From assembly GCA_001692895.1 (NCBI GenBank), contig KV748196.1:2294001-2358000 (forward strand): DNA of 64,000 nt, read 5' to 3'. This DNA is from Cenococcum geophilum 1.58. Taxonomy: Eukaryota > Ascomycota > Dothideomycetes > Gloniales > Gloniaceae. Positions 1 to 64,000 of this stretch are shown piece after piece (position 1 is the stretch's first letter; each line of letters opens with the position of its first letter). The position numbers were made by a program, and so were the translations under genes. A model generated the notes under the pieces. That model saw only the letters and a list, made by a program, of their open reading frames with translations, was not told the DNA's origin and searched no databases.

Positions 1-397
1 TTCTGGCGCAGTTGACGCAGGCGGAGGCTCTCCAGATTATCTAGTAGTGCTTTATTATCTGCTCGACATACTATAGAGGTGCAGGCTAAAGTCCCCCGGA
101 AGATGGAATTTCTTATACAATTATATTCGCTATAAATGTATCTTCAGACTAGCGTAGCTAGTTGTGCGACGTTTAGATGCATAATAAGAGCTGTCGGGTT
201 AGCTAGATTAATAAGGCTAGATTACGAACGTCTATAGGTAGCGGATCGGGCTATTAAGCTCGTATTTTAATAATACTTAGATAGATATTATGTATGGACC
301 AAAAATAGCAATAGTATATCCATAGTTACGTTTATATGGCTAAATTAGCGGCTAAGTCACAATTACGACGACGGGGGGCCCGTGCGCTCAGCAGCTG
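1..397. other. AT-rich decayed DNA, no gene seen
   Basis: This stretch lies outside the Tc1-type element that starts at 400. It is rich in TA dinucleotides and in-frame TAG/TAA triplets in every frame, as expected for RIP-mutated repeat DNA. I cannot assign it to an element and see no open gene. Confidence 0.5.
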
Positions 398-399
398 TA

Positions 400-2466
400 C
401 GGAGGACGCAAAATTGAATTTCCCCTTCCTATTTGGGAAAAGCGTCGTTTCGATGCCAAGACCCCACCAAAAATACCAACTTTTTGACTTTGAGCTTGTA
501 AAAAGCAACTTTACACCAACTTCTTGATAGAATCTATTCACTTAGTCGCTTATAACGTCCTTTACTTACCTTCTACTATTTTTTCTATCAATTTTGGAGC
601 CTAAAATGCCTCGCTACGGCCTTGCAACAAGGGCGCAGGCTATAGTAATAAAGGCTCTAGGAACACCCCTAAAGGTAATTACTTATATTACTGGAATTAG
701 TGCTAGGCACATCGGCAACCTAGTAAAAAAGGCAGTAGAGAATAGCTGGCGCGCAGATTAGGTCCTTCTTAATAACCACCTTAAGAATAAGCCTGGCCTA
801 GGGCGTAAGAAAACTATTACCCCTAATCTTAAGCACAAAGTCGTTAACGCCGTTATATGCGATCGTTACGGGCGTAAAAAAAGCACTAAAATAATCGCTT
901 GCGAAACGGGCCTTTCCGCATTATCCGTTTAAACAATACTCTAAAAGTACGGCTTCCGTAAGATAAAGCTAATAAGGAAGCCTAGATTAACTATAGCTAT
1001 AAAGAATAAATAATATAGATTTGCATTAGCCTACCGCCACTAGACACTAGAAGATTGGAAGGCTATAATTTAGTTAGATAAGACGAGTATTGTTTTAGGC
1101 TACCGTCGAGGGGGCTACTAAGTATAGCGACAACTGCATAAGGCCTGCGTACGTAGCTACGTACGAGAATGGTGGAAGGGGTACTCCAAGTTTATATTCT
1201 GGGGTTGCTTTTTATATAACTTTAAAGGCCTATGCTATATTTAGAAGCCTCAAATGAAGAAGGAATTAGATAAATTAAAATCTATTATTAAGATCTGGAA
1301 TAAAGCTCTAGAGCCAGAGGCGTATAAGGCTTAGAAAGAGAAATAAGATACTAAAAGAGGCTTACACGAACTACGTTACGGGAGGCGTATAGGCGGAGCT
1401 CCTGCTAAATAGAAGTTTATAGCATTATACAGAGCTTTTACTTAATTAGATGGAGGTAGAATTAACTAGTAGTGATATCTAACAAATATTTTAATACTAA
1501 AACTTCTTCCGTTTGCTTAAAGCCTTATATACTTAAATCCTAATACAATTATACAGGAAGATAAAGCTACTTCTTATATTACAAAGATTTACTAGATCTA
1601 CTTTAACGCCTATAAGATTTAATGTCTTCTTTGGCTAGGTAATTCGCCTAACCTAAATATAATTAAGCCCTATTAGAGCTACCTAAAACGGGTAACTATA
1701 AAAAGAGGCCTACTTACCTCCTATGTAGCTGCAGAGAAGGCTTAGCTTAGAGTTTAGCAAGATCTTAAGTAGTAGCGAATTTAGTAGTAGATTAAGAGGA
1801 TATCTTGCTATATTAAGAAGCTTATAGAACTTAAAGGAGGTAACAATTATAGAGAGGGAGCGGAGGAAAAGTAGCGAAGCCAAAAGCAACTCTATAAGGA
1901 AGCTAATCATAAGCTTTCTATAATCGTTAAGGTGCTTTAAACGGGCTATAAGACGTTGCGTAATCACTGTGGTTTACCTAACACCTATCTGCAATTCTTC
2001 CTCCCTACGCAGAGCCGTGAGGAGATTAAGGAGATTACTGAGGAAGAGTGGCAAAAATTAGTTAATTTAGTGGTTCCAAATCGACGTCAAGATACTTAGG
2101 GGCCTGGCTTAATTGTAGATCGACAGCTCTATAATTAAAGACTTTAAAGGAACGATCGTAACCAGGTAGTTAAACGGGTAGTTAAACGGGCAGTTAAACG
2201 GGTAGAGAGCTAAGTAGAAAGCCAAGAATAGACGCAATTGAGGCCCCGAAAGCCTCGAAAGCCTATAGAATATAAGGTGCGATAGAATGAGGTTAATTAT
2301 GTAAATATTAAACGGTAAAACACTACGTTTTGGAAGCTATCTAGATGATATATTAGTATCAAAAACTTCAATTAAGTTGATTGAGTTGATTTTTGGTGGG
2401 GTCTTGGCATCAAAAAGACGCTTTTCCCAAATAGGAAGGGGAAATTCAATTTTGCGTCGTCCTCCG
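400..2466 (+). mobile_element. Tc1/mariner-type DNA transposon, RIP-decayed
   Basis: The two ends are inverted repeats of about 75 bp: the left begins CGGAGGACGCAAAATTGAAT and the right end is its reverse complement apart from a 3-bp indel and a few changes. Both ends are flanked by TA (398-399 and 2467-2468), the target duplication of the Tc1/mariner superfamily. The 2067-bp length suits a single transposase gene between long inverted repeats. The interior is full of TAG/TAA where CAG or TGG is expected, which points to inactivation by RIP. Confidence 0.85.
606..2090 (+). pseudogene. Tc1-like transposase relic
   Basis: Translation from the ATG at 606 gives a helix-turn-helix-like N terminus (MPRYGLATRAQA, then a segment like ISARHIGNLVKKA), followed by stop-riddled sequence. 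Near 1640-1710 the frame reads GNSPNLNIIKPY followed by SYLKRVT, which matches the PDLNPIE block of Tc1-family DDE transposases with D-to-N and E-to-K changes. Most stops are TAG at expected Gln or Trp codons. The family encodes the cut-and-paste transposase; this copy cannot make protein. The end coordinate is approximate. Confidence 0.75.
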
Positions 2467-2468
2467 TA

Positions 2469-3299
2469 GATGTTACCCTATATCCACGGTTGATTTTTAA
2501 TTGCCAGCAACGCCGCGCTCTTAGCACCCGTTAAGCGCTATACGTAGAGTCTACTAAGCGCTTTCTACTTATACTAAAATGGTAAGAATCGGCTATAGGT
2601 TAATAGAGTTATTCACGTTTTAAGTTGCGCGCCGCCATTATATAAGCATCCTAAAGTACCCTATTAAACTTATACCGCACTAAAATAAGCCCCTAGGGGG
2701 CTATAGATAAAGGCTTTAATAGAATATCTTAGTATTTTATTAGAAGTTAGATATAGATAATATATATAACTTTTTTAAAGCTTTTTACCCGCTTAAAGCC
2801 GTTTATAAAGCTAATCTAGTAAGTACTACATCCGTTTCTATTGTAGATTAACCTACTATATAGCCGCTTTCTTGCTAACCTTCTAGGCCTATATAACCCG
2901 CTTAATTTCCTTAATAACCTTAAGCTATAGGGAGTACTATTAAACCTTTTTTTACTAGCTAGCCTACTACTTACTACCCTATTTAAAATCTAGCGCTACT
3001 ATAAAAGAATTACCTTTTAGCTTCTTAGTTTACTTATACTAAAAAGCCTATGTAGAGTTTATCGCGCGGCTTATATAATATATAAGTAGAGACCTAAACC
3101 TAGGCTTTAGCTACGGCTATAGCTATAGCGGTAATAGCGGTAGTAGTAATAGTAAAGCTATATAAAAAGGAGGGCCTATAGTGCTTATTTAGGTAGATAT
3201 ATATCTACTAGATTATATAGTAGATAGAGCTAAAGGGGCTGCTTCTATAGACGGATATAGGGGGTTAATAGACTAGCCCTAAGGCTATACCACCACCAT

Positions 3300-3333
<34 letters not shown>

Positions 3334-3462
3334 GTAGCTAAAGGGGCTTCTAGTTAAAATATAAGGCCTTTAAACGCTAGTAATTAAAGCTATAAAGACT
3401 AGGCCCGCTAGGTATAACGGACTTATATAAATGCCTTTAAGACGAAGCTTGTAGATTGCTAC
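2469..3462. other. AT-rich decayed repeat DNA, unassigned
   Basis: This is roughly 1 kb between the Tc1-type element and the split MITE. It is TA-rich with stops in all frames and contains a trinucleotide microsatellite (3291-3333). I found no terminal repeats or protein motif that identify the source element. Confidence 0.5.
3291..3333 (+). repeat. (ACT)n microsatellite
   Basis: An imperfect CAC/ATC start leads into eleven consecutive ACT units (3301-3333), within RIP-decayed DNA. Confidence 0.95.
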
Positions 3463-3669
3463 TACAGTAAAAACTGGTTAGTACAATATCTGATTACAAC
3501 GATATACTCTATATTACGATCTACACCTCTTAATTAAAGTGTTTTTGGTATAATATTACGATATTCTAACTTTTAATGATATCGTTAAGTCTCCCCTACT
3601 AAAATCGGTATAACTAGTAGAGATTTTATATGGGAGGGAGCCTAATTTAGCCGGTAAGGTAGACGCCTT

Positions 3670-4090
3670 TGTTACAAACGCTTTAAGTACAATGTTACGA
3701 CTACTTGGAGAAGAGTCGGAAGAAGCTAGTTAGTTAATACGGGTACGGTCCAGTATGGAACCGGTAGAACCATATGACGAGGAATGGTAAGCGAGTTATA
3801 TAATATTATACGCAGTGTACAAAGTATATAAAGGGAACGTACGTATAACATGTATAACATGTATATTACGTATAAGAAGGATTTTATAGGAGTATAGTTG
3901 TGTATTTAAGGACCCTTAGTCCCTACCTAGATAGTTCCTTTCTTGTAGTAATTCTTAGAATATAATTAGAGTTAATCTATTAGGCAACTACTCTACTAGT
4001 TATTATTACGTTGTTAACTTACTTGCAATACCTATATACCTAGCCCATTAATAGAACCTACCGTAGTTCCTACTACAAGGTTCCGTTATA
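3670..4090 (+). repeat. 5' LTR of the chromovirus
   Basis: 421 bp, direct repeat of 11211-12085 (with the insertion removed). It differs from the 3' copy mainly by C/T and G/A transitions, consistent with RIP acting after insertion. Confidence 0.92.
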
Positions 4091-4132
4091 TAATTACTAC
4101 CACAGTTACGGTTTCAATAAGTTAAATAACAT

Positions 4133-7100
4133 GCCACCAAAAGCAGCCACTATAATGCTATCGACGGCAGCAACTACCTTAAGATTAGGAAACGATACTA
4201 GTATAGCAGATACTAACTTATAGCAATTAGTAACGGTTAGACAGTTACAAGAGATAGTTAACTAGTTAACGGAAAATAATGCGGTACTTAAAAATAGGAT
4301 TAACGGGATAGGTGTAGTAAAGGTTAAGTTACTATTAATTAAAAGATTCTTAGGAGAGAGATTAAAGCTTAAAGGATTCCTTATATAAATGCACTTTAAG
4401 GTTACGCAAGAGGGAGCAAAGCTGGCGACACCTATGGATTAAATAGCGTACGTAGGATTGTTCTTATTAGAAAGAGTACTTAAATAGTTTAAGCCTTACC
4501 TTATAGAGATACAAGCAAACGGGATAACAACTATAAACTAAGAGGTATGGTTTATGTTTTTAAGCTAGAACGGATTTATAGAACGACTTATATAAATATT
4601 TGGAGACCTAGAGGCGACGACCACAGCGGAAAGAAAACTCTAAGACATTACGCAGCGAACCTTAGTAATTAAGTATATAACGTAGTTCCAAATACTAGTA
4701 ATATAGGTTAAGTGGAATAATAAGGCGCTTATAGTACAGTACAAACAGGGACTTAAGGCTAAAGTCCAGGACGTAATTATTCTAATAGAAGATGCGGACA
4801 CCCTAAGGGAATTAATTAATTAAGCGATTAAGATTAATAACAGGATCTTCTAAAGGGAATAGACTAAAAGAGGTTAGGACAGAGTTCTATAGTTATATAG
4901 GACGTAAAGTACGCAACAACTAAAGCCAAGTTAAAAACTATAGTATAGCGTAGAGCTAATAGACCTAAGCGGTACTAAAAAAAACCATAAGAGATGGAAT
5001 AAGAAACTATGGAAACTTAGAGGTTAAGGATTAAGTAATTATAGGACTAAGAAGTATAGGCTAAACTAGGGATCTTAATAGCAGAAGACGTTTAGGTAAA
5101 CTCTATAACAAAGTTAATGGTTTAAAGACGGAGCTTATATAAATTGCGGAAAATAAGGTTATTTTATTAGGGATTGCAAAGATAGTTAGAGTTACTATAT
5201 AATAAAAGGAACTAGACTAGTAGACAACACACATATATAGAGGGATAATAGTATACTATAAGGAACAAAAGAATGTTTAATCTAAAGTTTCGCGTTTTAT
5301 TATAATAACGCATGCCGAATTTATAAAAACGCTAAGTACGGCGTAAGCTATTAGCCATAAGAGCCAGAGTTAAGAGGACTTAAAGGAACCAAAGAGTTAG
5401 ATAAAGAAAAAGATTAACTCTATAAGCTAGATTAAGATATTATAGTAATATACGGACAATAATTAGTAACAATAACAATAAAATTAGAGTACTTATTAAT
5501 TAATAGCGCCAAGGAAGATAAAGGAACTAACTAGGGGTATCCAAACCTTAAAGACGCAACAAAGGTAGAGACTGAGACCGCCATAGAGCAAGGTTTAGTA
5601 ACGGGTATTATAACACCATTAGATACGGCATCCATCGCTTTATAAGATAGAAGGAGTAATATCTAGAGATAATTAAGCAAGCAGACGACTGCTAGTGCTA
5701 GCTTACCACTTAATAAAGGCAAAAGGCCAAAGGCTTAAGATTCTTAAGACGAGATAAGGCAAGCTTAAGGACCTATAATAGACGATAACCAATAGAGCAG
5801 AGCAACGGCTTAGTTTAGTAATATATAAATAAGCTCAGGACGAAGTTTCCTAAAGGCATAAAACTCTTAAGATAAGATAAGTAAGATTTAAGACTCTTAA
5901 GATAAGATAAGAACACCCAAGCCTAGTTAGACTAAGGCTAGAGCGCAGCTTAAGAAAGAAGCGAGCTTAGGATTAAAGAATCTAAGGGACTAAGAATTCG
6001 GAGTATAAATAAGGATACCCATAAGTAAGAAGCAAAAAGCTTCGCTATAAATTAGGGAATCTATAGTATAAACAGCAGTTAAATTAGAAGACAGATATAT
6101 AGACCTAAAGGACTTACTAGTTAAATAAGGTGTTTAGACTAAAGATCGAAAGTTTAATACTAAGGTTAAGAAGTAAGATAACTTTAAGGATTTACTTATA
6201 AGGCGAAAAGTAAAAGAAACCATAATAGAATTTAGGGCAAGAATAGAAACTAGATATAAGATCTAGCACACTAGGCTATATAAGGGACAGAGCACCTATA
6301 TAAAGAATCACTAATAGGCCGAGAACAGGCACACTAAGAGCTAAGTAGCTTACCGAACTAGAAAATAAAGAGGATCTAGGGATTCTAACTAGGTTTAAAG
6401 AACGACATATAAAGGGCTGTTATAACGCAGTAATAAGAAGATACTTCCTTACGGATAAGCCGTATATACTCTAGCAGCTATACTAAAAGTGGTATAGGTA
6501 AAGGCACAATAATAAGTAGGAAGATTTCTATATATAGTTGGACGAAAGAGTTATCTAAGACCACCTAATTACGGAAAAAGCAATAAATTATATTAAGGGA
6601 GCCTTAATTATAACGTTAAAAGATTTAAAGGAATAATTAGAGGACTAGAGGAGTAAAAGACGCGTTTTAGTACCTATAAACGAAGTCATAATGTTTAGAT
6701 TAACACGGTAAAGGTTTAAACTTAAGAATAAAAATAAGTTAAGAGTTAACCTAAAGCACCTAGCACACTATACGCTATTATGGATTGTATGCGTAAATAA
6801 TATATGTAAAATATATAGGAATCCGAAGGAAAAGAATCGGAAATACCCTATAAGAATATATTAGGCGCTAGATAAGCGATAGTATAGGAATGCTAAGTAT
6901 ATACACAGCTGGTATCTAGTAAAAATTTAGAAGTTAGGAGACTTAATACTTTAACCAGGAAGATTCCTTACGGAAGAATGCCTAGATAGACGATAATAGT
7001 GGAAATATTTAGAGAACACCTATCTATGGCATATTAAAAAAAAGAAACAAACTAAGTATTAGCTAAAAGTAGACTAAGTATAAATAGGATCTAGTAGCTA

Positions 7101-10100
7101 ATAGTTGGGAAAAGTAGAGGCCTACGGGACTAGAGGGAGCCAGTAGTAGAGCCTTAAACCCTTAAAGGAATTTAAGGACGACACCTAAATCTACAAGTTA
7201 ATTAGCAAGATCAGCAGTTTAAAGTATTAGTAGATAGTAGAGTAATAAGGAACCATATCTTACTAGCAGTAGTAAAACGGATGGGGCTACTATATAGATA
7301 AAAGGAGCACCCTTATCTATTAGTTACAATTTTAGGAGATCCAATAGCCTACGGAGGAGGTATTATTAATCTTAAAATAAGACCTATTTAGTTAGTTATT
7401 AAGGGAAGACGAATTAAGATGTCTTTTAATATATTACTATTAGGAAATAATAAGGCAGTATTAGGGATGCCTTAGCTATAGGAATATAATCTAAAGATTA
7501 ATTAGGTTACAGGTTAGGTCGATATTAGGGATACTTAATACTATAAGATGTAATAATAAACCAAGTTAGTATAGTACTAAGTTAGAGCGATATATAAAAA
7601 GACTAATTAGGGATTAAGTTATATACTAAAGAGATACCATAAGTATAGTAAAAAGCTATGGTTACTAGAAAGTAAAAAGCTGTTAGAATATATAGCATAG
7701 GACTATAAGATAGAGTTAGAACCAGAAATAAGTCTAAGGTTCTTTTTAACCTATAAGCTTATAGAGAAAGAGTTATAGGCACTTAAAGAGTTTGTTTAGG
7801 AAAATCTTTAAAAGGGATATATTAGACCATTATAATTATTAGCAGGTTATTTAGTACTGTTCGTACTAAAGAAGAATAGAAAACTTAGGCTATGCATTAA
7901 CTATAAACAGTTAAACAGTATTACTAGGAAGGATAGGTATCCTTTACCCTTAATTAGTAAAATCTAAGATAGGATTAGTAATACGCAAATCTTTATAAAG
8001 ATAGATCTGAGATAGGCGTACCATTAGATTAGAATTAAGGAAGGCAATAAATAAAAGGCAGCCTTTAGGTTTAAGGAAGGACTATATAAACTATTAGTTA
8101 TACAATTTAGGCTTATAAACGCACTAGTAACGTTCTAGAAGCGTATTAACAATATATTAAGAAAACACTTAAATGAATTTGTTATAGTATATCTTAGTAA
8201 TATTATTATCTACTTAATAAATAAGGAAGAATATAGAGAATACGTTAAATGGGTTTTAAAGAGACTATAAGAGGAATAAATGCTAGTAGCAATTAAGAAA
8301 TGCGAGTTCTTTACTAGGAAGACAGATTTCGTTAAATTTATTATTAAACTAGGCCAGCTTAGTATAGATCTAAAAAAAATTAAGGCTATAGTAAATTAGT
8401 AAGAATTAGAGAACGTTATATAGTTAAAATCGTTTTTAGGGTTTTATAATTACTGTAGAAGGTTTATAGCTTAATAGTTAAAGGATATTAAGCCGTTTAT
8501 AAGACTAATAAAGAAAGAAGAACTATAGGTATAGGGAGATAAATAAAAGAAGCTATTTAAGGAAGTTAAACAGTTGTTTACCTAGGAGCCAGTTTTTAAA
8601 ATCTACCAACTAAAGTTAGAGATAGTGGTTAAGACAGATGCATTAAACTATGCACTAGAAGCGTGCTTCCTATAAAAATATAAAGATGGATAGCACCTAG
8701 TGGCATACTATAGTTAAAAGATAATACTACTAGAGTTAAACTATAACATCTATAATAAGGAGTTATTAGGTATAGTTACAGCACTTAAGAAATAAAGAGC
8801 ATTCTTATAAGGCATAGAAAAACTATTTATAGTTAAGACGGATTATAAGAACCTAACGGGGTTCCTAATAATAAAAGAACTTAATTAAAGATAAGTTAGA
8901 TAGGCAGAGATACTTACAGAATACTATTTCGAGATTTAGTATACTAAGGGTACTAAAAATGCATAAGCAGATGCTCTAAGTAGAAAGGCTAAACTATAAA
9001 GCGACGAAAAACTATTAGGCGCAATGCTACGCAAAGATAAGGATGGATTTATTAGGTATAATTATCTAAAGTTAGCAGTAACTTAAGAAGAAGAGTTAAA
9101 ACGAGTCTATAAGATACTAAAAAGCTTTTAGGTATAAAGAATTCTAGAGGCATAACTAGAAGACCTATAGATAGACATACAAAAACTAAGAAGTAAAGTA
9201 CATCCTAAGAAGTATAGTAGAGTAGTTTATAGAAGACTTTTACAAGGGAATAACTTAAGGACATAATGGAGCTACAGGCTTAGTGTTAAGACTTTAAGAG
9301 AAGTATATCATTAATGGAATCTAGGGATTAGTAAGGAAAGTTATAAAGGAATATCTAGATTGCTAAAGAAATAAACTAATAAGGCATAAGCCGTATAGAG
9401 GGCTATAACCTGTTAAAATACTAGAAAGACTATAGGAGGTTATATTATAGGACTTTATTATTAAGTTACTAAAGTTAAAAAATCCTATTACTAGACAAGA
9501 TTATAACGCGATCTTAGTAATAGTAGATAAGCTTACAAAGTAGGGATACTTTATAGCATATACGGAAGAAATCTTAGTAGAAGATATTACTAGAATCTAT
9601 ATTAAAGAAGTGTTTATAAGATATAGAGCACTAAGTAAAATTATATTAGATAGGGATTTAAGATTTATAGTAGCATTCTAGGAGGTATTCTTAGCGGAAT
9701 AAGGAGTTAGAGCAGCAACTTTTACCACATATTATTTATAGACAGACGGTTAAATAGAAAGATTAAACTAGATACTAGAACAGTATCTAAGGCATTATAT
9801 TAATTACGCATAAAATAATTAGGTATCGCTATTACTAGTTATATAATTCGCGTATAATGCGACACTATAAGAAGGAATAGGAACGTCACTATTTAAGGTA
9901 AATTACGGATATAAGCTAAGGACCTTATTATCGCTACGTTAAGTAAAGAAAACAAGTAGTATAGCTAAGTAAAGAATAGAGAATTTAATAAATCTTTATA
10001 CAAACCTTACGGAAATAGCTAAGGTGGTACAGTAGAGAATAAAAAGGTACTATAACGCTAAGAGATTTAAAGGATTAGATCTTAAGGAGGGGGATAAAGT

Positions 10101-10500
10101 ATAGCTACTATATAAAATTTTTAAGAGTTAACGACTAAGCAAGAAGTTAGACTACGTTAAACTAAGACCTTTTAAAATTATATAGAGAATTTCACTAATT
10201 ATATATAAGTTAAACCTACTAGCTAAAATAAAGATCTACCCTATATAGTATATCGCAATGCTAGAGCTAGTATATAGGAATATTAAGCTACTAGTTTATA
10301 AAGCAGACATATATAGAGGATAGGAAGAAGATAAATAGTAAGTTTTAAAGATCGTTAGTTATAAAGACGTTAATAATAAAATATAGTATAAAGTAAAGTG
10401 GATAGGCTATAATAAAACTACCTAAGAGCTACTAGAAAACCTAAAGAACGCTATAGAAAAGGTATAGGAGTATTAGAAGAGAAAAGGTTAAGTAGTATTA
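4133..10500 (+). pseudogene. gag-pol relic of the chromovirus
   Basis: Reading starts at ATG 4133 (MPPKAATIMLSTAATTL). A retrotransposon-gag segment (WNNKALIVQYKQGLK) lies near 4710-4760, and a CCHC zinc knuckle (NCGKxGYFIRDCKD, H changed to Y) near 5140-5180. A protease-like LVDS lies near 7220. Reverse transcriptase ([11 protein letters not shown] near 7880, YLSNIII where YxDD is expected near 8190), RNase H, integrase (near 9420-9950) and a chromodomain (YKVKWIGYNKTT near 10380-10440) follow. Stops occur throughout, mostly TAG/TAA at Gln and Trp sites. About 2 kb separates the zinc knuckle from the protease, longer than usual. Reading frames cannot be joined reliably, so limits are approximate. 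Confidence 0.85.
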
Positions 10501-11210
10501 ATAAAGAAGGATCACTAAAGAATAAGCCACCTAAGGGGGACCTAGAAAGAGCGACTGCTAAACTACTTAGAGTTATTTCCTTCTCTATTAGAAGAGAATC
10601 TGTTTTTTTATCGCTAAGTTCCTATAAACCTTATTCTATAAGTTTCTACTCCTTAAAACGCACCTTCTTACAAACTTTCTTAAAATAAAGAAGATAGGTA
10701 GACGCCGCGATATAAGTATCTAGGGCCTTTTATTCCGCATTATAAGAACGCTTAAGCTTAGCAAGGGCTTACGCTAGATTACCATCTAGATACGTAGTAG
10801 TAGATTAAATATAAAACCCTAAGGCAAATTAACTAGGGCACTTAACGACTATTAAGAGTTATAGGACGCGTATACTTAGCGTTAGAGGATAAACAAACGT
10901 TATAAAAGGAGCGAATATTCGCTTTAGTACACTTTAAGTAAAAAGAGGGTTGCTAAAATAAAGGACTCGCTAACGCAACGCAAACTAACCCCTTTTTTGC
11001 ACAATAAGAACACAGAGATGGTATAATCTCACTAAGTAACAATATGGCGGCAATAGTATAAGCATAACATTACGCTTATAAAAAAAGAGATGCTTTAGGT
11101 ATAATAAGTAATAATATTAACTAAATTAATTAGACGGACATTATACCTCTAGTAAATAACTTAGAGATATTAGAAATCTTTAAGGACAAAGATAAAGAGG
11201 AGGGAGATGG

Positions 11211-12085
11211 TATTACGAATGCTTTAAGTATAATACGTCAGGAAAAAATTTAGCAGCATTTTGCCAGCATTTTTAGCATTTCGTAGCATTTAAAACAGAC
11301 CATACGCATTAAGCAGCATCTAGGCAGCTATATATATATATTATATATAAAATTTTTATTTTTAGATAGATAATTGGATATAGTATATTATATAATAATT
11401 TTTTTTATAAATTACTTATAAATTACGTAAGTTATTCTACTTNTNNAAAAANNNTTAANNNNNNTTAANNNTTTTTNNANAAGTAGAATAACTTACGTAA
11501 TTTATAAGTAATTTATAAAAAAAATTATTATATAATATACTATATCCAATTATCTATCTAAAAATAAAAATTTTATATATAATATATATATATAGCTGCC
11601 TAGATGCTGCTTAATGCGTATGGTCTGTTTTAAATGCTGCGAAATGCTAAAAATGCTGGCAAAATGCTGCTAAATTTTTTCCTGACGTATTACGACTACT
11701 TAGAGAAGAGTTAGAAGAAGCTAGTTAGTTAATATAGGCACGGTCTAGTATAGAACCGGTAGAACTATATAACGAGGAATAGTAAGTAAGTTATATAATA
11801 TTGTACGCAGTGTATAAAGTGTATAAAGGGAATATACGTATAACATGTATAACACGTACATTACGTATAAGAAGGATTTTATAGGAGTACAATTGTGTAT
11901 TTAAGGACCCTTAGTCCCTACCTAGATAGTTCCTTCCTTATAGTAATTCTTAGAATATAATTGGAGTTAATCTGTTAGGCAACCACTCCACTAGTTGTTA
12001 TTACGTTATTAACTTACTTGCAATACCTATATACCTAGCCCATTGACAGAACCCACCGTAGTTCCTGCTACAAGGTTCCGTTATA
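11211..12085 (+). repeat. 3' LTR of the chromovirus, interrupted by a MITE
   Basis: It matches the 5' LTR from TATTACGAATGC to GTTATA once the 452-bp palindromic insertion (11236-11687) and one TA are removed: 875 minus 454 leaves exactly 421 bp, the 5' LTR length. Confidence 0.92.
11236..11687. mobile_element. Palindromic fold-back MITE nested in the 3' LTR
   Basis: Two 207-bp arms (11236-11442 and 11481-11687) are nearly perfect inverted repeats around an ambiguous 38-base centre with interspersed Ns (11443-11480). The ends read CGTCAGGAAAAAATTTAGCA and its complement, and TA is duplicated on both sides (11234-11235, 11688-11689), as in Tc1/mariner-derived MITEs. Arms include repeated GCAGCATT/AGCATTT words. 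The identity of the arms, against the heavy RIP of the surrounding LTR, suggests a late insertion or assembly of the palindrome from one arm. Confidence 0.88.
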
Positions 12086-12224
12086 GCCTTAAGCCTTTTT
12101 AAGTATAAAGCCCCCCTTTTTATTGCTTATTAACCCAACAAGTAATTCTTTATATAACAATACCATTGGTATAACGATACGCTCGGCCGTATAAACCGTA
12201 TCGTACTAACCAGTTTTTACTCTA

Positions 12225-12712
12225 CTAGTAGTTCTGGGCTCAATGAAATAAACGATAGTTTGTATCTTTTAAGTATAATTACCTAGCAATCCGTACAGGA
12301 AGTTCGGCTGCAATTAGCTAAAAAGAGAAGATTGTATAAGGCGAATCGTGTATATATTAAAAATATATAGTTAAAAAATCTAGTAGAAGTGCTTTATTGC
12401 GACTTTGCAACCGCCTTTACGGCTCGTCTAGCAGCCTTCTGCCGCTTCCGGTCCCCCTTCTCATTGCGTTTAGCTACTATAAGCCTTGCATCTAAGATAT
12501 ATACTGGCCCGAGAACATGGCACGGAAATAGCAAAGGCTTTTGACATTTTCCAGTCATCTCTGTTAGTAGATGTAATTTGAGTAAATATTTATACTTGTG
12601 ATTAAGACGGTCGTAGATTTGAGAGGAGAGTTTTGAGCAGGCTGAGCTAAATGTGGGGCTAAGAGTATGCAAAACGCAATTCGAACTAAATAATAGAGAT
12701 TCTAGCTAAAAA
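12225..12712. other. Intergenic, possible transposase fragment
   Basis: Between the split MITE and the CorA-like pseudogene. An open frame of 92 codons on the minus strand (12672-12394) ends in a basic stretch (RKRQKAARRAVK) resembling C termini of pogo/Fot1-type transposases. That resemblance is weak and no other domain is visible. I see no other gene. Confidence 0.3.
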
Positions 12713-14397
12713 ATGAAACCACAGACAAGAGACCAGGGACGCGGTTATAAATTCTAGTATGTTAAAGAGCTCACTGCACTGGTCCGGAGTGGGGCTGCTG
12801 ATTATGCCAGTTTCATAAACAAGTACCTCGTTGAAGACCGCAACATCTCAATACCCCCAGATTCCAACAAATTGCGTATTACTGAGAAATCTCTAAAATC
12901 TCTTGCCTCGCACTACCATACCCCATCAGCATTTGTATTCGCCTTATCTAGATATTACCTCCCCTCAGGACGCGGGTCCCGTATCTTTGTCAACCCATCT
13001 GCTCAAAGGTTCCTGGATATATGGTACATCCTGCCTATAAGGATTCAAGTTCCATGCACCAACAATCGCCGGGATCATGCGTCGAGTACTGCCGGAAGCA
13101 ATCAAATGAATCCATTCAACTACCTGCATCTGCCTAATGCCGAGGTTGACATCAGAGGCTCCTGTATAGCAATTTCATTTAGTCTTGATGTTGAGTCCTC
13201 CTCGTTCACTAATATAGCTTTCAATATGATGCATGGTGGGCGGCCGAAGGCGGTCGAGGAGCCTCAAAAGCGAATCACAGAGGCTATACAGAACTGGTCG
13301 GGCTCGCCCAGGCAACTTGGCAGGGGCTGCTTTGTCCATCTAATCTATCCCACTAGCGCTGCCAGATGGTGGACGAATACTCTACACAGCGTTAATGAGC
13401 AGCTTATTGCTTACGTAAGTAGTAGACTTCTTTTGGAAGTAAGCAGATAGCATAGCCATCTACGCCTTGTAAACAGACCAATTGCTGATTGGACGAAATA
13501 GGAGGGCCAACTCCAAGGAGAGATGGATACTCACCAGAGCATGCCCGAGTCGGTTTCTACCAACATCAACCGGGCTCTCCATTCCATAGCGGCGCACTTG
13601 CACCGCTATCGTTCTGAGCTAAAGTCTATAGAAGGCTTCATAGTTGATCTTGCAACACACTACGCCGCCGTTTGTGAGCGAGGCCTAGACGATAGCGCCG
13701 ACAGGGCCTCTAGGGGCTTTAGCCAAGTCCTGTCTCAGATGCGAGCAACAAATGACTTCGCTCAAGAACTAGAAAAGAAGATTCAGAACATACTGGCATT
13801 GGTGAGCTGGCCAGTGTCGAGCATAAACTTGAGTTTCCTACTTACCGCGTCATCCGCAGCTTTTTAACCGCATCTAGATCACCAATGATCGACTCTAGGT
13901 CGAGAACGGGAAGGCTATGAAAGAGATTCTTCGCGCGACCCAGGAGGAAGCTCGGCTCTCGCGAAAGATGGCGGATCAATCACGGATCCCCGCCGAGGAA
14001 ATGAAAAAGGATAGTGCGGCTATGAAGACGGTAATAGTACCACTTCTCTTTTATACCGTACGACTAATCTTCTTGTCTTAGATCGCTATCGTCACAATGT
14101 TTTTTCTCCCTGGGGCTTCATTCTCAGTATGTGCTTTCTCCGCTTCTTCTTGCTGGGTCCCCTTCTTTGGTATTTATCTTACTAATTTCTCGGAAGGCCT
14201 TTTTGGCGATGCCATTTTTCCAAGGCAACACATGGCTCTCGCACACATCGCGACTCTGGATATGGCTAGCTCTTACTGTGCCTTCCACGCTACTAGCATT
14301 TGCGTTCTACATTTACTGGCGGCGGAGAGAGGAGCACCGAAAACCTAGCTACATGGTATATAGGTTTATTCGGCCGTCATTCCGTATTTTGTCATAG
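12713..14397 (+). pseudogene. CorA-like membrane transporter-type gene with three TAG stops
   Basis: Five exons can be read: 12713-13414, 13502-13801, 13860-14030, 14082-14126 and 14197-14397. All introns have GT-AG ends and preserve frame (1419 nt, about 472 residues). The order fits fungal CorA-like membrane proteins: a long soluble N-terminal part, a helical coiled region (ELEKKIQNILAL continuing into LFNRI), the pre-membrane motif KDSAAMKTIAIVTMFFLPG and two hydrophobic segments with a basic tail. Three in-frame TAG codons (12755, 13875, 13896) sit exactly where Gln is expected (KF-stop-YVKEL, NRI-stop-ITNDRL-stop-VENGKAM), so each is a single CAG-to-TAG change. Everything else is intact. 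CorA family members carry Mg2+ across membranes; the fungal CorA-like branch is uncharacterised and no GMN motif is visible. Confidence 0.75.
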
Positions 14398-14671
14398 GGT
14401 GTAGGTTTGATTATTTCAGATTTACTAAAATAGTGGTATGACTTAGAATCCCGAGTTCCGCAGTATTGCCACCAATGACACTTCGAATGCGTCAGTAAAA
14501 ATGAATGACGGAAGCAAGAACGGGTTTGGCTTATTGACGAGCTATACAGTAAGAAGGGTGCTCCAGTTTCTTGATGGAATACTAGAGGCAACGGGAATTC
14601 GGCTGTCTCGTATCCTCCCCGGAACGCCTAAGGTTGACAGCCTCCCACCCAAAACCCATAAGATAGTACTC

Positions 14672-15674
14672 CTACCGCCTTCTCACCCTTTCTCCGCTAG
14701 CTTGCTGCGTTGCCTGCGCCGAAGCCTCATGACCTAGCTCACTCCTCAACTCTTTTAGCCTCTGCTCCACCAGCTCTCTAGCCTGATTCTCGACCTTAAT
14801 TTTGCCATCAATTTCTTTCCCAGCCTCCCTGATTTTATCTATTAGCATTTCCTCCTGCTCCTTACTGAACGCAACATCTTCGCCGCCACGCTCAGGTAGC
14901 TGTGCGCTCCTCTCGCCACTCCCAGGCATTCCTCTCCTTGGGCCTCCACTTGCACTCAGTGCCGCGGCGCTTTTTTTGCCGCCCTTGGTTAAATAGTCCC
15001 ATTGGTTCTCACTTGTTAACACATCGAAAAGGGCCTCAGTTGGTTCGTTGAATTCGACAATTTCCAGGACTTCGGACCGAACGCAGTTCTCTGCCTCTTG
15101 TTTCGCTTTCTGCTTCTCATCACCGTATCGCTCTAGCTGTAGGAAGTGATGCCTATATTGTGGCTTTTCGCCGCTGATTGATTGGAAGTGCAGGCGGATA
15201 TCAACCATGAAGCCGCCCCAGCCTGTTTCCGTAACTTCGAAGGGAGGATTCTCAATTGCTGGATGAAGGCGTTAGCGCTAGAAACAAGGTTTGCGGTTAA
15301 AGAGGTGATGCTTGTTGTGCGTACTTCGTAAAGGATTGTCGTAAGTTTGAAAGATCTTAAATTGAACTTTGTTTAACCATGCTGTCATATCTGGATCGCC
15401 CGCCGGCTGTCGTACGTAGACGGTCCATTTTGTGGTGTGTTCGTCGGGAATGCCTTTGGGGCGGGCGGGATCCCCAAGTTTTGGTAGTGTGAATGCCTCG
15501 GAGCCGATGACTGCCAGAGGTTGTCAGATGATTTGTGAAGGGCGGGGAAATGAGGCATACTGATGTTTCGGCTGATGCGCTTGCCCTAGCAAAGGTATTA
15601 GTTAGAACAGAAACTCGCAGAGTAAGTTCGAGAGGACTAACCTTGACACGCTTCGTTCCTGAAGGAGCTGGCAT
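14672..15674 (-). CDS. yaf9: YEATS-domain protein Yaf9 (NuA4/SWR1 subunit)
   Basis: Four exons on the minus strand: 15674-15642, 15585-15561, 15510-15325 and 15258-14672. They join in frame to 831 nt (276 residues) with GT-AG introns. The start MPAPSGTKRVK leads directly into GKRISRNIIIGSEAF, the YEATS-domain entry. Later landmarks are HTTKWTVYVRQP, QFKIFQTYDNPLR, PPFEVTETGWGGF and YRHHFLQLERYG. A coiled coil with Lys/Glu-rich helices (residues about 205-260) closes the protein, as in Yaf9. In yeast and filamentous fungi Yaf9 binds acetylated histone H3 tails and is shared by the NuA4 acetyltransferase and SWR1 remodelling complexes in the nucleus. Length and domain order match the family. 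Confidence 0.9.
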
Positions 15675-15727
15675 TGCAAAGAGACAATGTCAGACGTTTG
15701 TAGAGATGTTTTTAGGAGCGTAGGTTC

Positions 15728-16160
15728 TTAGTGCTGGCAGAGATGGTATGTGCCTACGTTTCCATTTGGAGCCTTGGTGGGCTTGGATTTTTGGATTTCT
15801 TTGGTGGGGGATTTAGGCGTGGGAGATTTAGGCCTCGGCGCAGATTGAACTTTCCCTTTCAAATGACGAAGTTTGTCTTTAATAGGCGAAGGGGCTCCGT
15901 ATTGCGGGGAAGAAGCGCGGGGTCTCGAAGATAGATATTTGGGCGTGAAGCTGCTCTCAAGCTGTGCTTTAAGTCTAGGTGGAAGGTCGCCGTCTTCAAT
16001 GTTCTCAATAGCTCAAAGTCCGGTTTGGCGTGTAAAGCGTGATGTTTGATGATGGCTCTGTTGAGGGGATATTGGGAGCTGGAGGTCGTGTTGGTGTCTG
16101 CGGATGCCTTTCGGTGCCCAACTGCGCAGTCTTCCGAGAGCTCGACGCGCCAGGCGCATT
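15728..16160 (-). other. Possible small gene, frame broken or exon structure unclear
   Basis: On the minus strand a protein-like frame ends at the TAA at 15730-15728 (…NGNVGTYHLCQH) and includes IEDGDLPPRLKAQLESSF and a Lys/Ser/Pro-rich tail. Upstream, a different frame reads NITLYTPNRTLSY just before it, with no obvious intron between. An ATG at 16160 opens an Arg-rich stretch (MRLARRALGRLRS) like a mitochondrial presequence. It could be a small gene with an unseen intron, a one-base frameshift or a decayed gene. It is divergent from coq11 with about 110 bp between. Confidence 0.3.
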
Positions 16161-16270
16161 TATTGTGGCGTCAATATCCTTGCAGCCCTACGAAATAGTG
16201 CCGGGATTTTCCGCCTTTCGCTGATGTCAAGACTGCAAAACCAGATTGACAATGTGACGATACACTCGCA

Positions 16271-17375
16271 ATGGCTCAAGCCGCAAAAAAGAAGTTGGTT
16301 GTCTGTGGTGGTAACGGGTTCTTAGGTGAGTGAGAACCTACCTTATGCTTTATAGTTGCTCCAATTGTATGTCAATTGCTTGTTAACGCTTCGTTCTAGG
16401 AAGCCGCATCTGCAAAGCTGCGTCTGCTCGCGGTTGGCAGGTCACATCTATTAGGCAAGCACTTCATTCTTTGAGCTGTTCTAGTGTTTACATCTTCAAC
16501 CTTACCTTTTATATGCTTGTTAAGCTAACAGTGTAGCTATAGTCGCTCAGGCGAGCCAACATGGTCCTCAGTAACCTCATCACCAGATCCACCATCATGG
16601 TCCAAGTCTGTGTCGTGGCAGAAGGGCGATATCTTTAGCCCATCCACGTACAATGCCCATCTTGAAGGTGCAGATGCTGTAGTACATTCTATAGGAATAT
16701 TGCTAGAGGCCGATTATAAAGGCGTGCTACAAGGGAAAGAGTCTCCGTGGAGTGGCCTGCAACGCGCCTTCAGCTCAACAAACGGCAGAAGCCAGAACCC
16801 ACTTGATAGGAGGGAAGGGGAGCCTTTAAGGCCACAAGAAAAGGATGGGCAACTTACTTATGAGTTGATGAATCGAGATTCTAGTAATACAACCTACTCT
16901 CACCTAAATAAGCACCCCTAGTACACTTTCTTTCCTAACTTACTCTTTAGCAATCAGCCTCGCTAAAGAAGCATCTGCCCACTCTGTTCCTTCGTTTGTC
17001 TACATCTCTGCTGCCGCTGGCGCGCCTGTGCTTCCCTCGCGCTACATTTCCACAAAGCGCGAAGCCGAGTCTACAATTGCCACCATATTTCCCCGCATGC
17101 GTAGCATATTCATCCGCGCACCTTTCATGTACGATGCCTCACGAAGTTTTACAATGCCTCTTGCCGCTCTTACCGGTATGGGTGCAATAGCGAATTCGTT
17201 GGTGGGTGGTAAACTAACATGGCTGATGGGCGCTGGTGTAACGAAGCCGTTAAAGGCGGACCTTGTAGGAGAAGCAGTGGTAGAGGCACTGGAGGATAAG
17301 AGTATACAAGGGCCAGTGGAAGTAAAGGAGATTGAGACATTAGGGATGAGGGCTTGGAGGAAGACAATGCTATAA
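16271..17375 (+). CDS. coq11: Coq11-type NAD(P)-binding protein (YLR290C family)
   Basis: Exons 16271-16325, 16400-16454, 16543-16883 and 16951-17375 join to 876 nt (291 residues). The Rossmann dinucleotide loop GGNGFLG is at residues 13-19. Family landmarks follow: SRSGEPTWSS, SWQKGDIFSPSTY, GADAVVHSIGILLEADYKG, YISTKREAE (the YxxxK of atypical short-chain dehydrogenases) and GPVEVKEIE. In yeast Coq11 is a mitochondrial protein attached to the coenzyme Q biosynthetic complex. Intron 2 begins with GCAAGC and ends TATAG after a CTAAC branch site, so it is a GC-AG intron; this choice restores the family sequence ISRSGEP. Start chosen because MAQAAKKKLVVCGG leads directly into the first beta strand. 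Confidence 0.9.
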
Positions 17376-17875
17376 CGAAGCTTCCTTGGTTTTTAGACAT
17401 CTATGATCCTGAAGACACGCTCGCATGTCTTCGCGGCTTCATACTCCACTCTTGTATTATAAACTCCCCTATCTCGCCTTTGCTCTAGCATAGCTGTTCG
17501 TCTATACCTTAACCCGTTGAAATTCGTCCAATGATTATCAGCCAATTAAAGTATCTGGATTAGCGAAAGACACCCAATGACATCTAGTCGTGAACTTAAG
17601 CGACCTTAGCGTAGGACTCCAACGGGTTAAGGGACATGGGAAGGCATTTGAAAATATTGGAACCTTCTCAGATATCTTCCACTGCCGAGCGCTTATTTCT
17701 ATTGATAGATCAAGTGACACCTTGCCAAACATCGCACTGTTCAATGTATCTGTGTCTGCGTTGATTGCTCGCTCGCCGCCCTGTCCTTTCGCTTGGAGAT
17801 TTTCTGCTAGCAATGATAATTTCGCCTACCACGATCACCACCACACCTCACATTCTCATATCTAACTCAACCAAA
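17376..17875. other. coq11-rio1 intergenic region
   Basis: About 500 bp holding the coq11 3' end and the rio1 promoter and leader. The rio1 reading frame stays open upstream to 17765, but that part is poorly protein-like and is read here as leader. Confidence 0.5.
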
Positions 17876-19606
17876 ATGGACAAGCCAGAAGACATGGCAG
17901 GACAGCTCACCTCTGATGGTACATTGAGCCTTGAATTTCAAAAGACCCAAGACCCCGCAAACCATTTAGAAACTTTTCATGCCGAAGCTGCCAAGGATGA
18001 TGAAAATGACGATGACATGGACGACATATTCGACGACAGCAGTAATGAGGTAGCCAACCCGAACGACTACATCAAATCCTACAATCGCCAACACAAGTTG
18101 AACGACCCCACCATCCCGGCCTCCCAGCTCCCAAAATCGCACCCACAAAAGCCAACCGCCAACACCAAAGCCTCCGTCGACGACCAGATCCACTCACTCT
18201 CCCGACATGCGGCGAAGATAAAGCTAGATGACAGGCTAAGCGGAGGACATGGCAAGGCAACCGATAAGGACAAGAGCGACCGTGCCACGTCCGAGCAGGT
18301 GCTCGACCCACGCACCCGCATGATCCTCCTCCAGCTCATCAACCGCAACATCGTCTCTGAGATCCACGGTTGCCTCTCAACCGGCAAGGAGGCGAACGTG
18401 TATCACGCACTTTCTATCCCCGAGCCATCTGAAGGGGCAGATGGAGGAGTGGCAGCTGAAACCGACCCTACGCCCCTCCACCGCGCCATAAAAGTGTACA
18501 AAACCAGCATCCTCGTCTTCAAGGACCGGGAAAAATATGTGGCTGGCGAGTTTCGCTTCCGGCAGGGCTGGAACAAGTCGTCAAACCGCGCGATGGTGAA
18601 GGTGTGGGCGGAAAAAGAGATGCGGAACCTGAAGCGGATCTACGCCGCGGGGATTCCGTGCCCAGAGCCAATATACCTCCGGCTGCACGTGCTCGTCATG
18701 GGGTTTTTGGGAGACAAGAAGGGCTGGCCTGCGCCGAGGTTGCGGGATGTCAAGTTTGAGGGGCTCACGGCGCAAGAGGAGGAGGATAAATGGAAGGGGC
18801 TATATGTGCAGCTGTTGGGCTACATGCGGGTTATCTATCAGGTCTGCAAGCTTGTGCATGCGGATTTGAGCGAGTATAATCTGCTGTATCACGAGAACAA
18901 GCTTTGGATTATCGATGTCAGTCAAAGTGTGGAGCATGACCATCCAAGAAGTCTAGAGTTCTTGCGTATGGACGTCAAGAATGTCTCGGATTTCTTCCGC
19001 AATCGGAGCGTGGATACGCTTTGGGAACGCACTGTCTTCAACTTTATTACTCAGACGGAGGGGAGCACGGAAATGACAGGAATGAGTCAAGCCGTCGAGG
19101 AGCTTTACGCGAAAGGAGAAAAACAGACAGAAGAGGACAAGAGGCAAGAAGAACTTGATAATGAGGTCTTTAGACAGCAGTACATTCCGCAGACTCTCGA
19201 GCAAGTATACGATATCGAACGCGACGCGGAGATGGTAAAAAAAGGAGATAGAGAGGGATTGGTCTATCAGGCTTTACTTGCTGACAAGGTAGTTGGGACC
19301 AAGGCCATCTCAGACGGTGGTGTAGAGATTGACGAAAGCGAAGAAGACAGTAGTGATGACGGAGAAGGCTCCGGAGAGAGGTTTGAGAAGACCGGCCCTC
19401 CGAGAGGAAAGAGGTTTGTGGATAAGGACACGAAAAAGGTGGGCAGATATCCATTTGTTTTGAATTCATTAAGAGTTTAACGTGCTAATTTTGGATAATA
19501 GGAGCACAAACAAGCCGTCAAAGAAGAGAAGCGTGAGAAGCGGAAGACAAAGATGCCAAAGTACCTTAAGAAGAAGCTCATCAACACTTCCTCTCGTAAG
19601 AAGTGA
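17876..19606 (+). CDS. rio1: RIO1 atypical protein kinase (18S rRNA maturation)
   Basis: Exon 1 (17876-19438) and exon 2 (19502-19606) give 555 residues; the intron is 63 bp with GTGGGC and AATAG borders. Rio1 is a cytoplasmic kinase/ATPase needed for the last step of 40S ribosomal subunit maturation. The ATP loop STGKEANVYHA is near residue 168, the RIO hallmark HADLSEYNLL with catalytic Asp near 327 and the metal-binding IIDVSQSVEHDHP near 344. An acidic N terminus (DDENDDDMDDIFDDSS) and a Lys/Arg-rich C terminus (KREKRKTKMPKYLKKK) are typical. The start is the ATG in ACCAAAATGG, which suits the fungal context better than the in-frame ATG 37 codons upstream. The second exon supplies the basic tail; without splicing the protein would end SLRV. 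Confidence 0.96.
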
Positions 19607-20217
19607 GCTCCAGATATTCTCAACATACACGCCTCTTCGGCATTTTGCATTGGGTAAGGAAAAGCATCAGGCATTCTGCATATCAGCATATTTTTCACGA
19701 AAACGCATGAATTTACGAGCGACGAAAAGCTACAAAAAAGACATTTCGTGGGGACCAAGAGGTATAGATGCATTTAAATATCCCTGAATCATTCCATCAT
19801 CTCCGCCATTGCTAAGCCGCTCGAATGATGAAACTCCAAAGGTCACACAGTGAAGCCTCGCGGCCGTGTTGCTTATGCGGTTAACCTCCGCGAGTGCCTC
19901 TGTGGCGCACCCCGAATAGCTTCGCTGTGCATGTATACGGAAGTATACATGGGCAGGGAGTGCTAGATGCGGAACAAAGAGAGCCCTGACGAGCTAGAAT
20001 TAATACCAAATCGGTCCCGCCCTGAGACATCTATGTCTTCCGTTTGTGGACTTAGCTAACGATATAAAAGCCATAGAACCCAGTAAATAAACAGGAAGCA
20101 TTGACAGGAAGAATACGTAAAGTAGAACACGAAATGTGGTATATGTGGCCCAGAAACCCATCATACGCCAGCTTATTCCAACCGGCCGTGCCCAACTCCT
20201 CATAAAACCAAATAACC
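19607..20217. other. rio1-atg17 convergent intergenic region
   Basis: This spans the 3' ends of two convergent genes. I see no conserved frame or RNA gene in it. Confidence 0.5.
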
Positions 20218-21783
20218 TCACATTCTTCCTCTCAATCTTTGCATCGCCCTTTCTAGCACCTCTCTTTTAACGTCTGGTATGCTCCCGCTCGCTTCCTTAT
20301 CAATCGGCACGATTTCATATCTACGTGGTGGATCTCTGAGGTTTGGCCATATGTCTAAGGGTAGAAAGTCGCCTTGGGCAAGTGTGAACGCCTCTCTGGC
20401 TTGAACATCCTCTTGATAAAGCTCCTCCAACTCCTTTTCCGACTCTCTTGCCTTGTGCTTCGCCTTCTCGTGCCGTCTGCGCCGCTCGCCAACTTCAACT
20501 AGCAGATTGGCATAGGCCTCATCAAAGCGTTCGTAGAAGTCGCGGAGAGACTTCCACTCTTCAATACCTTCCGTGATCTTTGCGCGTTCGGCGTCCCAAG
20601 CAACCACGAAGTCACGGGCAGCGGACATGTAGACACGGGTGTCTTTACCAATGTTTTCTATCGCACTGAGGATGGAGAGGAGAGCGGACCGCTCGGTTCG
20701 GAGCAGAGAGATGTGTGACGACATTGACGTGAGAAGAAACTCCATTTCCGCGCCTCGTTCGCGAATCTCGTTTACCACGTCGTCTACCTCGACGGCGTCT
20801 TTTTGCAGTACAGCAAGCATGTCGATCCGCTCTGCTTCTGTAAGCGGCTCGGGAGGTGCCGCGAAGGCGGACTGTTGGAGTGAGAGATCAACCCCTGCCC
20901 CTTCCCCGCCTTCAGCAGAAGGCATATCGTCTGTTGCGCGCGATGCAGCCTCTCCACCTCCTTCTGTGTGCTTGAGAGCCGTGACGCAGAGATCGTAGTG
21001 CCGAACTAGGGACTGGAAACATGTTGCTGCTTCTGTAGCGTGGATTTCAAGATCACGGAATAGACTTGGTAGTGGTGTCGGACTTGAATTCGTAGCCGGA
21101 GATGCTGGTAAATTTGTCGCGGCAATGTGCAGGGACTGTAGAGACTCATCGAAAGCGTCGGTGCTATCATGAAGAGTATTGAGAGCGTCATTGTAACGAT
21201 CAATACATGATCGCAGAGACTCCTTTAGATTCGTCACAGTGGCAGAGTCAATGAAGTCGTAGAGGTGTTTTTGTGGAGTATTAGGGGGCTGAAGGACGGA
21301 TTCTATTGGTGTGTCGCGGAGAATTGTGAGGGTAGTTTGAAGGCCGCTGAAAGAGGTATCGAGGGAGTGGAGGAGATTCTTCTCATGTCAGCACTCTGGT
21401 TCTGAGAACTATCCTCCGGTCCAAGTAAAATATGGGTAGGGATGGTGGTGGTAGTTTGAGGATGGTGATTCAGGGCTTACCTTGAACTCCGTTTTAACCT
21501 CTGCTTCCACCAATCCAATACCTCTTCTGACAGCCTCCAATGCATCAATCTGTTCTCCTATACTGCATCGTATGAAAGAATTCTTGGCCGAAAGTATGGC
21601 ATTCTCTTCGAGCAGCAGCCTAGCAGAATTTGCGATTTCGTTGGCTCTCCAGAGGGTGGTTGTGGAGGAAAGGGACCGTTTAGAAGCAACGAAGTGGTTG
21701 ACAAGGTCCTCTAGAGTAGGCTGCCTATTGTAGAGACTACCGCTGCTACCGGCAGAGGAAGCTGGAGAGGGAGACGATGCCAT
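20218..21783 (-). CDS. atg17: Autophagy scaffold protein Atg17
   Basis: Two exons, 21783-21481 and 21378-20218, give 1464 nt (487 residues); the intron has GTAAGC and GAGAAG borders and phase 0. Recognised by the family N terminus (RQPTLEDLVNHFVASKRSLS, then LWRANEIANSAR), the middle (SFSGLQTTLTILRDTPIESV) and the C-terminal FAEAY-like and DIWPNLRDPPRRYEI segments. The protein is almost wholly alpha-helical with long coiled coils, as expected for Atg17, which dimerises into a crescent and scaffolds the Atg1 complex at the phagophore assembly site. The tail EVLERAMQRLRGRM is basic. A 38-bp tandem duplication lies 100 bp upstream of the start. Confidence 0.93.
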
Positions 21784-21883
21784 GGTTGGGATGGGGGGTT
21801 GACGGATGGTATGTGGTCAGGCTACGGAGTGAAGCAGGAGGAGTGATTTATAATATAAGAGTGCCATCACCTGAGAAAGACAA

Positions 21884-21959
21884 CATGTACAAAAGATAAA
21901 CGGTGACTATAAAGCAGCCGGCATGTACAAAAGATAAACGGTGACTATAAAGCAGCCAG
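21884..21959 (+). repeat. Tandem duplication, 2 x 38 bp
   Basis: A 38-bp unit starting CATGTACAAAAGATAAACGG occurs twice back to back (21884-21921 and 21922-21959), with a single difference near the end of the second unit. It lies in the atg17 promoter, beside the 3' end of the small gene at 21961. Confidence 0.95.
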
Positions 21960-21960
21960 G

Positions 21961-22383
21961 TCATATTGGCGAAAGCCGCGTGGTGTTGATGGCAAAAGTG
22001 CAGTAGTCGTAGGTAGCTATCTGAGCTCTAAGTGGTAGGGCTGGCAGAAACAGGGGACACTGAGGCGGCTGCCGAATGCAGAGGGCGGTCGCTGCAAGAT
22101 TTTTTAAATTATCACCCTGGTCGACCCACCACAACGGCTCAGATTGAGGAATGCGACTCCCCATTCCGGCAAGAGAGGATGAGGGAATTGGGAATTGAGA
22201 GTGCTGTGAGGAATTTGTGCCTTCTCTGTCTGCAAAAATATTGATCAGCACAGGAATTAGTGCGGGGCACGTGCTAGCAAACTGGACGAGGCGACCTTTG
22301 CGTAATTGCAGTTCATTCGCTGGGCGGATTGCGTGCTTGTGGAGGAGGCGAAAAACATCAAAGTCCGCCGGCGTCGGCTTCAT
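21961..22383 (-). CDS. Small hypothetical protein (140 aa)
   Basis: A single open frame of 140 codons (start [18 protein letters not shown]). The N-terminal 45 residues look helical and protein-like ([17 protein letters not shown], then [13 protein letters not shown]); the C-terminal half is poorer in secondary-structure signals and could include an unrecognised intron. No known domain is visible. It is divergent from sconB and ends about 180 bp before the atg17 start. It may equally be a chance frame across the sconB promoter. Confidence 0.35.
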
Positions 22384-22831
22384 CCTTCTAGCCCGACACT
22401 GCAGAAGCTTCTTGAAACCACTTTGTTCTCACTTTCAACGAGAAACATTTCTCTCTGTAGCATTCCGAATTCCTATCTCGAACATCTGTGTTGCATCTAA
22501 GTGCTCACCGCTTAAATCTACCCGACCCGACGGAACCACCCCTCCCCTCCACCTGCATCAGGGAGCGAGCACTGAACTCCATAAACCCAGCTCGCACGCC
22601 ATATCGCCGCCAAATCTCGACAGCATACCTTTCCCATACGTGGAACCGGGTCACAGCCTTAATAGGGTGGCCTTGTACTGTTGCACCATTTCCATGCCCA
22701 ATGAACCTGGACCGCAGCCATGGCGTCAAATTTCGTCCCATTCTACGGAATCCTTATTCACCAACCCTCGCCCAGCGCAACATAATCCGAAGAGAAGACG
22801 ACTGTCCTGGCGTCCCCAGCGTGGTTCAAAC
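22384..22831 (+). promoter_or_regulatory. sconB promoter/leader with in-frame upstream ATG
   Basis: About 450 bp. The sconB frame stays open upstream to 22217. An in-frame ATG at 22694 would add 46 residues including a basic KRRRLSW segment, so the true start could lie there. Other short frames overlap. No operator was recognised. Confidence 0.4.
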
Positions 22832-24994
22832 ATGACGACAGACATAACCTCCGATCCTCATTCCGCTCTCTTGCACGGCCACGAGCACGAAGGAAGCAGA
22901 AGCAGACATCCTTCGAGCACTATGGAAGCAGATAAGCAGGCCGAGCAAAAGGATGCAAAATTTTTCAGCCAATCCACCACGAAGCAAGCTGAGAAAATGG
23001 TCGCTCCGTTTCTTGCTCAGCATATCCCACAACAGTACAATCCTTTTGGTTCCAACCCTCTACCTCAAAATGCGCCTGAGAAGCCCAATACAAAATACTG
23101 TTACCGACATCGCCCGGACTTAAAGTGCCGAAGGCAAGCTGATGAACCCTCAATGGAACAATTGCAAAATGTTAGTTGCACAAAGCTCCTCCCAATCAAC
23201 AATACTGACACTGCCCCATAGGAACTCGGAAGCCTTTCTCAGTCCGACCAGCAAGGCATTGCTCATGTCTGGTCGCTCTTCTCCGCCGCCCCTGCAAAGC
23301 ACCGAAACCTCATGCTTCAAGGCATCCTAACCCAATGCTGCTTTCCTCAGCTCTCCTTCATCTCCGCCTCCATTCGCGATCTTATCAAGATTGACTTCCT
23401 CACGGCACTGCCACCAGAACTGGGGTTCAAGATCTTATGCTACTTAGATACTACATCGTTATGCAAGGCTGCACAAGTCAGTCAGAGATGGAGAAGTCTT
23501 GCGGATGATGATGTGGTATGGCACAAGATGTGTGAGCAGCATATCGACCGGAAGTGTACTAAGTGCGGATGGGGCTTGCCATTACTGGAGCAAAAAAGGC
23601 TGAGGACGGAAAAGAGGCAAATCCAGCTTCGTGCTACCGGTAGAGGATTGAATGAATGGTCCCCCAACATCACACCTATCCCAGAACCCACATCCGACAC
23701 GGAGGAACAATCTAATATGGAATCAAGCGTTGGTCCAACATACTCTAGCGCTCATCCCGGGAAGAAACGTCCTCCGACTACCGCACCACCTATTCCTGAC
23801 GCTTCAGCTAAACGAGCGTGTACTCAGTCGCCGAAGGAAAATCAGGATTCCTACTTTGACCCTCCCACCAAGCGGCCCTGGAAAGATGTTTATAAGGATC
23901 GTTTTAAAGTCGGAACTAATTGGAAATATGGACGTTGCTCGATCAAGATCTTTAAAGGCCATAGTGATGGCGTTATGTGTTTGCAATTTGACGATAAGAT
24001 CTTAGCCACTGGTTCATACGATGCCACGGTGAAAATATGGGATATTGAGACTGGAATGGAATTGCGGACGCTCAAAGGTCACACCGCTGGCATACGATGT
24101 CTGCAATTCGATGATACTCGCTTGTTGACTGGAAGTATTGACCAGACGATCAAGGTCTGGAATTGGCGAACCGGCGAGTGTGTAAAGACTCTCACTGGCC
24201 ATCGCAGCGGTATCGTTTCTTTGCACTGGAGTGGCAACATTCTGGCCTCTGGCTCTATGGATCACACTATCAGAATATGGAACTTCCAGACTCAGAAAAC
24301 GTTCGCTCTCCGTGGTCACACGGATTGGGTTAATGCGGTAAAGATTGATTCGAGCTCCCGCACCCTATTCTCCGCCTCCGACGACTGTACCGTTCGGCTA
24401 TGGGACCTTGATGCGCAACTTTGCCTCAAGATCTTCAAAGGCCACGTGGGGCAAGTGCAGCAGGTCCTTCTGCTCCCTCCAGAATTCTATCTTGACGAGG
24501 ACGAGCTGGTGCACAATACTTCCTACGATCAATCCGACGATGCGAGCAGCGAATCCGAAGGCCAGGATCTCCTTCATTTTAACTCACACTCAAATACTAA
24601 GACCGAACTTCTTTTCCCGAACGACCCGAGCCGTCCAACTCCTCCACAGTATATGCTCACTGGCTCACTCGACGGCACGATCCGTCTCTGGCATATACCT
24701 ACCGGACGAAGCATCCATACTTTCTTTGGCCATCTCGAGGGTATCTGGGCGCTAGCTGCTGATACGCTGCGGGTAGTGTCTGGAGCCGAAGATGCAATGG
24801 TTAAAGTATGGGATCCGCGGACTGGGACACACCAGAGGACCTTCACAGGCCATAGAGGACCGGTTACCTGTGTTGGATTAAGTGACTCGAAACTCGCAAC
24901 TGGGAGCGAAGATTGTCAAGTCAGGCTTTATAGTTTCGGATCTGAACCGCCGGTACATAAATCTTCTGAGCACGTTGCAAGTGGGGCCACATAG
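22832..24994 (+). CDS. sconB: F-box/WD40 sulfur regulator SconB (Met30)
   Basis: Exon 1 (22832-23170) and exon 2 (23222-24994), joined by a 51-bp intron (GTTAGT…CATAG), give 703 residues. SconB/Met30 is the substrate receptor of an SCF ubiquitin ligase that restrains the sulfur-assimilation activator (MetR/Cys3/Met4). Visible are the N-terminal [17 protein letters not shown], the F-box (about residues 172-218, [19 protein letters not shown]) and the zinc-ribbon-like [12 protein letters not shown]. Seven WD40 repeats follow, marked by GHSDGV, GHTAGI, GHRSGI, GHTDWV, GHVGQV, GHLEGI and GHRGPV. An acidic insert with Asp/Ser runs separates repeats 5 and 6, as in the family. An alternative in-frame start lies at 22694. 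Confidence 0.95.
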
Positions 24995-25465
24995 TTTCTG
25001 TACACCCTTTTGATTATTCGCGCTACATAGTTTGGATATATTGCTATTGCTTGATTGCCTTATTTAGCGTTGTTGGCGAGCTTAGCGATGGCGCATTTGG
25101 ATGAAGTTTAGGATTACTCTAGATGGAAATGTGACTGGGGCGTTGGATGCCTCTTTCTCGTGGTCCGCTGATAGCGTGGGGTTTCGCTGGATTTGTTTAT
25201 GGATACCCCTTACTACTGTTACTTTCATAACCTTCTTGTAGTTTACTTAATCTATCGGATAATCTGTAACAACTAAGAGGTCTGCAAGATATGGAATGTG
25301 GCTTCCGAAAGTCCAAATTTAGTTTTCCCAACTGTTGAGAATACTAAAAGGCAGAACTTGTAATAGGACAGACAAGGTAAGATATAAAATTATGAAATTG
25401 TTTTTTGTAGTAAAGATAATGTTGGTAGGGGGGGTACTTGGGCAGTCTCTTTGAGCTCAGCGACG
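24995..25465. other. sconB downstream region
   Basis: 3' flank of sconB with AT-rich segments and a GGTAGGGGGGG run. No gene seen. Confidence 0.5.
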
Positions 25466-25584
25466 TGTCACGTGACAGCGCGCGGGCCATTGTGTAGATA
25501 TCTTCTCGGGGCCTTCGAGCCCCTGAGATTCTTCCTCATAGAGTATCATATGTATCATTCCATCAGCCTGCTCAGTGCCCTGAC
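25466..25584 (+). repeat. Dispersed ~120-bp repeat, copy A
   Basis: It shares about four bases in five with 42407-42522, same orientation, from TCACGTGAC to CCCTGACA, including the block GTAGATATCTTCTCGGG and ATTCTTCCTCATAGAG. No coding potential. Probably a small non-autonomous element or its solo end. Confidence 0.75.
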
Positions 25585-25665
25585 AGATAATACATAGTAG
25601 CTTATTTTATCTAAAGCTTTAATAATACTATCCTAACTAATTAATTAATTATAAATACATAACGT

Positions 25666-25881
25666 AGGTAACGGGTTTTTGACCGCTCCCTGGGTTATGA
25701 CCGTTTTGAACACCAAAACTTTACCTAAGTTATATCTATCACGCCTAGGTAAGCCTTAGCACGACACCCGCCTTTTAAATGTATGTGTTACTTTAATTTT
25801 GGCAGAACAAAACTTTACTTAAAATAGCAGGCGGTACGCTAGCGCGGTCATAACCCAGGGAGCGGTCAAAACCCCGTTACC
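25666..25881. mobile_element. Fold-back MITE-like element (~216 bp)
   Basis: Inverted arms of about 38 bp: AGGTAACGGG…GGGTTATGACCG at the left and its complement CGGTCATAACCC…CCCGTTACCT at the right. The left flank AACGT is shared with the next element (25906). No clear target duplication. Confidence 0.7.
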
Positions 25882-25905
25882 TGTTATTTTCTAAGCTTTT
25901 CAACT

Positions 25906-26165
25906 AACGTAGGTGATAGGGTTATGACGGTCGGCTAATACCACCTTCCCGATGTAGATGGAACACCAAAATACTGCCAAAATGCGTTAAAAGTGACCGT
26001 TGGGTCGTACACGATATGACGGCGTGCACGACCCGACGGCGTGCACGACCCAACGGCTACTTCTGAGGCATTTTGGCAGTATTTTGGTGTTCCATCTACA
26101 TCAGGAAGGCGGTATTAGCCGACCGTCATAACCCTATCGCCGTCATAACCCTATCACCTACGTTA
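25906..26165. mobile_element. Fold-back MITE-like element (~260 bp) with internal repeats
   Basis: The outer arms of about 80 bp begin AACGTAGGTGATAGGGTTAT and end with the complement. They include a long matching stretch (TAGATGGAACACCAAAATAC). The right arm carries an extra CGTCATAACCCTATC unit. The loop holds three CACGACCC(A/G)ACGG-type repeats. Termini resemble those of the element at 25666, so the two may be relatives inserted side by side. Confidence 0.75.
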
Positions 26166-26767
26166 CAATATACTTTTTTTTTAAAAAGAAAAAAAAAAGG
26201 AACTCTGAATAGCTTTTATTTTAAAACAAACTCTATAATTTACTACAGATGTAGTATCTCCTACGACAAGGCTGCCGGCACTCCGGGCCAGGGCTTCGCT
26301 ATTTCGATAGCCAATGGTAAAATCAAGCCTTGTACCTAATACATTGGACGCCACTAGGGCATTTTTGCATTCTCAAAGACTGCCTTGGCTACAGCTAAAG
26401 AATTCCATCATGGAATAGCCAGACTTGTGAAGCAAGCTGCGCAAAGAGCACGATCACAAGGTCTTGATTGGCCCAGGCTCAATATTTTTAGGTCATAGAC
26501 TGACGGTGTGAACCTGCTGCAAGGTCTAACTATGTGCTGGTTTGCGTGTGGCCCAGGTTTCACATTGATCAAGCTCGCGCATTTATGTGCAGAAGCGGTA
26601 GCTTCCAGATATTTCAATCCACTTACCATCTGGGCATTGCCTGGTGCATTTATTCTTCATTTTGTCCGATCATCTCAGCCTCGAGGAAATTCTATCCATT
26701 CTTCTCGAATTCTTTCATCTTGGATTCATCGCCAATCCCTCGAGCCTCGTGACATTCTCGACACACA
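26166..26767. other. Upstream region of the patatin gene
   Basis: Begins with T- and A-runs next to the fold-back element and ends at the ATG of the multidomain gene. No conserved frame seen. Confidence 0.5.
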
Positions 26768-29700
26768 ATGGTGACGGAAGAAATCGTAACCTGCGAAAAG
26801 TGTGAGGAGCTACCGGGAGTTGTCATGTGCTCCTGTGATGCTAGGTTCTGTGAGGGGTGCTTTACGACAAAGCATCTCCCTCACCATCCGAAGCACAGAC
26901 CCGGGGGCACAAGCAAAACAGATAAGGCTTGGGCCTGGATTTCCGGCACTGTCGCAACCTTGACTGACAGTACCTCGAAAGTAACGCATTTCGAGCAAGA
27001 CCAAGTGACGAAATGGTTCAAAGTTGGGGCAGATCGTGTGACAAGACTCGTGGAGACATTCCGGTTCTCGCGCCTGGTTGAGGATTCGATGCATCATAAC
27101 AAAAACAGCCCTCGGCGACAGTTTCCTAGCATCGTGTCGTTTGTCGGGGAAACTGGTGCTGGGAAGTCCACCTTGAGTATGTAGATCCTCTTCAAAACCA
27201 TCACGCAAGCTTAAGAAGATAAGCTTGTTCCTGATACCGTTACAGTCCGTTCCTTGATTTCCAGCGCTAACAGGTCGGACTCGCATTGAGAACTTGGAGG
27301 CACCAGTGCCAGGAGCCCGATCCGGCTCATCTGTCTGCCTGCCCACTACCGGTGAAGTCAATCTCTACCTTGACTCCGGCACTTTCGGTACCGAAGTCCC
27401 ACACTTCTTCGCGGACTGCGAAGGTATGCTTGGTGGCGAGCCTGCCGCTGCACAACATCAGAAAGACTGGTCCAAGGACGGCAGGAAATACCTTCTGGAG
27501 TCTAAGGATGGAAAGCAAATTGACCGTAAAACTGCCGTCATGACCATCTATCCTCGCTTCCTCTACATCTTCAGCGATGTCATCAGCATGATCACTAGGA
27601 ACCAAAAGGCCTGGGCTGATTCGGCGGTGAAGTTGCTTGAGTGGAGTCTGGTCGGCGCACACAATACAGTCAACCATTGTGCCCTGCCAGCACTGATCAT
27701 CGTTCTCAACGGCCCTACTATTGAAAACGAAGCCTGGATCTCTGACGACCATCATGTTGCCACGAGAGATTTCTTCACGGCAATCGAGAAGGAGATCAGC
27801 GAGAATACCACTCTGAGGGAAATGGCAAAGAAGGTGACAACCGTCGCTTCCATTTTGCATTGTATCATGTCTAACGAGATGGACTAGCACGGTGACGAAA
27901 ACATGAAAGATCTATTGCCGCGGAACTTTTCTAGCGTTTATGTGCATTATATCCCTTTGGATGGCTTCCAGAGCCTCGGTAATTCCGGTGTCATCATTCC
28001 ACAAACTAGTCGACTTGCCCAGCGAATCCGAAAAGATGCCAAACGCGTTCAGACCAAGCGCGCCGAGACATGGACTCTGCTTGACGCGAAACAACTAAGC
28101 ATTGTATTCGACTACGCGTTCAAGCATCTCGCATCAGGCAGCGACGAGCCCTTCGACTTCAGTCAATGTCGACAGCAGATATCGCCCCCAGCGTCAGCAG
28201 AGGGTCACTTCGCTGAATTTCTGGGCCGATGTATGCATGGTAGCGTGGACGATAATTTTGAAGCCGCTGCATCAATTGTGGGGCCGTGTATTGTCAGAAA
28301 TTCACTCAAGTTAGAGGGATCGGGTTAGTCGACAACACTCTTAATAACAAGCTACTTTATATGATTGAATAATCCCTTCTAATGTGCCGCCGGTTAGATT
28401 TACTCCATCCTTCCGTTGTTTTCAACAAGGAACTCAAAGAGACATGCCGTCGAGCCTTGGATCAGTTTCTTAGTAACAGTCAGCCATGCGCGTATATTCA
28501 CCCAGAAACTGGCGAGAAATGCGTCAACACCAAGACTGGGCATGCTAAGGGCCATCAAGTAGCAGGAGGCTCTTTCCTAGCGGAGGGGAACTTCGTGGAC
28601 GGAGCCTTTGATAGTAGCAGATTCCTGGAATTGATTGACAGCACCGTCTTTAATACCCTCAAGGCGATCAACGAGCATGTAGACTCGAACAGAGAGGAAA
28701 GACGCCAATATGCTGCTAGATTACATAGATCTCATCTCAAATTCATACCGGACCAGTCGTTCTGGACGGAGTCATTTACTGCTTGGTGGATCGTCCTATT
28801 CAAGAAGCGGTTTGGACACATATCCGGCGCCAGTCTTACGATCAGGCTAGTGTGTGCTACGCATGTCTTTTCGGTCGTCCGGAGTATACTCTGCCTTGTG
28901 GTCATGTCATTTGCTTCGACTGCCTTCGTGAGTTCGACCAGTCCTTCTCCTCGGAAATGTATCCCGGCGTTGCCATTCACAAGGAATGCGTGCTTTGTTC
29001 ATCAAGGGACGAGAGGGAGGATATGTGGCCATACAGGGTTGAGTATCGTCCAGATCTGAGTGGCATCCGCGTGCTCTCTCTGGATGGTGACGGTGTGAAG
29101 GGAATCATTCAGCTATCTATCCTTCAACGGCTTGAACAGCTCGTTGGCCTTGACATGCCATTCGGCGAGTTTTTTGATCTCATGGTAGGGACCAGCGCTG
29201 GCAAGTAAAATTCAATCCTTTCCGGGGTTTTCATTGCTTAGAATTATATAGGTGGATTGATCGCGCTTAGCCTTGGTATCCACAATCTCAGCGTTGAACA
29301 CTGCATTGTGCGGTTCAAATCCTTCTGCAAGAAGGGCTTCGAAGATAGGCTTCTGACTAAAAGCTACTGGTTCGGATGGTTTGTGAGACTATTCGTTAAT
29401 TCGATCTACAAGACAGAACCTCTAGAAGAGGCTATGAAGGAGATCTTAAGAGTAAAGCGCTTGTTTGGGTATCGTAGCAATGCCTCACGAGTTGCAGTAA
29501 CTACTACTGTGGATTCCAACTGCCATTTGCTCGCCAACTACAATTGGGGAGATGGAAAGCGATACCTCAACTCAAACATTGACACTTGGCACGCGTAGGT
29601 GGTTTCTCCTTATCCACCGTTTTCAACTTCGGTGCAAGCAGCTGACGTTCAGATTTTTATGCAGCGCACGTTGTACCTCCGCTGCTCCAATGTATTTTGA

Positions 29701-30573
29701 GCCAGCTTGGCATGACGGCAGCGCGTGCAGGGACGGAGGGCTGAGGGAAAACAACCCAGTACAAATCGTGGTAAACGAGGCCAGAACTATCTGGGGCTCC
29801 GATGTAGTCTCCGACGTGATCCTCTCCGTTGGCTGCGGACAAGCACAGAATCCCCAGCGCCGACCAATATCGACATTCATTCTTCCCGGTTGGTTGACGG
29901 ATCTGTTCACGACGCTGATTGAGACTATGAACGGCGATGCTGCTTGGAAGAAGTTCCAGGAGAGCGTTAGCCAGCCAATGCTGGATCGATGCAATCGACT
30001 GAATGTCCGCTTTCCAGGAGAAACCGAGCCAGAACTTGATGATGTCAATGCAGTGGACGGGATGGAAAGATTGGCAAAATTCTCGACCTTCCACTACCAG
30101 ATCCCTAAAGGAGGTTTTACGCCTGTTTTCGGCCAGGCCAGTGACGACTCACTAGAAGTACTAGCCGATAGTCTCAAGGCGTCACTTTACTTCTTCGAAC
30201 TCAAGTCTATAACCCAACAGGACGATGTATCAATCATCAAAGGTTGGATCTGCTGCCGTCTTCCATCTGACAGAAAATCCTATAAGCCGCTTATTGAGGA
30301 GACTTCGTGCTTCCAAGTCAAGGGTAAGAAATATGCGGTGCCTACTATCCAGGGAGGGGAGCGGCTCAAGATGGACTTGTCTTTCCAGCAACAGGACTCG
30401 CGAGATTCTGTTCCGATCAGGATTGATGTCAAGTTTCACCAGGAATATTTCGTTACCATCAGTGGATTTCCTATGACATTACGAGTGAGTTTACGGACTA
30501 ATTGCTACGCCTATTATTTGCTAACGTAAACAATCAACAGATGTTGAAGGCACACTGGAATAGTTTGCGGTAG
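26768..30573 (+). CDS. Zinc finger - GTPase - RING - patatin-like phospholipase protein
   Basis: Exons 26768-27176, 27265-27833, 27888-28323, 28398-28678, 28729-29200, 29252-29594, 29665-30484 and 30541-30573 join to 1120 residues. Domains in order: B-box-like zinc finger (CEKCEEL…CSCDARFCEGC); P-loop GETGAGKST (about 127-135) with DCEG (about 187) like the G3 motif of GBP/AIG1-type GTPases; a CCHH cluster (CAYIHPETGEKC then H-x3-H); RING-HC (CYACLF…CGHVICFDCL, about 608); patatin with GTSAG nucleophile Ser (about 721) and catalytic Asp in DGGLRENNP (about 860). Patatins hydrolyse membrane lipids. The oxyanion motif reads DGDGVKG instead of DGGGxRG. The intron at 29201 is GC-AG (GCAAGT) and splits GTSAG. 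The 50-bp intron at 28679-28728 is uncertain: the alternative is a one-base frameshift near 28777. Family architecture suggests an immune-like sensor; that is inference. Confidence 0.82.
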
Positions 30574-31651
30574 TTAAGAGAGTCGAGAGCTGCTTCTCGC
30601 ATATGGAGAAGGAAGGTTGCCGGAAGACACAAGAGAGGAAAGCATTAGTTTGAGAGTCCGCTCGCGTGTGCTGTCACCAAGAAATCTAATAAGGGCGAGA
30701 TTTGGTTGGTACTGCGAGGCTCATGGCAAGTGCTTCGAATTTCTGCGATTTTCTAACTATCCCGAAACGTCTTACTTTCGACACAGGGTAGCGGACGAAA
30801 CTTTCCATAGAAGATAGGAAGGCTTCGATTCCTATGTTTATCGTATTTCCGCTAATTATCCATTTGCTGACGTAGCCTTGGAAATGCTTGTACCAAATAG
30901 GCTCTCTATCAAAACGCCAGGCTAACGTTTACGTCGTGGCTTCTGTGCAATCTCGAACTAACACGCCACGGATCTTCAGAGATTGTGCATCTTGCACTGC
31001 GTTCGCTCACCCTTTATCTCAACACATCGTAGAATGGGATAATGTAGGCTGTATTTCTTCCCTGGCGTGTATCCCGGCACTGGACGAGGACCTTGGCGGA
31101 CGTACGCCGCCAACCCGGCATCTTACCGTTTCAGGAATATTAGCAGCACTGCCCGGGGATCTCTCGGCAATTTTGGGATGGCGATCCAGACGATGGACCG
31201 CGACACAAGGATTTTAAGCAAGAAAAGCTCAAGGGCGAGATTTTCAGCGTAAAGTACTTTGTCTTAACCAGTGTTCGACACAGGTAGGGCTAGGCAGGTT
31301 AGATAGCTTACCTATAGATAGTACACTATACCTAATAGGATAGTTATATACAGTAGAAGGTAAATAGATAATTATATAGCTACATAAATTGTTAATCTTA
31401 ATTATATATATTAATATTCGACCGGGCTGAATCCGCCGTCCCCCCCAGCCCGGCAAAGACGTACAAGGAAAGGATTGCCAGCCACCTCTAGCCTAGAAAA
31501 TTATCTGAGTAGATGTAGGCAAGATGTACATGGATCGAGTAGCCAAAGAACTGCGACTGTGCTGGCTAGCAGATTCATAGAAGAAAACTCAAATGAACGA
31601 GTTAGGCATGATGGTGCGGCAGGGGGGNGAAGCTAGTTGTGCACAGAGCTG
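30574..31651. other. Intergenic, degenerate sequence
   Basis: Over 1 kb with only short frames: 30617-30817 encodes FGWYCEAHGKCFEF-like sequence and 31067-31252 includes a repeated-looking GRGPWRTYAANPASYRF segment. Neither has a recognisable domain or flanking splice logic, so I treat them as relics. 31260-31440 is strongly AT-rich. One ambiguous base lies at 31628. Confidence 0.4.
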
Positions 31652-31653
31652 TA

Positions 31654-31989
31654 CAGGCAAAACTCCTTAGCACGATATGGGTTTTGGCGCCAAATATATC
31701 GCAATACCAATGGTATTGTTATATCAAGAGTCACGTGTAGAGTGAATAAGCAGTACAACTTCAATAAAAGTAGATCTTAAAGCCTAAAGGGTATAGATTT
31801 CCCTTCTTATGGGTCAGATATACCCCCTTCTCATACAACTAGTTATACCGATATTGGTGGTAGAGCTTAACGATATCGTCAAAAGTCAGATTATCGTAAG
31901 TTACACCCAAAAAGCTTAATCAGGGCGTGTGGATCGTAATACCAAATGTATCGTTATATACCTGGTGTCGTATTAAGGAGTTTTGCCTC
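31654..31989. mobile_element. 336-bp MITE, intact copy of the family at 3465
   Basis: Ends read CAGGCAAAACTCCTTA at the left and the complement of GAGGCAAAACTCCTTA at the right. TA flanks both sides (31652-31653 and 31990-31991). It is the inverted, uninterrupted counterpart of the element at 3465-12222: both carry a CAATACCATTGGTAT-like block and an ACTAGTTATACCGATAT / GATATCGTTAAG-like block in the same relative positions, and lengths differ by one base. No coding capacity. Confidence 0.82.
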
Positions 31990-32215
31990 TAGTAGGAAAT
32001 GTTACTTGTGCGCGAACATCGAAATATTAATAGTGAATCTATGTAGAGTGTCTAGTTGGCTCGCTTACCACCGCCTCCACCGACGGCGCATGGGATACAG
32101 ATCACTCGGCCAGCCCTTCCACTGGTTTTCGATGACAACGCCGCACGATTAGTCAAACCATACGGAACTCAACGGACCATTCAGGTGTGGTCGTAAAAGA
32201 ATATGCCAGAACCAC

Positions 32216-32710
32216 TCATCCTGCTATCCAAAGAGCCTGCATTACCACCTGGTAGCAAAACCTATCATATCTTACTTTGGCGGTCATCATTTGCGACTCC
32301 AGTATAATAATAAGCATGATCTCGTAATGCTGTAGTTCGCCATCTTCGCCGACAGAAATTTCTCCCTGTCCCCGGCTAGTTGATGCAGAACAAGTTAATG
32401 GCGGATACTCAAATGGAGAAGCTACCCACCATTGAGACAATGGAATGTTGCTAATGCCGGCAAATGTTAGCATTGCTTTGTCAAAGTTTACTTCTTGGAT
32501 TTCTTTGGAAACTGATTTCTTGACATGAAACCCGGAATTCCACTCTAAAAGGGCTAGAGTGCTTGATATGAGAATGGAAGTCTTCCGGACAACGGGGACT
32601 ATTTGTTGGAAGAGGATTCTCGAGTGCATAATTATATGAGAGGGGGTATTTGAATGGGGCAAAGTGTAGGGAGACTTCCTGTTGCTAAAATGAGCATAGG
32701 AGTTTATCAA
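32216..32710 (-). CDS. Hypothetical protein (164 aa), weakly supported
   Basis: One open frame of 164 codons without recognisable domains. A hydrophobic stretch follows the internal Met at residue 28 (MHSRILFQQIVPVVRK). Composition is plausible for a protein but codon use is not clearly coding. It lies downstream of the dynein light intermediate chain gene on the same strand. Confidence 0.25.
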   Translation of the reverse strand: MINSYAHFSNRKSPYTLPHSNTPSHIIMHSRILFQQIVPVVRKTSILISSTLALLEWNSGFHVKKSVSKEIQEVNFDKAMLTFAGISNIPLSQWWVASPFEYPPLTCSASTSRGQGEISVGEDGELQHYEIMLIIILESQMMTAKVRYDRFCYQVVMQALWIAG

Positions 32711-32934
32711 TTAAAGATCACTACCACTGAAAGGTGTATGCGCTAAGGCAGAATGTTATTGGGTATAAAGCCACACAATCCTACACTAATCCTCCGAACA
32801 AGGAAAACCGCGAACAGCCGTGGCAGGGTCTAAAGACTACCATTTGAAATGGTTCTGTTTTCCTCTTTGAATTGCAATCTAAGGATTCCGGCCTTAAGGT
32901 GGGGTATTATGAAGTACACGTGCTCGCTACCATA

Positions 32935-34895
32935 CTATGAACCTCTAGGGCCACTCAGCCCGGCGAAAAATGAAGCAAGTCGCTCATTCTCGGATTTGGC
33001 GTCGGTTCCGCCTGGTGTGGAGGCGCCTGCATCGGTATCGGAAGATCGATTTGCTTCGCGATCCTTCATGGCGTTAAGGTTAGCCGGAGTCCAGTTATTA
33101 ACTTACTAACACAATATTGCATGGGCTGTAGGAGAATAGAAATGAAAGAGGTTCTAAGGAACAACAGGGACTATAAAAAAAACCTCTGAGTGCATAAAGA
33201 CAGCAAGCTTACTAGCAACCGTTTAATCATCTCGTCAGCGTTAACTTGAATGCCGCCCATGTTAAATTGCACAGGCCCGATATGCTCTTCGACAACTCCA
33301 CTCGCGTCGTCCTGTGAGATGTACACCGCGTTACCCTTCTTCTTATCTTTAGCGTTCTTCTCGCGTTCGTCTTCTACGCGCAAACGGTCGAGTATCTCCA
33401 CCTGTGATGCAAGGAAAGCCTGTGCATCGCTGGATGGAACTTCCATGCCGTTGCCGTGCTTGGGATTGAGTGAGGACAGAGCGGAGTCGCGTTCGGGGTT
33501 GCGGATCGTTTCTTCATAAATTGATACAGCAGTGGCCTCTTCTTCTGCAGACTCGTCTTCCTCTTCTGCGCCTGGCTGCGCTTCACCGTCTGGGGCACTC
33601 TGTCTGTTTGAGGCATCATTTATCTGATGGTATGGCTGCATATGTGCTGGTATTTGAATATCCTCTGACCATGCCAGGCTAACTCCTTCGACATCGAAGC
33701 CCTCCCTAAGTACTCTAATCTTACCCCAGCTATCCCAATTTGGTGGCACAAGAACACGGTCACGGTCAATGACGTTATGCTTGAGTTGTTTTTGCTTTAG
33801 CATCGACTTAATCCCAAGACTTGAGTGGATGAGCGTTTGTAAAGATCCTGGTGCTGAGGGCATCGTGTAGACCAAGCTCGCCCCGTGTTTGAGCAGCACA
33901 GTCCGTAGGTATTGCAGCACGAAATCAAACTCCTCCTCTTTCCATCCACGTTCCCGCTCCAGGCCTTCAATCTTATCCGCATTTTGGCAAACCACACATA
34001 ATGGAATACCCAGTGGCTCGTCCCATTCTCCAGGCCCCAACGGTATCGTCACAGTCTCAGAGGATCCACTTCCAGTGTTATCAGAAGAACCGCCCACCCC
34101 CCGCCCTCGGTCCCGCCAGTTATTAATATTTTCCTCCATGACGTCCTTTGACTCATCGTCAAGAGAAGAAACAAGTGAACGAAGCACACGGATCCATTCA
34201 CGAAGTTGGCGTAACCATAGCCATGGATGGGACCAGTCCAGAAGGATCACAATGAGCATATTCGGAAGTGTCCGGGGGGTGAGGTAGGGCTTGAGGAGAG
34301 GCGTGAAGGATGGTGTGGGGGTGTTAAGGAGATAGAGAGAGAGGCGCGCGAGTGTATCTGGTAGAAATTAGTTAATGTTGGAGTGCGGATGAGTAAAGTG
34401 AGGCATCGAAAAAGATATACCTTCATGATCTGCATCTAACACGTCCTGGTATGTATAACCCAACGCGAACTGGTTTGCTATGGGCGGTTTCCGACCCCGG
34501 TCTGGTGGTCTTCGGTTGCTTGATGGATCCGTGGAGAGGGATTCCAAGAAATCCTTTTGGGTATCTGGCGTACCACCTGTACGAAATTTAATTAGTGCCT
34601 AAATAACGCCTGTATCAAGTACGTGGGCGCCATGAATACCTAGCACAAGGAGACTCTTTTCCGGTAGTCTCTTCCCACTAGAAACTCCATCTAACATTGA
34701 GGTCCATATTTCCTTCTTGCCCTCCTCACTGCTTCTCGGTCTACTAGATGTATCATGATCACTACCTACGGATCTGGTGGTGTAGTTTGATATTCGTCGA
34801 GATGCAGCCGACATCTCAAGGGTGGATTCGGGGGTTTCAAGACGCGGTTTCGGGGACGTTGAGGAAGAACATTCAGCAGAGCTGCGATTGGGCAC
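32935..34895 (-). CDS. Cytoplasmic dynein light intermediate chain
   Basis: Exons 34895-34640, 34576-34421, 34357-33213 and 33063-32935 join to 1686 nt (561 residues) with GT-AG introns. Landmarks are KEIWTSMLDGVSSGKRLPEK near residue 65, GGTPDTQKDFLESLS, ANQFALGYTYQDVLDADHE, VILLDWSHPWLWLRQLREW, PLCVVCQNADKIEGLERE, and the C-terminal GPVQFNMGGIQVNADEMIKR followed by NERLASFFAGLSG. The last exon restores the conserved tail; without splicing at 33212 the protein would end in a run unlike the family. DLIC links the dynein motor to cargo adaptors on microtubules. The P-loop is degenerate (GGTPDTQ), as usual for fungal members. Divergent from ist3. Confidence 0.94.
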
Positions 34896-35327
34896 TGTAT
34901 TAAAGACGTTGCAATGCTAGAGTCAAGGCTATGGGGTTTCAAAAGCCCTGGCAAAGGGAATGGAGGCGTTTTGTGATATTGTTCAAGCAGACCTAGATTT
35001 CTGGGGGATTGAAGACTTATGAAATTCGCTAGCTCAGCCCTACGACGTCGTTTTCTGCCGACTTCTTACCCAGCCTTCTCTGCAGGAGCTATAGCCACCT
35101 CTCTTCGCGTTCCTACGCGCTCAAACCTCATTACATTCGCTCTTGCCGCCAACCAGTTTCCAGCCAGAGTACCCGACCGCCACCTTAAATGCGACTCGAT
35201 TATTTCTACTACTAAATTACGTTTTGAGAAGCGCGACAGGATTTACTCCAAGCTTCTCCTCTCCGGTATAATTTCAGCCCATCGGGTCTGACATTGGCCG
35301 GCTCTTCTCTCCACCCTCTTTCACATC
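34896..35327. other. DLIC-ist3 divergent intergenic region
   Basis: Shared promoter region of 432 bp. A 90-codon frame (35019-35291, MKFASSALRRRF…) lies wholly in the presumed ist3 leader, ending 36 bases before the ist3 ATG. It looks like a chance or upstream frame. Confidence 0.45.
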
Positions 35328-36272
35328 ATGAATAGCATCCGGCAGATCCAAAACCTCAATAAACGCGAACTCGAAGAAGGCATCACCCCAGAAGGCTCAT
35401 GGCACGCCGACTATCGCGATACTGCCTACATCTACATTGGTGGATTACCTTTTGAGCTCTCCGAAGGCGACGTAATTACCATATTTTCACAGTTTGGTGA
35501 ACCGGTCTTCATTAACCTAGTACGAGACAAGGAAACTTGCAAGTCGAAAGGTTTTGCATTTCTCAAATATGAAGATCAGCGAAGTACAGACTTGGCGGTG
35601 GATAACTTAGGCGGAGCAACAATAATGGGAAGGGTGTTGAGAGTTGATCACACAAGGTATAAGCGGAAAGGTGATGAGGAAGAGGCCGACAACACTCTTG
35701 GGAATGAGAATCTTGAGGAGGATGAGGAGAGCAGTAGGAAGAAGAGGCGCATAGAAAGTGATAGTGAAGGAGAGAGGCCTTTGTTGAAGGAAGAAAAGGA
35801 GCTGGCCGAGCTGGTACGGACACATAACGATGATGATCCTATGAAGGCGTACCTGGTTGAGCAGAAGAGAGAGGAAGTTGAAGCTGCGCTAAAGAAATTG
35901 AAGAAGAGCAGGAAAAAGGATGGTAAACATAAGCACCACCGCTCCAAGCGGCATCGGGACGCATCGGAGGATCGGGAACGGGAGAAACGACGAATAAAGT
36001 CTGGGCTAGAAGATCACCGAAAACACAAGTCACCAAGTCCGAGGGATACAAGGGAATCCACACATCGCCGTAAATCTACTGAACCAAAAGAGCCTGCCCG
36101 AAGACACGATCGTGACCGTTCAGACTCAAGGGATCGTCGGAAACAAAAGTACCCAAGTGTCTCTAATTCTGAGGATGACCGGCGTCGACGACCTCGCAAT
36201 TACAGTCCTTCAGATGAGAGAGAGCGCCGAAGAGATAGGTCACGCAGTAGAGACAGATATTACAGGAGATAA
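35328..36272 (+). CDS. ist3: U2 snRNP/RES complex RNA-binding protein Ist3 (RBMX2 family)
   Basis: Intronless, 314 residues. The N terminus MNSIRQIQNLNKRELEEG is diagnostic of Ist3/Snu17. It is followed by SWHADYRDTAYIYIGGLPF and one RRM (about residues 33-112) with RNP2 YIYIGGL and RNP1 KGFAFLKY. The C-terminal half is highly charged, with Lys-rich blocks and a tail of RD/RS dipeptides. Ist3 is a core subunit of the RES complex, which joins the activated spliceosome and aids splicing and pre-mRNA retention in the nucleus. The yeast protein is shorter; a long charged tail is common in filamentous fungi. Confidence 0.92.
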   Translation: MNSIRQIQNLNKRELEEGITPEGSWHADYRDTAYIYIGGLPFELSEGDVITIFSQFGEPVFINLVRDKETCKSKGFAFLKYEDQRSTDLAVDNLGGATIMGRVLRVDHTRYKRKGDEEEADNTLGNENLEEDEESSRKKRRIESDSEGERPLLKEEKELAELVRTHNDDDPMKAYLVEQKREEVEAALKKLKKSRKKDGKHKHHRSKRHRDASEDREREKRRIKSGLEDHRKHKSPSPRDTRESTHRRKSTEPKEPARRHDRDRSDSRDRRKQKYPSVSNSEDDRRRRPRNYSPSDERERRRDRSRSRDRYYRR

Positions 36273-37252
36273 CACCAGCAAAAGATACCCAATAGACACG
36301 TATCCTTGAGTCTTCCTCTGTCTTCAATTCTAATATTTTAAACTATTACCTGCCAGAATATCAACTAATCCGATACAAAACCAAAGAGAAGTGTTGCTCT
36401 TTTGTCGCAATGACTACTGAACCTTGATCATGGCTCCAATTTGGATGGCCTTGGGGAGTTCCAATGTGTTCATTAGTACTGTATATATGGCTCGCGACTC
36501 ATGGACCCACTCGCGATCTGCTAGCTTAGCTTTAGTAGTCAGAATCAAGCATTCCAATTACCCCGGACGCACTGGATCGTACCAATACGTTTACTAACAA
36601 CTTCACATTACTGGAGTACCGAAAACTCCCAAGCAGCAGTACCTGATCAATACATACTCAGGAGTATGTATATATGTAACTATACCTTGGAGGAATAAGA
36701 GGCTGAAATATTATCAAAATCCTGACCATGGCCGTCAGATCTCTTCCAAGGTAAATGTATTCTTCTCGTGGCCCTAGATCACCAAACTATCCTTAACCCG
36801 CCAAGATTCGTCCATACGTTATCGATAAGAATTTACCAATAAAATCAATGCATTGAAATCGCCGTGCTCAGGAATATACAGCTGTGAAGAGGTTCGAAAT
36901 CGGGAAACGGCCAAAGCTCCGGGGGAGGCTTTTTTGAGACATGATTTGGTTGAACACTATATTGAGTCGGCTGAACAAGGTCTATATCGTGAAGGACAAC
37001 TCCGCGGAACCTCCGCCATGAAAAGATTTTTGAAATTCTGGCACCGACATATCTCCGAGTCAATCAGAGAAGCCAAGTTTGCCAAGACGATAATGAAGCA
37101 CCAAGCTCAACACCAAGATGACTTGGGCGGGGTTCCACGGTCCAATCCACCCAAAGCCCCCGGTAATCTAGGCCGGTCCCAAAACAGCAGTACGCCATCT
37201 CTTGCCCCTCGTGGACCCTGAAAATTTCGTATTTGTTTATAAACATCCGACA
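36273..37252. other. Intergenic region upstream of the metacaspase
   Basis: The first 550 bp are AT-rich without coding signal. From 36853 a 122-codon plus-strand frame runs to 37221 without any family feature. The frame that continues into the metacaspase is open only from about 37160, after a TAG, so an N-terminal metacaspase exon may lie here but could not be placed. Confidence 0.4.
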
Positions 37253-38260
37253 ATGCGCCGCAAGTCCCTGCTTATCGGCATCAGTGTGCTCACCCCCGCC
37301 CCCTCTTTGTCCTTCAGCTGATGGCTTATGCGTAGAGCAGATTACACCGGCTCCTCCCATGAACTTCAAGGCTGCCACCAAGATGTGCACAATGTGCTCT
37401 CCTTCTTGGCTGAAAAGGACTACCCTACCGACTCGCGATCCATGGTAGTGTTGGCCGACGACCGCGACCGCAGAGGCCCGTTCTTCCCCACTGCCCGCAA
37501 CATCCTCGCCGCCATGGATTGGCTTGTTAGCGAGCCCAACNCATGCTGTTTTCTGCACTACAGCGGGCACGGCGGGCAAGTGCGGGATCTGGACGGTGAT
37601 CGAGACTCGGGCTTTGACGACACCATCGTGCCGGTAGATTACGAGACAAACGGGCAGATCGATAGCGATACCCTGCACCGCCATCTAGTCAGCGCATTGC
37701 CGCCAAGCAGCACACTCTTCGTTGTGTTTGACTGCTGCCACTCTGGTTCAGCTATCGAGTTACCCTTCGTGTATCGCACCGACGAGAACGGGGACGTTAA
37801 TTTGATTGATAATGTCAAGCAGGGCATCCACCTCATGTCTGCCGCTTCACATCTCCTCCAAGGAGGCTTTACTTATGACAAGGTTAGCGATGCGCGTGAG
37901 CTGCTCGCCGGCGCGCAGAGCTTCTTCAAAAGCCTAAAGCACATGAGCGACCCCGTCGATGAGGACGGGCTCGGCGAGGAGCACTTTGCGGAGGACTGGA
38001 AGGCCGAGAAAAAGCACGTGTTCATGTATAGTGGATGCAGAGATGATCAGACAAGTGCTGATGCAACCATTACTGGGAGCCATGTAGGTGCGATGTCGTG
38101 GGCCTTTTTACAGGCCATGAGGTACGGAGATGGCGGTATGGGGCAGAGCTATGTCCAGGTGCTGCAGAATACTAGAGGCTTGCTGAAGAACAAGTACCAG
38201 CAGGTTCCACAGTTGAGCGTGGGTATACATACGAACCTAAATCAGCCTCTGAGACTATGA
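37253..38260 (+). CDS. Metacaspase (peptidase C14), short or incomplete N terminus
   Basis: Exon 1 (37253-37283, MRRKSLLIGI) is joined by a 54-bp intron (GTGTGC…GTAGAG) to exon 2 (37338-38260), giving about 317 residues. The p20-like domain has HYSGHGGQVRDLDGD with catalytic His, the next strand DDTIVPVDYE and FDCCHSGSA with catalytic Cys. The p10-like part ends MSWAFLQAMRYGDG…QVPQLSVG. Metacaspases are Ca2+-dependent Arg/Lys-specific cysteine proteases linked to protein quality control and cell death. The usual Gln/Tyr/Pro-rich prodomain is not seen; in-frame sequence upstream of the ATG (ENFVFVYKHPT) hints that the protein starts further 5'. One ambiguous base at 37541 makes a single residue unknown between the first strand and the catalytic His. 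Confidence 0.85.
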
Positions 38261-38940
38261 CGCAGTTTGGGATTGGTCTTATAGATTATTTCTCAGACGA
38301 GTGAGAGCAACCGTAGTTGTATTCGGAGCTTCCAAGGGACACTTTACGAATTCTAGGTTGCTTTATGCCAGATATGGAGGTTTTCATGCAGGAAAATATT
38401 CGATTTAAATAGAAAGGTCACTCACTCAGGCTCAGGATCCTTTCAGTGCAATACAAATAAGGAAGCTCGATAGTGCTAACCGATATAAAACCGTAGGCTT
38501 GTATTCCTGCGCCCTGTGAACAAGATCCCGAACCCATTCCACCATCATTTACAGCACTATTTATATTCCTAACAAAAAGTAATTATACAGACTGGTTTGC
38601 ATCGTTAAGATGAGAATGAATTTGGATTCGAGGAACCGCATTAGAATTGCGAAGGATTATCGGGTAAGGAGTCTCGAAGGCAGCCTATCGAATGTCAAGT
38701 TGAACGCTCACCTCAGGGACTATTTTGCTGCAGGTAGAGTAAGGGAGCTGTAGCCTACCCGACACACACTCGTTGTGTCTACTAGTAGCAATTAACATCT
38801 AGACTTTCGGATTATCTCACCATCTCGGACCCGCGGTGGCGGGAGCCGGCGCAGTGGATAGGCGCAGGAAGTGGCGTGGTGAAAAAATATCATTGACAAC
38901 CCTAGGATTCACAGCCGCCCTGTGATGTTTGCTGTCTCCC
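38261..38940. other. Intergenic, nothing seen
   Basis: Metacaspase 3' flank and unassigned sequence without conserved frames. Confidence 0.5.
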
Positions 38941-39608
38941 TGCTGCGCTTAAGTTGGCACAACGCGAGACGAAGACCTGCATCTTGTTCATCCGAGCCTG
39001 TCTATTCAGCGGTAGCCCATTGAAGAGGGCGTCCCAAAGCCTGCTTAACAATTTGCAGCAGGTCGGACAGTCTAATTTGCGCCTATTATAGCGGCCACTT
39101 CTCTCCTTGGCGGTGTCTTTCTTTGGAAGTCGACATGGAAACAACCAGACATTACAGAAAGGAATACGACTATATGGATCGACTCTAAAGGACTTGAATT
39201 CTACCTTAAGTGATCCAACATGTGCGGCATCTGATGAAGTGTTCGTTTCGGTAATGGCACTAAGCCTTCTTGAGGTGAGTAAGAGGGAAGTTAAGGTCAG
39301 GGCTACATATCTGCTGAATATCTGCTGAGTATTGTTGTTTTATGTAACAGTGCTTCGTCCCTTCCGGTGGCTCAATAATACGATTGGCCTAGAAAAGCTC
39401 TTTGAACTTAGAGGACCGACGGCATATTCCTCGCTTCCAAAATGAATGTCTCTTGAAACTACCCGCCCCATACAAATATTACGTCACTGTACAAGGAAAA
39501 CCCTCGATCATGTCAAGGTCAGAATGGAAGCAAATACCGTGGGCTGATCCAGCTACCCAAAAACGATCAAATCAATATCTTTTCGATCTCGTCGCTGAAT
39601 GCCCATAA
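38941..39608 (+). pseudogene. Decayed fungal-specific transcription factor (C-terminal part)
   Basis: Protein-like segments run in one direction with breaks. From about 38943 the frame reads AQRETKTCILFIRACLFSG, then a TAG at 39091, then LAVSFFGSRHG, NQTLQKGIRLYGSTLKDLNS and SVMALSLLE up to a splice donor at 39273. After a plausible acceptor near 39350 the frame reads LNNTIGLEKLFELRGPTAYS and hits a stop. A shifted frame (39402-39608) continues LPAPYKYYVTVQGKP, SEWKQIPWADP and FDLVAECP. This order is that of the fungal-specific transcription-factor region of Zn2Cys6 regulators. No Zn2Cys6 cluster is present here. Stop plus frameshift mark it as a relic. Confidence 0.6.
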
Positions 39609-40961
39609 CTCCATCGGGATGGGAATTTTCTTTTGTCGGATATGGCTCAGCACTCAGAGTGTAGCTCTTTATTCACCGATACGACTACGACAGCGCTACG
39701 TTTGTTAGAGGAGTTAAAGGTATGGCGATGGCAATGGAATCAAGGATAACCGTGATCCATACCTCGAAACTTTACCGTCTGATTCACAGATCATTCGTCC
39801 CACTAGCTTACGGACCACAGTGCTTTACTTCTTCAATTTCTCTGCTTCCAATACTATTATGTTGTATAACACGACTCTCATCATACTCCTTAGTATACTC
39901 CGTTCGCTCCGTAGTCCAGGATCCGCCAATTGTTCATTCAGCTTTGGCATTTGCGACGCAGCAATTGAAATCTGTCGGTGTGTAGAATATAGTTTTTCTA
40001 ATCATTGAAAGGGCGTCGTATATTACTTTATGCACATGTCGATGTGTACTGCATAGCATGCCTTAGGTGGTACCTCTTCACCAGAAGGACGATGGCTTGG
40101 TCGTATATTGGAGATAACCGGAAAGCTTCCTGATGCCGCACAGTGGCCGGAGATTTGTTCTGTGGAAGCATTTGTATGGTCTTGTAATTTCAGTGTGATC
40201 TATGGTTAGGAGACGCCAGCTTGACTGTCGTTTAGTTCCGTACACAACTATTCCTCTGTAAAAATTAGTATAGGTACTAGAGGGAAGGTTGATGGAAGTT
40301 ATAATACACATATTCGAGGATGTGATTGTTATTGCGTAATCTATAGTCGAAAATATCTTTCATTAGCTATGATCACAGATAACAGGAATTCCGTTCATCG
40401 TAATGCCACCCCTTCCGGACTCGTTTAATAGACAGTGCTACTGCTATGGTTGTTAGGACGGACATCAATGACGTTGAGTTAGAGGAAGGCAGATTCGCAC
40501 TGCGCGAGAGATGACCGTATTTTTGGGCGGAACCGGCAGCATTATTTGAAGTGTTACTGCTTGGTATTTATTATTGTATATAGCATGGACCACATATGTT
40601 TATCGTAGGGTTCTGGATGACATGGCGGGACGGCGTGGCTGAATGTTCATTGTGACAAACTGAAGCGACCTCACTCGGTTGAGCGGTCCTATAGCACTGG
40701 AATATTATGGCGAATTGCAGTGGAAACATCCAAAGCAATGAGGTGAGAATAGTAAAGTGTTATAGAAATACAGAGTGTCGTCGAGGGATGCGTAGATGGA
40801 TGAGAGGGAATACTAATCCGAAGGCAGAAAAAGTAAGAAAAACTATGGAGCAGAAAATAAATAGAAATACTTATGCTGAACAACCCCAACGACACTAACC
40901 CCTCTAACTTGAAGTCTCCCCTAACCCCACAAGCTCGCTTATAGTGTCTTCCATCCTTCTA
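39609..40961. other. Long intergenic stretch
   Basis: About 1.35 kb with only short frames on both strands and AT-rich tracts. No gene, RNA gene or terminal repeat recognised. Confidence 0.45.
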
Positions 40962-41747
40962 CTAACCACTGCCCCCCGAAATAGCGGCCGAAATCATTAT
41001 CATCTGGACAGTGCGCCTGCGATCAATTTCTTTCTTCAGCATAAGCATGCAGGTGGCGACAATAACAGCCTCATCCATCGCCTCTGCAGCATCCTGGCTG
41101 AGAACAAGCTCGCCACCGTTGCCCGCACTGCACTTGGATGATCCAGGGGATCTTGTATCTTCATCCCGCACCAGCTGTGCAATCCTCTTTCCATTCTTGG
41201 CCGAGCCGTCTCTCCTGTAAAGTACGAGAAGTGTTGCCTTCTTTCCTCCAGCTAGTCTCTCCCGCTCGTACGTCCACTCGAATATTCTCCCATCCGGCAT
41301 GACAAACTTCTGCGAGCGTGATGTCCATTTTGATACTGTCTTGATCGCATTGGCCTTCGGATCAGCACTCGGCCCAAGCAGTTGAAGGACAGGATCGCGG
41401 CTAGGCCCCCAAAAGTAAGTTGTGCTGACAAGATTATTCCGGGAGGTGTCGGACAAGACACAACTGCCTGACCAGCGCTTTTCTCGTGTGGACTGGAAGG
41501 CAAGGGAACCGTCGGCATTGTAAATGCCTATCTCTAACTCAGATGGGGGGAGCGGTAGCCGCAATACTGGAATGCCTCGTGTACTGATGAAGAGGGATTT
41601 GCCGGCGATGAATTGGGGATTCTCCGCTGTGCTCACTGCAGTGGTGCCAGAGGCAATGGACGCTGCAGAGGTCTTGAGTTCCTCCTTCTCCTTTTCAGAA
41701 ATCATACTGATGTCGACAGTTTCTTCTTTAAGGTATTCCGAGGCCAT
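40962..41747 (-). CDS. Conserved-looking protein of unknown function (261 aa)
   Basis: One uninterrupted frame starting MASEYLKEETVDIS. The centre is rich in beta-strand pattern (FIAGKSLFISTRGIPVLRLP, LEIGIYNADGSLAF, FVMPDGRIFEWTYERER, ATLLVLYRRDG), followed by a helix (EAMDEAVIVATCMLMLKKEI) and a short hydrophobic end (MIMISAAISGG). This looks like a compact beta-rich fold with a C-terminal helix, somewhat like tubby/LURP-type proteins, but I cannot name the family. No signal peptide. It is flanked by decayed transcription-factor fragments on both sides. Confidence 0.65.
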   Translation of the reverse strand: MASEYLKEETVDISMISEKEKEELKTSAASIASGTTAVSTAENPQFIAGKSLFISTRGIPVLRLPLPPSELEIGIYNADGSLAFQSTREKRWSGSCVLSDTSRNNLVSTTYFWGPSRDPVLQLLGPSADPKANAIKTVSKWTSRSQKFVMPDGRIFEWTYERERLAGGKKATLLVLYRRDGSAKNGKRIAQLVRDEDTRSPGSSKCSAGNGGELVLSQDAAEAMDEAVIVATCMLMLKKEIDRRRTVQMIMISAAISGGSG

Positions 41748-42406
41748 TTTCGAGCGTTGAGGAAAAGTAATGGAAAAGTGTTTAGAGCTATTCAGTGATT
41801 AGCGTTGAGAGGTTAGTTGGGATCTTGCTAGGGAGAACGCCGCATATTTATGAGTGCCATTTTGCGGCCGTGTAGATATGATGACTTTTCAGTCTGCGAT
41901 ACGTGTGTGAGGCGCTCACAAGGTTGACTTTGGATGGCTTTGTTGGGTTGTCGTTGACTGGCGAGGCTGACTGCTTCCTCGTATTTCGCATTCTCCTCTT
42001 TTGTGGAGGCCAAGCAGCAGGTCCGTAACTACTTTAGATGTTCGTAGCCGTAATCAATACGACTCGATGAAAGCGCAAGGCATAAACTGTACGGCGATGC
42101 CGGGGACGCTTATTAGAATACTCCTAATCAATCTCCCTCGCACCTTAGTATCCTAGATATAGTTATAGTTATATATTTACAACGATATAATTACCTAAAG
42201 AACCTATTACATCAAATATATATATTATAACTATTATAGTTAGGACATAGCTCATAGAAAAGGGTAAAAATCGATTCTTAAAACAATTAAATCTTACCAA
42301 AGCGACGCCCATAAGCTCTCAGACGCTTCGTGAAAGAATTTGAAATATAGGGAGCAGATATGAGTGTATCCTGCCCCGTAACCAAGCACGTCGTGCACGT
42401 GATAGA
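41748..42406. other. Intergenic with a short minus-strand frame
   Basis: Promoter side of the 261-aa gene. A 61-codon minus-strand frame (42013-41828, MASTKEENAKYEEAVSLA) is helical and could be a tiny gene or upstream frame, but support is thin. 42140-42260 is AT-rich. Confidence 0.35.
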
Positions 42407-42522
42407 TCACGTGACGGTACGCGGGCCACCTTGTAGATATCTTCTCGGGCCATCGAGCCCCTTAGATTCTTCCTCATAGAGCATCATTCATATATTCCAT
42501 GCCAGCCTAGCCACTGCCCTGA
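42407..42522 (+). repeat. Dispersed ~120-bp repeat, copy B
   Basis: Relative of 25466-25584 in the same orientation, from ATCACGTGAC to CCCTGACA, with shared blocks GTAGATATCTTCTCGGG and ATTCTTCCTCATAGAG. Confidence 0.75.
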
Positions 42523-42848
42523 CACGTTTCAATATGAAGGATTTAGATTGCACACGTCCGTGCGATTTACAAAGCCACAGACACGCGACAAATTAGGAAG
42601 GAACGCGTTCTTTCTGCTGGACTTTCAGTTCATATTCAATCTGACGGTTTTACAACCGAACAGTCCCTAACTCACTTAGTACTATTTATCAAATAATTTG
42701 TAGGACCGTACCATTTGCGTCTGGACATGGGAAAAGATTTTGGCTGAATAAGTTTGTAGCACATGCGTCAGGCCCTACAAGCTCAATCGTCTTGGCTGTG
42801 CCTTGGATATGTTCCCGATAGATGTCTGTAGTTGTGCATTGCATGGCC

Positions 42849-43139
42849 TCAAATAAAGAAAGCATCGGGTGTACAAATCATGTCAACGCTTGGCTTTTCC
42901 AGCATGAGGAGAGTAGAGTGGGCCGCGAGGGTTTTTCGGTACAGCCCGTAAGCTTCTCTTAGGGCGGCTGGATTAGCAGCTTCAATAGCGCAGAAAGCTG
43001 AAGCTGTTACTTGTACAGAAAGATCCAAGACAACGTTCGTGCTATTTAAGGAGAGATCCGGTAGTTTATACATCCAAGTCGACCTTGCAGACTCTTCTCC
43101 AGGAGACATGAAATAAAAAAGGAAGTCTGCGAAGAACAT
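42849..43139 (-). pseudogene. Fragment of a fungal-specific transcription factor
   Basis: A 96-codon frame reads PGEESARSTWMYKLPDLSLN, then VVLDLSVQVTASAFCAIEA and ALREAYGLYRKTLAAHSTLL. The pattern (ALDLSVQA… then a helix with YG.AL..L) is that of the first part of the fungal-specific transcription-factor region. The corresponding next helices appear on the opposite strand 3.5 kb away (38941-39608), so the two need not derive from one gene. No DNA-binding cluster and no continuation are visible. Confidence 0.5.
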
Positions 43140-43725
43140 CTGAGGTTGACAGATGCCTGCTATGGCGAAGAAAGTAAAACATATTGAGGCTCGTAGAGAG
43201 ATACAGAAGGTGGAGTAACCTGCTGTGGTGCCGCGGGACTAAGTCTTCGAACTATTCTGCGTTTTTAACGAGAAGTTCCAGACCTCATCTCAATAATTAC
43301 CGGGCCCTAAAGAGGACCTGGACAATCTCGGTTCGCCCGGGTGCATTGCAAACGTTGCGTCGCATTTAATCCGCTTCCAACGACAGGTATGGGCAGGCGT
43401 GAGTTCAAGATGCCATTGGACGCCGTTGAAATGCCAAGCTTTCAACCGGGTCGGTCAATCGTCTCTCAGTAAGTTATGCTGACTATTCAACACATTTATC
43501 CATATGGAACGAGCAGACTCGAAGAGCATTAATGCATTCAAACAACACACCCAACCAATCCGAGGTATCATCCTCTAGCAACCATACACATCCGACCCAG
43601 CCACCCACGCTCAGTCATTTGAGAAACGCCCTCCCTCCTAGAGTCATAAATCCATGCGATCAACACCCTGAGTCCAACTCAGACAAGGTAAAGATATCCT
43701 TAAGCAGGATGAAGAAAACACGACA
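43140..43725. other. smc3 downstream region
   Basis: 3' flank of smc3 with short unsupported frames. Confidence 0.5.
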
Positions 43726-47682
<3,957 letters not shown>

Positions 47683-47878
47683 TCAAAAAAAAAGAGAGTA
47701 CGGAGCAGACACAAATTTTAGGCCAGCTGCAAATTTATGGCCATCAAGTCATATTTGCGCTCGTGAATAGAAGCCCTGTAGCAGTTCCCTTGCGATGAAC
47801 TGCGCGACGATTCGACGCGGGTCGCGTCTGAGAGACGCCAAGCCCCGGAAAAACTTTGCAGCGGAGCTTTCGGCTGTA

Positions 47879-48315
47879 ACGTTTTAGCCACCCAGTCGAG
47901 CCAGCCACCCGGTCGAGCCACCCCAAAACACATCAAAATCTACCAACTTTAACCTTTTATAACTCCACCCCTATTAAAGATATTTAAATAAAAATTTAAA
48001 TATAGCCGCTTATATATAAAGGTATTTTATTTATCATATTTTTAAAAGAGTATTACATCATTATTTCTATTTATTACCTAATTCGGTCCCTTTTAGGTCA
48101 TATAGGCTTTTATTAAGTATTTATTAGCTTAAATATATAATACCTTTTTNAAAAATATTATAAATAGAATACCTCTATATATAAGTAGCTATATTTAAAT
48201 TTTTATTTAAATATNTTTAATAAAGGTGGAGTTATAAAAGGTTAAAGTTGGTAGATTTTGATGTGTTTTGGGGTGGCTCGACCGGGTGGCTGGCTCGACT
48301 GGGTGGCTAAAACGT
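47879..48315. mobile_element. TA-flanked MITE (437 bp) with ~130-bp inverted repeats
   Basis: Left end ACGTTTTAGCCACCCAGTCG, right end its complement. TA is duplicated outside (47877-47878, 48316-48317). Arms match over about 130 bp through a CACATCAAAATCTACCAACT block and then an A/T-rich part. The centre (about 48010-48170) is AT-rich and unpaired. Ambiguous bases at 48150 and 48215. It lies 235 bp upstream of the smc3 start, in its promoter. Confidence 0.87.
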
Positions 48316-48324
48316 TAACGTGTT

Positions 48325-48739
48325 TGACCACTCCCCCAGCCACAGCAGTCCCCGGGCCACCCTCAAAATGTATGTAAAATCAGCATTTCCGACCCCCAGC
48401 AATTTCAACAACCACTTATTATTTTTGCTTGTAATTAATAATACTAAGTATTTATGACATTTTAATATTCTTTTCTTAATTATAGACCTTTAGCTTGAAG
48501 ATAAGATATTTAAGTAGAGATTCTGGCCCGCGATATAGTGCCAAATGCTCGTCCATATATAACGATAAACCGGTACGGCATATAAACTCTATGACGGCGT
48601 CTCATAGGCATAGATTCCAGCAAATTTAAATCTCGAGCGATTTTATTAAGTGGTTGTTGAAATTACTGGGGGTCGGAAATGCTGATTTTACATACATTTT
48701 GAGGGGGCCCGAGGACTGGTGTGGCCCGGGGAGTGGTCA
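48325..48739. mobile_element. Second MITE (415 bp) adjacent to the first
   Basis: Inverted arms of about 105 bp start TGACCACTCCC and end with the complement. They include CTCAAAATGTATGTAAAATC and ATCAGCATTTCCGACCCCC. No clean target duplication; it begins nine bases after the previous element. The loop is AT-rich. Confidence 0.8.
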
Positions 48740-48747
48740 CACAAGGT

Positions 48748-48835
48748 CAGACCGTAGAATCAATTAGCGGACTTACGTATATCCGCAAGCAGATATTGCT
48801 AACCTTTTTTGTCAAAAAGTTGATTCTATGGTCTG
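48748..48835. repeat. Small inverted repeat (88 bp)
   Basis: CAGACCGTAGAATCAA at the left pairs with TTGATTCTATGGTCTG at the right (one mismatch), with a loop of about 56 bases. It is immediately next to the MITE that ends at 48739. Confidence 0.75.
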
Positions 48836-48876
48836 AGAGACTTTTCCAGACTTTATTAAGCGACGCGACTTATTTA

Positions 48877-49191
48877 TATGGGAGCTACATACAATCTTCA
48901 ACGAAATTGTTAAAGCTACCCACGTAAGGTCTAGGGCTGCATATAGGCTTAAAACAATCGCAAGAACTAGCTCTATAATCGATGAATTTTTAGGCCTTAT
49001 ATATATACCCGTTGCGACGTCCGTTGCGACTCGCGTTACCCAAATTTGTATGGGGATATATACAATCTTTAACGAAATTGTTAAAACCACCCACGTAAGG
49101 TTTAGGCCTGCATATAAGCTTAAAATGATCGCAAGAACTAGATCTATTAGTGATAGATTTTTGGCTTTTATATTTATACTTATTACGACAT
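48877..49191 (+). repeat. Direct repeat, 2 x 143 bp
   Basis: Units 48877-49019 and 49049-49191 begin TATGGG and share blocks such as ACAATCTT(C/T)AACGAAATTG, CACCCACGTAAGGT-type and TCGCAAGAACTAG. Differences are mostly transitions, which suggests an old duplication touched by RIP. They are separated by 29 bp. Confidence 0.8.
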
Positions 49192-50004
49192 TATAGGTAA
49201 TGTTGGGATTCCTAAGAACGGAATTCTTTTTTGCCGAAAATGATCTTTAGGCAGTTGTAGGCTAAATTGGACCCAATATTTATGAAATATTAGGTCGTCT
49301 CTCTAATCGATGAACTTTTAGTAGTATTTTAAGCCGTTGTGGTTGAGCAATTCAACCGCGAGTATAGGTAAGACTTTACCGAAAAGAGAGGATCCTTTGC
49401 AGCCAAAACGCTCGAAGCTTGTTAGTCATCACAACAGGCTGGCACGAACGGCCATTCATATTAATTACGCCCTGGATCTTCGAGAATGCTGCCATAAGGC
49501 TACAGAAACTATGGTATGAGCTACTAATTAGAATACTTAAAGTCCGTCGCCACGCTGTGTCTCGACTTAAAGATGAGGATTAAGATTATTGATCGGTGTG
49601 CGTGGACAAGCACAGATGAAGTAAGCATATTAAGTTACACCTAGTTAATATCAGAACTATGTGCAAGGGTTTTCACCCCCCGCCATTGACAGAGGTGTGC
49701 ATTGAATGCTGAGCCGAGGGAAGCGCCACCCTTCAGCCTTTACCAAGCCACACATGTTATCGATAAGCTTTTGAATAACTTCAATGCCGAATTAGTTAAG
49801 GAAGATTTACTTTTTCTAGGGTAAAACTTCCTTTAGATTTTGCTAGAGATGTCTTTGCACTTTGTGAGAGAACCCGGAGCTATCTACGAAAGCGTAGATA
49901 GGATATTACAGAGCAACCATATGCTCAATATCTAAATATCTAGAACGAAATATAATTATCTAAGAGTTTTCGCTAATCAGCAAAATGACTAATCTAAGAG
50001 GTCA
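49192..50004. other. Intergenic, nothing seen
   Basis: Transition from repeat cluster to the rhodopsin-family gene. No supported frame. Confidence 0.45.
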
Positions 50005-51353
50005 TTATCTACGCGTTAAATGATCGTCATCATCCTCCTCTATGTCAATCCTTGTCTCCACCGTCTTGGTTATACCATCGTCTTCTAATATAAGTTCCTC
50101 ACTTGTGCTTCCGCCGCTAATCGCTACCGCATTGTTGCCATCTCCATTGTATGAATAGAGTTCAATCTGACCATTTCCTTTAACTCGTTGGCCGCGGGGA
50201 AAGGCGTTTCCAGCAGAATGGCTACCGCCATATGCTCCTTGTTGATTGTATGAGGATGTCTGAAAAGCTTTGTTAAAGATTGGACGCAGAGCTGGAGCTG
50301 ACGCAGAGATGATAGCCAAGTTGACCTCGATTTGGGACCAGAGAAGAATCTAGCAAGCCTCTATTAGACTTTCCCTCGCACAAATAAATTGATAACTTAC
50401 AAATATTGCATTATACATAATATCCTTCGTCGTAGTAAAGATGTACAAAGCAATTAGTCGGGCAATAGATGCTATCACTGCTACTGTTCCCGTTAAGAAG
50501 ATACCGATGAGCGCCCCTGAAAGACTGAAATATCAGTGCTGATCTATACAAAAGTTTGAAAAAACTTACAGCGCTTCCTTCGGTGCAGGTTAAGCTTGGC
50601 GAATGATCGGAGAGGTAAAACAAGGATCACGATGTCCGTAAAGATGTTGATCGACGCTGTCGCAAAGTACGATGCTGGCAGGTTGTTGCAGCCTTGTGGA
50701 AACGTGAGTGACCATGCTCGCGATGGATGGTTCCTGCATTCGAAGGCCTATCAAATATTAGAACTCTCCATTCAGCAGGTTGACATATCGAAAAGCACGT
50801 ACATTCACAAAGAAAACAGCGATTGTGTAGGATAAGACAAATGCAGTAACACAATAAACGGCTAGGCGGAAGTTCTTTTGTGTAAAGATTCGGTGGTACA
50901 GAGCAAGAATGCTTGCTTTCACGAAGAAGAGAGCCCACGGATATACCAATTGATAAGCATACCAATGCTTCAATGTGGGAATCAGAATTGTCATCAGCGG
51001 CAAATCTTGAGTGTGCTGCCTGAGATAAGTCAGTTTTGGTTCAAAATGTTAAGCTGCATTTAGTGGACCAGACCCTGTTCCCCAGCTGATGTGGAAAACA
51101 TTCATAATTCCCATTCCAGTCGTGACTACCCATGCTGCGACCATGAAATAGTCGTCGATGCCGACATAATGAACATACGCAATGCGACAGAACAATCTAA
51201 TAAGATTAACGGATGCTCCACTGCGGACAGGATAAGCAGTGAGGGGACTACGCACCTTAGCAAAACGGCGATGGTCGACAGCAAGAGGTTGAAGCCCGTA
51301 ACAATCAAAAACATTGGCTGCCTCGAACCATTCTCCGCAGTGATATACGACAT
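50005..51353 (-). CDS. Fung_rhodopsin-family integral membrane protein
   Basis: Six exons, 51353-51256, 51196-51074, 51019-50803, 50747-50570, 50516-50401 and 50349-50005, join in frame to 1077 nt (358 residues). Seven hydrophobic segments can be followed: FLIVTGFNLLLSTIAVLLR; YFMVAAWVVTTGMGIMNV; LVYPWALFFVKASILALYHR; VYCVTAFVLSYTIAVFFVN; then NLPASYFATASINIFTDIVI, LIGIFLTGTVAVIASIARLI and LLWSQIEVNLAIISASAPAL. The motifs LFF.KAS.L.LYHRIF, CNN…ASINI..D and WS.IE.N.AIISAS.PALRP are those of the fungal rhodopsin-like (PTH11-related) family, whose ligands and signalling are mostly unknown. The C terminus is cytosolic, Gly/Ser-rich then acidic (IDIEEDDDDH). The extracellular loop Cys (AFECRN, QGCNN) are kept. 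Confidence 0.88.
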
Positions 51354-52570
51354 GGTACACAGTAGAAAACTTGACAGACCATGGGAGAAGATCACTCTAT
51401 GAAAGGTTTTCAATCATTGTCCTAGCATCTCACAAACTCTGTAACCTGACGCTAATTTTAGCCACATATGTACGAGTCAGCCACCCAAGCGAGTCACAGG
51501 AATCTCGGGTCAAACAGAACCCAGAACGAGCGCCCGGGAGCCGTGTCGTTCTTCAGCCTGCATTAGCCACGAACCCTCCCCCTGGTTCGTTCGCTCTTCG
51601 GCGTCCCCTGTGTCCCACGATCCAGTTCGCTACTGCGTGTGCATTGACCCTCCCAGCTCAATGAAGGTGAATGCATGACAAGGCCACGACGCAACCTTTC
51701 CAGAAGGGTTGTCATCGCGGCTCCTCGGTTCTCCACCAACGAAGTGACCCTGGTGGATGTGGAGTCTGCGTAAGGAAAGCTAGTTCCGCACCTGGACGAG
51801 TAAAGACTCCGTGATGCCCGGAAGTTATCAACGGAACAAGCCTCTACTGCTTGGCGCTATCTGCGGTGGCCTTGCCCACGGCTGACGCGACTGGTCGCAC
51901 ATGTTCCAACCCGCCGGTGCGTAGGGAATGGTGAGCAGCTCCCTGCTTCTTCTTTCAGCGCCTCTGCTAATCTTTATTTCTCCGCAGGAGACAGCTGTCA
52001 ACGCCCTAAAAAAAATAGTATGTCAATGCGGTTCCTTGCTTAACGAAGAAGGCGATCTCGGGTATTGCGGGTATTGTCAATCGTTTTGACGATCACCAGG
52101 CAGTTCCATAACAGCCAGACATCAAATATCCATTGGGATGTGCGTACCACCATTTCCTACCCACTCGAATATTGGTTTCTAATATCCCTAGGGGCACTTC
52201 ATTTTGTGGCATCGTTATTTTGTTACCACATACGAAAAGGCTTTGAGAGATGAATGCGGATACACTGGTGGTCAACCGTGCGTTCCCAAACCCCACACGA
52301 AAAATATTTACTCCAATTCGACCTTTTCATCACTAACCCCACATTAGTTCAACCAACCTCACAGGCACCGCAATCTACCAGACTACCATTTTCGACCCCA
52401 ACACTAGCTTTAGTGGTAACGGTCCTTATGTTGAAGCCACTACCGAGCAGAACCCGCTGAACATTACCGGCCATACCGATGATGGCTGCGTTTTCAAATG
52501 GCCCCTTCGTGCCCTAGAAATTCAGTCAACTTCCCTACTCCGGATTGCCTGTGTTCACCTCCAGTTGCCG
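51354..52570. other. Long intergenic region
   Basis: 1.2 kb between the rhodopsin-family gene and the nested TIR elements. Only short unsupported frames. Confidence 0.45.
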
Positions 52571-53454
52571 AGTCCCCCACTTTATCAAGATTCGTCTATT
52601 TTTATAAGTACGGACACCTCTTTTTATCAAGTGATTGAATATATATCTATAGGCACTATTTTATAAAGTGAGAGGTTTATCTTAATAGAATTTATTAAGA
52701 CAGGTACATTTTACTAAGTTTACGCGTTATCTTTCGTGACTTCTATACGAAGCTCCAGACAAAGCTCCAGACGAAGCTCTACACGGAGCCTATCGATGAT
52801 ACTTTACACGGAGCCTCTGCCGATGAAGTGTTGCGCGGAGCCCTACAGGCAGGAAGTTCTATATAGGGAAGCTCTATATAGTAAGGCACGGCGTAGATTT
52901 CTCACGAAAATCGAGGTTTCATCTACGCGTGATGTACGACGTATCCGCGCGATAGTGTAACATTCGGGCGGACTTTGAGGGGCCGATATGCATGGTGCAA
53001 TCTAAATTCTATCAAGTATACCTTCACTTTATAAAGTAGTGCCTATCCCCCGCATAGATAGATTCGTCCGTAAAAGGGTGGCCTGAGTTCAACTAATTAA
53101 ACAGCTGCGTTCGTTGGCGGTAAGGCGTTCTATGCACCCAAGGTTCGCATAAAGCTTCAAATATATATGAATATTATCTATCCACAGTCAATCCCCCGCA
53201 ACAGTTTAGGGTATTTAGTAGGCGGAACAAAGTCCTCAACTTTGGTTGCACGATTTCCGACTGTATTGGTGGTTTATTTGACTGATAAAGCTATCTAGTG
53301 CTGCTAGTGTTAAGGAAGTTAATGTTCTTATTTGGTGCGCACGGGCCAGATACGCACGTCACTTATCTATGCAAGGGTAATATATATTCAATCACTTGAT
53401 AAAAAGAGGCGTCAGTACTTACAAAAGTAGGCGAAAATTGATAAAGTGGGGACT
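52571..53454. mobile_element. Outer TIR element (490 bp without the nested insertion)
   Basis: Terminal inverted repeats of about 70 bp: AGTCCC(C)CACTTTATCAA at the left and the complement at the right. Both include CTCTTTTTATCAAGTGATTG and then TATAT. A 392-bp TA-flanked element sits inside just after the left TIR. No clear target duplication and no coding capacity. Confidence 0.8.
52652..53043. mobile_element. Inner TA-flanked MITE (392 bp) with clustered subrepeats
   Basis: Ends read GGCACTATTTTATAAAGTGA and TCACTTTATAAAGTAGTGCC, with TA on both sides (52650-52651, 53044-53045). Inside, 52740-52880 holds repeated GAAGCTC(C/T)A and ACGGAGCC words spaced 12-20 bases apart, typical of subterminal transposase-binding repeats. 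Confidence 0.85.
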
Positions 53455-54283
53455 TAACAGGAGGGGAACACCTGCGCAGGGATTTCACGCCATGGGTCAT
53501 GAACTCATTCGTTCAGCAGAGCTTGGTGGATCATGTTCAGAGCCAGACTACACCAGCTTTGCAAGGGCCATTGAGGATATCCCAAGCTTCAGCCAGCCGA
53601 AGTGGACGCTTCGGCGTCGGTGGTGTACTGGGCACGATTGGCAATGCTGCCAACAGCCCTGGTGTTACGTCTCCTCTAACCCCACCATATCGTCTCTCAT
53701 AACCCTTTGCGCATTCTCTCTTTTCCGTTCCGATCTCCTTCTACCAGTGAAGAATACTAACATAAATAAGACCCTTTGTTCTTCTTGTATTATAGGAATT
53801 TGGACCGCATCTTCTAGGAACGGCAAGCCAAAGACCTCAAGACCCATCTCAACCAAGTCGGCGGCCCTATCGTGCTGTTCGACCATAGCGGCTAGAACGT
53901 CACGCTCGAATTCTTAAGTCAATGGGGAAGTTGGCCGGGAACCGGAATACCCGGGGCGGCGCACTCTGCTACACTTATTAAACTTTGCCAAGACCCCAGT
54001 AATTTCGGTATATAATTACTTAAAAGCGTTGTATATATTCTAATTTAAACCATACTTTCTTTCATCAATACCGAAATTATCTAGTAATACTATTCATTTG
54101 TATCATTCAAGCATAGCTCAAGTCACGTGTTGGACATAGAACTATCATTATGCATTTGGAATTTCTCTATTTACGCGTCGTTTCGCGTGTGTCTAATTAC
54201 GCCCCCCGAAACCCGGAAGGAAGCATTCAAGAATCGAGGCCCCGCCGGGGCAACTTAGTAACTATTTACTACCAATCCAATAT
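53455..54283. other. Intergenic with weak coding-like traces and a small hairpin
   Basis: A frame at 53499-53702 includes RFGVGGVLGTIGNAANSPG, which looks protein-like but has no start or domain support. An 11-bp inverted pair (AATTTCGGTAT at 54001, complement at 54068) forms a 78-bp hairpin, possibly a tiny MITE. Confidence 0.35.
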
Positions 54284-55729
54284 CTACAAGACAGCCAACC
54301 CAGCTGCGCCGAACGCGACACCCCAAAACGCACCACCAAGAGCCACGCGCGACGCAGCGCCCGTAAACTGCGGCACGCCAGTCGCGGAGGTCACGGTGCC
54401 GTTGCTAAACGCGCCGGTGCCGGAAGGGCTGAGCGGAAGAGTGGTGCTGGGGACCCCCGGAGCAGAGTTGGTGTCCGTCAGCAGACCACCTGAGGGTGGT
54501 GCGGCGGAGTAGGGAGCAGGGGTCGTTTCAGGGACCGCTGGCGAGAGCGGAGTTCCGGCAGCGGAGCTGGGCGCCACTGGGGGCACGCCGGACGTTGTTG
54601 GCAACACGACTGAAGCGGAGCTCTGCGCGGTGGAGGGCACAGGGATCAGTGTCGTGGGCGGTGATGATGGAGCTGCGGACTCGCCGGGGGTGGCAGTCAC
54701 GTAGACGGTGGCAATGCCACAGCTGCACCCGGGGTCGCTGCCGTCTGCGGTGCCAGTGGTAGAGGGACCTGCGGGGCCCGCAGTCATGTTGCCGTAGCCT
54801 CCAGAGGGAGCACTGAAGGCTCCTGTGACGGTTGATGTAGGGCCGGCTTCGACGATGCTAGAGAGACCGCCGCTGACACCAGCAGAGATGGTTGTGTTGT
54901 CCGCGCCTCCAGTGCTGTTACCCGCGCCGATGACCTTGATGCTCTGCCAGTCGCCGGTCATGTCGCTGTACTGGTACTCGGTGCCGGGAGAGTAGTTGAT
55001 GATCTTGACGCTCTCGACGCTCATCGTGAATGGCGCTTTCGTGTAGTCGGTCTTGCCGCCAGCCCAGGAGATGGTGCCCGGTGAGTTATCCGGATCACCA
55101 CCAGCCCAGATGCCAATGCGGAGGTTCATAGGTGTTTGCGGGTAGTTCTTCCCCCCAACGGCATCGGCATAGTGGAGAGTGCGTTGGGCTACTCCATCAA
55201 TGAGCCAGACGAGGCTATCGGCCGTCCAGTTGAGTGCAAATGTATGAGAGGTGGTTTGAGGGCTAGCAACATTGTAGGGTATCATACGGTCGTACGTCGT
55301 CGTGTTGCCTTTACCGAAGTAGTTGGTTTGGACGTTGGTCGTGGTCGTGCCGAGGAATTCCCAATCGACTTCATCCAAGTCGTCAGATTCGAGGACAACA
55401 GAGCTAACAATGCCTTGTCCAGAGGCTGCCTTCATCTTGACTTCAACGTAGCCGAAGAAGAGATAGCCGTTGGTTTGGATTGTTGGAGCATCACCGCGCT
55501 TGTTGATTGTGAATTGAGCACCGTCGGAATCATAGGTGAGAGCGCCTGCAGTAACGGTCCATCCGGAGAGAGCTGCAGCGCCTTGCGTGAAATCGGAGGT
55601 GAAGGGAGTGCCGATAGCTGGGTTTGCTGGGCAGGATTTCTTTGTGGGATTACATGACGTGAAGGTTTGGGCGCCGCAGAGTGAGGCAGCGAGGATCGCG
55701 GCAGAAGCAGTACGGAGGAAGGAGTGCAT
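54284..55729 (-). CDS. Crh-type cell-wall transglycosylase (GH16), GPI-type
   Basis: Intronless, 481 residues. A signal peptide (MHSFLRTASAAILAASLCGA) is followed by the conserved Cys pair (TSCNPTKKSCPANPAIG) and SDFTQG. The catalytic motif DEVDWEFLG (about 118-126) has both glutamates. YGYVEVKMKAASGQGIVSS-like, QTNYFGKGNTTTYDR and HTFALNWTADSLVWLIDG follow, as in Crh1/Utr2. A Ser/Thr/Pro-rich stalk (about 280-455) and a hydrophobic C terminus (GAFWGVAFGAAGLAVL) mark a GPI-anchored wall protein. Crh enzymes transfer chitin chains to beta-glucan in the wall. I start at residue 28 of the longer open frame because that Met begins the signal peptide. Confidence 0.93.
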   Translation of the reverse strand: MHSFLRTASAAILAASLCGAQTFTSCNPTKKSCPANPAIGTPFTSDFTQGAAALSGWTVTAGALTYDSDGAQFTINKRGDAPTIQTNGYLFFGYVEVKMKAASGQGIVSSVVLESDDLDEVDWEFLGTTTTNVQTNYFGKGNTTTYDRMIPYNVASPQTTSHTFALNWTADSLVWLIDGVAQRTLHYADAVGGKNYPQTPMNLRIGIWAGGDPDNSPGTISWAGGKTDYTKAPFTMSVESVKIINYSPGTEYQYSDMTGDWQSIKVIGAGNSTGGADNTTISAGVSGGLSSIVEAGPTSTVTGAFSAPSGGYGNMTAGPAGPSTTGTADGSDPGCSCGIATVYVTATPGESAAPSSPPTTLIPVPSTAQSSASVVLPTTSGVPPVAPSSAAGTPLSPAVPETTPAPYSAAPPSGGLLTDTNSAPGVPSTTLPLSPSGTGAFSNGTVTSATGVPQFTGAASRVALGGAFWGVAFGAAGLAVL

Positions 55730-57930
55730 TGTGCTGTGTAATGCCGATGAGTAGTGACGGGAATGTTTTGATGTTTGTACAGTGAGACTCGGAACTGAAG
55801 GTTGATACAATGAGTGTGATACAGCCTAAGTGTTGAAAGGTGATTTCTTCGCAGAGATTTTATCAGGAAGCTCCAAAAGATGCAAGAGCTTGGAGACTGA
55901 AAGTACCGTAAAAGAGGACGAGGGGGTGAATGAGACGTTGGAAGTCGAGGACAAAGCAGGCACCAGACCCGGCGAAGAGTGAATTGACCGGCGATTTCGC
56001 TAAGGACAGAATAAAAGGCGGGCAAAATTGGACAGAGAATAGAAATTTGAATGAAAGTATGCGTCCTGCGTAAAGGGTAAAGTGAAGGTTGTATGTTCAA
56101 GAATGCATCGAGCGATGTTAAGAAGAGCACCTTAAGAGGGGGGAAAAAAGAAAGGAATGTACGTCAGCAGGAAGCAGATTGGTAAAAGGATTCGAGCAAA
56201 TGGGTCTATATCTACTAATATGTGGAGCAGAGTCATCCTGGCCGCGACGTCGGCCTCCTGTCTTAATTTCGTTTTTTTGAACAGCTTGTGTGGACTCGCT
56301 CCTGTGTTTCCTTTGTTTTATGAAACATGTTAGGGTGTTTGAGCGTGACAGTATCATAGTAGTGCCCCTGTGCCTAGATGATGATTCTCGCGCCCGCCAA
56401 TCGCTTCATGCAGGGCCTTCCGCTTGGCCGGATTGTCAGGCACTGGGGCGGCTTTAGCGAGCGCCGAGAAACGGGAGAAAGCCACAATTGGTAGGTCACT
56501 CTTGGTCTCATGAGCTGAGACGCCGATGCCAGAGCCACGGATCCACATCGCCTTCGAGACCTGCGTCATAGGGGCGATGGCGGTGCAATGAGGTGGCAGA
56601 TCTGCCAACGTGACGGTTACATTGAAGAGAGCATTATGCGTATTGAGCGGCTTCGAAAAGGATCTGGCTTGCACGGAGCCCGCGATTCGCAGGGTCGCAT
56701 GCTAGACACTTCCGTTATTAGGACCACTATAGCCCACACGAAGGAGATCTAGTGCATAGGATTAGAACGTGATAGCCAAGTTCTGAGACGGGGTTGCTTT
56801 TGGTTTTGTTGAGCAAAGACTGTTCTCCTGGAAAATTTCCTTGCTCAGCGCAATGTAAGCGGAAAAAAAAAACGGTAGTCATCTTTTAATTTCCGAAAGT
56901 AATCTAGAGTCTTTTCTTTGCTAGGAACCTAGCTCATCTACGTAAGAATAGCTAGGTATCCAGGAAGAAATAATCTGGATCCTTCGAGAGGATTGCGAGA
57001 CTATTGTAAGATTCGCGTGACGTGATCCCTTCGTGTGGTAAAATGCAATTTTTGATTGGGGCGTATTAGCGTATTCAAAACTGCATACAATCCTTGGCGT
57101 TCGCTTCTGCGTTCTTTCGCGTATAGTAACGGAGAACTCTATAGATTCACTTACTACCTCGTTTTAAATAGTAAATAAGGCTATAAATATGTATGCAGAC
57201 GCTCTATAGTTACTATTTTTTAGTATTACACTCAATTGCACGACCAGCTTCACCCCCCCCTCTGGCAAAAATTTATCTCGCTATGGTACGCGGGCTCGCC
57301 AAATCGCCATGTGAGAAAGTGGCGTTTTGCGACTGCGGAAGTCCTCCGAGAACGCCACACGTGGCTAATCCCTGTGATAATTAGCAGTTTTATCAAAAAC
57401 ATCACTCATCCTACATTTTCCTCACGCTTTTTTCCATCGCGACAAGGGGTGTGGTCGGAGCGGGTCGGCTGCCCTCCCTACTAGCAGTGGCAAGTCGAAG
57501 TATTTTATGGTATGATCGGTAGACCTGGGAATACGTCGGGCTGCGGGTTTGGTCCATGGAGCAATCATCCTAGGACGCAGCCATCGTTCACGGTTCACAC
57601 AGGCCGGCTTTCTGTATGCACGAAGACAGGCAGCAGTTCAATCCAAAAGTCCAAAACTCGTGTGATTGACGTGACTTCGACTGAACTAGCTCAGTTTACC
57701 CACGCACACAACCCTCAACACCGCCTTGGCCTGGTTCGTCGGGCACAGGCTTCGCGCTGTGGCCCACTTTCTTCTCCTTCCACTACCCTCGTGCCCCCTT
57801 CCTCGCGCCATCGCCCACTTCCAACCGGGCCCGTCGTCGATACAGCGAGTTCCAACCTCAAGCACCCATAAAACCTGAAAGACAGAACTTTGCCGTACCA
57901 TCTACATCCATCACCTATCCATTGCCCGGC
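55730..57930. other. Long intergenic region (2.2 kb)
   Basis: Promoter of the Crh gene, then unassigned sequence. A 106-codon minus-strand frame at 56674-56354 and plus-strand frames at 57193-57871 show no domain or splice support. No RNA gene was recognised. Confidence 0.4.
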
Positions 57931-59774
57931 CTAACTCATCCAGGCCCTGGGATCCACCTTCTGGATAACCTGCTTCTGAAACTCGCTCTCGAATTCCCGT
58001 CCCACGTATTGGTCCCATTTGCCGTCAAGGCATGAAATGACGGCCTCCTTATATGCATTGCCCATGCGATGCGGCAGCCGCGATTCCGCATCCTGCAGGA
58101 ATGCTTTTTTGATCGTTTGGGCGGGCAGCCCGCCAGTCGGCCGGTCCCCATCCAGATTGCACTCGATGATGTCGTCATGTATCTCCTTTGCAGTCTGCCA
58201 GAGCCCAATCTCTAGGAGGACAACCCCCAGAGAATAGATGTCGTGGATTCGCCGGAAGTTCGCATTCGGTTTGAGGCCGTACCGCTCAGGGTGCAAGTAC
58301 ACGTCTCTCTCGACATCCACGGCGCGGGCGGCCAGGCGGGTTTTGCCGCCCTCAGGTCGCGAAAACTCAAAGTCGGTCAAATACGGATTGCTAAAGTTAC
58401 ACCTCTGGCCATCTACGCTGAAGAAGAACTTTATCGCGTGCGAGCGTATGCTTTTATGTACCCAGCCGTCCGAGTGGAACGCCCCGATTGCCCTAGACAC
58501 CGTCTGGGCGACGTGGAAGCGGTACTTTAAATCGAGCTTGAATGGCCCATCGCTCGCGAGGATGCAGTCGTAGAGACTCTGCGGCTCACGGGAGCCAGCA
58601 TTTGGGGGATAGTCAAAGAGAAACGCAAACTGGACCTGATCGGCGTCCCAAGAGTACCCATTCAGGCGAAGGGTGCGGAAGTTGTGCTCCCCTGCCGTCC
58701 TCAGGAGCCTGGCCAGTTGGGGTGCATACTGCTCCCGGTTTGGCTCGCTTATGATTCCGGCCTCTGCGTCCTCTTCGTCTCGTTTGATAGCCTCTCCAAG
58801 CTGCTTATACTCTACCAGCACTCTAGGTTGTGATATCTTCTCTTGGGCTGCGCTCCACGGTAAGGGTTTGTCTAAGTCCGGTTAGTTCTGCCCCAAGCTA
58901 TGAATTTGAGGCCGTCCGTCACCTTCAGAACTCTCCACATCCTTAATATCATTTTCCTCCTCCTCTTCGGTTAGCATCTTTAATTCGAGGTGGCCTTTGA
59001 ACATGTTCTCGTCTCCGTCAGATTTCAGTCTCTCTTGAAGAGACTTATTGTCGTAGAAACCGAAGCCGACCAGTAGCGAACCAACCAGATGCTCCAGGTC
59101 ATCATTCCATACCTGGAATCTTCTTAGTGTCTCTTCTAGGTCACCCTTCGTAAGTAGCCACTGAAGTCCTGGAGGTAGTTTCATCTCCGGCTTCGATGAG
59201 GACTTCTTCGGCTTGGAGCTCCCCGAACTGCGACCGAAAGAGAACCAACTTTTCCGCTTCGCTTCCGCTGGGGTACCATTATGCTTTCTATCTGCGTCGC
59301 CTGTATCCGGCTGTGCCTCTTCGGATGGTGCGACGTCGTCTATTAGAAGGACGTCCTTGGAAGGATCGAACCTGAACTGGGGGCTGGCCGGCGAATACTT
59401 CCGATACTCCTCATCCAAATTCGCTGCGAACGTGGTATAGGCGGCCAGCACCACCTGGAGCTCCCGTAGGACGTCGTGGACGGTCTGGAGATATTGCTAG
59501 GTCCCTTTAGTATGATTTCATAAGAGGACTCCATTAGACGCACATCCGGCACGGTTTCAAGGAACTTCAGGTCCACAATATTTCCATTAACGCCACAAAA
59601 TATGCGGGAGAAGTTCTTCAGTCTCAGGATCTGGACGTTCAAGTGCGTCACCACGCTCGCCTGTTCGGTGCGATAATTTTTGATGGAACGCGCAGAGTCC
59701 CTGATGAACTTTGTCGTGAGATATGCATCCTTGAACGTCCCCACAACGGCGAGAGAGAGGCTGATAGGTTCCAT
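57931..59774 (-). CDS. HeLo-domain protein with C-terminal pseudokinase
   Basis: Exons 59774-59544, 59496-58923 and 58871-57931 join to 1746 nt (581 residues); introns are GTGCGT…CCTAG and GTGACG…CTTAG. The N terminus MEPISLSLAVVGTFKDAYLT and the helices after it (about 1-220, including YLQTVHDVLRELQVVLAAYT) fit the fungal HeLo/prion-inhibition domain, a helical bundle that kills cells by membrane insertion in HET-S. A Lys/Ser-rich linker (WFSFGRSSGSSKPKKSSSK) interrupts it. The C-terminal 300 residues follow a kinase plan: WVHKSIRSHAIKF in place of HRDxxxxN (about 405, catalytic Asp missing), LTDFEFSRPEGG in place of DFG (about 434), then DIYSLGVVLLEIGLW. No glycine loop. So it should bind rather than phosphorylate. 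Head to head with the kinase gene at 60318. Confidence 0.87.
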
Positions 59775-60317
59775 CTTCGATTTGCGGGAGAGGGCTGAAA
59801 GGTGTCAGGAAAGGACCGTAGCCTCCGCATCTTTATGCACCTCGCTCTCAGCCGAGTCGCCTTCGCATTCCCTCGGGAAATGGACGCGGCTGGCATCATT
59901 GCCTCATTTTGTTTCCATTGCTGATGGGATGCAGCAAAATCGTGTGGTTCGGGCAGGGAGGCGTCTGAGAAGACGGCTGGACCCTGAGTTAGCGGCATGG
60001 CGCTCCATTTAACGACTGGAGCTGCCGCCAGCTGCGTCGCCGCCGTCAGCCACAATGTATCTCAGCACCATGAATGGCTGTCTCGACAGAGGGCATGCCG
60101 CGACCGATGGACCCTTTTTGCACGCAGCGTTGTTCAGCTGAAGTTGAGAATGGGCCCTCAGCCTTGTTTGGCATCGTCCGGATGCCTCACTCTTTTTTCC
60201 CCGTTTTGCTTGACTCTGGTATATTTTCTTCAGTTTACCCTTGGAACGGCGGCGAATAGTCGACCACCATTGGCTCTTTCGGGAATCGAGTTCGTTATCT
60301 ATCGCTGCATTGAGGTA
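59775..60317. promoter_or_regulatory. Shared divergent promoter of the HeLo-pseudokinase and kinase genes
   Basis: 543 bp separate the two ATGs. The kinase frame stays open upstream to 59997, so the kinase could start earlier, but that extension is Cys-rich, not family-like, and overlaps the promoter. No specific operator was identified. Confidence 0.5.
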
Positions 60318-63300
60318 ATGTCGCCCTCCACCCCTACGTGGTTAAACCGCAAGCGCCCAGGCACGAAGGCGCGAACGCGCGCGAGGGGAAAACTGCAATT
60401 GTCGATATCGCCAACACCTTCAAGATCCTCTTCCGTGTCAGCGAGCGCGCAGCTGTCTCGAAGTCGCCGTGAAACCGGCGGTAATCACATCGCCGTCCTC
60501 AATCGATTACTCAGAACCTTGGAGACGAATCAGGTGCCCGGACCACAGTTCTTCCGACTTGAACAGGAATTTTCGAAACCCCTCGGAGAAGGAGGCCAGG
60601 GTAACGTTCGGGGGATCAACGAAAAGTCCGCAAAGCTTTACAGGAAAGCCGACAAAAACTACCTTAAGCACTGGCCAGTGAACCTCATTGCAATTAAACA
60701 ATACCAGGCGAAACAAGTCAACCACCAGCCGCAGGATGCCAACTCTCAGGCCCAAGAGGTCGAACGCAGTGAACATGACCTTGCAAATCGTTTTCGAGCA
60801 GCCGAATGCGAAGTCTTGGCGCTCTCCCCGAATCTCTTTCGGAATAACCCCAATATAGTCCAGCTCATGGGTTGGGGCCTGTGCCTAGACACGCTTGAAT
60901 CACACGACAGTCCATGCTGTCGCTATCTCCAAACTCCTATCCTCGTCCTTGAAAGAGCGGAATGGAATCTCCTGGAATTTCTGCGCCGTCTATTCCCCAC
61001 CCGGGAATACGCCCCCGATATTCAAGTTGAACGAGGTATTTCGGCCTGCCGACCGCACAAAATCGGCGTATCGATTCCAGCCTCGGCATTTAGATCAACT
61101 GGAAGCTTTCTGTCACAGTTCATCGGACTGACACAAGACCCGTATGAGGTCGTACGACTCCTGTGCATCGATATCGGACATGGCCTGGGTAGCCTGCACG
61201 AGAATGGCTTCACACATGGTGATCTTAAGCCGCAAAACGTGCTTATCTTTAGACACCATGTTAATGGGTTCCGCGCAAAATTGTGTGACTTTGGGTGCGC
61301 ATATGGCAAAGTTGAAGAAGAGCCCCCTGCAAACGAGACTCCCCTAGAGATTCGGGAGGAGAAGGAGTCTTACTACGGAACCGAAGAGTGGCTGCCACCG
61401 AGAGCTGAAGCCGACGACAAGCACGACTTTGAAGGTCTCCGGAAGTGTGACCTCTTCGTCTACGGCTTAGTGGTTTGGTGCAGCTTCTTCCGGCGAGGGG
61501 AGCCGCCGCCGAAGGACCCGGGGCTGCTGGATGCTAAGGCTGATATCGACGATTTTTTGGGGGGGAGGAGGTGGATGTCCCGAAGTAAACGTCGCCTTGC
61601 CGATCGAGTTAGGGCCGTACTCGAGCAAACTCTGAAGCCGTACCCAGATTCAAGGGATTACAGACCGTGGGAGTACTTGGAGTCCTCGGCTAAAGAAGTC
61701 GATGAGGCGAGAAAAGCTGCTCAGCGCACGCAATCGTCACCGGATAACGGGCTTGCGAGCAATGCTCCGTTGACACTCTGCCCAGCATCTATCGCATTGG
61801 AGCAACAAGGGCAGACACCAGCCGGTGAGCTTACAACCTACGAACCGTTGCCGCTCGCCGTAAGGGCTAGGTACAAAGAGAGGTCTTGGTGGCTACGTGA
61901 TACAGCTATAGTTCCCCTTACACCAGTCACCGCCACTGACGACCACACGATATCCGCGGACGATAACACCAAGGCGCCACTTGTCGTTGTCGCACCAGTT
62001 GACGCCGAGCACTCCGATTCCGGCCAGGACTCTCTAGATACTCCGCTCATCGTCGTCGACTCAGATAGCGAAAACCACACAGATTCGACTCCATTGCCGC
62101 CAAAAGCGCCAGTAATCGTAGTAGAAACGACCGAAGAAGAGGGTTTTGGCCCCGCATCAGCGGTTCCTTTGACATATGATGACAATTATCGCAGTATGAA
62201 ATTATTCCGTTCCGAAAGACGCCAGAAGGATACACAAGAGCTTTTCCGGCTGATGAAGGATGCCATAGAGTCTTGGGAAGGGAAGTTGAGCAATAGGGAG
62301 GATCTTTATTGCTACGCACGCTTCAGGAGTCGGGTGCGGCTAAAGTGGTGGACCAAGGGGGATATGGGCGTCAACCTGCTCGCGAGGGCGCTCATATTGG
62401 ACCCACCAGTCGACATAAGGACTCTTGCATGGCTCTGCAATGGGCCCATTGGAAAATCAGACGTACTGGGTTTGTCGAATTCCAGCCTTACTTGGGAGTT
62501 CATAAGCGATCCCAAGTTCCTCAACGAGTCAGAATGTCTCGACCGGTTCCTACTCCTTCTCCAGTTCGGGGCGCGTGTTGAACAAAAGCTAAGTTTTAGC
62601 ACGAGCGGGCCGGGCTCGTCCATCTTCAGTATGTATCTTAGGCACTGTCGTCCTGCCATCGTTCCCACAGTCATGGCAGAAATCTGTCGAAGGCTTGATG
62701 AGGTCATGGACGACGAGCACATGGCCGAGACCACCAGAAATTACATGACCTCACCTGGCCCACGCGGTTCCGAGGCAACGGCAATCACAGACCTCAAGTT
62801 GGCCGGCAATAAAGCGGCCGTCACCGTGCTACAGCGACACATTCTCCTCAGTCGGAAGACATCCCAGACGGACAACCCCCAATCCGCCCCAAGCGAAACC
62901 ACGTCGCTATTAGGAAACCTGCCCCCGGGATGGGAGCATCTTGGAAAGTCGTGCAGGGTGACCGGCCCCGCCCTCTACGAGGAAGACTTCACCAACTCCA
63001 TCACGCTCCACCGGCCCAAGATCGGCCTGATGCGCCTGCGCGAGATCGAAATCGGCTTCCTCGACCTGGGCCAGGTGTCCCACCTGGACCTCGACTCGTA
63101 CCTGCAGCCGGGAGCCGGGACAATGAGCCGAAAGAACTTCGCGTCAGACCTGACCTCGCGCTTCCCGTCGTACAACGAGGACTGGTTTGAGACGGAGTGG
63201 ACGACGGAGCACGCGCGCGCCGACATCCTCGGCGCCATTCGCGAGCCCTGGCGCCTCCCATCCTTCTCCGTCCGCGTGCCCGTCCCCGAGCTCGACGTCG

Positions 63301-63656
63301 GGGAGTGGCTCGTCTGGGCCGCCGGCATCATCCTGCGCGGCATTGTCGTCGCCGTCGTCGTAGCGGCCGCCCTCGCACTCATCGCTGCCCTCTTCCCGAT
63401 CACGTTGGTGCTGCTGATTCTCGGGGTCGTCTTCACGGCGCTGGTCGCCTGCGCCCCGGAGAACGGCTACTGCCAGTTCATGTCGGTGGTGGTAGCCAAG
63501 GTCGCCGCGCTGTGTCTCTTCGTCGTGATCGTCGAGTGGTCGTGTCCTGGAGCGGCGCCATCGTTCGGGGATGATGGGAAGTTGCATTGGCCGCATGGTG
63601 GGGAGAATTGCAAGACGTGTTGGTGGATTCTTTGGACGTGGTGGAGTTGTAAGTAA
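60318..63656 (+). CDS. Protein kinase with C-terminal membrane segments
   Basis: Intronless, 1112 residues from the ATG at 60318. Kinase motifs are present: GEGGQGNV (about 90), AIK lysine (about 126), a ~60-residue insert before the catalytic loop, HGDLKPQNVL with Asp and Asn (about 300), CDFG (about 324), YGTEEWLPPR (APE region) and DLFVYGLVVW. The Arg of HRD is Gly, so it may not need activation-loop phosphorylation. A long acidic Ser/Thr/Pro linker (about 440-630) contains two LIVVDSD-like repeats (APLVVVAPVDAE, TPLIVVDSDSE, APVIVVETTEEE). A ~350-residue C-terminal part of unknown fold ends with hydrophobic spans (GIVVAVVVAAALALIAALFP, VLLILGVVFTALVA and VAKVAALCLFVVIVEW) and a Cys/Trp-rich tail. 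Divergent partner of the HeLo pseudokinase. Confidence 0.85.
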   Translation: MSPSTPTWLNRKRPGTKARTRARGKLQLSISPTPSRSSSVSASAQLSRSRRETGGNHIAVLNRLLRTLETNQVPGPQFFRLEQEFSKPLGEGGQGNVRGINEKSAKLYRKADKNYLKHWPVNLIAIKQYQAKQVNHQPQDANSQAQEVERSEHDLANRFRAAECEVLALSPNLFRNNPNIVQLMGWGLCLDTLESHDSPCCRYLQTPILVLERAEWNLLEFLRRLFPTREYAPDIQVERGISACRPHKIGVSIPASAFRSTGSFLSQFIGLTQDPYEVVRLLCIDIGHGLGSLHENGFTHGDLKPQNVLIFRHHVNGFRAKLCDFGCAYGKVEEEPPANETPLEIREEKESYYGTEEWLPPRAEADDKHDFEGLRKCDLFVYGLVVWCSFFRRGEPPPKDPGLLDAKADIDDFLGGRRWMSRSKRRLADRVRAVLEQTLKPYPDSRDYRPWEYLESSAKEVDEARKAAQRTQSSPDNGLASNAPLTLCPASIALEQQGQTPAGELTTYEPLPLAVRARYKERSWWLRDTAIVPLTPVTATDDHTISADDNTKAPLVVVAPVDAEHSDSGQDSLDTPLIVVDSDSENHTDSTPLPPKAPVIVVETTEEEGFGPASAVPLTYDDNYRSMKLFRSERRQKDTQELFRLMKDAIESWEGKLSNREDLYCYARFRSRVRLKWWTKGDMGVNLLARALILDPPVDIRTLAWLCNGPIGKSDVLGLSNSSLTWEFISDPKFLNESECLDRFLLLLQFGARVEQKLSFSTSGPGSSIFSMYLRHCRPAIVPTVMAEICRRLDEVMDDEHMAETTRNYMTSPGPRGSEATAITDLKLAGNKAAVTVLQRHILLSRKTSQTDNPQSAPSETTSLLGNLPPGWEHLGKSCRVTGPALYEEDFTNSITLHRPKIGLMRLREIEIGFLDLGQVSHLDLDSYLQPGAGTMSRKNFASDLTSRFPSYNEDWFETEWTTEHARADILGAIREPWRLPSFSVRVPVPELDVGEWLVWAAGIILRGIVVAVVVAAALALIAALFPITLVLLILGVVFTALVACAPENGYCQFMSVVVAKVAALCLFVVIVEWSCPGAAPSFGDDGKLHWPHGGENCKTCWWILWTWWSCK

Positions 63657-63684
63657 GTAGGGGTATGGTTCGAGGGTGGGATGG

Positions 63685-63942
63685 GAAGAGGTGGTCAAGG
63701 CAGTAGCAGGAACTAGCGACAAAGTGATGAGGCTTCTATTTGATCGAAGAGAGGCGGATGCCCCTATTACAGAAGGGGTGATCAAGGCAGCGTCGGGGAA
63801 TAGGGAGAGTGGAAGGGAAGTAGTGATGCTTCTGCTCGATCGAGGAGGGGCCGATGTTTTGATTACAGAAGAGGTGGTCAAGGCAGCGGCGGGCAACGAG
63901 CTGAGCGGCCACCAGCTGGTGTCACTATTTCCCGAGCACTAA
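63685..63942 (+). pseudogene. Fragment with ~31-residue tandem repeats
   Basis: In a frame different from the kinase gene, three repeats can be aligned: EEVVKAVAGTSDKVMRLL, EGVIKAASGNRESGREVVML and EEVVKAAAGNELSGHQLVSL, with LLxDRxxADxxIT linkers. Repeats of this EVVKAAAGN/SG.E(I/V)M.LLLD type occur in multiples in fungal NLR-like and ankyrin-rich proteins and may be degenerate ankyrin units. The frame has a TAG upstream and TAA at 63940. It may be a relic, or an exon whose joining to the kinase gene I could not find. Confidence 0.5.
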
Positions 63943-64000
63943 ACTGAAGGTACACATGGCGAGCATGATCGTGAATGCGAATTCTGTTAAGGCGGCTGCT

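Follow-up and report, generated by a model that had tools for sequence, protein, structure and literature searches.

The HeLo domains of fungi are known to be related to animal MLKL, and the fungal route described for HeLo proteins runs from an NLR to an amyloid. A head-to-head gene pair in Cenococcum geophilum 1.58 raises the question of whether a HeLo-type protein could also be governed by a kinase encoded next to it, as was proposed when the initial annotation compared the pair with RIPK3 and MLKL. Both genes and their motifs were computed directly from the window (the whole stretch of 64,000 nucleotides analysed here), and the gene models and motifs agree with a divergent pair at positions 57931..63656.

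The HeLo-like–pseudokinase gene lies at 57931..59774 on the reverse strand (start codon at 59774, stop ending at 57931; relatives in alignment A2), and its predicted model, which is in frame, joins three exons (59774-59544, 59496-58923 and 58871-57931) encoding 581 amino acids. Intron 1 (59497..59543, reverse strand; 47 nt, GTGCGT..ACTAAAGGGACCTAG) and intron 2 (58872..58922, reverse strand; 51 nt, GTGACG..ACTAACCGGACTTAG) have weak donors, the branch-like signals ACTAAA and ACTAAC, and TAG acceptors. The pseudokinase domain is carried by exon 3 (57931..58871, reverse strand), in which WVHKSIRSHA stands for HRDLKPxN and DFEF for DFG; the HRD Asp and the catalytic-loop Lys and Asn are all substituted, confirming that this kinase-like domain lacks the catalytic Asp and a normal DFG. 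It matched Pfam Pkinase with an E value of 0.0074, under the cut-off, and the IRAK4 kinase with an E value of about 0.001.

The HeLo-type N-terminus is the weaker point of the pair. A divergent HeLo-like helical domain was delimited at 59077..59774 on the reverse strand (approximately residues 1-217, a span that includes intron 1) with a profile of 14 HeLo N-termini from the same genome, which aligned to residues 30-217 and gave 15.5 bits for residues 1-300 and 13.4 bits for the full-length protein; the highest score among 500 shuffles was 3.7 bits. A profile of nine HeLo-pseudokinase N-termini hardly separated the protein from shuffles (7.7 bits for residues 1-300 and 5.5 for the whole protein versus a best shuffle of 6.2), and neither the Pfam HeLo profile PF14479 (at E<=1) nor the DUF7580 profile (PF24476) matched the window protein. 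These two profiles co-occur in the pseudokinase family of this genome, each matching 9/10 aligned members at E<=0.1. The family profile matched the HET-s HeLo (E 4.6e-16), IRAK4 (2.4e-11) and MLKL (4m68, E 2.7e-9), with HET-s as the best match for the N-terminus. Judging from the more sensitive profile, we lean towards regarding the window N-terminus as a HeLo homologue. A simple Kyte-Doolittle scan (19-residue span >=1.6) found no hydrophobic N-terminal span in the window protein; of the 15 sequences scanned, which include some without their true start, five have such a span near the N-terminus. The missing span and the missing Pfam match would suit a reading in which the pair forms a signalling complex at a membrane, its HeLo-like domain serving for oligomerisation or as an anchor and killing nothing. 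We consider this reading unlikely, on evidence from a paralogous locus described below.

The second gene (60318..63656, forward strand) encodes 1112 amino acids without an intron, and 543 bp (59775..60317) separate the two start codons if translation begins at 60318; further in-frame ATGs lie upstream at 59997 and 60150. Its frame runs uninterrupted for 1222 codons, which at the local base composition has a chance of ~3e-21. The kinase domain (60570..61560, forward strand; bounds approximate, set by eye) carries LGEGGQGNV and the intact catalytic motifs AIK, HGDLKPQN (residues 300-307) and CDFG (D324), and PF00069 matched residues 279-412 with 46.9 bits (cut-off 31.7), in agreement with the proposal of an active neighbouring kinase. 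Its PDB matches include PBK/TOPK (7.4e-7), above RIPK1 (8.9e-6), and no NACHT or NB-ARC match was found in this gene with Pfam. Two hydrophobic, putative transmembrane spans were detected by Kyte-Doolittle scan at 63339..63533 on the forward strand (residues 1008-1026 and 1054-1072). Just past the kinase stop, in a different frame, lie DUF7104 ankyrin-like repeats (63676..63939, forward strand; PF23397, E 3.2e-28).

Conservation of the pair was assessed among paralogues within the source genome (177 Mb). Using the paralogues C44 and C28 as queries, 22 pseudokinase-related loci were found, four of which are weak matches (E 1.6e-5 to 1.5e-4). In the window kinase family, nine of the 14 loci are no more than 6 kb from a pseudokinase locus, where 0.024 would be expected if loci are taken as independent, though joint duplication of pairs could violate this; the 14-locus cut-off was set after the fact at a gap in E values, and 9/37 is the count at 6 kb when all typed places are included. 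With the window pair left out, 8/13 kinase-family loci remain linked, and six of these eight partners have a Pfam HeLo match; neither a loss of pairing nor a kinase family always found without a HeLo partner was obtained in this genome. A second kinase type, found with an HKDIKPEN-like query, lies near or in five further pseudokinase loci (6/71 places, expected 0.12), so that, both types together, a kinase lies no more than 6 kb away from the pseudokinase, or seems to share its gene, at 14/22 pseudokinase loci. No partner was found within 6 kb for 5/14 kinase-family loci and 8/22 pseudokinase loci. These counts leave out the other DUF7580 places (from a set of 33), and the reading of loci excluded C16 and the flanks of most of the pseudokinase loci that have no partner. 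The nine linked pairs comprise five head-to-head, three tandem and one convergent arrangement, which indicates that linkage has outlived rearrangement; one linked locus, C61b, is broken. Recurrent pairing of kinase and pseudokinase in this genome is well supported.

Such pairing could in principle arise without any functional link, if two large, fast-evolving fungal families accumulate in shared regions that are poor in genes and rich in repeats, and the surroundings of the window offer some ground for this: C21 ends 1.4 kb past it, and the sequence there looks, by eye, AT-rich with ankyrin remnants. However, among 131 other Pfam Pkinase matches, just one comes as close as 6 kb to a pseudokinase locus; it belongs to the second linked kinase type. 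Furthermore, two loci carry apparent fusions of the two genes, and kinase and pseudokinase distances are correlated over nine pairs (r 0.53, permutation P 0.003), which makes coincidental clustering very unlikely. At C5, kinase and pseudokinase share one open frame, the N-terminus being barely HeLo by profile, and at C4b they lie in overlapping frames with a middle part that is not HeLo by profile.

The two halves of the pair form distinct groups. The catalytic-loop Asp is kept in 13/13 kinases examined (12 by pattern, C3 by eye) and absent from 14/15 pseudokinases. In a tree of 13 window-family kinases and 15 pseudokinases, from which the second kinase type was left out, the split separating the two groups had a support of 1.000, and in 8/8 pairs tested the kinase was closer to other kinases than to its own neighbour. 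Because kinases and pseudokinases separate in this way, the pairs are not local duplications; the origin of kinase and pseudokinase from one kinase gene at each locus is ruled out for the window's kinase family. In a weak test, no amyloid-like motif common to the kinase N-terminus and its cognate partner was found, with scores below the shuffle maxima in 8/8 pairs.

The paralogous loci also differ in what is joined to each half. Among the eight non-window partners, the two without a Pfam HeLo match are C32b, whose N-terminus was not recognised as HeLo by profile, and C17, in which the pseudokinase is preceded not by HeLo but by a caspase-like stretch bearing the motifs GHG and DCCH, an apparent effector swap, although no Pfam caspase domain was found in the C17 frame. 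HeLo is thus not the N-terminus of all linked pseudokinases: motifs mark C17 as caspase-like, and the profile does not recognise C32b or C4b as HeLo. HeLo and caspase-like domains are both tied to death in fungi, and the use of one in the position of the other argues against a complex that merely signals, as does the HET-S HeLo, described in a review as a death domain whose membrane targeting has been demonstrated by experiment (PMC12881547).

On the kinase side, ankyrin repeats over the Pfam cut-off follow the kinase on the same strand at 8 of the 12 paralogous window-type loci read; they are weak at C44, and none were found at C60, C4 and C92. The repeats, ankyrin or TPR at several paralogous loci, probably belong to one gene with the kinase at most of them. 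Two putative C-terminal membrane spans, and with them the 'membrane kinase' trait, were seen in the window copy only. These repeat arrays bear on a further alternative, in which the module does kill but the kinase restrains or guards the executioner like an antidote, its loss or inhibition freeing the HeLo protein. Linkage and fusions would be equally expected of an antidote, and the head-to-head arrangement of 5/9 pairs would suit balanced expression; however, sensor-typical repeats after several kinases suit an activator better, and the pseudokinase loci with no neighbouring kinase would be dangerous if the antidote had to be encoded alongside. We regard a guarding kinase as quite unlikely.

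We consider it somewhat probable that the window pair belongs, as a divergent member, to a two-gene module of an active kinase and an effector-pseudokinase that recurs in this genome, and in which phosphorylation and cell death would follow a RIPK3/MLKL-like logic. The first gene would encode the executioner, a HeLo-type helical domain restrained by a fused dead kinase, and the second a catalytically intact kinase with a variable sensor part, which in the window is a unique region that includes two putative membrane spans. Once the sensor part detects a trigger, presumably non-self, a parasite or an incompatible partner, the kinase would contact and probably phosphorylate the pseudokinase of its neighbour, so that control would pass from kinase to executioner. 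The freed HeLo domain may then permeabilise the membrane and kill the cell, much as RIPK3 acts on MLKL.

Like the mammalian system, the proposed RIPK3/MLKL-like module combines an active kinase with a pseudokinase that carries a fused executioner domain; the MLKL pseudokinase is matched by the family profile, and RIPK1 is one of the matches of the window kinase. Unlike the mammalian genes, the fungal ones are adjacent or apparently fused, with ankyrin, TPR or membrane parts accompanying the kinases; the executioner N-terminus is closest to the HET-s HeLo, and the pseudokinase matches IRAK4 better than MLKL. As in the fungal clusters nwd2/het-S and pnt1/hellp, a sensor gene adjoins a HeLo executioner gene; those clusters are described as signalling by amyloid templating, which passes from an NLR to the amyloid tail of the executioner (PMC7885112, PMC12881547), whereas the window executioner ends in a pseudokinase, its sensor is a kinase with no NACHT or NB match, and a search for a shared motif at the N-terminus found none. 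Elsewhere in the same genome, at L010, a HeLo gene adjoins a NACHT gene. Fungal gasdermin–protease clusters likewise comprise two genes, an executioner and an enzyme-bearing sensor with ANK, TPR or WD40 repeats (PMC12881547), but the window enzyme is a kinase rather than a protease and its executioner a HeLo-pseudokinase rather than a gasdermin. The executioner architecture of the window family is that of HELL/HeLo proteins with a kinase or pseudokinase domain, to which the legend of Fig. 6 in that 2025 review (PMC12881547) devotes a single sentence; in the open-access literature searched, as far as its text was available, no description of an adjacent active kinase or of fusions was found for such proteins.

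More tentatively, and short of calling it probable, we propose a modular fungal death relay in which swappable sensors (ankyrin, TPR or membrane) on the kinase act through a common pseudokinase docking switch on swappable effectors (HeLo or caspase-like). Such a relay would be distinct from the NLR-amyloid and protease-gasdermin clusters, and the window pair would be a specialised membrane-based copy. In the literature searched, as far as available, no fungal counterpart of the MLKL-like kinase step was found, and a recurrent kinase beside a HeLo-pseudokinase would supply one. If the modular relay is true, fungi have, without NLRs, what forms the core of necroptosis: a four-helix executioner controlled by a kinase through a pseudokinase. 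With such a module, the origin of necroptosis could be tested in fungi that are easy to work with, and DUF7580 would have a suggested function. The module also predicts that a simple neighbour search would map a new class of loci for allorecognition or defence against parasites.

The divergent gene pair proposed in the initial annotation was recovered with both gene models and their motifs, near a contig end that lies ~1.4 kb from the window (C21:2294001-2358000 in a genome of 177 Mb and 162 contigs; C-numbers denote contigs or their loci, with a and b for separate loci on one contig). Judged by its genes and its very short introns, the window resembles filamentous ascomycete DNA. The HeLo-like–pseudokinase gene (57931-59774, minus strand) has three exons encoding 581 aa, and the kinase gene (60318-63656, plus strand) has one exon and gives a product of 1112 aa within 1222 codons without a stop (chance about 3e-21); given an ATG at 60318, 543 bp separate the two start codons. 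DUF7104 repeats (63676-63939) begin 20 bp past the kinase stop in a different frame, and apparent frame-broken ankyrin remnants lie beyond them toward the contig end (stretch L040), where reading the sequence by eye revealed no telomere repeat. Elsewhere in the window, a metacaspase-like caspase-domain protein (37322-38257, plus strand; PF00656, E 4.9e-31), with an ambiguous base within its frame, is encoded ~20 kb from the pair, and a patatin-like phospholipase fragment (29501-30526, plus strand; E 7e-6) falls marginally short of the cut-off.

The window kinase retains HGDLKPQN and CDFG, scores 46.9 bits against the Pfam kinase profile, above the cut-off, and matches PDB chains of PBK/TOPK (7.4e-7) and RIPK1 (8.9e-6). 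Its tail of ~700 residues contains two hydrophobic spans and gave no match in a Pfam search. The C-terminal domain of its partner is kinase-like (IRAK4, E about 0.001; Pkinase, E 0.0074, below cut-off), with WVHKSIRSHA in the catalytic loop and DFEF at the DFG position. Against a 14-member profile built from HeLo N-termini of this genome, the first 300 residues of the partner scored 15.5 bits and the whole protein 13.4 (best of 500 shuffles, 3.7), and a nine-member profile of HeLo-pseudokinase N-termini gave 7.7 and 5.5, respectively (best shuffle, 6.2). Because the 14-member profile beats the shuffles, we name this N-terminus divergent HeLo-like, with the reservation that the HeLo profile PF14479 does not match it and that the nine-member result is marginal; the HeLo signal of the window copy itself is weak. 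The earlier description of a HeLo domain joined to a dead kinase domain holds for the lost catalytic motifs and leans on the 14-member profile, but not on Pfam, for HeLo; that of a membrane kinase holds for the intact motifs and the two spans, but the spans belong to a tail for which no paralogue was found, all non-self genome matches of the window kinase (10/10) being confined to the kinase domain.

Both HeLo and DUF7580 signals are clearer in same-genome relatives than in the window protein. In an alignment of ten HeLo-pseudokinases (A2), PF14479 and PF24476 (DUF7580) each match nine members at E<=0.1, the window protein being the exception in both cases. Among the best 60 of 459 matches of the A2 profile to structures, the HET-s HeLo domain (2wvo) is matched over positions 9-186 (4.6e-16), and the C-terminal part matches IRAK4 (2.4e-11) and MLKL (4m68, 2.7e-9). 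The HRD aspartate is absent from 14 of the 15 pseudokinases inspected (C3b, the exception, keeps HKD) and present in 13/13 kinases, the QGD of the C3 kinase, which lies outside the motif pattern, being read by eye; DFG is replaced by DFA or DFS in three kinases (C10, C17 and C4).

The C44 HeLo-pseudokinase as query gave 28 matches, reduced to 22 loci by exon merging and exclusion of the HeLo-only C25; four of these are weakly matched (C4b, C11, C19 and C94, at E 1.6e-5 to 1.5e-4). A second query, the C28 protein, recovered 20 of the 22 (C3b and C19 were missed) and one extra place on C8. The C61a kinase gave 38 matches, and the family was cut off, after the list was seen, below the 14 top-scoring loci (all at E<=1.5e-10, with the next match at 4.9e-8). 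A pseudokinase locus is found no more than 6 kb from nine of the 14, against 0.024 expected (binomial P 3e-22 if the loci were independent, which they are not, since a single ancestral pair may have given rise to the others). The two-gene pairing first claimed for the window is also found among its same-genome paralogues (8/13 family loci within 6 kb when the window pair is left out), which in this one genome support a two-gene module far beyond chance. In a control of the 131 best-scoring Pfam Pkinase matches among those listed, none overlapping the 14 family loci, one has a pseudokinase locus within 6 kb and five have one within 20 kb; the former, C28, represents a second kinase type, distinct from the window's family. 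With the C28 kinase as query, 6 of 71 places are within 6 kb of pseudokinase loci (0.12 expected), at five loci (C28, C2, C66, C5 and C4b). Counting hand-picked kinase lists together with all 71 second-type places, a kinase is found at 14/22 pseudokinase loci, either no more than 6 kb away or seemingly as part of one gene; those without a partner kinase are C9, C32a, C3b, C4a, C60, C11, C19 and C94, and kinase-family loci at C60, C92, C94, C4 and C16 have no pseudokinase partner. A kinase at C24:70964-71977 (genome set G000), which shares 86% identity with the partner kinase of C28, lies ~8 kb from a DUF7580 place (C24:62002-63054), possibly as a recent copy of a pair.

The pairs are head-to-head at C61a, C61b, C7, C32b and the window, tandem at C44, C3 and C17, and convergent at C10; C61b is disrupted: its kinase frame is split, and its HeLo part is on the strand opposite to most of the pseudokinase. 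Across 12 loci with paralogues of the window kinase (C16 lies outside this count), same-strand ankyrin repeats above the Pfam cut-off follow the kinase at eight (C61a, C32b, C3, C10, C7, C17, C94 and C61b), those after the C44 kinase fall below it, and none were found downstream of the C60, C4 and C92 kinases. Only at C61b do kinase and ankyrin share one frame, and their join at the other loci is presumed. A FastTree phylogeny of 13 window-type kinase domains and 15 pseudokinase domains split the two sets with support 1.000; of eight pairs compared, all have a kinase that scores better against other kinases than against the pseudokinase beside it. Local duplication is rejected as the origin of pairs of this kinase type. 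In 6/8 pairs tested, another pseudokinase outscores the neighbour against the kinase. Partner distances correlate across nine pairs (r 0.53, permutation P 0.003), and the linkage has outlasted divergence to about 20-40% identity and changes of orientation.

At C5 (L047:1205-3571, minus strand; L-numbers are extracted locus stretches), one open frame encodes a kinase (PF00069, 3.6e-20) followed by a pseudokinase (PF24476, 3.1e-8), a possible natural fusion of both partners; the stretch between them is barely HeLo-like (6.6 bits; best of 200 shuffles, 5.0), and a kinase–TPR locus adjoins the frame. A second possible fusion is C4b (L049:972-3049, plus strand, contig C4), where a kinase frame (HHDIKPDN; PF00069, 8.7e-19) overlaps a same-strand pseudokinase frame (IGWLHKGISSHN; PF24476, 0.0015, below cut-off), with no HeLo signal between them by profile. 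At C17 (plus strand, L044:2691-4526 and the frame upstream), a stretch with YYGGHG and LLDCCH, which we take to be caspase-like motifs (GHG and DCCH), comes before the pseudokinase, and a kinase–ankyrin locus lies further upstream. Stops separate the two pieces, and a Pfam search of the 612-aa frame found nothing; the caspase-like stretch apparently replaces HeLo, suggesting an effector swap. On contig C25, a single open frame (L012:367-2163, minus strand) encodes both HeLo (PF14479, 4.3e-43) and a ubiquitin-conjugating E2 domain (PF00179, 4.4e-38).

PMC12881547 notes fungal HELL/HeLo proteins that carry a kinase or pseudokinase domain (Fig. 6 legend), and its consulted sections mention no kinase partner of HeLo-pseudokinases; such a pair is not described in the portions consulted of PMC10197012, PMC9815663, PMC12258605, PMC7885112, PMC9262711, PMC5485727, PMC4835503, PMC5148876 and PMC8778642; the search covered open-access literature, and a prior description in print is possible. 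The term DUF7580 was not found in the open-access literature searched. Sections of these papers report, for Glomeromycotina, MLKL-family homologues that carry Sel1 repeats (PMC8778642) and, at het-v, a methyltransferase adjoining a HeLo/MLKL-domain protein (PMC9262711). In C. geophilum, a minus-strand HeLo gene on contig C65 (L010) is divergent from a NACHT gene (PF05729, 4.1e-14) that also weakly matches the HET-S N-terminal profile (PF17108, 0.0072), which resembles the nwd2/het-S arrangement.

Taken most simply, the observations made here (gene anatomy, linkage, asymmetric motifs, and what appear to be fusions and an effector swap) would describe an enzyme paired with its substrate or switch. 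It is unlikely that kinase and pseudokinase form a complex unrelated to death, and slightly less likely still that the kinase has the opposite sign, as a guard or antidote of the executioner. On the simplest reading, a trigger would engage the active kinase through its sensor tail, the kinase would act on the dead kinase of its neighbour by binding or phosphorylation, and the dead kinase, which would cage the executioner domain, would be the controlled partner, with pore formation and death as the presumed outcome. RIPK3 and MLKL follow the same logic, with an active kinase controlling an executioner through the dead kinase that restrains it, and the analogy drawn in the initial annotation appears apt at the level of that logic.
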